Shown in pieces: positions 1 to 36,850 of a stretch of 36,850 nt of DNA. Position numbers and translations under genes: made by a program. The stretch spans positions 1-36,850 of the forward strand of contig JAAELY010000421.1 in NCBI GenBank assembly GCA_024226335.1, given 5' to 3'. Below the pieces are notes generated by a model that was not told the origin of the DNA, did not search any database, and worked only from the letters and a program-made list of their open reading frames with translations. Source of the stretch: a bacterium. Its GTDB lineage: Bacteria; Myxococcota_A; UBA9160; SZUA-336. Position 1 is the stretch's first letter. Each line of letters starts with the position of its first letter.

Positions 1-1
1 A

Positions 2-823
2 CCCGAAGAAATTCAACCCGAAGACTGGGAAGCCGAAGCATTCAACCAGGTTCCCGAATCAGAGAACCGCATCCATTCCGACGACACCGCCCGGCGCTTT
101 GGCTTCAAAGGAGGCCTGGTACCGGGCGTCACGGTCAGCGCCTACCTCTGCCATCCGGCGATCCAAGCCTGGGGCCGCGAATGGATCGAACGCGGGAGCG
201 CCCGAGTCGTGGTCCACACTCCGCTCTACGACCATTCGAATTTTCGCGTCGAGATTCGCAACCGATCCGCGCGCAGCTACGACGCGGATCTAATAGACAG
301 CGAGAACCGACACTGTGCGGAGTGCAGTGCCGAACTCCCCGATCACGCGCCGGCTTCAGCAGAAATGCGCGGCGACCCTCGAGCCGATCAAGATGGGGAC
401 CGACCTCTCGCATCCAGGGATGTCATGGAGTCGCTGCGGAAGAGCGGAATGCGAGCAATGCCGGCCCGCTGGAGTCCGGACTCGGCAATGCTGAGCTATC
501 TCCGCGATCCCGCGCAGATGCCCGAGCTGTTTCGTCCGAACGGGGGGGGATTCGCAAATCCGGCCTTCGTACTCGGCCTTACCAACTGGGCGCTGGCCGC
601 AAACGTGCGCATGCCGGCCTGGTTGCACTTGCAGACGCACTCCCAGAATTACGGATCGATTCCCCCGGAAAGCGAACTGCTAGTGGAGTCAGAGATCGTC
701 GACCTGTTCGCAAAAAGGGGGCACGAGTTCGTGGACCTCGACGTCGTCACGTATCTTCAACCCGAGGACCGGGCCGTAACAAAGACACGGCTTCGTGCGA
801 TCTATCAGCTTCGAAGCAGCTGA
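2..823 (+). CDS. MaoC-like double-hotdog protein (5' end outside window)
   Basis: The frame is open from the first base, so the gene starts upstream of the window; about 273 residues are visible. Near the start, the stretch ENRIHSDDTARRFGFKGG followed by LVPGVTVSAYL resembles the active-site helix of MaoC/FAS1-type hotdog dehydratases. The second half (FANPAFVLGLTNWAL, then the beta-rich tail ending LRAIYQLRSS) looks like a second hotdog repeat, giving the double-hotdog layout of hydratase-type proteins. Likely role, by family only: reversible hydration of an enoyl-CoA or a related acyl thioesterase-like reaction. A run of eight G at 542-549 is in frame (Asn-Gly-Gly-Gly). The stop lies 18 bp from the end of the converging kinase remnant. 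Substrate cannot be read from the sequence. Confidence 0.72.
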   Translation, partial: PEEIQPEDWEAEAFNQVPESENRIHSDDTARRFGFKGGLVPGVTVSAYLCHPAIQAWGREWIERGSARVVVHTPLYDHSNFRVEIRNRSARSYDADLIDSENRHCAECSAELPDHAPASAEMRGDPRADQDGDRPLASRDVMESLRKSGMRAMPARWSPDSAMLSYLRDPAQMPELFRPNGGGFANPAFVLGLTNWALAANVRMPAWLHLQTHSQNYGSIPPESELLVESEIVDLFAKRGHEFVDLDVVTYLQPEDRAVTKTRLRAIYQLRSS

Positions 824-841
824 CCAACCCCGAACGAGCTT

Positions 842-2036
842 TCAGGAGAACTTCACCGGGGCCGCTTCGATCTGCCGCAGCGGGAGCCGGAAAGTGAAGA
901 TGGCGCTCTCCCCAACTGCACCTTGAGCCGCAATATCTCCACCGTGCCCGCCCACGATGCGGGCAACGTTGGCCAACCCGGTCCCGGTCCCAGAGTACTC
1001 GGAGCGTGTATGCAAGCGTTGGAAGATCGTGCGAGGCGATGTAGGCAAACTGTTCCAGCTCCGCGTTGGAGCGAGCGAGGTCCCGAGCGCGAGTTCCGAG
1101 CGCCGTCTCGATGCGCCTCCGACGCGCAATCTCGTGAGTCAGACCGTCGATCACCTCCCGCTCGTGCTCGTAGGCCTGAACGTAGTGCAGCATGAGCCCG
1201 GCCATGGGTACCAGATAGGCCACGCTTTTTGGCGTGTGCGCGATGTTGAAGTAGTTGTCGAAAAGCTGACTGGAGCCCAGGGCCATGTACAGTTGAGTTG
1301 CCAGCTCCGGAATCAGACAGATCAAGAACGCGTGGCTGAAGAGGGACGGTTCGCGACGGTAAGAACGCCAGAACACGTACGCAGCCGCGGCACAGATGGG
1401 GATCGGCGGGATGTCGTAGGGTCGGGTGATCAGAGAGCCGGGAAACTGCGTTTCGGGTAGAGATGCAGTCGTAGCTGCTCACTGGATGATCAAGTAGGCG
1501 CTGAGCCCGAACGCGGCACCGACCAAGATGATCTGACGCGCCCCCCCTGCAGGCTACGCGAGCGCCTCCATGTAACGAGCACGACACCCGAAATCAGGAG
1601 TAGCGCATTGAAGAAGCGGCAGATTGCCCAGGTGAACGGGACTAGGTTGGCGTTGTCGGCACTGCCTTCAAGCAGGCGTGTGGCCGCAAGAGTATGGAGA
1701 GCATCCGTGCACCCGGCAAAGAACAGAGCGAGGCCGACGATCGGCGTCGCAATGTCTCGACTGGCGCGAAAAATGCGAGAAGGCCAGGATGCAGGTGAAG
1801 ATCGCAACAGAAAAAGCGCTCCACTCGAGCACCACATGAAGAAAACTACCCGCCAACGACCGATGGAGGGAGTCGACCAGGTCGGCCTTCGCAAGCCCGG
1901 CGAAATTCGCCGCATCGAGAGATACCGATTGCGAGGCGAAACTGATCCCGAGTTGATTCAAAAACACCGGCAGGATGCAGACCAGCACGACTACCCAGAC
2001 GAGATATTCGGGTAGTCTCGTACCTTTCTGGCCCAT
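842..2036 (-). pseudogene. Broken membrane histidine kinase (MASE-type sensor, internal deletion)
   Basis: Reading from 2036 downward, pieces in two frames line up as one kinase. An N-terminal multi-helix sensor region (FLNQLGISFASQSVS, then HVVLEWSAFSVAIFT) moves to a second frame at the A5 run 1769-1773 and continues as IATPIVGLALFFAGC and PFTWAICRFFNALLL. It returns to the first frame at the C7 run 1541-1547, meets a TGA at 1479-1481, and continues through TRPYDIPPIPICAAAAYVFW to a coiled coil and the H-box end, [11 protein letters not shown]. The next codons, in another frame, are [19 protein letters not shown] followed by HGGDIAA, which is the F/G2 end of an HATPase domain. The rest of HisKA and the N and G1 boxes are missing. 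Two indels, one stop and one deletion mean no working kinase. It follows the response regulator by about 45 bp with its own Shine-Dalgarno (GGGAG), so they were once an operon. Confidence 0.85.
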
Positions 2037-2055
2037 CAAGTGCGCTTCTCCCGGA

Positions 2056-2065
2056 GGGGGGGGGG
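2056..2065. repeat. G10 homopolymer between response regulator and kinase remnant
   Basis: Ten consecutive G on the plus strand lie in the short gap between the response-regulator stop and the old kinase start. A tract this long is slippage-prone. It sits about 20 bp upstream of the kinase start, so length changes could alter spacing but not reading frame. Confidence 0.7.
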
Positions 2066-2081
2066 AAGATTCAGAAGTGGA

Positions 2082-2546
2082 TCAGTGAAGGCCGTTGCTA
2101 TTGGGCAGGGTGGCTGTGTTGAACCAATAGCCACCCAGCGTGTTGGCGAGTTCGATCAGACTCTGAAAACTCGAAGGCTTCGTCAGGTAGGTACTCGCGC
2201 CACCTTCGTAACACTTCTTGATGTCATCTGGATTGCTCGAGGTCGTGAGGATGAGGACGGGAATCCGGCACAGATCGGGATTTTCCTTGATGGCCCGCAG
2301 GGCTGTGCGGCCGTCCATCTTCGGCATATTGAGGTCGAGCAGGATCAGACGCGGACGGGGGGCGGCATCCTCTCCGCAATACTCACCCTCGCGACGCAGA
2401 TAGGCCATGAGATCTTCGCCGTTGCATACAAAACGCATATCGACGTCGAAATCAGATTCGCCGAAGGCTTCACGAACGAGCAACTGATCGTCGGCATCGT
2501 CTTCAGCCATCAAGAGCGTCGGTTTCTGATTCTGCATTCCGCTCAT
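2082..2546 (-). CDS. Single-domain response regulator (Rcp1/CheY type)
   Basis: A stand-alone receiver domain of about 154 residues. From the chosen start it shows the acidic pocket (AEDDADD, near residues 14-20), the phospho-acceptor Asp in LILLDLNMPKMDG (about D71), the switch Thr in LILTTSSNP, and the conserved Lys in LTKPSS (about K123). No output domain follows. The insert between beta3 and alpha3 (REGEYCGEDAAPRP) is typical of Rcp1-like regulators paired with phytochrome or membrane kinases. I chose ATG 2546 because GGAG lies six bases upstream; an in-frame ATG at 2567 would add seven residues. Its kinase partner is the broken gene directly downstream, so it is now an orphan or works with an unlinked kinase. 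Confidence 0.9.
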   Translation of the reverse strand: MSGMQNQKPTLLMAEDDADDQLLVREAFGESDFDVDMRFVCNGEDLMAYLRREGEYCGEDAAPRPRLILLDLNMPKMDGRTALRAIKENPDLCRIPVLILTTSSNPDDIKKCYEGGASTYLTKPSSFQSLIELANTLGGYWFNTATLPNSNGLH

Positions 2547-2932
2547 CCAAGTCTCCGATTGAACCATTCGGTAGCCTTCTTGACATTCTTTAGGCGGACT
2601 GTCGCTTGTTGACTCCGCTCGTGCATCGATGTCGCGTAGAGGGACTTCTCCAACTCGACACGCGCGTAGTCCACTCGCAGTGGGAATTCCGAAAACAGGG
2701 AAGGGATTCTAGTGACCCGAATTGGATGTGCAGAATGCATCAAGCCTGGAAATGCACACAATAAGCCCCATTCGGCCAGTTGCAGACGGACGCAGCGACG
2801 GCCGGAGGACCTGCACGTTGCGCGTCCGGCCTGGCGCTATAGTTCACAGGTAGCGCCACCGATGGACATCTGCAGCACGGGAAGACACCTCATGGACGAG
2901 TACCGACACCGTCGCCATAGCGGAGGCTCGCC
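2547..2932. other. Divergent intergenic region between two receiver genes
   Basis: About 386 bp separate the minus-strand response regulator from the plus-strand receiver gene, so promoters for both are expected here. I see no convincing -10/-35 pair, operator palindrome or RNA gene. A 72-codon minus-strand frame overlaps this stretch but has no recognisable protein character. Confidence 0.5.
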
Positions 2933-3361
2933 ATGCAAATTCCCCTGATGTTCAACCCGACCCATCCGGCCAGTCAATCTAGCTTCGAGTTCTACGCGCC
3001 CGGCCGTCCAGAAATCCTGCTCGCCGAGGACGACGACGACATCGCGCAGGCGCTAGGCATCGTGCTCGGCCGGACGTTCAATGTGACGACCGAGAACTGT
3101 GGACGCGACGCGTTGCGAACCTATGAAATCGCACCACCGGATCTCCTGCTACTCGACTACCAGTTGCCCGATATGAACGGTTTGCGTTTGTTCGAGTCGA
3201 TCCGACGGCGCACGGGTGCATGTCCCCCGATCGTGATGATCTCGGCGTTCCCGAGCCGGCGCGAGGACCTGCTTTCCGCGGGGGTCGATTGTTTCCTGGA
3301 AAAGCCCTTCGAGACCCGGGACCTGGTATGGGCGATCGAGCAGGCCTTGCACCGCCACTAA
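2933..3361 (+). CDS. Stand-alone receiver-domain protein
   Basis: 142 residues. After a roughly 24-residue N-terminal extension, a full receiver domain follows: acidic pocket LLAEDDDDIAQA (E32, D33, D34), phospho-acceptor D75 in LLLLDYQLPDMNG, switch Ser in VMISAF (S104) and Lys in FLEKPF (K124). No DNA-binding or enzymatic output domain is present, so it should act by protein-protein contact. GGAGG six bases before the ATG supports the start. It is monocistronic, with no kinase next to it and a hydrolase pseudogene converging on its 3' end. Its cognate kinase is unknown. Confidence 0.9.
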   Translation: MQIPLMFNPTHPASQSSFEFYAPGRPEILLAEDDDDIAQALGIVLGRTFNVTTENCGRDALRTYEIAPPDLLLLDYQLPDMNGLRLFESIRRRTGACPPIVMISAFPSRREDLLSAGVDCFLEKPFETRDLVWAIEQALHRH

Positions 3362-3406
3362 CCAGGAGGCCGGTGAAGACGCCGGAGAACCCGGAGCGGT
3401 TCAGCT

Positions 3407-3958
3407 TCAACGCCCGAGTTCGAGCGCTAGATCTGACAGCTTGATCGCGCGGAGGAGGAACCAGCTGCGCGATGTTCGTCTGCTCGGCACGGGGAATACC
3501 CAGAACCCGCAGTAGACCCAGCGGCTGCGTGATGTGCCGCTCGACGAAGTCGCAATAGTCGAGACCGCCGAACCGTACAACACGGCGCTCGGAAATCCGC
3601 AGGTCATCAGCAAAACCTGTTCGACGCTGACCGCCTGCTTGCCGTTGGCTCCAAACTCGGGGATGTAGTCGACGACCGGACGACTGACATCGAGCAGACC
3701 GTCGCCGATCAAGAGCCAGATTGCAGATGCCACGATTGGCTTGGTGGCCGATGCGATGCTGAAGCGGGTCTTCGCATCTGCGGTTCCGAAGGATTCCGTC
3801 CAGATGATCTCGGAGTTCAGCGCCACGGCAACCTGGCAGGCCCTCAAGCCGGCGGAGATTTCCTGCGCGACCGCGTCGCGCAATCTCGCCGTATCGAAGC
3901 CGTCGGTCACGATCGACTCGAACCCGCCATGAATCCCCTCCGGGGAGCGCCGTATCAC
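3407..3958 (-). pseudogene. Beta-lactamase-family serine hydrolase remnant
   Basis: The N-terminal half is intact and class-C/esterase-like: VAVALNSEIIWTESFG, then FSIASATKPIVASAIW containing the S-x-x-K catalytic motif (SATK), GLLDVSRPVVDYIPEFG, and VEQVLLMTCGFPSA (the usual LLTHTSG region). Immediately after, around 3572-3590, homology moves to another frame (GGLDYCDFVERHITQPLGL, then VLGIPRAEQTNIAQLV). The segment that normally carries the YxN-type motif is missing, and the C-terminal third is also gone. This is therefore an internal deletion with a frameshift plus a 3' truncation, not one polymorphic error. The start is a GTG. It faces and almost touches the receiver gene, next to another decayed gene, and is most likely non-functional. 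Confidence 0.82.
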
Positions 3959-3990
3959 AACGAAACTCGTTGTCCGGGTATGATGGGTGG

Positions 3991-4842
3991 ATGGGAAAAC
4001 TCGACGGAAAGATCGCAGTCGTCACCGGCGCAAGCCGGGGCATTGGTCAGGAAATTGCCACGCTATTCGCCGCGGAGGGTGCCCGAGTCGCCTGCCTGGC
4101 TCGGACGGTCGACGAGGGAGATCACAAACTCTTCGAAGGCTCAGTCAATCGGACCGTCGAGCAGATTCGTACGGCGGGAGGCGAAGCATTCCCGGTCGCC
4201 TGCGATGTTTCAACCTACGAGAACTGTGAGGCGGCCATCCGAGATGTGCGCCAGGCCCTCGGACCGATCGACGTCCTGGTGAACAACGCCGCCCTGACCT
4301 ACTTCCTTCCAATTGCCCAGTTCTCGATCAGCAAGTGGCAGCGCTCGCTGGCGGTGAACTTCAATGGACCCTTCTATCTGTCCCAACTCGTGCTCGAGGA
4401 CATGATTCCGCGCAAGACGGGAGCGATCGTAAACATCTCGAGCGGCGCGGCGATTGGACCCGGCCGGGCTCCGTACGACGAGAAGACACGGGCCATCCGC
4501 GGCGGCACACTTTACGGCGCAGAGAAGGCGGCTCTCGAGCGCTTCACGCAAGGACTGGCTGCCGAGGTCTACGACGACGGCATCTCCGTCACCTGCGTGA
4601 GCCCTTCGATGATCGTCGCAACGCCTGGCGTCGAGCACCACCAGCTGCTGCGCGGTCGCGAGAACATGGCCGAGCCAAGCGAGTTCATGGCGCGATCCGC
4701 TCTGCTGCTCGCCACTGAACCGCTTTCCAAGGTGAGTGGGCGCGTCACCTACAGTCAGGAAATCCTGCTCGAGTTCGGCTGGATCGAGGCCGGCCACGGG
4801 ATCGGCATCGAAGGAAAGGGCTCGGGCTTCTCCGAGATCTGA
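3991..4842 (+). CDS. SDR-family oxidoreductase
   Basis: 283 residues, a classical short-chain dehydrogenase. The Rossmann motif TGASRGIG is at residues 12-19, NNAA at 98-101, catalytic Ser in NISSGAA (about 151-152), and Y175-x-x-x-K179 in LYGAEKAAL. Arg at position 16 and no acidic residue at the end of beta2 (ARVACLART) suggest NADP(H) preference; that is inference. A 30-residue insert before the catalytic Tyr (GPGRAPYDEKTRAIRG) is shared with SDRs annotated around acyl-CoA or steroid metabolism. The ATG at 3991 fits the fold start; an in-frame TTG at 3970 would add seven residues. Substrate unknown. It is followed after 211 bp by a desaturase on the same strand. Confidence 0.88.
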   Translation: MGKLDGKIAVVTGASRGIGQEIATLFAAEGARVACLARTVDEGDHKLFEGSVNRTVEQIRTAGGEAFPVACDVSTYENCEAAIRDVRQALGPIDVLVNNAALTYFLPIAQFSISKWQRSLAVNFNGPFYLSQLVLEDMIPRKTGAIVNISSGAAIGPGRAPYDEKTRAIRGGTLYGAEKAALERFTQGLAAEVYDDGISVTCVSPSMIVATPGVEHHQLLRGRENMAEPSEFMARSALLLATEPLSKVSGRVTYSQEILLEFGWIEAGHGIGIEGKGSGFSEI

Positions 4843-5053
4843 GTGCCGCGGCACCGGTGCTCGAGAGAGGCCGGAGGCTCGCTCGCAGCGATGGACTTCC
4901 CACACGCCACTGACCCGCCTTGCCCTGACCCGACCTGAAGTCGGGCCATTTGCAAAACTTCTGTTTCGAACGCAGTGGACCTCTTGATCGGTTCGCTGGC
5001 GATTCACATGCTTTGCGCCTACTACGGTCGCCAACCTCTCCAGGAGTGAAAGC

Positions 5054-5935
5054 ATGTTGAAGGCGCTACTGACTCGCTACGAGCGCGCTCCCGATGAACG
5101 GGTCAACTGGCTCGCAAGCATTCCCTTCATTCTCATACATGTCCTTCCGCTCGCCGCGATCTGGACAGGCGTCACGCGCTTCGACCTGCTGCTCTGTGCC
5201 GGATTGTTTGCGGCCAAGATGTTCTTCATCACTGCGGGGTATCACCGCTATTTCTCGCACCGGGCCTTCAAGACGACTCGCCTCGTGCAGTTCCTGCTGG
5301 CCTTCGGCGGCGGGATGGCGGCGCAGAAAGGCGCCCTCTGGTGGGGAGCGCACCACCGGCACCATCACCGCTTCTCGGATCAACCCGACGACATCCACTC
5401 GCCGATGAAGGGCTTCTGGTGGAGTCACATCGGCTGGATCACCTGTGATCGCTACGGCAACACCAACTACGACGACATCAAGGATCTGGCGCGCTACCCA
5501 GAACTGCGTTTCTTGAACCAATACCACTGGATTCCACCGATCGCGCTCGGACTCTTCTGCTTTCTGGTCGGCGGCTGGAGCGGACTGTGGATCGGGTTCT
5601 TCCTATCGACGGTACTGACCTATCACACGACGTTCCTGATCAATTCCGCTACGCATCTCTTTGGCCGGCGTCGCTACGCGCTGAACGACACGAGCCGAAA
5701 CTCCCTCCTGATGGCCCTGGTCACTTTCGGTGAGGGCTGGCATAACAACCACCATCACTACCAGGCTTCAGCAAATATGGGCTTCTTCTGGTGGGAGATC
5801 GACATCTCCTACTACGCACTCCGATTCTTGAGCCTGTTCGGGGTGGTCTGGGACCTGCGCACTCCGCCGGAAACGGCGCTGGAGGCAAACCGGGTCACAG
5901 AAGGCAATCCCGACGTCGGGATGCTCCTGCACTAG
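5054..5935 (+). CDS. Fatty acyl-CoA delta-9-type desaturase
   Basis: 293 residues with the full set of membrane desaturase histidine boxes: HRYFSH (64-69), HHRHHH (100-105) and HNNHHH (230-235), between hydrophobic stretches at roughly 20-60, 75-95 and 160-195. This is the stearoyl-CoA desaturase type, a di-iron inner-membrane enzyme that uses O2 and an electron donor to put a cis double bond into a saturated acyl chain. AGGAG lies nine bases before the ATG. No electron-donor gene is fused or adjacent. It converges with the Rieske oxygenase gene over a 22-bp gap. Length is normal for bacterial members (about 290-330). Confidence 0.93.
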   Translation: MLKALLTRYERAPDERVNWLASIPFILIHVLPLAAIWTGVTRFDLLLCAGLFAAKMFFITAGYHRYFSHRAFKTTRLVQFLLAFGGGMAAQKGALWWGAHHRHHHRFSDQPDDIHSPMKGFWWSHIGWITCDRYGNTNYDDIKDLARYPELRFLNQYHWIPPIALGLFCFLVGGWSGLWIGFFLSTVLTYHTTFLINSATHLFGRRRYALNDTSRNSLLMALVTFGEGWHNNHHHYQASANMGFFWWEIDISYYALRFLSLFGVVWDLRTPPETALEANRVTEGNPDVGMLLH

Positions 5936-5957
5936 ACCGGCTTCTCAGTGGATCGTG

Positions 5958-6914
5958 TTAGCGGGGCGAGTAGAACTGCTGGGTCCAGCGCCGGAATGCG
6001 GCCAGCGCCGCGTCGGCGTCGCTGAATACGGGCCGGTTGCGAAAGATCATATTCGACCAGATCTGCATATCGTCCAGCACGCCCTTCGTAAAACCATCCA
6101 TCAGATCTTCGCCGCCGATATCGACGAAGTTCCGGGTCGTGGACAGGACCCAACGCGTGATCGTGTTGTTCTCGTCGACCGGCGAGGTCGATGAGAACAT
6201 GTACATGCCAATTCCGGGAATGCCGTCCACATACACGGCTGAGGTTCCCAGTCCCCAGGTATCCCGCACGAGTTTCGTCTTGACGATCGAACCGTCGCGC
6301 CCGGTGTGTTCGACGTCGCTCGTGGCGCGAAAGAAGTGCCCATCCTCGCTGTAGTCGACCTCCGTCGGAGGCGGACTGGCCATTCCGTGGACGAACTGAA
6401 AATGCACCGGGTCGCAGTTGTTCTCGGCCAGGGCCTGCATGTGCACGGGGACTTCAAGGTCGAAGTACCTGGGCTCGCACCATTCGGGATCCTCGAACTG
6501 CGAGATCGTCGGCACCTGCCACGAGGGTTGCTTGTCCTCGGCATGATGCCAGACGAAGATCATGAGGTTCTTCTCATCCACCTGCCAAGGACGCTGGCAG
6601 GCCTTTGTGGGAATGTTTTTCGCGTAGGGAATGACGGTGGCCGCGCCAGTTTCGCCGTCGAACTGCCAGGCGTGGAAGGGACAGCGGACATTGTCTCCTA
6701 CGACTCTTCCCCCCTCACCGAGATGAGCCCCCAGATGGGCGCAATAAGCGTCAAGCACGCGAGCTTTTCCGGAGCGCGTGCGGAAGAGCACGAGTTCCTC
6801 GTCGAAGTAGCGCACCCGCTTCACTTCGCCGATGGCTAGATCACGACTCCAGGCGACTGCAAACCAGCCGTTTGGAATTCCAGGGGTCTGATGACCTTCA
6901 CGTTGTCGACTCAT
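5958..6914 (-). CDS. Rieske non-heme iron oxygenase, large subunit (KshA/DAF-36-like)
   Basis: 318 residues. The N-terminal Rieske domain has C58-x-H60 and C78-x2-H81 (AYCAHLGAHLG ... VRCPFHAW), binding a [2Fe-2S] cluster. The catalytic domain has the mononuclear iron site D168-x2-H171-x4-H176 in NNCDPVHFQFVHG. The opening GWFAVAWSRDLAIGEVKRV and the overall length resemble 3-ketosteroid 9-alpha-hydroxylase and cholesterol 7-desaturase-type oxygenases, so a sterol or other bulky hydrophobic substrate is plausible but not shown. GGAGG five bases upstream fixes the ATG. It is last in a three-gene minus-strand run with the ferritin-like and COQ4-like genes. No dedicated reductase is adjacent. 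Confidence 0.92.
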   Translation of the reverse strand: MSRQREGHQTPGIPNGWFAVAWSRDLAIGEVKRVRYFDEELVLFRTRSGKARVLDAYCAHLGAHLGEGGRVVGDNVRCPFHAWQFDGETGAATVIPYAKNIPTKACQRPWQVDEKNLMIFVWHHAEDKQPSWQVPTISQFEDPEWCEPRYFDLEVPVHMQALAENNCDPVHFQFVHGMASPPPTEVDYSEDGHFFRATSDVEHTGRDGSIVKTKLVRDTWGLGTSAVYVDGIPGIGMYMFSSTSPVDENNTITRWVLSTTRNFVDIGGEDLMDGFTKGVLDDMQIWSNMIFRNRPVFSDADAALAAFRRWTQQFYSPR

Positions 6915-6965
6915 GAGTTCCTCCGTGGGAGACGCGAGTGATCGAGCCCCATTCTCTCGGGTTCT

Positions 6966-7985
6966 TCAGGCTTCCAGTGTTTTGAAACGCTCGAGAATGC
7001 GGACGCCATTGGGATGCTCCAGAATTCGCCCGTGGATGGCCTTGCGTTGATCGTCGATCTGGAGCTTCGGTGCCTCGACCAGCACGAAATGGGTAATGGT
7101 CCGAAACAGGCGATCGATGATCTCGGCACCCTTCACGGTACCGCCGCCGACGCTCTTGAAGGTGATCGAACGCAGTTCTCCCAGGTTCGCTCGTAACGAA
7201 GTGACATGAATGACCTCGTCCTGGCGAATGCGCTCGATGATCTGCGCGGCTTCCTCCGCCTGAGCGCGCCGGTCTGAAAACAGCTCGGTAGTCCGCAAGA
7301 TGCGCTGATTGAAGCTGAACAGACTCTCCGCACCGTACTCGATCATGAGCAGATTCATCATGAACAGGATGAGCCGCTCACATTCCTCGGGAATCTCCGG
7401 GGCCAGACGCTTTTCCGCGTCGGGCCGTCCGAGAAACTCCGGAGCCGTCGCCATCGGGAAGTCCTTGGGACCGAAGGCGAGATCGCGCACGACGAACCAC
7501 ATGACATCGTGAGCGCCGATGCTATTGCCGGGCTCTCCGCCCTCATCCACTCCATGGGACTTGAGCATGCCCTTGTTCAGATGCCCGATTCCCATCTCAG
7601 AAATATCCTCGACGATGATCTCCTGCAGATCCGGGAAACTCATTTCGGCAAGGACGCGACCGCGCGCCTCGAGCAACCCGGTAATCGTGAGGGAGTCCCA
7701 GAACACCCGCTCGACACCCTCTCGCAACAAGAGCTTCATCTGCTCTTCGCTCGGGTAGCGCTCTCGTTCAACGATGGCCGGATCAACGGGGATGATTTCG
7801 TTTCCGCGCTCGCGAAGCGCCGCGGTCCATGCGTCGACGGCGCCCAGGCGCACGCGTGTGCGGGGCGAGAGGTAATTCCCCTGCGCGTCGAATCCCCCGT
7901 GTACGCGCTCGCCACCCACAACGTGCTCCCGCGCGTAATCGTGGTGACTCATGATTTCGCTCTCGCTGTAGACGAGTTGCTTCAT
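6966..7985 (-). CDS. Putative ferritin-like di-iron protein of unknown function
   Basis: 339 residues with no family I can name. The C-terminal half is helical and carries spaced carboxylates and a histidine in a ferritin-like pattern: PEECERLILFMMNLLMIEYG (E200, E201, E203, E216, E220) and, about 40 residues later, RIRQDEVIHVTSL with an E257-x-x-H260 pair. An earlier helix, EDISEMGIGHLNKG, offers E126, E130 and H135. The N-terminal 60 residues (MSHHDYAREHVVGGERVHGG) are polar and His-rich. A di-iron oxygenase or oxidase role would suit its neighbours, a Rieske oxygenase 51 bp downstream and a COQ4-like protein 28 bp upstream, but the fold assignment is inference. AGAGAGG five bases before the ATG supports the start. 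Confidence 0.6.
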   Translation of the reverse strand: MKQLVYSESEIMSHHDYAREHVVGGERVHGGFDAQGNYLSPRTRVRLGAVDAWTAALRERGNEIIPVDPAIVERERYPSEEQMKLLLREGVERVFWDSLTITGLLEARGRVLAEMSFPDLQEIIVEDISEMGIGHLNKGMLKSHGVDEGGEPGNSIGAHDVMWFVVRDLAFGPKDFPMATAPEFLGRPDAEKRLAPEIPEECERLILFMMNLLMIEYGAESLFSFNQRILRTTELFSDRRAQAEEAAQIIERIRQDEVIHVTSLRANLGELRSITFKSVGGGTVKGAEIIDRLFRTITHFVLVEAPKLQIDDQRKAIHGRILEHPNGVRILERFKTLEA

Positions 7986-8013
7986 ATCGACCTCTCTTGT
8001 CTAGAGCCCTTGG

Positions 8014-8727
8014 TCAGGCGGAAAGTGCGGGTGCCCCGGCAGAGCGCAACTGTTCGTAGACTGGCGGCGGACCCACCTCGAGTTCCTCGCGAACCACGTC
8101 GATCGGTCGCTCGAATAGCGCCGCCCAGTCCTGCTCGGCCAGCGGCTTGGCGCGCTTTCCGCGGCGATACCCCTGGCGGGCCAGCTTGCCGAGTTCCGAA
8201 TTCCAACCCGCGCGTCGCACCGCCTGGAAGACCAGGTAGGCGATACCGCGGTTGTAGGTCTGTGCGATCCCGAACGCGAGCACGCCGACCTCGCCGTGCA
8301 GATCGCGATCGTACCCGGCAAGCACGTGGTAGACGTCGTGCAGGTTTCGCAGGCGCGAGCCGTAAACATGTTCCTCGTCGCTGGTCGTCACTCCGCGATC
8401 CCCCAGGACTTCGGCAGCTTCGGCACTCGCCTGGGCCAGCCCTTCGGTGCTGATACCCTCGCGAATGAACCACTCGATGAGGGTCCGCCCGAGCGAACCT
8501 TCTGGCATGGCCAGCAACCGCTCCTTGTCCGTGAGAACGTCGTAAAGATCGCACTTGTCGCGCAGGATCTGCGCTCCGCGCGCCGAACTCTTGAAGCGCT
8601 TGAAGTGCCGCTTGCTGGAGTTCCCGGACAGTGCGCCGATGACCTGGATTGCCAGTGCGGTGTCATCGGGATTCTGGCGGGCCTTCTTCATCGCGCGCAT
8701 CGCAACCAACGGACGCATTCGGGCCAT
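8014..8727 (-). CDS. COQ4-like protein
   Basis: 237 residues. It contains the COQ4 zinc-site signature HDxxH-x11-E exactly: H130-D131-V-Y-H134 with E146 (LRNLHDVYHVLAGYDRDLHG, then E). The flanking helices (RRAGWNSELGKLARQGYRRG) fit the all-helical COQ4 fold. COQ4 is required for ubiquinone synthesis and, by recent family work, is linked to C1 decarboxylation/hydroxylation of the quinone precursor. Here no other ubiquinone genes are nearby; the gene heads a run with a ferritin-like protein and a Rieske oxygenase. I chose ATG 8727 because GGAGG lies seven bases upstream; ATG 8733 leaves almost no spacing. It may act on a different isoprenoid, aromatic or sterol-like substrate. Confidence 0.85.
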   Translation of the reverse strand: MARMRPLVAMRAMKKARQNPDDTALAIQVIGALSGNSSKRHFKRFKSSARGAQILRDKCDLYDVLTDKERLLAMPEGSLGRTLIEWFIREGISTEGLAQASAEAAEVLGDRGVTTSDEEHVYGSRLRNLHDVYHVLAGYDRDLHGEVGVLAFGIAQTYNRGIAYLVFQAVRRAGWNSELGKLARQGYRRGKRAKPLAEQDWAALFERPIDVVREELEVGPPPVYEQLRSAGAPALSA

Positions 8728-8830
8728 GCTCATTCCTCCACCGCGGATTCTCCGCGTTGGACCGGGACGGGATTCGAAAGACCGGGGTCTTCCCCCATCC
8801 ACAGCCGGGCGGCGAATACCGGGCCTGGAC

Positions 8831-8844
8831 TCCAGTATACTGGA
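8831..8844. promoter_or_regulatory. Perfect 14-bp palindrome in divergent promoter region
   Basis: TCCAGTATACTGGA reads the same on both strands. It lies in the 246-bp gap between the COQ4-like gene (minus) and the SDR gene (plus), about 105 bp from the first and 130 bp from the second. Two-fold symmetric sites of this size in divergent gaps commonly bind TetR- or GntR-type dimers. No regulator gene is adjacent, so the binding protein is unknown. Confidence 0.5.
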
Positions 8845-8944
8845 ACGAACCGGATGTGGCGTCGGGCACGGGAATCCGGCCCGCGCGAGCCCGACCCCGA
8901 TTCTTCTATCCCAGACTCGAACCCAGAATCCCGAACAGCCAGGC

Positions 8945-8960
8945 TACCGGAGTGCCGGTA
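8945..8960 (+). promoter_or_regulatory. Short hairpin just upstream of SDR ribosome-binding site
   Basis: TACCGG-AGTG-CCGGTA is a perfect six-base-pair stem with a four-base loop that ends two bases before the GAGGAG Shine-Dalgarno and 13 bases before ATG 8974. It could be an mRNA element or an operator half-pair; nothing else supports either. Confidence 0.3.
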
Positions 8961-8973
8961 CAGAGGAGTGCCC

Positions 8974-9810
8974 ATGCCGGCCGAATTCGCAGGAAAGACC
9001 GCACTCATCACGGGGGCCAGCAATCGCACTGGAATCGGTTGCGCCATCGCGGGACGTCTGGCGGCCGGTGGGGCCAATGTGGTGGTCTCGGATCTGGCCG
9101 GTGGGCCCGAAGTCGCAGAAGGCATCCGGCGCGGCTCGCTCGCGGCGCTCGAAGAGATCGCGAGCGAACTGGCCGACGCCCACGGCGTCCAGACCCTGGC
9201 CCTGCCACTGGATGTAACCGACGACGAGTCGGTGCAATCCGCCGTCAAGGCCGTGGGCGAGCGCTTCGGCCGCATCGACGCACTCTACAACAATGCCGGC
9301 ACCGTCTTCGGTGCGCCATCTGTGCTGCACGAGTACGATATCGGGGCCTGGCAGAAGACTCTGGACGTGAATCTGACGGGCGTTCTACGAGTGACGCGCG
9401 CCGCCGTTCCGCTGATGCAGACGTCGCCGAGTGCCATCGTCAATACCTCCTCACGAGCGGGCAAGACCCCGGCGGCGACCAACGGCGCCTACTCCGTTTC
9501 CAAAGCGGGCGTAATCATGACCACCAAGGTCATGGCCGTGGAACTGGCTCCTCTGGGGATTCGGGTCAATGCCATCTGCCCGGGCCTGATTGCCACCGAC
9601 CTTCAGAAAGGCAATGTGGCCCTGCGCGGCCACCTCTGGAACGTGAGCCTCGAAGAGGCGGAAGCCCGTCTGCTCAGCGCGGTTCCGATGGCGCGCATGG
9701 GAAGCGTCGAGGAAGTCGCCGAACTCTGCGCATTTCTCGGCTCGGATGCTTCGTCGTATATTACGGGACAGGCCCTCAATATCGGCGGCGGTATGATGGT
9801 CGAAGTCTGA
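8974..9810 (+). CDS. SDR-family oxidoreductase
   Basis: 278 residues. The Rossmann loop TGASNRTGIG (13-22) carries one extra residue compared with TGxxxGIG. NNAG is at 106-109, the catalytic serine in NTSSRAG (about 159-160), and Y173-x-x-x-K177 in AYSVSKAGV. Asp at the end of beta2 (VVVSDLAGG) points to NAD(H) rather than NADP(H). The C-terminal ITGQALNIGGGMMVEV is the standard SDR end. The frame stays open far upstream, but the fold starts at MPAEFAGKTALITG and GAGGAG lies five bases before that ATG. It is followed after 88 bp by the ThDP enzyme, so the two may be co-transcribed; a shared pathway involving a hydroxyacyl or ketoacyl compound is inference. Confidence 0.9.
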   Translation: MPAEFAGKTALITGASNRTGIGCAIAGRLAAGGANVVVSDLAGGPEVAEGIRRGSLAALEEIASELADAHGVQTLALPLDVTDDESVQSAVKAVGERFGRIDALYNNAGTVFGAPSVLHEYDIGAWQKTLDVNLTGVLRVTRAAVPLMQTSPSAIVNTSSRAGKTPAATNGAYSVSKAGVIMTTKVMAVELAPLGIRVNAICPGLIATDLQKGNVALRGHLWNVSLEEAEARLLSAVPMARMGSVEEVAELCAFLGSDASSYITGQALNIGGGMMVEV

Positions 9811-9898
9811 CGTACAGAGGCGCACGGACGGAGATTTGCAACGCTGGCGACTGCACTTGACGGCATCGCGCTAGACGACACCTGGAAAGGGAATCGAT

Positions 9899-11587
9899 AT
9901 GGAATTCACAACCGGCGGCGAAGCCGCCGCCCACGCTCTTATGGCGCACGGCGTCGACACGATCTTCACCCTGAGTGGTGGGCATCTAAACCCGATCTAC
10001 CTGCACCTCGAAAAAACGGACGTGCGCTTCTTCGACACGCGGCACGAGCAGGCCGCAGTCTGGATGGCCGAGGCCTACGGGCGCCTCACGCGACGCCCGG
10101 GTGTCGCCCTGGTGACCGCGGGCCCAGGCTTCACGAATGCCCTGACTCCGATTGCCAGCGCGGCCATGGCCGCGACGCCGATGGTGCTGATTTCCGGCTG
10201 CGTCGGTGTGCGCATGATCGAGAAACTCGATCTGCAGGACATGCGTCAGGCGCCGGTCATCGAACCGATGGTCAAGAAAGCTCTCATCTGCCACCACGCC
10301 GATCGAATTCCCGAGTTCGTCGACCTCGCCTTCCGCGAGGCGACCAGCGGGCGTCCGGGACCGGTGTACCTCGAACTGCCCGTCGACGTCTTGACCGCGG
10401 AACCGGGCCGAGATGTATCGATTCCGATTACGCGCGTCGACTCGCAGGTCGTCGATCGCGCCAAGGCGAAGGAGTTGATGGATCTGATCAGCCAGGCGGA
10501 AAAGCCGGTCATCGTGGCGGGTAGTGGCGCCTGGTACTCGGACGCGGGTGAAGAACTGAAACGTTTCATCACGGCCACCGGGCTTCCGATCTTCACCTCT
10601 GCCAACGGACGGGGTGTCGTTCCCGATACAGATCCCCTGTGCTTCGGCGGCATCCTGGCCATCCGGCCGGGTTCGGGTATGTACGCTGGCGGGAATACCG
10701 ATCTGGTGATCCTGCTCGGCAGCCGGATCAATCTGTTCTGTCTGTTCGGTGACACCTACAACCCCAACGCGAAGATGGTCCAGGTCGACATCAAGGCCGA
10801 GGAGATCGGGCGCAACCGGCCGATCGATCTGCCGATCGTCAGCGATATTCGCGCGCTGGTCAGCGAACTGAATGAAATCGTCGAGGCCTCGGGCAAGTCC
10901 GATAGTCTGCAGAAGCGGTTTGCCCCGTGGATTCAGGAACTCGGACGCGCCCACGAAGAAGGCATGGCGAGGGGTGAAGTCGATTGGCGCAGCGACAGCA
11001 AGCCGATCCACCCGATGCGATTGGTCAAGGACATCGACGAGTTCATGAACCGCGAAGACGACATCGTCGTAACAGATGGTGGCGACGCCACCACCTGGAT
11101 CGGCATGACCCGCACCATGCGACAGGCAGGTCACTACCTGGACTACGGGCTGTTCGGCTGCCTTGGCGGCGGCCTTCCCTACGCCAATACCGCCAAACTG
11201 CTCTACCCCGACAAGCGGGTTCTACTGTTCACCGGCGACGGTTCCCTGGGATTCAACTTCATGGAGTTCGAACGAGCCATCACCAAGGGCTTGCCGGTCG
11301 TGGTCATCATCTCCAATGACCTGGGCTGGGGAATGATCCGGCACAGCCAGGTCGTGAAACTCGGGCGGGCAATCGAGCCCGTAACCGAACTAGGCCGCAT
11401 CGACTATCACCGCTTCGTCGAAACCATGGGCGGGGTCGGTTTCCTGGTCGAAGAACCCGATCAGATCCGCCCCGCACTCGAGGAGGCCTTTGCATCGGGC
11501 AAGACGGCCTGCATCAACGTGATGACGGATCCGGCGACCATCAGCCCGGGCAGCATCGCACTGGCCAACGTGGGCGCGTATCAATAG
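9899..11587 (+). CDS. ThDP-dependent acetolactate synthase/2-hydroxyacyl-CoA lyase-type enzyme
   Basis: 562 residues with the three-domain layout of the ThDP decarboxylase/synthase superfamily. The N-terminal PYR domain has catalytic Glu50 in RHEQAAVWMAEAYG, then VTAGPGFTNALTPIASA. The central domain includes EKPVIVAGSGAWYSD. The C-terminal PP domain binds ThDP-Mg through GDGSLGFN (from about residue 446) with the partner Asn in IISNDLGWG. The glycine-rich stretch GLFGCLGGGLPYA precedes the PP motif. Sequence style is closest to oxalyl-CoA decarboxylase/2-hydroxyacyl-CoA lyase and non-anabolic acetolactate-synthase-like proteins; no regulatory small subunit is nearby, so branched-chain amino-acid synthesis is unlikely. 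GGAAAGGG lies seven bases before the ATG. Confidence 0.88.
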   Translation: MEFTTGGEAAAHALMAHGVDTIFTLSGGHLNPIYLHLEKTDVRFFDTRHEQAAVWMAEAYGRLTRRPGVALVTAGPGFTNALTPIASAAMAATPMVLISGCVGVRMIEKLDLQDMRQAPVIEPMVKKALICHHADRIPEFVDLAFREATSGRPGPVYLELPVDVLTAEPGRDVSIPITRVDSQVVDRAKAKELMDLISQAEKPVIVAGSGAWYSDAGEELKRFITATGLPIFTSANGRGVVPDTDPLCFGGILAIRPGSGMYAGGNTDLVILLGSRINLFCLFGDTYNPNAKMVQVDIKAEEIGRNRPIDLPIVSDIRALVSELNEIVEASGKSDSLQKRFAPWIQELGRAHEEGMARGEVDWRSDSKPIHPMRLVKDIDEFMNREDDIVVTDGGDATTWIGMTRTMRQAGHYLDYGLFGCLGGGLPYANTAKLLYPDKRVLLFTGDGSLGFNFMEFERAITKGLPVVVIISNDLGWGMIRHSQVVKLGRAIEPVTELGRIDYHRFVETMGGVGFLVEEPDQIRPALEEAFASGKTACINVMTDPATISPGSIALANVGAYQ

Positions 11588-11597
11588 AACCGGACAG

Positions 11598-11623
11598 CGC
11601 TGCCGAACGCAGCGGGGGGGGGG
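11598..11623. terminator. Hairpin plus G10 tract in convergent gap
   Basis: CGCTGC-CGAAC-GCAGCG (11598-11614) forms a six-base-pair stem. The last stem base starts a run of ten G (11614-11623), so the minus strand reads C10. It lies between the ThDP gene and the converging SDR gene, where a terminator is expected, but there is no T-run, so it is only a candidate. Confidence 0.35.
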
Positions 11624-11629
11624 TGGAGC

Positions 11630-12439
11630 TCAGCGACTCTCCACCTCTCGCCGCGTTTGTCGGGTCATGATGCGCTCGATCAAGGCCGGCGACAGCCGGG
11701 AAAGCCACCACGACGTGCGGGCGACACCGCCTAGCAAGAGAAAGCGCGTCTCCTTCTCGACGGCCCGGATCAGAATCGATGCAGCCTCACCGGGATCCAT
11801 GCTCTTGCCGATGGTCTGAGTTGCCTGCCCCGGCCGGGCCGTCCCCTCGTAGAGACCCGTCCCCTCGAGGTTGTCCTTTTGCGTAGCGATGAAGGACGGA
11901 CAGACGATCATCACCCGCACTCCCCGATCCACGAGTTCGCTGCGGAGCGTCGAAAAGAAGCCCATCATCGCGTGCTTGCTGGCGGAATAGGCGCTGCGGC
12001 CGTGCAGTGGAGTGAAGCCCGCCACGCTGGAGACCGCGACAATCATCCCGCGGCGTCGAATCAGACCGGGCAGCAGCAGCTTGGTGCAGGTAACGCTGCC
12101 GCCGAAGTTCACCGCCATCACCTGATCGATCGTGGAGAGTTCGGTGTCGAGCACGCTACTGAAGTGCGTGATACCGGCGTTGTTGATGAGCAGGTCCACG
12201 TCACCGCGCTCTGCGACCAGCTTCTGCAAGACCTCGGTGCACTGGGGTACGTCGGTCACGTCGAGACGTCGGGATTGGAACTGATCCGACGAGATCGAGG
12301 CATCGAGCGCAGCCAGTTCATCGCGATTGAGATCGAGCGCGCTGACGAGCGCGCCCTTTTCGATCAGTTGCCTGCACAGGACTCGACCCAGGCCACCGCT
12401 GGCACCCGAGATCACCACGTGCTTTCCGCGAATATCCAA
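11630..12439 (-). CDS. SDR-family oxidoreductase
   Basis: 269 residues. SGASGGLG is at 11-18, NNAG at 86-89, catalytic Ser in VSSVAG (137-138), and Y151-x-x-x-K155 in AYSASKHAMMG. Asp at the end of beta2 (SALDLNRDEL) suggests NAD(H). A C-terminal extension with a Trp/Leu-rich amphipathic helix (TSWWLSRLSPALIERIM) is common in SDRs of lipid metabolism that sit on membranes. The start codon appears to be TTG, with GAGGGG about nine bases upstream; I see no better in-frame ATG or GTG. It lies 39 bp downstream of the thiolase-like gene in the same direction, so the two probably form an operon. Substrate unknown. Confidence 0.87.
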   Translation of the reverse strand: MDIRGKHVVISGASGGLGRVLCRQLIEKGALVSALDLNRDELAALDASISSDQFQSRRLDVTDVPQCTEVLQKLVAERGDVDLLINNAGITHFSSVLDTELSTIDQVMAVNFGGSVTCTKLLLPGLIRRRGMIVAVSSVAGFTPLHGRSAYSASKHAMMGFFSTLRSELVDRGVRVMIVCPSFIATQKDNLEGTGLYEGTARPGQATQTIGKSMDPGEAASILIRAVEKETRFLLLGGVARTSWWLSRLSPALIERIMTRQTRREVESR

Positions 12440-12478
12440 GTACGTGCCCCCCCTCGCGGACCCCAGCCCCGAAACTCG

Positions 12479-13990
12479 CTAGGCGGGGTCGAACTGTTGA
12501 AGCCCCGCCACGTCCTTGAGTATTCCGCGCCGACCCACCTGTTCGCTGGAGACGAAGTCCTCCAGAAGTCCTCGGTCGGCGGGCGTGTTGGCCAGGAAGC
12601 GAGCGCCGCCTTCGGCGGTGCCGAGCACGATACCCCGTTCCGGCGAACCATCCTTGCCGTACAACACGGTGTAGGCTTCAACGACGGCATCGCCGTGCAC
12701 ATCGGGCACGACCGGGCGCGGGGTACAGTTCAGTTTTGCAGAGGGCAGATCGTCGCATAGGCCGCGTGTGGGCGCACTTCCCGGCTTGGGCGAGGACGCC
12801 CAGAGACTCGCCGCGTGCTTGGTCAGATACCAGCCATTGCCCGTCACCAGGCCGACCTTGTCACTCCCACCGCGAACACACTCGGCCATGGTCGCCAGCG
12901 AGTGAAGCGTGTAGGCGCTAGCCGGTCCGCCCGCGTAAGGCAGTCCGCCCGTCACGGTGAATCCGCGCGGATCGTCTTCACTCAACCCCAGCTGGCGAAT
13001 GGCCGTCTCGACCGCGACCGGGAAACAGCTGTAGAAATCGATCAGATCAACATCTGAGATCTGAATGCCGGCGTTTTGAAGCGCACTCTCTGAAGCGTCC
13101 AGCATGGCTGGACAGCTGGCGAAGTCGGGCCGTTCGCTGGAATTCCAGGCCTTCTCGACGGACTCCGCCCCGCCCCACCAGTAGACCAGCTTTTCCCGCG
13201 GAACACCGGCCTCCAGAGCCGCGCTCTCGGACATGATCAGCAGCGCAGCCGCCTGATCGGTATTCAAGATCGCGTTCAGATATTTCGGATAGGGGAACGC
13301 GATCATACGATTTTGTGCCGTCGGAGTCGTGAGTTCGGCAGCATCCCGGAATGTGGGGAACCAGGCATACGGATTTGCGGCTGCGACCTTCGTGAAGGCG
13401 CTGAACAGCTTTCCCACCTTCTGGGCGTGCTCGTCCAGACTGAGTCCCCGGCGCGCGCGCAGTGCGTTTTCGAAGATCGGATAGATATCCGACGGCATGT
13501 CCATGCCGTATTGGCGCTCGAGATCCGAATTACCGGGACGAACTTCGCCGATGCACTCAGGTGCTGGGCCGCCTCCCTTCGCCCAGCCGAGATCTCGCTT
13601 GATGGCGATCGCCCGACGAAGCGTTCGCAGATTATTGCAGCCCGCGAGTAGCCCGATCTTCGTCTCGCCGCGCGTGATTCGTTCCGCCAGCAGGTTCGCA
13701 GCCGTGATGCCGATCTGGCCACCGAGTTCGGTGGTGAACTCTGTGCTGGGCTTCGCACCGATCACATCGCTGAGCAGACGAGCTGGATTCGTTGCGCGCC
13801 AGCCGGCCACGCTCACGACGGCGACGGTATCGAGACTAGCGAGGGTCGCATCGGTGATCCCCGCATCCTGCGCAGCCTGACGCGTCACCTGCTCGAGCAT
13901 CTTCAGCGGTTCGAGAGCGTCATCCAGTTCGGCATCGCGCTGAACCAACTGACCAACACCGACGATTACGGGACGCTCGGATACGGGCAT
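12479..13990 (-). CDS. Thiolase-like (SCP-x/acetyl-CoA acetyltransferase-type) protein
   Basis: 503 residues, a thiolase-fold protein of the SCP-x type. The opening PVIVGVGQLVQRD and the C-terminal features DLIDFYSCFPVAVETAIRQL and YAGGPASAYTLHSLATM (with the thiolase His) are typical. At the place where thiolases carry the acyl-accepting Cys (segment TTELGGQIGITAANLLAERI) there is no cysteine, so ordinary Claisen thiolysis is doubtful. Cys residues do occur elsewhere, including the conserved one in FYSCFP. The C-terminal extension (roughly 410-503) is found in the longer actinobacterial/proteobacterial relatives. AGGAG with good spacing before ATG 13990 supports the start. No DUF35 partner, often paired with such proteins, is adjacent. 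Confidence 0.82.
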   Translation of the reverse strand: MPVSERPVIVGVGQLVQRDAELDDALEPLKMLEQVTRQAAQDAGITDATLASLDTVAVVSVAGWRATNPARLLSDVIGAKPSTEFTTELGGQIGITAANLLAERITRGETKIGLLAGCNNLRTLRRAIAIKRDLGWAKGGGPAPECIGEVRPGNSDLERQYGMDMPSDIYPIFENALRARRGLSLDEHAQKVGKLFSAFTKVAAANPYAWFPTFRDAAELTTPTAQNRMIAFPYPKYLNAILNTDQAAALLIMSESAALEAGVPREKLVYWWGGAESVEKAWNSSERPDFASCPAMLDASESALQNAGIQISDVDLIDFYSCFPVAVETAIRQLGLSEDDPRGFTVTGGLPYAGGPASAYTLHSLATMAECVRGGSDKVGLVTGNGWYLTKHAASLWASSPKPGSAPTRGLCDDLPSAKLNCTPRPVVPDVHGDAVVEAYTVLYGKDGSPERGIVLGTAEGGARFLANTPADRGLLEDFVSSEQVGRRGILKDVAGLQQFDPA

Positions 13991-14077
13991 GGGATCTCCT
14001 TCAGGGCGCAGTCTAGCAGCCCGAGGAACGCCTCGGGCAGTCGCAGGTCAGGGATCTCCTGCCCGTAGCGCCTGAGC

Positions 14078-15037
14078 TCAGTAAGCGCCTTGTTTCTCGA
14101 AGATTGAGCGCGGGTTGTCGCTCACCATGGCCGTCAGGTCGGCTTCACTCATGCCCTGTTTGCGCAATGCGGGAACCACATCGTCGGGAATATGGCGGAA
14201 GTTCCAGTTTGGCACGGTAGGTTTCATGATCTGCTGGATCATGTCCTGGGGCCAGAAGTCCATGTGACAGCAGGCGTCGTGCGAGAGCACCATCTGGTTC
14301 GCGTAGCCTCGCTTGCCCAGTTCCACGATCGTGGCCACGCGCTGGTCGGTGGAGTTGATCATGTCGATACCGAAACGATCCATGCCGATCGTGCTGCCGC
14401 GGCGCAAGACCCGCTCCAGGTAGTCAAGATCGTTGCTATCGCCGCAATGGCCAATCACCACGCGCGAGAGATCGACGCCTTCGTCTTCGAACACGTCCTG
14501 CTGACCGGGACCGACCTCCGCCGCCGCATCAGTATGGGTCGAAATCGGAACGCCAGTAGCGCGTTGCAGGCGCGCAGCGACACGCAATAGCTTTTCGTTG
14601 ACCGTGGTGATTCCGGCAGCATCAGTTGCGCACTTGATGATACCCGCCTTGCTATCGGTCCCCTGGATTCCCTTTTCGATGTCCTGAATCAGGAACTCGA
14701 CGATGCGATCGACCTCCCAGCCATTCATCCAGGGTTCTTCGTGGTAATACAGACCGGTCGCTGCAATCACCTGGATCTCGGCCCGCTCCGCGACCTCGCG
14801 CATGATGTGGATATCGCGGCCCAGATTGATCGGCGTCAGATCGACGAGCGTCTTCACGCCACATTTCCGCGCCGCCGTGGCCTCCTCGCTGGCAACCTCT
14901 GTCGCGCGCCCTACGTCGACCCAGTCGTTGAAGGCCAGGCGCATCGAACTGTTCGCGATGAAGATGTGCTCGTGCATGAGCGTAAAGCCCAGATCGGCTG
15001 TGTCGATCGGACCGAGAATCCCCTGGACTGTCGCCAT
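14078..15037 (-). CDS. Phosphotriesterase-family metal hydrolase
   Basis: 319 residues, an amidohydrolase-superfamily TIM barrel of the phosphotriesterase family with every metal ligand present: H22 and H24 (LMHEHIF), K136 (GIIKCATD, the lysine carboxylated in this family), H169 (ISTHTDA), H198 (VIGHCGD) and D255 (LSHDACCHM). Family members include bacterial phosphotriesterases and many lactonases; natural substrates are usually lactones or esters. The motif set alone does not show which is hydrolysed here. The start is backed by AGGAGAG upstream. It lies 87 bp upstream of the thiolase-like gene on the same strand and could be its operon leader. Confidence 0.92.
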   Translation of the reverse strand: MATVQGILGPIDTADLGFTLMHEHIFIANSSMRLAFNDWVDVGRATEVASEEATAARKCGVKTLVDLTPINLGRDIHIMREVAERAEIQVIAATGLYYHEEPWMNGWEVDRIVEFLIQDIEKGIQGTDSKAGIIKCATDAAGITTVNEKLLRVAARLQRATGVPISTHTDAAAEVGPGQQDVFEDEGVDLSRVVIGHCGDSNDLDYLERVLRRGSTIGMDRFGIDMINSTDQRVATIVELGKRGYANQMVLSHDACCHMDFWPQDMIQQIMKPTVPNWNFRHIPDDVVPALRKQGMSEADLTAMVSDNPRSIFEKQGAY

Positions 15038-15356
15038 GTAGAAGCTCTCCTGGTATCGGCTGGACCCGGTTCCAGCAACCGGCCCCGGACAGTCTAGCCG
15101 TCCGGCTCGCGTATCGGGGAACGGGCCGCGAGGCCCACTCGATCATTCGCGATCGAGACGGATCTGATCCGGGTATTGAGCGGCGAGCCGGAGCGGTTCG
15201 CCGCCGCTCTTGTAGCGGAAGTCGCACTCGTTCGAACCGAGTGCGAGTGTACCGGTGCGCCTCAAACCCTGGCCCCCGGCGTCGCTCATCGTATCGTCGC
15301 TCGCACACAGGTGGTCGCGACGGATACACCGCGGTCCGCCTGCAATGAACGCGTGT
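15038..15356. other. Intergenic region with a 9-bp stem hairpin
   Basis: This gap holds no gene I can support. At 15222-15246 TCGCACTCG and CGAGTGCGA form a perfect nine-base-pair stem around a seven-base loop, about 110 bp downstream of the GST stop on the transcribed strand. At 15138-15157 CTCGATC and GATCGAG form a second seven-base-pair stem. Neither has a T-run. A 48-codon minus-strand frame (15143-15289) has no ribosome-binding site and no recognised family. Confidence 0.45.
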
Positions 15357-16400
15357 CTACACGAATAGCGACTCGCAGCCGGTACCCGCCAGAACTCCAT
15401 CGACGGACTCGCGCGCCTTCTCGGGCAATGCGCCGTAGTGTTCTCGCAGCCAGCGCAGGCATTTGGCCTGGTAGACGAATGGAACTTGAACCCACGGTTG
15501 GCCGTCGACCTCGCACTCGACGCTCTCGTCCCCACGCTCGATGGCCGCAGCATTGCCCAACAGGAACGGCGCGTACACGCGCCCGATTTCACCGAGCAGA
15601 GCGCGAAGCGTATCGGGGGGCTGCCCCAGATCGAGCCAGTCCGATTCGCTCACCTCCATTCCGGAGAGATCCTCGAGACTCTCGGTCCAGGCGTAGGCGC
15701 GTGGGGAAATCTCGAGCGCGATCTGCATTGGTGTCGGATCGGTGATGACCAGCATCGTCATCTGACCAAAGCAGGCGAAGTCTCCAGCGCCCGGGCGGCG
15801 ACCGAGCAGAAAGGGTTGGTTCTGGAGATGGGCATCGAAGATGTGGAGGAAACGCTCCCAACTAGCTTCGATCACCGGAGCTGTCGTGGGATTGGAGCCG
15901 ACGACGCCGATGCGGGAAATCTGTCGTTCCGCAACCATCTTCTCGAACTGCTGCCCCACCGACACGGGCATGGTCATGGATTGGGCATAAGGCATATAGG
16001 CCGAAGCCTTCTTCGTATCCGCAGCGTACGCCCAGCGATAGTGGAACATGCACTTGCTAAGCCATTCGTCTCCATAGTCTTCGATGAGCGCATCGATGAA
16101 GGCCAGCGCGGGATCGAGGGGACGCAAAGGACGCTCCGGGAAGTCGGCCTCGAGTCGATCGAAGATCGGCGTGGTATCCGACATCGGGTCACTGGGCTCC
16201 CCATCCGGACCCGGGAAGACCAGGCATGGCATGAGCGGCAGCGGTCGTTCCGGAAGACTCTTTTGCTCGGTGCTACCGAAGATGACGAAGCGATAGGGGA
16301 TGCGTCGAAAACGCAATGCGGCCCTTAGCTTGCGCGTATACGGGGACGCGCCCACCCCGATCAGCCTGAGTTCACCGTCCACGATTCGTGCTCCAATCAT
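15357..16400 (-). CDS. Glutathione S-transferase-like protein
   Basis: 347 residues from ATG 16400. The N-terminal thioredoxin-like domain starts LRLIGVGASPYTRKLRAALR, with the S/C-P-Y-x-R-K type active-site loop and Ser in place of Cys, then reaches PLMPCLVFPG (the cis-Pro region) and MSDTTPIFDRLE. A long all-helical C-terminal domain follows, with LLGRRPGAGDFACFGQM matching the GST N-capping/hydrophobic staple region. At 347 residues it is much longer than usual GSTs (200-240). The frame is open upstream and GC-rich in part, so a start at ATG 16535 cannot be excluded; neither start has a good Shine-Dalgarno. It is divergent from the dehalogenase gene, with a 154-bp gap. Confidence 0.78.
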   Translation of the reverse strand: MIGARIVDGELRLIGVGASPYTRKLRAALRFRRIPYRFVIFGSTEQKSLPERPLPLMPCLVFPGPDGEPSDPMSDTTPIFDRLEADFPERPLRPLDPALAFIDALIEDYGDEWLSKCMFHYRWAYAADTKKASAYMPYAQSMTMPVSVGQQFEKMVAERQISRIGVVGSNPTTAPVIEASWERFLHIFDAHLQNQPFLLGRRPGAGDFACFGQMTMLVITDPTPMQIALEISPRAYAWTESLEDLSGMEVSESDWLDLGQPPDTLRALLGEIGRVYAPFLLGNAAAIERGDESVECEVDGQPWVQVPFVYQAKCLRWLREHYGALPEKARESVDGVLAGTGCESLFV

Positions 16401-16513
16401 CCCTGGTCCATAGCTCGGTTCTGTCGCCCATTGACGAGTCGATCTAATGGCACTGAATGTGTCACGATAGTACCAGACGCGATAGACTGTCCAGCGCGGG
16501 TCACGACCGGTTT

Positions 16514-16530
16514 GGAACTGGATCGGTTCC
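16514..16530. promoter_or_regulatory. Small inverted repeat upstream of dehalogenase gene
   Basis: GGAAC and GTTCC are separated by seven bases, centred about 33 bp before the dehalogenase ATG in the divergent gap with the GST-like gene. This could be a weak operator; the arms are only five bases, so chance occurrence is possible. Confidence 0.2.
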
Positions 16531-16554
16531 CGCATCGCCGCTGAAGGAAGAACG

Positions 16555-17493
16555 ATGAAGATCATTCGCACGCCGGAGACCTGCTTCGAAGGCCTGTACC
16601 AGTACGACTTCGAACCGAACTACGCGGAAGTTCCGGACCTCGATGGAGGGCGGCTTCGCGTGCACTACATCGAAGCCGGTCCGAAGGACGCCGTGCCGAT
16701 CGTGTTCATCCACGGCAATCCGACCTGGTCCTATGCCTGGCGCAATGTCGTGCCGACAGTGGCCGAGGCCGGCTACCGGGCGATTGCTGTCGATCTCGTG
16801 GGCCTGGGCCGCTCGGACAAGCCGACGGAGATGAGCGACTACACGGTAGCTCGCCACGTCGAGTGGATTCGCTCCGCCCTGATCGACGCGTTGGACCTGC
16901 ACGACATCACCCTGGTCTTGCAGGATTGGGGTGGCATCGTCGGCCTGCGCATCCTGGCCCAACACGCCGATCGAATCGCGCGAGTCTGTCTGTCGAATTC
17001 GGGAATGTTCCTTCGCGATCCCGCTACACCCATCGAGCCCGAAGATCTCGAACCGAAGGGGCCCTTCGCCGCATTCCAGAAGATGGTCCGCGAGACGCCT
17101 AACTGGGAACACTGGGAAACCGTGCGCATGCTGACGCTGTCGGACCTGCCCCAGGAGGTCGTGGACGGTTACCACGCTCCGTACCCGGAGGCGAAATACC
17201 TGTCCGGCAATCGCCAGTTCACGCAGATGCTCGCCACGACCGCGGACAACCCGCAACTTCCCGACAACTGGGAAGCCTGGCAGGAGATCCAGAAGTTCGA
17301 ACGACCTTTCGTCACGATTTTCACCGACCAGGATCAGATTTCAGCGACCGGTTACAAGGCCTTCGTGGAAAACGTGCCGGGGACCCGGGGACAGCCGCAT
17401 GAGATCATCAAGGGTGGCAGCCACTTCTTCCAGGAAGACGTCGTCGAAGAATTCAACCGCTCGCTAATCGCATGGCTGAAATCGACGGATTGA
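16555..17493 (+). CDS. Haloalkane dehalogenase, subfamily I type (DhlA-like)
   Basis: 312 residues, an alpha/beta-hydrolase. The oxyanion and halide region is HGNPTWSYAW (54 on), the nucleophile elbow is LVLQDWGGIVGLR with nucleophile D124 and halide-binding W125, the catalytic acid is in the FTDQDQI loop (D258/D260) and the base is H290 in GGSHFFQED. GRSDKPTEMSDYT is the standard post-beta4 motif. The acid position after strand 7 and the D-W pair place it in the HLD-I group, which cleaves carbon-halogen bonds of haloalkanes by SN2 attack; a cap Trp (W184 or W187) may complete the halide site. AAGGAAG lies five bases before the ATG. Some close relatives hydrolyse epoxides or fluoroacetate, so the activity needs testing. 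Confidence 0.88.
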   Translation: MKIIRTPETCFEGLYQYDFEPNYAEVPDLDGGRLRVHYIEAGPKDAVPIVFIHGNPTWSYAWRNVVPTVAEAGYRAIAVDLVGLGRSDKPTEMSDYTVARHVEWIRSALIDALDLHDITLVLQDWGGIVGLRILAQHADRIARVCLSNSGMFLRDPATPIEPEDLEPKGPFAAFQKMVRETPNWEHWETVRMLTLSDLPQEVVDGYHAPYPEAKYLSGNRQFTQMLATTADNPQLPDNWEAWQEIQKFERPFVTIFTDQDQISATGYKAFVENVPGTRGQPHEIIKGGSHFFQEDVVEEFNRSLIAWLKSTD

Positions 17494-17502
17494 GCAGGGG
17501 GC

Positions 17503-17526
17503 CCCAACAGGCATCCCAACAGGCAT
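17503..17526. repeat. Tandem 12-bp duplication in convergent gap
   Basis: CCCAACAGGCAT occurs twice in direct head-to-tail contact between the dehalogenase stop and the end of the converging TPM-domain gene. It is a small tandem duplication with no evident function. Confidence 0.7.
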
Positions 17527-17550
17527 TCAGATGGGCAGTGAAGTTCAGGG

Positions 17551-18213
17551 TTATTCCTTGACCACGAGGTGATCGTGCAACTCGTTGTCATCGTCGTCCG
17601 CAATGGGGAAGTGCGGCGTCAGAAGAGCGCCGCAGCGCTCAATGGCCTGCACCATCCCCGCCGCCAGATCACCGCCCTTCACACCGCCGATCATCGAGTC
17701 GACCAGTTCCTGCCAGGTGCTCGCATCGAGTTTTTCGGCGATCGAGCGATCGGCGAGCACCACCGCGCGGTGCTCCATGAGTGACACGAATAGGAGAATT
17801 CCGGTTCGGTCCTGCGTTTGAGTCACGCCGAGTTCGTAGAACTCGATCTGCGCCCGCAGATCCACCTGTTGCATCTGATCGCTGCGAGGCGTCAGCAGGC
17901 GCTGAACCAGATCGAGGCGCGACCCCACTAGCGCCAGCCCGGCGGCAAGCAGGATGGACGCGACGAACCAGAGCCAGTCCGGCCCACCCAATGTCGCCAA
18001 CTGAGTGGGAAGATCGAACAGAAGCACACCCAGTAGAAGCAGAGTGAAGCTAACCGCGGGGATGTGCCCAACAGTCGATGAGCGGCGCACCAGAATGGGA
18101 ACGATCTCTCCAGAAGTGCGCGACTCCGCTTCCGCAATCGCCGCTTCGATGCGTTCTGCGCCGTCGTCGCCAAGTATCCGATGAGCCCAGCTGGGAAGTT
18201 CGTTTGTCACCAT
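17551..18213 (-). CDS. TPM-domain membrane protein
   Basis: 220 residues. The start (ERIEAAIAEAESRTSGEIVPIL) is the opening helix and strand of a TPM (TLP18.3/Psb32/MOLO-1) domain. Two or three transmembrane segments interrupt it (about residues 52-105: FTLLLLGVLLFDL, WLWFVASILLAAGLALVG). The domain resumes with RTGILLFVSLMEHRAVVLADRSIAEKLDAS and GGDLAAGMVQAIERCG. This is the C-terminal partner usually found behind YgcG/LemA genes. It overlaps the preceding TPM gene by seven bases, so the two are translationally coupled. Role unknown; TPM domains have been linked to acid-phosphatase activity and to membrane-protein quality control. Confidence 0.85.
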   Translation of the reverse strand: MVTNELPSWAHRILGDDGAERIEAAIAEAESRTSGEIVPILVRRSSTVGHIPAVSFTLLLLGVLLFDLPTQLATLGGPDWLWFVASILLAAGLALVGSRLDLVQRLLTPRSDQMQQVDLRAQIEFYELGVTQTQDRTGILLFVSLMEHRAVVLADRSIAEKLDASTWQELVDSMIGGVKGGDLAAGMVQAIERCGALLTPHFPIADDDDNELHDHLVVKE

Positions 18214-18965
18214 CCGCCCGATGCTCCTCCACCGCTGAACCCGCCGCCGCCGCCGGAGAAGCCTCCGCCTCCGCCGAAGCCTCCGCCCCCCCCGAAGCCT
18301 CGGCCCCCGCCAGAGCCCAGCGCTCCCATGAACAGGAGCGGGAGAAGGCCCGTCCGGCTGGTGAAGAGGATCAACATGAAGATCGCCATGAAGATCGCTT
18401 TGCGCAGGCTCTGCGAACGGGACATGGGCCGGCTTTGCACAACCATCTGCCCTTGTAGATGGGATCGCAGGTCGATTTCCGGGTTGGTCAAGCGGGCAAT
18501 CTGATAGACGCCGATCGTGACGCCCGCATCCATGTCCCCTTGTCGGAACAGCGGCCTGATTCCCTCGTCGATGATGCGCTTGGAGTAGGCGTCGGTCAGA
18601 GTTCCCTCGAGCCCCTGCCCCACCTCGATGCGTACCTTGCGCTCATCCCGGGCCACCAGCAAGAGCACACCATTGTCGGCCTGCTCGGTGCCGAGCTTCC
18701 ACGCATCCACCACGCGAATCGACGCCTGCTCCATCGTGAGCCCGGCGAGATCGGGAAGCGTCAACACCGCGAGTTGTGTTCCACCGACGCGCTGAAGCTG
18801 ACGGAGCGCCGATTCGAGCTGCTGACGGGTGGCCGGAGACAGAATTCCCGCCTGATCGGTGACGGCCGACCGCAGCGCGGGAACTTTGAATTCACCGGCA
18901 CTCGCACCGCACGCAATCAACAGGGCGATTGCGAGCGTCGCAACAGACGTCCGCCAGGACTCCAT
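18207..18965 (-). CDS. YgcG-type TPM-domain protein with Gly-rich tail
   Basis: 252 residues. A signal peptide (about 1-24, ending SAGEF) is followed by a TPM domain (VTDQAGILSPATRQQLESAL; GGTQLAVLTLPDL; NGVLLLVARDERKVRIEVGQ; GTLTDAYSKRIIDEGIRPLF). A hydrophobic segment follows (about 175-205), then a tail made almost only of Gly, Phe and Ser. The layout matches bacterial YgcG proteins: TPM domain outside, one membrane anchor, Gly-rich end. Its ATG directly abuts the LemA stop codon, and its end overlaps the next TPM gene. With the LemA lipoprotein it forms a three-gene envelope cluster seen in many bacteria; its biochemical role is not settled. Confidence 0.9.
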   Translation of the reverse strand: MESWRTSVATLAIALLIACGASAGEFKVPALRSAVTDQAGILSPATRQQLESALRQLQRVGGTQLAVLTLPDLAGLTMEQASIRVVDAWKLGTEQADNGVLLLVARDERKVRIEVGQGLEGTLTDAYSKRIIDEGIRPLFRQGDMDAGVTIGVYQIARLTNPEIDLRSHLQGQMVVQSRPMSRSQSLRKAIFMAIFMLILFTSRTGLLPLLFMGALGSGGGRGFGGGGGFGGGGGFSGGGGGFSGGGASGGW

Positions 18966-19550
18966 CTAGAAATCGACCTCAGGGGCCTTCTCGACCGCCT
19001 TCTGCTCCGCGGCATCAAGCGCCCATTGAGCCATCTTGTCGTGGTGGTAGAACATGCTGTTGGTCCAACTCGTCGGCGGGACGGTGACCAGGTCGTTGAA
19101 CTGCTTGATGGCCTCGATGTGCCGCTGCCGCGCGATCGTGATGCGGTTTTCGGTTCCCTCGAGCTGAGCCTGAAGCTCGCGGAAGTTGCGGTCGGCCTTC
19201 AGATCCGGATAACGCTCGGCAATCACCATCAACCGTCCCAGCGCCTGACTCAATCCGCCCTGAGCCTGTTGAAACTCCTGGATCTGCTGTGGCGTCGAGT
19301 TCGAGGGATCGATACTCGCTCGAGTTGCATTGGCCCGCGCGTTGATCACCGCCTCGAGGGTTTCCTTCTCGTGGCTGGCGTAGCCCTTCACAGTCTTGAC
19401 CAGATTCGGAATCAGATCGGCGCGGCGTTTGTACTGATTCGTCACCTCCGCAACGGTGGCTTCGACCTGATTCTCGGATTTCGGAATCGACTGGATCCCG
19501 CAGCCCGAAAACAGCAAGAGGCCGATGAGAAGAGTGATGACTGTGCGCAT
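18966..19550 (-). CDS. lemA: LemA-family lipoprotein
   Basis: 194 residues. The N-terminus MRTVITLLIGLLLFSGC is a lipoprotein signal peptide with lipobox L-F-S-G-C17, so the protein should be lipidated at Cys17. The body carries the LemA core: VTNQYKRRADLIPNLVKTVK, YASHEKETLEAVINARA, LGRLMVIAERYPDLKADRNF, LEGTENRITIARQRHIEAIK and FNDLVTVPPTSW. It is a long helical bundle on the envelope. The usual cytoplasmic-tail position is replaced by a lipid anchor, which is a common proteobacterial variant. AGGAGG four bases before the ATG. First gene of the LemA-TPM-TPM operon. Confidence 0.92.
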   Translation of the reverse strand: MRTVITLLIGLLLFSGCGIQSIPKSENQVEATVAEVTNQYKRRADLIPNLVKTVKGYASHEKETLEAVINARANATRASIDPSNSTPQQIQEFQQAQGGLSQALGRLMVIAERYPDLKADRNFRELQAQLEGTENRITIARQRHIEAIKQFNDLVTVPPTSWTNSMFYHHDKMAQWALDAAEQKAVEKAPEVDF

Positions 19551-19695
19551 GACGCCTCCTTTGTCAGATCCATAACGTAGCGCGTCCGCTTCCCGGCCAC
19601 CTCAACGAGACCGCGGCCAGCTTCGGGGACAGGCTAGCCGGACGAACAGACTCGACGGTCGCGCGAGCGGAGTCCGATGGCCCCTGGGACCTCGG

Positions 19696-20448
19696 CTAGT
19701 CCCCGAGCGGCATCCAGTCGTTGACCGGCGCCTGCATTGTCGAGAGATCCCTGGTTCCCGACTGCGCGCAGTGGTACACCATCGCCTCGCGAGCCGAATC
19801 ACACACGTTGTCCAGTGAGCAGTGCATGAGATGGCTGTGAAACACCAGGGTATCACCGGGCTTGATCAGGACCGGCGCTGCATCCGACATATCGTGGTCG
19901 ACGATTTCGAAGTAGCCGAAATTGGCACCTTCGCGGCGATCCGGCACGTGCTCGTGCAAGGGTTCCCGGTGCGAACCCGGTACGACACTCAGGCAACCGT
20001 TGGTCAGGGTCGCCTCCGTGATCGCCAGCCAGATGCCAATCTGAGGCTTGCGATCGAACGGAAAGTAGTGTGAGTCCTGATGCCAGGGCTGGCCCCATGC
20101 ACCGGGATTCTTGAAGATGAACTGCGAGAGAAAGCAGTCGACCTTCGGGCCGATCAAGTCCGCGAGGAGATCGACGAGTACGGGATCGTTGATGAACTCG
20201 TGAAATGCGCCACGGCGATGCAGTTTGAAAACCTTGGAAATTCCGTCTTCGGCGTTTTCTGAAATGCGATCAACGAGATTATTCTCCCCCGTCAAAATCG
20301 CACCTTCCCAGACACCCGGTTTACCGGCGGCCCGACACAGAGAGACGACTTCGTCGTGCATGCGTTGGCGCCGCTCCGAAGACGCAAAGCCCTCGAGCAA
20401 GATGAAACCATCGCGATCGAAGGCTTCTCTCTGATCATTGCCAAGCAT
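19696..20448 (-). CDS. Phytanoyl-CoA dioxygenase (PhyH)-family protein
   Basis: 250 residues. It has the double-stranded beta-helix iron site of Fe(II)/2-oxoglutarate oxygenases: H123-x-D125 in QPWHQDSHYFPFDRKPQIGI, the distal His (H209) in LVFHSHLMHCSLDN, and R220 for 2-oxoglutarate in CDSAREAMVYH. KPGDTLVFHSHL is the classical PhyH strand. By family it hydroxylates a 2-alkyl-branched acyl-CoA or a small secondary-metabolite-type substrate, consuming O2 and 2-oxoglutarate; the actual substrate is unknown. GAGG eight bases before the ATG. It stands alone, with about 145 bp to the LemA gene and 314 bp to the protease gene. Confidence 0.9.
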   Translation of the reverse strand: MLGNDQREAFDRDGFILLEGFASSERRQRMHDEVVSLCRAAGKPGVWEGAILTGENNLVDRISENAEDGISKVFKLHRRGAFHEFINDPVLVDLLADLIGPKVDCFLSQFIFKNPGAWGQPWHQDSHYFPFDRKPQIGIWLAITEATLTNGCLSVVPGSHREPLHEHVPDRREGANFGYFEIVDHDMSDAAPVLIKPGDTLVFHSHLMHCSLDNVCDSAREAMVYHCAQSGTRDLSTMQAPVNDWMPLGD

Positions 20449-20534
20449 CGCTTTCGCCTCACGAATTCCGATGGTGCTGGAATAACGATTCTACTACAGA
20501 ACGCCCGGCGGGAGCGAGCAGGGGCTGAGCCTGC

Positions 20535-20648
20535 CTACTCGGCGGCCGGCGGTTTCCACACCGCGATCGACGGTAACAACATCACGGCCTTCAGGTGTGC
20601 GATCAACAAGACGATCGCCACGATCCAGGCCGGACCAGGAGGAGGCAT
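20535..20648 (-). CDS. Possible small membrane protein (37 residues)
   Basis: The frame reads M-PPPG-PAWIVAIVLLIAHLKAVMLL and ends in a Pro-rich PSIAVWKPPAAE. One hydrophobic helix is plausible. It sits in the 314-bp gap between the protease gene and the PhyH-like gene, in the same frame as, and open back to, the protease stop codon. There is no Shine-Dalgarno, and I recognise no family; it could be a chance frame or a remnant. The rest of the gap (20449-20534 and 20649-20762) shows nothing further. Confidence 0.25.
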   Translation of the reverse strand: MPPPGPAWIVAIVLLIAHLKAVMLLPSIAVWKPPAAE

Positions 20649-20762
20649 CCAGCCGACTTCTGACGCCTGCGCCGTGGGTGACTGATCTCGGCTAGAGGTG
20701 ATCCTTTCCTGACCGACGACGAGAGTCCCTGCGCTGCCACCGTCACGCCGGCCTTGCCTTCG

Positions 20763-21818
20763 TTACGGCTTCTTCACGGCCATCCTCAGCGTTGCGAGCA
20801 AGAGCAGGGAAACCAGCCCCATCGCAATCAAGTCCGGCAGGAGAGGAACCTGGGTCGCATTCGACACGTCGTTATAGAACCAATCGACTGTAGGGTTGAA
20901 CTGCGCCGTGGCGCTCGTGAAGTTGTAATGATCCCCCGAATAACTCGCGGAGTAGCTGCAACGAGCGAAATTGGTCGAAGCGGAAGACTCGAACACGATA
21001 TCGCAGCTCGCGGTCAGCCCCACATAGCTCACGTCGAACGTGTAGTCGTCCGAAGTTCCCGCGAGTTCATCGGTGCCGCTCATCGCGTATTGCAGCGTAG
21101 CCACGTCATCGGCCACCAGCGTCCGCTGCGCCTCCTCGGAGTAGCTTAGCTGCTTCATGACCGCTTCCGTGTCGCCATAACCCAGGAGCGCACCGACATC
21201 ACGAGTCGCGCTCGTCGGAAAGGCATGCGCCCCCGGAAGATCGGACAGCGTGCGACTGAAAGTTGTGGAATCGACCGGACTCGATAGCACGAAAGGATTG
21301 TTGACTCCCTTGAAGAACCAGACGAGTGACTGGTCGTCGTCGCGCACGTCGTCCGAACTTCCATCGATATTGTCCGCACCGTCGTCGAAGCTGAAACCAC
21401 TGGTAACAGCGTACGAGCGAGTGAACTCATCATCAGGCGAGTAGGAACTTCCGGTGTTCGTGTGGCTCAGACCCAGGCAGTGTCCCAACTCGTGAAGCGC
21501 GACAGACTCCCAGTCCATCTCGCCGGAGGGGATATTGGTCGCGCCCCCAGAGAACAGGTTGGGCGATGTGGCGACGCGCGCGCTGAACGTCCGCGCGATG
21601 TTCTCCATCGCCGTACCGATCAATGCGGCGTCAGGATGCGTCGGATCGACACAGATCGTCGTGGTGAAGCTCGCGTTGATTCCGCCATACCCGGGGGGAT
21701 GACTCACTGCATTGGGTTTGATTTCGTCCGAGAAACCGTAGGACCCTGCGCGCGCAGATCCGCTCGACAGCAGAAGGAGAGCGGCGATCAGACAGAGTAT
21801 GGTGCTGGAGTTCTTCAT
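20763..21818 (-). CDS. Secreted matrixin-like zinc metalloprotease with C-terminal anchor
   Basis: 351 residues. A signal peptide (about 1-24, ending SARAG) precedes a domain with the extended zinc motif HELGHCLGLSH (H109, E110, H113, H119), typical of matrixin/metzincin endopeptidases. The usual downstream Met-turn is not obvious. A long Ser/Thr/Asp-rich domain follows (SDDVRDDDQSLVWFF; GTDELAGTSDDYTFD). The C-terminus is a PEP-CTERM-like tail: VPLLP, a hydrophobic helix (LIAMGLVSLLLLATL) and basic RMAVKKP, as expected for sorting by an exosortase-like enzyme; the exact VPLLP form is a variant. Its ATG overlaps the stop of the upstream secreted gene (ATGA), so they are translationally coupled. 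Confidence 0.82.
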   Translation of the reverse strand: MKNSSTILCLIAALLLLSSGSARAGSYGFSDEIKPNAVSHPPGYGGINASFTTTICVDPTHPDAALIGTAMENIARTFSARVATSPNLFSGGATNIPSGEMDWESVALHELGHCLGLSHTNTGSSYSPDDEFTRSYAVTSGFSFDDGADNIDGSSDDVRDDDQSLVWFFKGVNNPFVLSSPVDSTTFSRTLSDLPGAHAFPTSATRDVGALLGYGDTEAVMKQLSYSEEAQRTLVADDVATLQYAMSGTDELAGTSDDYTFDVSYVGLTASCDIVFESSASTNFARCSYSASYSGDHYNFTSATAQFNPTVDWFYNDVSNATQVPLLPDLIAMGLVSLLLLATLRMAVKKP

Positions 21819-22396
21819 CGGATCCTCAGGCCCTCGCGCTCCATGATCGCGCGACAGCGACGCTGTGCGCGCCCCAGGGCGCGAATCTCGGTAACTGCGT
21901 CCCCTGTCCGTTCTCGCAGGCCCTTGAAGCGCACGCGTTTCGCGACATTGACCGTCTCGATTCCATCCTCAGAAACATAACGGGACAGATTGAGCTGGAT
22001 GTCGGTCACGCTCGGATCACTGCTTCCCGAGGCGATCCCATTTCTCGGTCGAGCGGGACTCTCGAGTGCGAGCTTGCGCGTCGCTTCGACCGGATCGAAA
22101 TCGACGACCCCGTCTACCACTACCCCGTCGATCAGGTCCTTCAGCTCTGTCGGCGTTAGGCGGATCTCGTACGTTCCCCGGGACTTCATGAAAACGGGAT
22201 TGTGCACGACAGCACGACCATCGCCGTAGACAGTCAGCGAAGGACCCGACGTCCCACCCACGGGGAGCACCTCCTCGTAGCGCAAAAGGACCTCAGAGGC
22301 CTTCGTCGAGTGAGTGGCGACTCGATCCGCAGAGCGGGCCGAGCTTGCGAGTATCAATAGCAATACGAACACCCCGGCGAATGCGAGAGTGCGCAT
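21815..22396 (-). CDS. Secreted protein of unknown function
   Basis: 193 residues with a clear signal peptide (MRTLAFAGVFVLLLILASSA, cleavage around residues 20-23). The mature part begins with a beta-rich segment (EVLLRYEEVLPVGGTSGPSL, then TVYGDGRAVVHNP) and an amphipathic stretch (RLTPTELKDLIDGVVVDGV). It ends in a very basic region (AKRVRFKGLRERTG, RAQRRCRAIMEREGLRIR). I do not recognise the family. Its last four bases overlap the start of the protease gene (ATGA), so the pair is coupled; an inhibitor, chaperone or substrate role for the protease is a guess. Confidence 0.7.
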   Translation of the reverse strand: MRTLAFAGVFVLLLILASSARSADRVATHSTKASEVLLRYEEVLPVGGTSGPSLTVYGDGRAVVHNPVFMKSRGTYEIRLTPTELKDLIDGVVVDGVVDFDPVEATRKLALESPARPRNGIASGSSDPSVTDIQLNLSRYVSEDGIETVNVAKRVRFKGLRERTGDAVTEIRALGRAQRRCRAIMEREGLRIR

Positions 22397-22539
22397 GGTC
22401 CCCCTCCTTTAACTGAACAGACCGGCCGCGTCCATTCTCGATTGAATGCCTGAAAGGGTCAAGGCAAACATGCATCCCTGTTGATGATTTCTTCATCAAC
22501 TCCATCAAGCGAGGCGCCCGAAGGTGTGAGAACTGCGTG

Positions 22540-24780
22540 CTAGTTGAACGCCGCCGCTCGCTCGATCAGTTCCGACAGGCCCGGTTCATCCGGGTTCTTC
22601 GGCACACCGGGGTGGATGATGCAGACCTGGCAGGCTTCCGCCGCTTCAACGAGATCCCGATAGGTACCCGCGTTGATGTCCGCGATGTAAGCCTGCTTGT
22701 TCTCATCGTAGGCGAACATCATCGAGTTTCTGTCGGTGCATTCGTCACAGGTGGTGCAACGCGGTGTCTCGATAGAGGGCTCGTCTGCATCAGGAACCTC
22801 GGGTTCCACGGCCGGTGTTTCCACCTGGGCCGGCGGATTTGGCTCAGCGTCCGAGACGGGCCTCGAGACCTCCTGGACCTCCCTGCCCTGCTGTGGCGCC
22901 GCTTCACTCTGCAGCTTTTCCTTCTCGAGTTCCCAGCGGCCCTTCTCGCGTTCGAGCAACTGCAGAGCATGCGAGTTGTGAATACCACCCAGTTCCTGCA
23001 GACCGCGCCACATGGCAACGCAACGGCGCGCGGCACGAATCATTTCATCGTCGACGACGAGCTTCCGCAGAATCTCGGCCTCGTCGACCATGAGGACGTA
23101 CGGAACCTTTCCGAGCGCAGCGTCTTCGTCGAGTTCGAGATAGGTCGCGACCGGCACCAGGCCGCTGTGATCGATCTCGTCCGGGATCTCAGCAAAATGT
23201 CTGGCGTAGCGCCTATCGGACGCTGCAAAATCGACAAACGTGTGGGCGACCTGCTCGGTCACGCGTTGCATACCGGCGTCTTCATAGGAGAAGCGTTCGA
23301 CGGGCCAGTCGACCTCAGCCTGAGGATTGTCTTCGATCTGGAAGCGCGCAGCCCAGTCGTCTCCCGCCGCCGGGTCGAAGCTGAAGGAGGGAAAGGTACG
23401 AGAGGTCATCGCCGAGGCCGCAGCAGCGTACGGGGAAAGCGCTGGAACGATCTCGGTCGAGCCCGAGTAGACCCTGAAGATCGCCGGACCCGAGTTCCTC
23501 AACCCGTCGAGAATCCGATGGCTCATCCGGTATAGATTCGAGCTTGCCGTTTGCAGTACGTAGGCACCACCTAGCGAGAGCGCCATATTCGCCAGTAGCT
23601 GGCCGCGAACTCCCAACGAGAATCGACCGTGCCCCAGCGACGACTCTCCCAGGATGTCGCTCGTCTGGGCGAGTATCTTGATCGGCAGGCCCGAGGAGAG
23701 CGCTTCGAGGAGTTCCCCCTTCTCCTTGACGTCCGAGTCCTTGTCTCGCAGACAGACCAGATAGGTCGGAAAGAACTCCAGGTCTTCCGGCACCACGGAG
23801 GTCTCGTCGTAGTGCTCGAAGAAGGCATCGTGAGCTTGCTCGGAGTAGCGGTTCTCCACTTCCAGTTCGGCGACCGCGATGGCCTTGATGAGTTCGACCA
23901 TCTCGGGAATGCGCTCGCGAAAAGCTTCGACCGCACGCATGCAGCTCTCGAATGCGAAGGAGTACGGAGCCTCTCTTCTGGTCCGATCCCCGGAATCGTC
24001 CAGGGCCGGGAAGAATTTCTGTGAGTCGAGAACCGAAAGGACGTAGCGAATCCGCTGCCTCCTGCTTTCTGACAGCGTGCTCACGGAGTCCCGCTTCAAC
24101 ACCCGCGACAGCTTGGCGAAGTCGAAAACGTCGTTGAAACCGCCGCCGACCGCCTGCGCCAGATGTTCCGGATCGCGGGCTTCATCGGACTTCATGAAGT
24201 CGGCCTTCAAGACGTCGGAGAGCCTGAGGACGAGTTTGTCGATCTCCGCCAGCGACGCGCTTGCGCGCTCGCGATTGACCCGTTCCCACGCGCGCCTCAG
24301 CAACACCGAGGGAATCGCCTCGTCGCAGTCTACGACGTCCCCGTCGACCCGAATCGCCCGTCGAGCGTTGCTCAGGCTGTCTTCCAGCGTTGCCGCCGTT
24401 TCCCCGTCACATCCGGAGAGCAATTCCTGTGTTGCCAGATCCCAGAGCTCACTGAGACTGCCCGCTGTTCCGTCCAATACCAGAGCGCGTACACGCATCT
24501 CGAGTTGAAGAACGTGGCTGCGCAACCGCTCTCCGTCGATGCCCCGCGGAGCGATCTCTTGCAAGACTTCGTCCACGACCCGGGAGAGCGGGCGGGCAAA
24601 CTCCTCGCCGGCCTCCTTTTCGACGAGCACCAGCGGGTAGTCGTAGCGAAGCGTCGACAGATCGTTGTAGCCGCTCAGAAGAACGGGGCAAAGACCCGTG
24701 TCCTCAATCTTTCCCCGCGTCGCCGCACCCCTGTTTCGGGTCAGGTGAAAGCGAATCAGATCCGTTTGTTCAGTACTCAT
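22540..24780 (-). CDS. 746-residue Kor-associated protein: degenerate PFOR-like domain plus single-cluster ferredoxin
   Basis: The N-terminal 300 residues are helical and unrecognised. Around residues 365-440 the order GLPIKILAQTSDI, GVRGQLLANMALSLGGAYVL, GPAIFRVYSG resembles the ThDP domain of pyruvate:ferredoxin oxidoreductase (LPVKVLVLDTE, DLGMIAMSYGNVYV, GPSLIIAYS). The ThDP/Mg loop usually reading NTGGQ is replaced (ILGESS), so cofactor binding is doubtful. The segment from about 470 to 620 is conserved-looking but unassigned. A Pro/Glu-rich linker leads to a C-terminal ferredoxin-like domain with C-x2-C-x2-C (CTTCDEC, about 674-680) and a distal Cys pair (ACQVC, 716-719), fitting one [4Fe-4S] cluster. 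It is the last gene of the Kor-Nfn operon, 18 bp after korB. It may be a scaffold or electron-transfer partner. Confidence 0.7.
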   Translation of the reverse strand: MSTEQTDLIRFHLTRNRGAATRGKIEDTGLCPVLLSGYNDLSTLRYDYPLVLVEKEAGEEFARPLSRVVDEVLQEIAPRGIDGERLRSHVLQLEMRVRALVLDGTAGSLSELWDLATQELLSGCDGETAATLEDSLSNARRAIRVDGDVVDCDEAIPSVLLRRAWERVNRERASASLAEIDKLVLRLSDVLKADFMKSDEARDPEHLAQAVGGGFNDVFDFAKLSRVLKRDSVSTLSESRRQRIRYVLSVLDSQKFFPALDDSGDRTRREAPYSFAFESCMRAVEAFRERIPEMVELIKAIAVAELEVENRYSEQAHDAFFEHYDETSVVPEDLEFFPTYLVCLRDKDSDVKEKGELLEALSSGLPIKILAQTSDILGESSLGHGRFSLGVRGQLLANMALSLGGAYVLQTASSNLYRMSHRILDGLRNSGPAIFRVYSGSTEIVPALSPYAAAASAMTSRTFPSFSFDPAAGDDWAARFQIEDNPQAEVDWPVERFSYEDAGMQRVTEQVAHTFVDFAASDRRYARHFAEIPDEIDHSGLVPVATYLELDEDAALGKVPYVLMVDEAEILRKLVVDDEMIRAARRCVAMWRGLQELGGIHNSHALQLLEREKGRWELEKEKLQSEAAPQQGREVQEVSRPVSDAEPNPPAQVETPAVEPEVPDADEPSIETPRCTTCDECTDRNSMMFAYDENKQAYIADINAGTYRDLVEAAEACQVCIIHPGVPKNPDEPGLSELIERAAAFN

Positions 24781-24798
24781 TCGTCGCCTGTTCCTGAA

Positions 24799-25764
24799 TC
24801 ACTCGGCCGGCTTGACCGTGTACTTGTCGAACTCCGCTTCGAGCCTCCCGCCGACGATCTCCGGAGGCATCAGACCATCGGGTTTCAGAACGTCTTCGTA
24901 ACACGGCACGCTCTCGTTCCTGTACAGAATGCCGATCGGTACGCCATCGTTTCCCGAGGCGAGTTCACGGGCCCGATCGATGTTCGCCGGATCGTGCGCC
25001 TCCTGATTGCGATAGGTCCGCGCCAGATTGGGGCTGAGTCGTATGCCGTCCTCGTGGTCGAGCAGACGCAGATTGTCCGGGTCCTGCATCCACGGATCCA
25101 GCATTGTCGGCACGAATTCCGGGCAGCGCTGCAGAATTCGAATGAAAGAGAAACCCCGGTGGCGAAAGCCGAGGGCGATGATCTCGTAGAGAAGTTCCGG
25201 AATCCAGTCCGGCGCCTGGGCAACGAACGAAACATTGGCTCCGGCGAGCGTGATGTTCAGCGGGTCCATCGCGTCCAGGTAGGAACCACGTGGGGTCGTG
25301 TTGCTCTTGAGACCAATTGGAGAAGTCGGCGAGGCCTGCTTCTTCGTAAGACCGTAGACCTGATTGTCGTGGAGCATCACGGTCATGTTCATGTTGTAGC
25401 GGATCGCGTGAATCCAATGACCGGCACCGATGCTGCAGCAATCCCCATCACCGGTATTCACGAAGACATTCAGGTCTGGCCGCGCCATCTTGATCCCCTC
25501 GGCCACGGGCAGTGCCCGACCGTGCAGACCGTGGAAACCGTAGGCGTTCATGTAATGAGGAAAGCGACTCGAGCAGCCGATTCCCGATACGAAGACGATC
25601 TTCTCCCGGGGGAGTTTTTCGTCGCGACACAGGCGCTGCACGGCCGTAAGGATGGCCATGTCACCACATCCCGTACACCACCGGGGAGTCCCGGATGCAT
25701 AGTCCTCGAGTGTTAGTTCAGTCTCCGAGGAGAGCAAAAAACACTGACTGGCACTGACCGTCAT
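24799..25764 (-). CDS. korB: 2-oxoacid:ferredoxin oxidoreductase, beta subunit
   Basis: 321 residues, the ThDP and iron-sulfur subunit of a 2-oxoacid:ferredoxin oxidoreductase. Near the start WCTGCGDMAIL supplies two cluster cysteines, GIGCSSRFPHYMN a third, and ILQRCPEF a fourth. The ThDP-Mg motif is GDGDCCSIGAGHWIHAIRYN, followed by MLHDNQVYGLTKKQASPTSP, where family members usually read NxxYGLTKGQxSPTS. Length and motifs match KorB of 2-oxoglutarate-type enzymes, but related 2-oxoacids (pyruvate, branched-chain or arylpyruvate) are possible. GAGG eight bases before the ATG; 35 bp after korA. Function requires the alpha/gamma subunit upstream; electrons leave to ferredoxin. Confidence 0.92.
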   Translation of the reverse strand: MTVSASQCFLLSSETELTLEDYASGTPRWCTGCGDMAILTAVQRLCRDEKLPREKIVFVSGIGCSSRFPHYMNAYGFHGLHGRALPVAEGIKMARPDLNVFVNTGDGDCCSIGAGHWIHAIRYNMNMTVMLHDNQVYGLTKKQASPTSPIGLKSNTTPRGSYLDAMDPLNITLAGANVSFVAQAPDWIPELLYEIIALGFRHRGFSFIRILQRCPEFVPTMLDPWMQDPDNLRLLDHEDGIRLSPNLARTYRNQEAHDPANIDRARELASGNDGVPIGILYRNESVPCYEDVLKPDGLMPPEIVGGRLEAEFDKYTVKPAE

Positions 25765-25799
25765 CTGGAATTCCTCATCTCTTCTATTCTTCTCGGCGT

Positions 25800-27692
25800 T
25801 CAGCTCAACTTCGCGCGGATGACCTGTTCGATGCTACCCGGGCGCAGGGGTTGGCCCTTCGTCTCGCCCCAACAATCGATGTCGACGAGGCAGCGAGCGC
25901 GCAGGAGTAACGCCAGGCTCGAGTAGCGGCGGTTTTCTTCGTCGATCATCTCGTCGTCCAGGCTGTCGCACCAGTTGTTCTCGATCGTCATCACCTTTCC
26001 GAAGCGCTGCATCGCGTCTTTGATACCCGAGGCCATCGGCTGAATGAACCTGAGATGCATGGAACCCACGCGATGCCCGTCGGCGCGCACTCGCTCGACG
26101 GCTTCCTGGATCGCGCCCTTCGTGCCACCCCAACCCACGATCAGCAACTCGCCTTCCTGGTCACCCACGACAGGAGGCGTCTTGAGCGTCTTCTGCAGTG
26201 AAGCCAGTTTCAGGCTGCGACTGCGCATGCCCTCCTGGTTCTTCTCCGGGTCGTAAACGATGTGACTCGAGCGGTCGTGAGCCAGTCCTGTCAGGCAGTG
26301 CACACCACCGGGTTGTCCCGGGACGATCCTCTGGGCCAATCCGGTCTGGAGGTCCCAGTCGTACGGCATGGCGTCGCCGGCGATCGGGCTCTGGTCCACC
26401 GGTGGAGCCAGCCAATGCGTGTCGAAATCCGGACGCCGAAAGGGTTGCTGGCCGGTCGCCAGGCTCGCGTCGGAGAGCAGAACGACCACAGTGTTGAAGG
26501 TCTCGGCGATCTTGCGTGCAGCGATCACCGAATAGAAGCAATCCTCGATGTCCGAGACCGCAAGGACGACCTTTGGATCGTCTCCATGGCTCCCGAAACA
26601 AGCGCTGAGCAGATCGCCCTGTTCGGCCTTTGTTGGCTGGCCGGTGGAGGGACCCCCGCGCTGCACATTGATCACGACCAGCGGGATCTCAGCCATCACA
26701 GCCAGGCCAATGCCTTCCTGTTTCAGCGAATAACCGGGACCGGAAGTGATCGTCACGGCACACTTGCCCGCGTAAGAGGCTCCGATCGCAAACGTGCAGG
26801 CGGCGATCTCGTCCTCCGCCTGATGAACGACCCCTCCCACAGCCTGAAAGACGTCACTCAGATAGTGGGACGCCGAGGTCGCGGGCGTGATCGGATACAT
26901 GGCACAGACCTGCATGCCAGAAGCCATCACACCCAGCCCCAGTGCGGTATTCCCGTTCATCACAAGCTGTGTTTCGGTCGCAGGTGTCGCAGGGATCTGG
27001 AAACGGATGTCGAGGTTGGCCTCCGCCCACTCCCAGCCAGCCTCCACCAGTCGCTGATTGGGAGCGATCACCGCATCTCCCTTCTTTGCAAAGGTGAGAG
27101 CCACCTGCTCGAGAGCCAGCCCCAGTTCCATGCTGTAGATGCGGCACAGCAGACCGAGCACGAACATGTTCTTGCCGCGCCGCGCGTCGGCGACGTGGTT
27201 GAGGCACTCGGCTTCCATCGGAATCTCGCAGACTCGATACCCGCCTTCGAGGAGTTCGTCGCGAACCTTCTTGTAGGAGGCGACGATCGCCGGATCCCGG
27301 TCCTCTTCCCACTTGCTTTCCAGCAGCACGATGCAACCCGGCCCAAGCTCGTTGGCCGCGATTCGGCCCAGTAGCACCTGTTCGTTGAACGCCACCACCA
27401 GATCGGCCGCATCTCCGCCGTTAGTGATGGGACCGGAGCCCAACCGGACGCGGTTACCACTGGCTCCGGCGACGCTGCGCGCGGGCGGCTGGATCTCTGC
27501 CGGGATGATCTCGACGGTCCAGATGCCGTTTCCCATGCGCGCGGCAATCGTCGCAAAAGACTGGCCGCATTTCTGTGCGCCCTCACCCGAATCGCTGACG
27601 ATCTCGACGACGTGTTCGGCAAGCGTCTCGGCCGCTTGCGCACTTGGAGAAGGCGGACGCCTTCGCTCGTTTTCAGCCATCGAATATGACAT
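25800..27692 (-). CDS. korA: 2-oxoacid:ferredoxin oxidoreductase, fused gamma-alpha subunit
   Basis: 630 residues from ATG 27692, chosen because GAGGA lies about six bases upstream; the frame also runs open into the previous gene, but that part is out-of-frame noise. Residues about 25-220 are a gamma (POR_N-like) domain with GEGAQKCGQSFATIAARMG and IPAEIQPPARSVAG. The alpha domain then begins MNGNTALGLGVMASGMQVCA, YPITPATSASHYLS, ITSGPGYSLKQEGIGLAVMA and QRGGPSTGQPTKAEQGDLL, all hallmark KorA motifs. The C-terminal LLIVGWGGTKGAIQEAV and IENNWCDSLDD complete the fold. With KorB it makes the CoA-dependent oxidative decarboxylase. The gamma-alpha fusion is the usual KorA form in aerobic bacteria such as Mycobacterium. 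Confidence 0.92.
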   Translation of the reverse strand: MSYSMAENERRRPPSPSAQAAETLAEHVVEIVSDSGEGAQKCGQSFATIAARMGNGIWTVEIIPAEIQPPARSVAGASGNRVRLGSGPITNGGDAADLVVAFNEQVLLGRIAANELGPGCIVLLESKWEEDRDPAIVASYKKVRDELLEGGYRVCEIPMEAECLNHVADARRGKNMFVLGLLCRIYSMELGLALEQVALTFAKKGDAVIAPNQRLVEAGWEWAEANLDIRFQIPATPATETQLVMNGNTALGLGVMASGMQVCAMYPITPATSASHYLSDVFQAVGGVVHQAEDEIAACTFAIGASYAGKCAVTITSGPGYSLKQEGIGLAVMAEIPLVVINVQRGGPSTGQPTKAEQGDLLSACFGSHGDDPKVVLAVSDIEDCFYSVIAARKIAETFNTVVVLLSDASLATGQQPFRRPDFDTHWLAPPVDQSPIAGDAMPYDWDLQTGLAQRIVPGQPGGVHCLTGLAHDRSSHIVYDPEKNQEGMRSRSLKLASLQKTLKTPPVVGDQEGELLIVGWGGTKGAIQEAVERVRADGHRVGSMHLRFIQPMASGIKDAMQRFGKVMTIENNWCDSLDDEMIDEENRRYSSLALLLRARCLVDIDCWGETKGQPLRPGSIEQVIRAKLS

Positions 27693-27724
27693 CAGCTTCC
27701 TCGTTCCACTTCGTCGTCTGCGAA

Positions 27725-29236
27725 CTACCCGAGCCGCACCCGTGAGAAGTTCCGCTCTTCGGCATCGATTCCGAACAGCCGCCCATCGTGGCCTTGCCGC
27801 TCGGATTGGTACACGACCTCGCTGTCGCGAATTCCCAGATATGCCTTCATGCTGCGGGCCGCGTGACGGCCCGCACCCATGGCCAGAATCACGGTTGCGG
27901 CGCCGGTCACGATATCGCCGCCCGCGTAGACACCCGCCATCGAAGTCGCCAGGTCGTCGTCGGTCCGGATATAGCCCCACTCATTCATCTCGATGTTCGA
28001 GGTCTGCCCGATCACCGGATTGGCATTCGTCCCGATCGCGTAGACCACCGTATCGACTTCGAATTCGTACTCACTGCCTTCGACGGGGACCGGACGGCGC
28101 CGACCCGAACTATCCGGCTCGCCGAGTTCCATGCGGATGCAACGCATGGCCCGCACGCTTCCGTTGTCATCGCCCAGAATCTCGACGGGCGCCGTCAGCC
28201 AGTGGAACTCGACCCCCTCTTCTTCGGCGTGCTCGATCTCTTCTTCGCGCGCAGGGCTTTCCGCCTTGGTTCGCCGGTACACGCAATACACTGTCTGGGC
28301 GCCCGAGCGCAGCGAAACGCGCATTGCATCCATCGCCGTATTGCCGGAACCGATGACCGCGACGCGATCTCCGAGATCGAGCGGCGTGTCGTACTTCGGA
28401 AACTCCATCGCTCCCATCAGGTTGCAACGTGTCAGCAACTCATTGGCTGAGAGTACGCCGTGCAGTGATTCTCCCGGGATCCCCATGAAACTCGGGTAGC
28501 CCGCACCACTGCCGATGAAGACCGTGTCGAAGCCCATTTCGTCGATCATCTGCTCGATGGTGAACAGGCGCCCGACCAGGGTATTGCACTCGACTTTGAC
28601 GCCGAGTCGAATCAAGTTCTCGAACTCCGCATCGATGACAGCGTTGGGAAGCCGAAACTCGGGAATGCCGTATCTGAGCACTCCGCCGGTAACGTGCAAG
28701 GCCTCGAAGACGGTCACATCACAACCCGCCTTGGCCATGTCTCCCGCGCAGGCCATTCCCGCGGGTCCGGAACCGACGATGGCGACCCGGAAGTCGTTAG
28801 GTTCGATATAGGGCTGGCTCGACCAGCCTTCCGCGATGGCCATGTCTCCGATCCAGCGCTCCAGCCGGCCGATGGCCACCGGCTCCAGCGTGTCGCCGAC
28901 CGGGCAGACCTTCTCGCACTGATCCTCCTGGGGACAAACCCGGCCGCAGATCGCCGGTAGCATGGTGGCATCGGCGATCACGTCGTACGCCCCGCGATAA
29001 TCCCCGGCGCTGGTCCTCTGGATGAAGCCGGGGATGTCGATGGCGACCGGACAGGCGGGAACGCACGCGGCATCGGGACAGAGCAGACAGCGCTCCGACT
29101 CGTTCAGCGCATTCGCCTCGCTATAGCCGGTGGCGACCTCGAGGAAGTTCTGGATCCGCTGGGCCGGATCCTGCACCGGGATCGGGGTCCGATCCTGGGG
29201 AATCGTGCGAATCGTCTTCCTCTTTGCCTTCGCCAT
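27725..29236 (-). CDS. NfnB/GltD-like FAD-dependent NAD(P)H oxidoreductase
   Basis: 503 residues, of the glutamate-synthase small-subunit/NfnB type. The N-terminal part has two cysteine clusters (RCLLCPDAACVPACPVAIDI and CGRVCPQEDQCEKVCPVGD) that bind two [4Fe-4S] clusters. The FAD motif GSGPAGMACAGDMAKAG follows, then the NAD(P) motif VAVIGSGNTAMDAMR, and the closing FAD motif YAGGDIVTGAATVILAMGAG. In NfnAB the homologous large subunit couples reduced ferredoxin and NADH to NADP+; alone such proteins can serve other ferredoxin- or NADPH-dependent reactions. No glutamate-synthase large-subunit gene is nearby, but an NfnA-like gene ends 12 bp upstream, favouring the Nfn reading. GGGGA precedes the ATG. 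Confidence 0.9.
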   Translation of the reverse strand: MAKAKRKTIRTIPQDRTPIPVQDPAQRIQNFLEVATGYSEANALNESERCLLCPDAACVPACPVAIDIPGFIQRTSAGDYRGAYDVIADATMLPAICGRVCPQEDQCEKVCPVGDTLEPVAIGRLERWIGDMAIAEGWSSQPYIEPNDFRVAIVGSGPAGMACAGDMAKAGCDVTVFEALHVTGGVLRYGIPEFRLPNAVIDAEFENLIRLGVKVECNTLVGRLFTIEQMIDEMGFDTVFIGSGAGYPSFMGIPGESLHGVLSANELLTRCNLMGAMEFPKYDTPLDLGDRVAVIGSGNTAMDAMRVSLRSGAQTVYCVYRRTKAESPAREEEIEHAEEEGVEFHWLTAPVEILGDDNGSVRAMRCIRMELGEPDSSGRRRPVPVEGSEYEFEVDTVVYAIGTNANPVIGQTSNIEMNEWGYIRTDDDLATSMAGVYAGGDIVTGAATVILAMGAGRHAARSMKAYLGIRDSEVVYQSERQGHDGRLFGIDAEERNFSRVRLG

Positions 29237-29248
29237 CGGGAACGTCCC

Positions 29249-30349
29249 CTAACCGAGTTCAGCACCTCGGTCATTTTTCGCGGACCAGTCTTCCATAGCC
29301 TGGGCTTCCTGCGTCTTGAAGCGCCGCAAGCGGCTCATGAGGTCGTCGAAGTCGACCTCATGGCCATCGAACTCGGGACCTTCGACGCAGGCGAACTTCA
29401 TCTCGCCGGCCACGTTCACACGGCAGCCGCCGCACATTCCCGTGCCGTCGACCATGATGGGGTTCAGGCTGACCGTGGTCTCGATCCGCCGAGCGCGCGT
29501 CGCCTCGGCGCAGGCCTTCATCATGATCGGCGGACCGATGGCGATTACCCGGTCGACATCGGAATGTTTGCTCAGCGAGTTCTCGATTCCGACCGTGACC
29601 AGGCCCTTGATGCCCGCCGAGCCATCATCGGTACAGACGATGAGTTCGTCGCAGTACTTCGCGAATTTCTCTTCCCAGAACATCAGCTCCCGATTTCGGA
29701 AACCGACGATGCCGATCACGTAGGCGCCGCTCTGCTTGAAGGCTCGCAACTGAGGAAAGATGGGGGCAATGCCGAGACCGCCGCCCACACACACGACCTT
29801 GGACGTGCCCTTGATCTCGCTGGGATGGCCCATCGGCCCCACCAGACTGTGGAGCCTCGCCCCTACTCTGCAGCGCTGCTGGATCTCTCGAGTGGTCTTG
29901 CCCACCGCCTGGACCACGAGGGTGATGGTTCCCGCCTCGCGATCGAAGTCCGCGATGGTCAACGGAACGCGTTCGCCCTTCTCCGTGGAGATGACGATGA
30001 CAAATTGTCCCGGCTCGGCCGCCCGGGCGAGTGCGGGGTGGAGAACTTCGAGCAGGTAGGTGACGTCGGAGAAATCCTCGCGTCCCACGATCTCGAAACC
30101 CGACGACCCCGCCGACATGCTGGGCGGCGTCGCGACCCGACAGCCCCCCTTCCGTTCCTCCCGCGCTTCGGCAATCGCTTCGCGGAATTCGGCGACTACA
30201 GCGTCGCGAGCAGCGAGGGCCGCGTCCAGATCCTGTGTATCCAGCGATCGGCGCAGATCGAAGCCCAGCGCGCCGCGCAGCGTTCGTGGCACCGCGACCT
30301 TGACCCACCAAGTCTGATCTCGCCTGAAGAGGTATCTGGTATCGCTCAT
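29249..30349 (-). CDS. NfnA-like ferredoxin-NAD(P)+ reductase subunit, with recombinase-like N-terminal extension
   Basis: 366 residues from ATG 30349, or about 289 from ATG 30118. The core (residue 78 on) is NfnA: FSDVTYLLEVLHPALARAAE, PGQFVIVISTEKGERVPLTI (FAD), VCVGGGLGIAPIFPQLRAFK (NAD(P)) and, at the end, MVDGTGMCGGCRVNVAGEMK, FACVEGPEFDGHEVDFDDLM. That C-terminal site (one Asp and three Cys) is the unusual [2Fe-2S] site of NfnA. The first 69 residues do not belong to this family; they look like the N-terminal domain of a phage-type integrase. No Shine-Dalgarno is evident before either ATG, so the start is unsettled. First gene of the operon; partner gene 12 bp downstream. Confidence 0.85.
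   Translation of the reverse strand: MSDTRYLFRRDQTWWVKVAVPRTLRGALGFDLRRSLDTQDLDAALAARDAVVAEFREAIAEAREERKGGCRVATPPSMSAGSSGFEIVGREDFSDVTYLLEVLHPALARAAEPGQFVIVISTEKGERVPLTIADFDREAGTITLVVQAVGKTTREIQQRCRVGARLHSLVGPMGHPSEIKGTSKVVCVGGGLGIAPIFPQLRAFKQSGAYVIGIVGFRNRELMFWEEKFAKYCDELIVCTDDGSAGIKGLVTVGIENSLSKHSDVDRVIAIGPPIMMKACAEATRARRIETTVSLNPIMVDGTGMCGGCRVNVAGEMKFACVEGPEFDGHEVDFDDLMSRLRRFKTQEAQAMEDWSAKNDRGAELG
30143..30349 (-). mobile_element. Tyrosine-recombinase N-terminal remnant, in frame with NfnA-like gene
   Basis: Residues 1-69 of the long frame (RYLFRRDQTWWVKVAVPRTL, DLRRSLDTQDLDAALAARDA) have the L-x-R-R ... W-V-x-V-x-V-P ... L-R-R-S-L-x-T-x-D pattern of the small N-terminal (DUF6538-type) domain of phage integrases. 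The core-binding and catalytic domains, with the R-H-R-Y residues, are absent. The segment joins the NfnA core in frame after a short KGGCRVATPPS-type joint. Family assignment is from pattern memory, not a search. Confidence 0.65.
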
Positions 30350-30660
30350 GGCAGCGCAGATACAGCCCGGCTTCCCGATACCTCTCGGGAAAGGGGCTGC
30401 CTACTCCACTTCTTCTTCTTCTCCGCTGGATTCGATCGAGTTCGACTGGCGGATTTCGATCACTCGTAGCTGGTGCGAACTGGGCTGTACCTTACGCCAA
30501 TTCGCGGTCCGCCAAAAGGGGGTATGCCTCTCACTCTGGCTCCGAAGGCAATCTGGGGGGCGATGCCTACCTGTTTGAGCTTCAAGAGTGAGCTTCCAGA
30601 GAGCCTCCTGCGCGCGGATCTCGAAGGCGGGCTATCGAAACCAGTGGCGCGGGTGGAGCT
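30350..30660. other. Intergenic region upstream of Nfn-Kor operon
   Basis: The operon promoter should lie here, as should any border left by the recombinase fragment. A hairpin of TTCCCGA and TCGGGAA with a six-base loop lies around 30372-30391. I found no tRNA gene, att-like direct repeat or convincing -10/-35 pair. Two plus-strand frames in this region have no recognisable protein character. Confidence 0.45.
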
Positions 30661-31800
30661 TTAGCGCAGTAGTTGGACCAAGAGGCGATTGATCACGGGT
30701 TGGGGCGCCAGTCGACTAACCCAGGCCAGGACTCGGGCCCGATCCATCGGGACGCGAAGCGGCTTGTTGTCGAGATTGATCACCTCGTAGATCCGTTCCG
30801 CGACGGCTTCTGGCGTAAGACCACTGGCGGCCGTATCGGCGGCCATGCGTTTCAACATCCTGTGGCTCGGAGAGCCGGAAGTCACACCATCGACGAGCTT
30901 GAGATGCGCTCCCGTCGCCGGACGGTCCATCTTCATGGCGACCGGCTGCATGATCACCACGTCGATCCCCTGGGCCGCCACTTCGTGGTAGAGCGCCTCG
31001 GTCATGGCTTCGAGCGCGAACTTGGCGGACGTGTACGCACTCATGTACGGCACGGCCAGCAGCCCCCCTAACGAACTCATATTGACGATGGTCCCGCGAC
31101 CCTGACTACGCATCGCCGGTAGAACCTGCTGGCAGACACGCAGCACGCCAAATACGTTCGCGTCGTAGAGAGCCCGCACTTCTTCGACGCTTTGCTCTTC
31201 GATTCCGCCGATCAGCATCTGGTTGACGCAGTTGATCAGGACGTCGATGCGCCCTTCGCGGCGCAGAACTTCCTCGACGCACTTCTGGACCGAGGCCGGA
31301 TCGTTGACTTCCATCGCGAGCATGGGAAAGGCGATCGTGTCGCTCGCCCCATCCGGATTGCGGGCCGTGCCGTAGACGGTCATGCCGTGCTTGACCAGTG
31401 CAGCACCGAGAACGCCCCCCAGACCCCCTGACGCACCCGTGATCAGAACGATGCGGGGTCGATCGCCAACCGCGCCCTGGCTACCCCGGGCCAATGGCCA
31501 CGCACAGCGAAACAACCACGAGAACAACAACGCGTCGAAGATCGGAATGCCCAGGACGACCTCGCCGGAACGATAGAGAGCGACGGCCCCGACTGGGATG
31601 AACACCGACAGCAGGAGCGTGATGCCCGCGATCGGCCGCGGCGCGCGACGGACCCCTGCGGAAAGTCCGAGCAAGAGCGCGCCAACCATGAAGGGAGCCG
31701 CGATAAACACATCGAGAACCAGGTACTCCAAAGTGCCGACAGTCGCGACGGCGAGGGCTGCGATGCGCAGCGCGATCGGGAGAGGGGGAAATGGCATCAT
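30661..31800 (-). CDS. Membrane-anchored SDR-family oxidoreductase
   Basis: 379 residues. The first about 105 residues are hydrophobic, with roughly three to four membrane segments (LRIAALAVATVGTLEYLVLD, FMVGALLLGLSA, ITLLLSVFIPVGAVALY, FDALLFSWLF). An SDR domain follows: TGASGGLG, catalytic Ser in MSSLGGLL, and Y-x-x-x-K in YTSAKFALEAM. The usual NNAG is changed to INCVNQ, so one structural/proton-relay Asn is replaced by Cys. The combination suggests a membrane-bound reductase of lipophilic substrates. AAAGG seven bases before the ATG; 60 bp after the DoxX-like gene in the same direction. Transcription continues toward, but converges on no gene before, the Nfn-Kor operon. Confidence 0.82.
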   Translation of the reverse strand: MMPFPPLPIALRIAALAVATVGTLEYLVLDVFIAAPFMVGALLLGLSAGVRRAPRPIAGITLLLSVFIPVGAVALYRSGEVVLGIPIFDALLFSWLFRCAWPLARGSQGAVGDRPRIVLITGASGGLGGVLGAALVKHGMTVYGTARNPDGASDTIAFPMLAMEVNDPASVQKCVEEVLRREGRIDVLINCVNQMLIGGIEEQSVEEVRALYDANVFGVLRVCQQVLPAMRSQGRGTIVNMSSLGGLLAVPYMSAYTSAKFALEAMTEALYHEVAAQGIDVVIMQPVAMKMDRPATGAHLKLVDGVTSGSPSHRMLKRMAADTAASGLTPEAVAERIYEVINLDNKPLRVPMDRARVLAWVSRLAPQPVINRLLVQLLR

Positions 31801-31860
31801 TGATACACCTTTCCGCCGAAGCGCACGCGAGCGCGAGCATCCGTCTTGCCCCGTATCATC

Positions 31861-32280
31861 TCAACTCCCCAGGGGCGAGCTGTAACTCTGCCGGTGGCCG
31901 ACGACGATGCTCTCGGGCAACCGGCGTGCAGTGGGTCGAAGCAGGTATGAGGCAACACCGACGCACAGCACGATCGCGGGACGAGCAGCCTCGCCGATCG
32001 GGTCGCCCGAGAAAACGTGGGTCGCTGTGGCACCTAGCAGGTTGAACGCGAAACCGGCGTAGGCCCACTCCTTGAGCAGCGGCCGGCCGGGGACGAGCAG
32101 CGCCACGACCCCAGCGAGCTTCGCGAAACCGAGGATCGTCATGAAGTAGACGGGATAGCCGTGCGCGACCATGTTCTGGACCATGAAATCCAGGCGGGCA
32201 AAGTTCGCGAACCCGGACACACCGAGGACCACACAGAACACACTGGTAGCGAGCCAGAAACCGACAGACGAAGGGGTCAT
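31861..32280 (-). CDS. DoxX-like membrane protein
   Basis: 139 residues with about four hydrophobic helices (GFWLATSVFCVVLGVSGFAN, VYFMTILGFAKLAGVVALLV, EWAYAGFAFNLLGATATHVF, AIVLCVGVASYLL). The pattern G-F-x-K-x-x-G-V-x-x-L and R/K-E-W-A-Y-A-G-F is typical of the DoxX_2 group. Function in bacteria is unclear; some members modulate respiratory or redox complexes. AGGAG eight bases before the ATG. A strong promoter (TGGACA, 17 bp, TATAGT) lies directly upstream, overlapping the control region of the divergent TetR gene, so TetR probably regulates it and perhaps the SDR downstream. Confidence 0.85.
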   Translation of the reverse strand: MTPSSVGFWLATSVFCVVLGVSGFANFARLDFMVQNMVAHGYPVYFMTILGFAKLAGVVALLVPGRPLLKEWAYAGFAFNLLGATATHVFSGDPIGEAARPAIVLCVGVASYLLRPTARRLPESIVVGHRQSYSSPLGS

Positions 32281-32291
32281 CCGAAATTCTC

Positions 32292-32343
32292 CTTGACAGA
32301 AACTATACGATCGAATAATTAGTTTGTCCAGTTGGATAATCAG
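32292..32343. promoter_or_regulatory. Divergent promoters and repeated half-sites for DoxX-like and TetR genes
   Basis: Minus strand: -35 TGGACA (32325-32330), 17-bp spacer, -10 TATAGT (32302-32307), toward the DoxX-like gene. Plus strand: -35 TTGACA (32293-32298) and AATAAT (32314-32319) with a short 15-bp spacer, toward tetR. Between and beyond them are TCGAATAATTAG (32311-32322) and TTGGATAATCAG (32332-32343), nine of twelve bases alike and 21 bp (two helical turns) apart. This would suit two operator sites bound on the same face; the regulator is likely the adjacent TetR protein. Confidence 0.55.
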
Positions 32344-32360
32344 GAGAGATGGAGGAGTGG

Positions 32361-33005
32361 ATGGCCAGGCGGAAGCCAGTGCCCAGGTCTGGGGAGCACA
32401 CGCGCGAGCGCATCGTGCAGGCTGCGCTTCAGGCTTTCGCGCAGAAGGGTTTCGACGGCGCCTCGACGCGCGAGATCGTCTCGAAGATCGGCGTGAACCA
32501 CGGCCTGATCCCCTACTACTTCGGGACCAAGGAAAAACTCTGGCAGGCTGCGGTCGATCTCGCCTTTGCAGATCTTGGAAAGAGCGTGCAGGAGATCCTG
32601 AGCGACGCCAGCATTACAGATGCCCGCGAACGCGCGGCCCGGATGATCCACGCCCACGTACGCTTCATCGCGCAGAGGCCCGAGTTCGTGCGCCTGATGC
32701 ACGATGAAGGCAAGCGCGGCGGTCCGCGCCTGCGCTGGATCGTGGATCGCTACGTCGAGCCACTTTACCGAGGCGTTTCCGAACTACTCGAGCAGGGACG
32801 CGCCAGTGGGGCTTTGGCCAACGACATACCACCCCTCCACTTCTTCTACATCCTCGCTGGCGCGACGGGAGTGATCTTCCACCAGGCCGAGGAGTGCAAG
32901 CGACTGACCGGCGTGGACCCGTTCGACCCCGCGGTCGTCGAGGAGCACGCGCGCGCCGTCGAGCGGATGGTTCTCGGCCCTCCCTCCGATCACGGGAAGG
33001 GCTGA
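32361..33005 (+). CDS. TetR-family transcriptional regulator
   Basis: 214 residues from ATG 32361, which has GGAGG five bases upstream; an in-frame ATG at 32349 would add four residues but sits too close to its Shine-Dalgarno. The helix-turn-helix is complete (TRERIVQAALQAFAQKGFDG, ASTREIVSKIGVNHGLIPYY, FGTKEKLWQAAVDLAF). The C-terminal ligand domain is divergent (RAARMIHAHVRFIAQRPEFV, MHDEGKRGGPRLRWIVDRYV). It is divergent from the DoxX-like gene across a 68-80 bp shared control region, the classical arrangement for autoregulation and repression of the neighbour. The ligand cannot be inferred. Confidence 0.92.
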   Translation: MARRKPVPRSGEHTRERIVQAALQAFAQKGFDGASTREIVSKIGVNHGLIPYYFGTKEKLWQAAVDLAFADLGKSVQEILSDASITDARERAARMIHAHVRFIAQRPEFVRLMHDEGKRGGPRLRWIVDRYVEPLYRGVSELLEQGRASGALANDIPPLHFFYILAGATGVIFHQAEECKRLTGVDPFDPAVVEEHARAVERMVLGPPSDHGKG

Positions 33006-33039
33006 CGCCCCAGAGACTCCGGATTCAGCCCATCGGATC

Positions 33040-33176
33040 AGTTGTGGTCCGAAGAATGTGCCCGATGCCTGTGAAGCCGGATCGAGAATTTCAGGCAACT
33101 CTGCGGGGCGCATTTCGGCCATCCCGCGCTGCTCGGAGGCCTCGACGGAGCCAAGCACATTCTCCGGACCACAACT
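33040..33176. repeat. 22-bp inverted repeat enclosing 93 bp
   Basis: The arms at 33040-33061 and 33155-33176 are reverse complements with one mismatch (core AGTTGTGGTCCG / CGGACCACAACT). CCCAT occurs just outside both arms, at slightly different distances. The inside has no gene. The arrangement between tetR and the aminotransferase gene resembles a small MITE-like element or a long operator/attenuator stem; no target-site duplication is clear. Confidence 0.6.
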
Positions 33177-33253
33177 CATGGGATCCCGCGAACCTCGATA
33201 TACTCCCGGGGACCGGAGCAGCTGTGTTGTGGCACCGGCCCATGGAGGACGAG

Positions 33254-34687
33254 ATGTCGAAAATCGACAGGAACTACGCCGACTTCGCGAGCATCATTCC
33301 CATGATCGAGGGCATCGACAACGGGCGCGTGCTCGGAATGGTGGCCGCCGAGTTCGAGCGTTACAAGGAGCGCACGCCGAAGAGCTTCGCACTACTGGAG
33401 CGGGCCAGGAAGCACATGATCAACGGTGTTCCCACCACCTGGCACTCCGATTGGGGCCTGCCCTATTCCTTCTATGTGGACCGGGCCAAGGACGCCACGC
33501 TCTGGGATATCGACGGCAACGAGTACGTCGATTTCAATCTGGCAGATACGCCCGCGATTTTCGGTCACTCCCCCGACAACCCGGTCACACGCGGGATCGC
33601 CGAACAGTTGCTCAACAACGGCGTGACCACGATGGCTCCCAATGAAGATGCCGTCGTCGTCAGCGAACTCCTGTCCGAACACTACGGACTTCCCTACTGG
33701 TACGTCACGATTTCGGCCAGCGACTCCGCGCGCAACGCCATCAACATCGCGCGTTCCATTACCGGTCGTTCCCGGATCCTGATGTTCAATCTGGCCTACC
33801 ACGGAACCGGCGACGAGACGCTGTGCTGGCGACCGCGACCGGACCAGCCCGTGACGCATCGCTGGTCCCATCTTCGCCCGGGAATCGATGCCGGTGCTCA
33901 CACGAGCGTGGCCGAGTTCAATGACCTCGATCAGGTTGAAGCGATCCTGAGCAAAGAGGATGTCGCGGTTCTCCTGACGGAGCCTCATCTTACCGACGGC
34001 GGCTTCACTCTCCCCGTCGACAACTGGCATGAGGGCCTGCGCGAACTCTGCACCCGTTACGGCACGTTGCTTCTGATCGACGAAACCCATACCCAGACCG
34101 CCGGCCCAGGTGGTTTGACCCGGGAATGGGGACTCTCGCCCGATCTGTTCATATCGGGCAAGTGCATCGCAGCCGGGCTGCCGGTCGGCGTGATCGGCAT
34201 GTCCGAAGCGGTGGCGCAGCGCTACGAGGCGCTGCTCAACGATGGCGATCCTTCGGCCATGGGCGGTTGCATGGGACAAGGCACCACCAACTCGGCCAAC
34301 GCACTCTGCTTGAAGGCGCTGCGCCTGTCGCTGGAACACAACTTCAGCGAAGAGACCTTCGCGAAGATGAACGCCAACATGGACACCATCGAGCGCGGAA
34401 TGAACGAGATGATCACCAAGCACGGCGCACCGTTTCGCACCGACCGCTTCGGCGCTCGGATGAACGTGTCGTTCCTGCCTGAAAAGGCCTACGACGCCAA
34501 ATACGCGTTGAAAAGCATCGGATTCGGCGGCCTGCACGAGTACTGGACCTACTACTGCCTCAACCGGGGTGTCCTGTTCATCCCCTTCTTCAATATGATC
34601 ATCACGAGCCCGTATCACAGCAACCAGAACTGCGAGCGCGTCGTACAGTTGTGGGACGAGGTCATCTCAAACCTCTTCGATCGTTAG
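33254..34687 (+). CDS. Class III PLP aminotransferase (glutamate-1-semialdehyde aminomutase-like)
   Basis: 477 residues. It has the fold-I class III features: ATLWDIDGNEYVDFNLADTP, SASDSARNAINIARSITGRS, LLIDETHTQTAGPGGLTREW (Asp/Glu binding the PLP ring) and K303 in LFISGKCIAAGLPVGV, the Schiff-base lysine. The TEPHLTDGGFTLP segment and the N-terminal start resemble GSA aminomutase-like proteins, but an essential haem gene is less likely here, because the neighbours are TauE/SafE and M20 genes rather than hem genes. ATG 33254 has GGAGG five bases upstream; ATG 33242 and long upstream reading are less likely. Natural substrate unknown; an omega-amine or beta-amino acid is possible. Confidence 0.85.
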   Translation: MSKIDRNYADFASIIPMIEGIDNGRVLGMVAAEFERYKERTPKSFALLERARKHMINGVPTTWHSDWGLPYSFYVDRAKDATLWDIDGNEYVDFNLADTPAIFGHSPDNPVTRGIAEQLLNNGVTTMAPNEDAVVVSELLSEHYGLPYWYVTISASDSARNAINIARSITGRSRILMFNLAYHGTGDETLCWRPRPDQPVTHRWSHLRPGIDAGAHTSVAEFNDLDQVEAILSKEDVAVLLTEPHLTDGGFTLPVDNWHEGLRELCTRYGTLLLIDETHTQTAGPGGLTREWGLSPDLFISGKCIAAGLPVGVIGMSEAVAQRYEALLNDGDPSAMGGCMGQGTTNSANALCLKALRLSLEHNFSEETFAKMNANMDTIERGMNEMITKHGAPFRTDRFGARMNVSFLPEKAYDAKYALKSIGFGGLHEYWTYYCLNRGVLFIPFFNMIITSPYHSNQNCERVVQLWDEVISNLFDR

Positions 34688-34718
34688 TTCCGGTTCTGCA
34701 ATCCTCGACTCCATTCCC

Positions 34719-35465
34719 GTGATCGACGATCCCTGGTTCTACGCCTGTGCCGTGGTTGCGGTGCTGATCCTGGGCATCGCAAAAGGCGGACTCGCGGGCG
34801 GCATCGGACTCGTCGCCGTACCGCTCATGTCGCTGACGATCGAGCCCGCACGAGCGGCCGCCATACTGCTGCCAGTGCTGATGTTGATGGACGTGGCGGC
34901 CCTGCGGCGCTACTGGGGTTTGTGGGACCGCCGCAATCTGATCACGACGGCACCCGGTGCCGTACTCGGCACGGCGGTCGGGTTCGCACTATTTGACCTT
35001 CTGTCACAGGACGCACTGCGGGTGATGGTCGGCGCGATCGCGATGGTCTACGCGCTGCGCTGGTGGCTGACCCGCGACGCGGGACCCGCTCGTGCCAGCG
35101 GTTTCCCCCGCGGAACCTTGTGGGCCGGCCTGGCGGGATTCACCAGCTTCAGCGTTCACGCCGGCGGGCCTCCGCTCCACGTCTACCTGCTTTCGCAACG
35201 CCTCGACAAGACGAGTTTCCAGGCGACCACAGTGGCGTTCTTCTTCGCGATCAACTGGCTCAAGCTCGGGCCGTACGCGTGGCTCGGCCAGCTGGACGGA
35301 TCCAACCTGGCCACTTCGTTGGTCCTGGCCCCACTCGCCCCGCTCGGCATCGTGCTCGGAGCCTGGCTCCATCACCGCATCGACGAGTTGATCTTCTTCC
35401 GCATCATCTACGCGTCTCTCATTGTGCTGGGCGCGAAATTGATTCACGCGGGGCTATTCGGGTAG
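34719..35465 (+). CDS. TauE/SafE-family permease
   Basis: 248 residues from GTG 34719, a membrane protein with about seven to eight helices. The two TauE/SafE half-repeats are visible: GIAKGGLAGGIGLVAVPLMS near the start and FTSFSVHAGGPPLHVYLLSQ after the middle. Family members export or import sulfite, sulfoacetate or other sulfur compounds, and sometimes organic anions. It starts 31 bp after the aminotransferase stop, so the two are likely co-transcribed; with the aminotransferase this could handle an amino sulfonate such as taurine, but that is speculation. It converges with the M20 gene across 40 bp, which holds a 10-bp direct repeat (CCACCGAGCG twice). Confidence 0.88.
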   Translation: MIDDPWFYACAVVAVLILGIAKGGLAGGIGLVAVPLMSLTIEPARAAAILLPVLMLMDVAALRRYWGLWDRRNLITTAPGAVLGTAVGFALFDLLSQDALRVMVGAIAMVYALRWWLTRDAGPARASGFPRGTLWAGLAGFTSFSVHAGGPPLHVYLLSQRLDKTSFQATTVAFFFAINWLKLGPYAWLGQLDGSNLATSLVLAPLAPLGIVLGAWLHHRIDELIFFRIIYASLIVLGAKLIHAGLFG

Positions 35466-35505
35466 CCCCTTCGAATACCACCGAGCGCGAACGCCACCGA
35501 GCGGA

Positions 35506-36687
35506 TCAGGCGCCGTTGAGGTAGCGCTCGGCAATCGCCGCGTGCAGGGCGATCCCGTGGGCCATCGCGTCTTCGTTGATTTGCATGCGATTGGAGTGAC
35601 ACGGCAAGGGGTGTTCGATGTCATCGGGGCGCGCACCCAGGAATAGCATCGCACCGGGAACCTTCTGGAGTACGAAGGAGAAGTCTTCGGCGCCCATCAT
35701 CGGCGTCGGCATCTGCACGGCCGCGTTCTCGCCGAATTGTTCGCGTGCCGTCTCGAGCGCGAGGTCCGTGGAATCGGCGTCATTCACGGTCACCGGGTAG
35801 CCGCGCACGATGTTCACCTCGGCTTCGACCTCGTGCGCTGCAGCTACACCCTTGGCAATGCGCTCGATACCCGCGTGCGCGCGCTCGCGCGCGCGTTCCG
35901 AAACACTGCGCAAAGTACCCGCCAGGCGCGCCGCCTCGGGGATCACATTGGTGGCGGTTCCCGCCTCGATCGTCGTGATCGTGAGCACCACGGGATCGAA
36001 GACATTGACCCGACGTGTAATGAACGACTGCAAAGCCTGGACAATTTCACACGAGACGGTGACCGGGTCGATCGCATCGTGGGGCATCGACGCGTGGCCG
36101 CCGCGCCCCTTCAGCTTGATCTCTAGCACATCGGCCGACGCCAGTAGCGCCCCGCTCCGGGTCGCCACCCTCCCGGCGCCCAGGCGAGGATCGATGTGGA
36201 TCGCGAACGCGGCATCGACGCCCTCGAGTACGCCTTCCCGAATCATGAAGTGCGCACCGGCGTGCCCCTCTTCACCGGGCTGGAACATGAAAACGATCTT
36301 GCCCGCAATCGCGTCTCGCCGGCCGGCCAGGAGCCGCGCAGCCCCGGCCAGCATCGCGACGTGAGAGTCGTGACCGCACGCGTGCATCGTATTCGCCGTC
36401 TTGGACGCGAATGGCAGTCCCGTGTCCTCGGGCATCGGCAGTGCATCCATGTCTCCGCGCAATAACACCGTCCGCCCGGGACGCCCACCCTGTAACACCG
36501 CCACGACGCCCGAAGTGCGCTCGTGCAGCGTGATCTCGAGATCGAGATCAGAGATCGAATCGAGCACGGCGCGACGCGTCTCGGGCAGCTCCAGCCCCAA
36601 CTCGGGGTTGGCGTGGATGCGCCGGCGCAGATCGATGGTACCGGGAAGCAACTGACGGGCGTCGTCGAGCAGGGTCGTCTTGTTCAT
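35506..36687 (-). CDS. M20-family amidohydrolase/carboxypeptidase
   Basis: 393 residues of the M20D (hippurate hydrolase/IAA-amino-acid hydrolase/AbgB-type) family. The two-metal site is visible: LLRGDMDALPMPEDTG, HACGHDSHVAMLAGAARLL (C104, H106 ligands), FMFQPGEEGHAGA (E139, E140, the catalytic and ligand Glu) and H164 in FAIHIDPRLGAG. The dimerisation domain (KGRGGHASMPHDAIDPV) and the C-terminal PMMGAEDFSFVLQ and ending HSN complete it. It cleaves the amide bond of an N-acyl amino acid or peptide-like conjugate. Start by ATG 36687; its Shine-Dalgarno is weak. It is transcribed toward the TauE/SafE gene. Confidence 0.93.
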   Translation of the reverse strand: MNKTTLLDDARQLLPGTIDLRRRIHANPELGLELPETRRAVLDSISDLDLEITLHERTSGVVAVLQGGRPGRTVLLRGDMDALPMPEDTGLPFASKTANTMHACGHDSHVAMLAGAARLLAGRRDAIAGKIVFMFQPGEEGHAGAHFMIREGVLEGVDAAFAIHIDPRLGAGRVATRSGALLASADVLEIKLKGRGGHASMPHDAIDPVTVSCEIVQALQSFITRRVNVFDPVVLTITTIEAGTATNVIPEAARLAGTLRSVSERARERAHAGIERIAKGVAAAHEVEAEVNIVRGYPVTVNDADSTDLALETAREQFGENAAVQMPTPMMGAEDFSFVLQKVPGAMLFLGARPDDIEHPLPCHSNRMQINEDAMAHGIALHAAIAERYLNGA

Positions 36688-36706
36688 GACGCGATTCTAC
36701 ACGTAG

Positions 36707-36850
36707 ATGCGGAGCCGCGTGACAGGAGAACAGAATTCCCCCACCGAATACCGCGTTTGCTCTAGCATGGGAACCCGTATCACAATTGCGGTAGTCCCTG
36801 AGCCGACAACGTTCGTGCTCCTGGCCGTTTCCCTTGGCGGCTTTGCGGTA
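36707..36850 (+). pseudogene. PEP-CTERM sorting-signal fragment (runs off window)
   Basis: From the in-frame stop at 36704 the frame is open to the window edge. After two Met codons (36707, 36767) it reads VVPEPTTFVLLAVSLGGFAV, a textbook PEP-CTERM tail start (V-P-E-P then a hydrophobic helix); the basic end would lie beyond the window. A real PEP-CTERM protein has a signal peptide and a long body before this motif, but here only about 20-40 residues precede it, next to the start of the M20 gene. It is therefore most likely the tail of a decayed gene or of one with a frameshift, though a short protein cannot be excluded. Confidence 0.55.

Follow-up and report, generated by a model that had tools for sequence, protein, structure and literature searches.

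What does a COQ4-family protein do when its gene lies beside genes for oxygenases? The question is raised by three genes at positions 5958–8727 of the 36,850-nucleotide stretch of DNA analysed here (the window; contig JAAELY010000421.1, from a bacterium of the Myxococcota_A lineage SZUA-336), for which an earlier note, made from the sequence alone, had proposed a separate oxidative pathway acting on a lipophilic ring or isoprenoid. In humans COQ4 is a disease gene, and its chemistry has been assigned only in recent years. Where a lineage carries as many as ten COQ4 copies and one of its members shows no ubiquinone pathway, the family would be doing other work, and small COQ4 operons offer a way to its substrate and partner.

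The genes of the run

All three genes lie on the minus strand. The COQ4-family gene (8014–8727; 237 aa, with an ATG at 8727 behind GGAGG) is followed after 28 bases by the gene for a 339-aa protein ('DII', 6966–7985), possibly a ferritin-like metal protein, and this after 51 bases by the gene for a KshA-type Rieske oxygenase (5958–6914; 318 aa), so that the tight run described earlier is confirmed. The run is flanked upstream by a divergent SDR gene and downstream by a convergent gene for a fatty-acid desaturase (5054–5935).

The first protein scores 64.9 bits against Pfam PF05019 (cut-off 22.9) and belongs by sequence profile to the same family as the solved structures 6E12 (Alr8543) and 3MSQ (E about 1e-27). 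The COQ4 metal motif HDxxH-x11-E, claimed as exact in the earlier note, can be read directly as HDVYH-x11-E at 8290–8340 of the minus strand, and H130, D131, H134 and E146 are invariant in an alignment of all seven paralogues of the genome. The motif is also present in 70 of the 73 COQ4 genes of the neighbourhood set, and it is therefore a marker of the family and not a sign of quinone chemistry. Eukaryotic COQ4 shares both PF05019 and this zinc motif with the window protein, and its chemistry is still described in two ways: the purified ancestral animal protein carries out C1 decarboxylation with zinc held by HDxxH-x11-E (PMC7615680), whereas a review credits a human-cell study with assigning a one-step oxidative decarboxylation to COQ4 (PMC11495197).

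The Rieske protein matches PF00355 and, over its full length, KshA_C (PF19298; 92.7 bits against a cut-off of 23.3), and it is the only KshA_C match in the genome. Its nearest solved structure is KshA (4QDC, E 1.8e-34), and both iron motifs, CxH-x17-CxxH of the Rieske center (6672–6743, minus strand) and D-x2-H-x4-H of the mononuclear iron (6387–6413, minus strand), can be read directly, all of which upholds its description as a KshA-like oxygenase. It shares domains and catalytic motifs with KshA, the oxygenase of 3-ketosteroid 9alpha-hydroxylase, but is shorter and only distantly related, and has other partners.

The middle protein had been called ferritin-like and a candidate di-iron protein, a description that is upheld only in part, for searches of Pfam, NCBIfam and PDB returned no sequence match. 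The AF2 model is mostly helical (pLDDT 93). In a Foldseek search of the PDB it had no significant match: all E values were above 0.6, the best probabilities were those of 8fhc (0.38) and MiaE (0.33), and the most probable of these weak matches were ferritin-like enzymes, MiaE and aldehyde deformylating oxygenase. A candidate metal-ligand motif, D256-E257-x2-H260 (7206–7220, minus strand), is invariant in 19 sequences, as are E106, H135, H144, E148, H159 and E216, and these six residues together with E257 and H260 sit on helices of the model. Set against the ligand pattern E, ExxH, E, ExxH, the protein has one ExxH (E257–H260) and the invariant E106 and E216, with H135 but no conserved glutamate at the first ExxH position. 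Together the motifs and weak fold matches make it plausible that the 339-aa protein is a metal enzyme.

AurF-like ferritin-fold oxygenases (PF11583) occupy the slot downstream of COQ4 at two sister paralogues in the same genome, but the 339-aa family has no detectable homology to them. An AurF-like identity was considered and set aside when a profile comparison gave no significant match, although one aligned stretch of that comparison pairs E and ExxH positions with the 339-aa protein. Homologues were found in 51 of 192 genomes searched, and a search for plasmid homologues found none. Relatives of a beta-lactamase-fold serine hydrolase of the window (3078–4043, apparently split over two minus-strand frames) adjoin the 339-aa gene at two other loci (L033 and L035).

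Quinone synthesis and the COQ4 paralogues

The earlier note had remarked on the lack of ubiquinone genes around the run, and this holds genome-wide as far as tested. The assembly is 97% complete, so that single gene absences are not proof, but the overall pattern is consistent. No COQ7 was found in it, and no ubiquinone hydroxylase (Ubi-OHase) match rose above the cut-off, the matches lying far below. The four UbiA-family genes of the genome comprise two heme O synthases, one member of a men cluster and one MenA-like gene, which leaves none for ubiquinone. On contig C240 the men cluster comprises menG, menF, menD, menH, an OSBS-like gene, menE and the UbiA-family gene already mentioned; menB was not located in the 97% complete assembly. 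A futalosine route to menaquinone was rejected, its marker being absent from the genome and the classical cluster being found instead.

Given the men cluster and the lack of a recognisable ubiquinone pathway, it is very unlikely that the window COQ4 is a ubiquinone gene; with no COQ7, Ubi-OHase or free UbiA to work with, it is therefore not a spare copy of one either. The genome encodes seven COQ4 paralogues, none of them in a ubi context, which runs counter to the picture of a canonical coq4 with a dedicated extra copy and likewise to the opposite case, in which this would be the only coq4 and needed for ubiquinone. A single COQ4 serving ubiquinone is ruled out by the seven paralogues, the men cluster and the lack of a COQ7, of a Ubi-OHase above cut-off and of a UbiA not otherwise assigned, taken together. 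For the organism as a whole, the gene content makes a strong but not absolute case that the ubiquinone pathway is absent. The expansion is class-wide, with COQ4 present in 70 of 98 genomes searched and in up to 10 copies. Eukaryotic COQ4 differs in this respect, being a ubiquinone C1 decarboxylase, whereas the window protein belongs to an organism without a recognisable ubiquinone pathway and has seven paralogues and oxygenase rather than ubi neighbours.

It might still be supposed that COQ4 acts on menaquinone, or on some other ring quinone, in a late oxidation of the head group or in turnover. The known COQ4 chemistry is at C1 of the quinone ring (PMC7615680, PMC11495197), and menaquinone synthesis is encoded by the genome. 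Against this, the contig that carries the men cluster has none of the seven COQ4 genes, and seven divergent copies are a poor fit to a single quinone step, so that a quinone-related role is quite improbable. Other menaquinone bacteria are not known to need COQ4, and this too counts against such a role. Caution is due in annotation: one public plasmid record names its Coq4 gene 'ubiquinone biosynthesis', and genes of the present kind should not be named 'ubiquinone biosynthesis protein COQ4'.

Neighbours of COQ4 and of its partners

The earlier expectation that the trio would be conserved failed. No other locus examined unites the 339-aa, Rieske and COQ4 genes, and a conserved trio was rejected, the arrangement having been seen in one genome among all loci examined. 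The 339-aa family was followed through 80 named loci in Myxococcota, Gammaproteobacteria, Acidimicrobiia and other groups: COQ4 was absent within up to 8 kb of the family gene at every one of them, and a Rieske gene was nearby at one. Most of the 192 genomes searched have Rieske homologues, which are kept apart from COQ4 at the loci examined. A constant COQ4 partner across the class was also looked for and none was found, the neighbours of most COQ4 genes being mixed and uninformative; on a Nostoc plasmid, too, a COQ4-family gene has unrelated neighbours. A literature search for published work on Coq4-family operons found none.

More interesting than the trio is an amplified COQ4 family without a recognisable ubiquinone pathway, one clade of which lies beside oxygen-using enzymes. 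A tree built from 92 COQ4 proteins places the window gene in a clade of six (support 100/99), three from its own genome (the window gene and paralogues on contigs C139 and C545) and one each from the relatives G034, G062 and G005. The C139 gene has an AurF-like gene directly downstream, and that on C545 precedes genes for an FAD oxidoreductase, an AurF-like protein and a nitronate monooxygenase. In G034 a luciferase-like gene lies 65 bases upstream of COQ4 and a PhyH gene 37 bases downstream, and in G062 the neighbour is a divergent PhyH gene; the G005 gene, on a short contig, lacks an oxygen-using neighbour. With selected families and a distance of 2.5 kb, an oxygen-using or ferritin-like gene accompanies COQ4 in 5/6 members of the clade, the window gene with its own two partners included, and 9/86 elsewhere (p 2e-4, an optimistic value in that most of the chosen families came from among the genes next to this clade). 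An unselected Pfam scan agrees, oxygenase-type proteins making up about 1 in 39 of the immediate same-strand neighbours outside the clade.

Two of these loci have features of their own. The run on C545 (L011:147–4636) resembles COQ4, COQ6 and COQ7 in kind, though the genome is without ubiquinone genes. In G034 a single stretch (L237:884–7063) carries the luciferase-like monooxygenase, COQ4, PhyH, a glyoxalase and a second PhyH-like gene.

In G005 and G007 the 339-aa orthologue has as its neighbour a member of the same luciferase-like family that adjoins COQ4 in G034, and at 19 of 82 loci luciferase-like genes stand no more than 6 kb from the 339-aa gene. Through this shared neighbour COQ4 and the 339-aa protein, which are joined directly in the window, are thus joined indirectly elsewhere. 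From these gene neighbourhoods, the oxygen-using partner of COQ4 appears to be exchangeable between loci, and the trio would therefore be one among several local combinations.

The same data bear on whether the three genes belong together. COQ4, the 339-aa family and KshA-type Rieske proteins are abundant in the class, and rearrangement could have juxtaposed them with no shared pathway. The absence of the trio from all other loci examined is as such a chance neighbourhood would have it, as are the mixed neighbours of COQ4 across the class and the usual place of the Rieske orthologue, in most relatives examined, in a separate operon of TetR, Rieske and amidohydrolase (Amidohydro_2) genes. The short distances between these same-strand genes (28 and 51 bases), the oxygen-using neighbours in 5/6 clade members and the indirect link through the luciferase-like gene all argue the other way, and on balance mere juxtaposition seems unlikely, though it keeps appreciable weight. 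At four loci from four genomes (L086, L087, L088 and L097) the Rieske and amidohydrolase genes adjoin a cytochrome oxidase cluster, and at three of these a DUF455-like gene and a 339-aa paralogue follow some 14 kb further on.

A COQ4 relative, about 40% identical, occurs in a catabolic operon, similar in both cases, on two sphingomonad plasmids, Sphingobium yanoikuyae pF2 and Sphingopyxis fribergensis pSfKp5.2 (L192 and L193). There Coq4 is likewise co-directional with oxidative and acyl-CoA genes, namely those for a nitronate monooxygenase, a thiolase, a ChsH2-type OB-fold protein, two acyl-CoA dehydrogenases and an acyl-CoA synthetase; unlike the window run, this operon has neither a Rieske gene nor a 339-aa gene. 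Such a set of genes suggests the breakdown of an acid that is bulky or isoprenoid.

The plasmid operon also brings a steroid into consideration. The Rieske protein of the window would then be a KshA-like ring hydroxylase in the degradation of a steroid or sterol-like compound, with COQ4 handling a side-chain or ring acid as in the sphingomonads. The KshA_C match, the rank of KshA structures as nearest to the Rieske protein, and the ChsH2-type protein with its two acyl-CoA dehydrogenases on the plasmids would all suit such a pathway. KshA is a distant relative, however, with PDB alignments that mainly cover the N-terminal two thirds of the protein, and KshA-type Rieske proteins act on many substrates; a specifically steroid pathway is accordingly improbable.

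A putative oxidative step on a lipophilic acid

There is reason to think, with a probability of about 0.45, that the three genes form a small operon, peculiar to the lineage, which oxidises a lipophilic acid of isoprenoid, steroid-like or aromatic type in one step and does not serve ubiquinone. COQ4 would hold the lipophilic acid and either remove its carboxyl group, as the purified animal protein does with zinc (PMC7615680), or expose and present it. The oxygen chemistry would come from the 339-aa protein and the Rieske oxygenase, which would hydroxylate the COQ4 product. The part of COQ4 in this step may be that of a metal-dependent decarboxylase or of a lipid-binding partner, and the step itself would be a peripheral one.

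Of the separate oxidative pathway first proposed for the locus, what survives is that the gene does not belong to ubiquinone and that its clade lies beside oxygen-using enzymes; the dedicated copy and the conserved trio do not. What is left hints, from gene content and neighbourhood, at an uncharacterised role in lipid oxidation for this COQ4. A more general proposal is that COQ4 is a portable metal-dependent module, decarboxylating or hydroxylating lipophilic acids, that has multiplied in ubiquinone-less bacteria with exchangeable partners (Rieske, AurF-like, luciferase-like, PhyH and FAD proteins), among which the 339-aa family would be a new type of metal oxygenase. So broad a role is doubtful at present.

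Elsewhere in the window are a PhyH-family dioxygenase gene (19696–20448) and one for a TPP enzyme similar to 2-hydroxyacyl-CoA lyases (9899–11587), a pair that represents both enzyme types of the alpha-oxidation of branched acids. An open frame at 29249–30349 begins with DUF6538 and has a DHODB iron-sulfur match towards its end, which is either an unusual combination or a mis-called frame.
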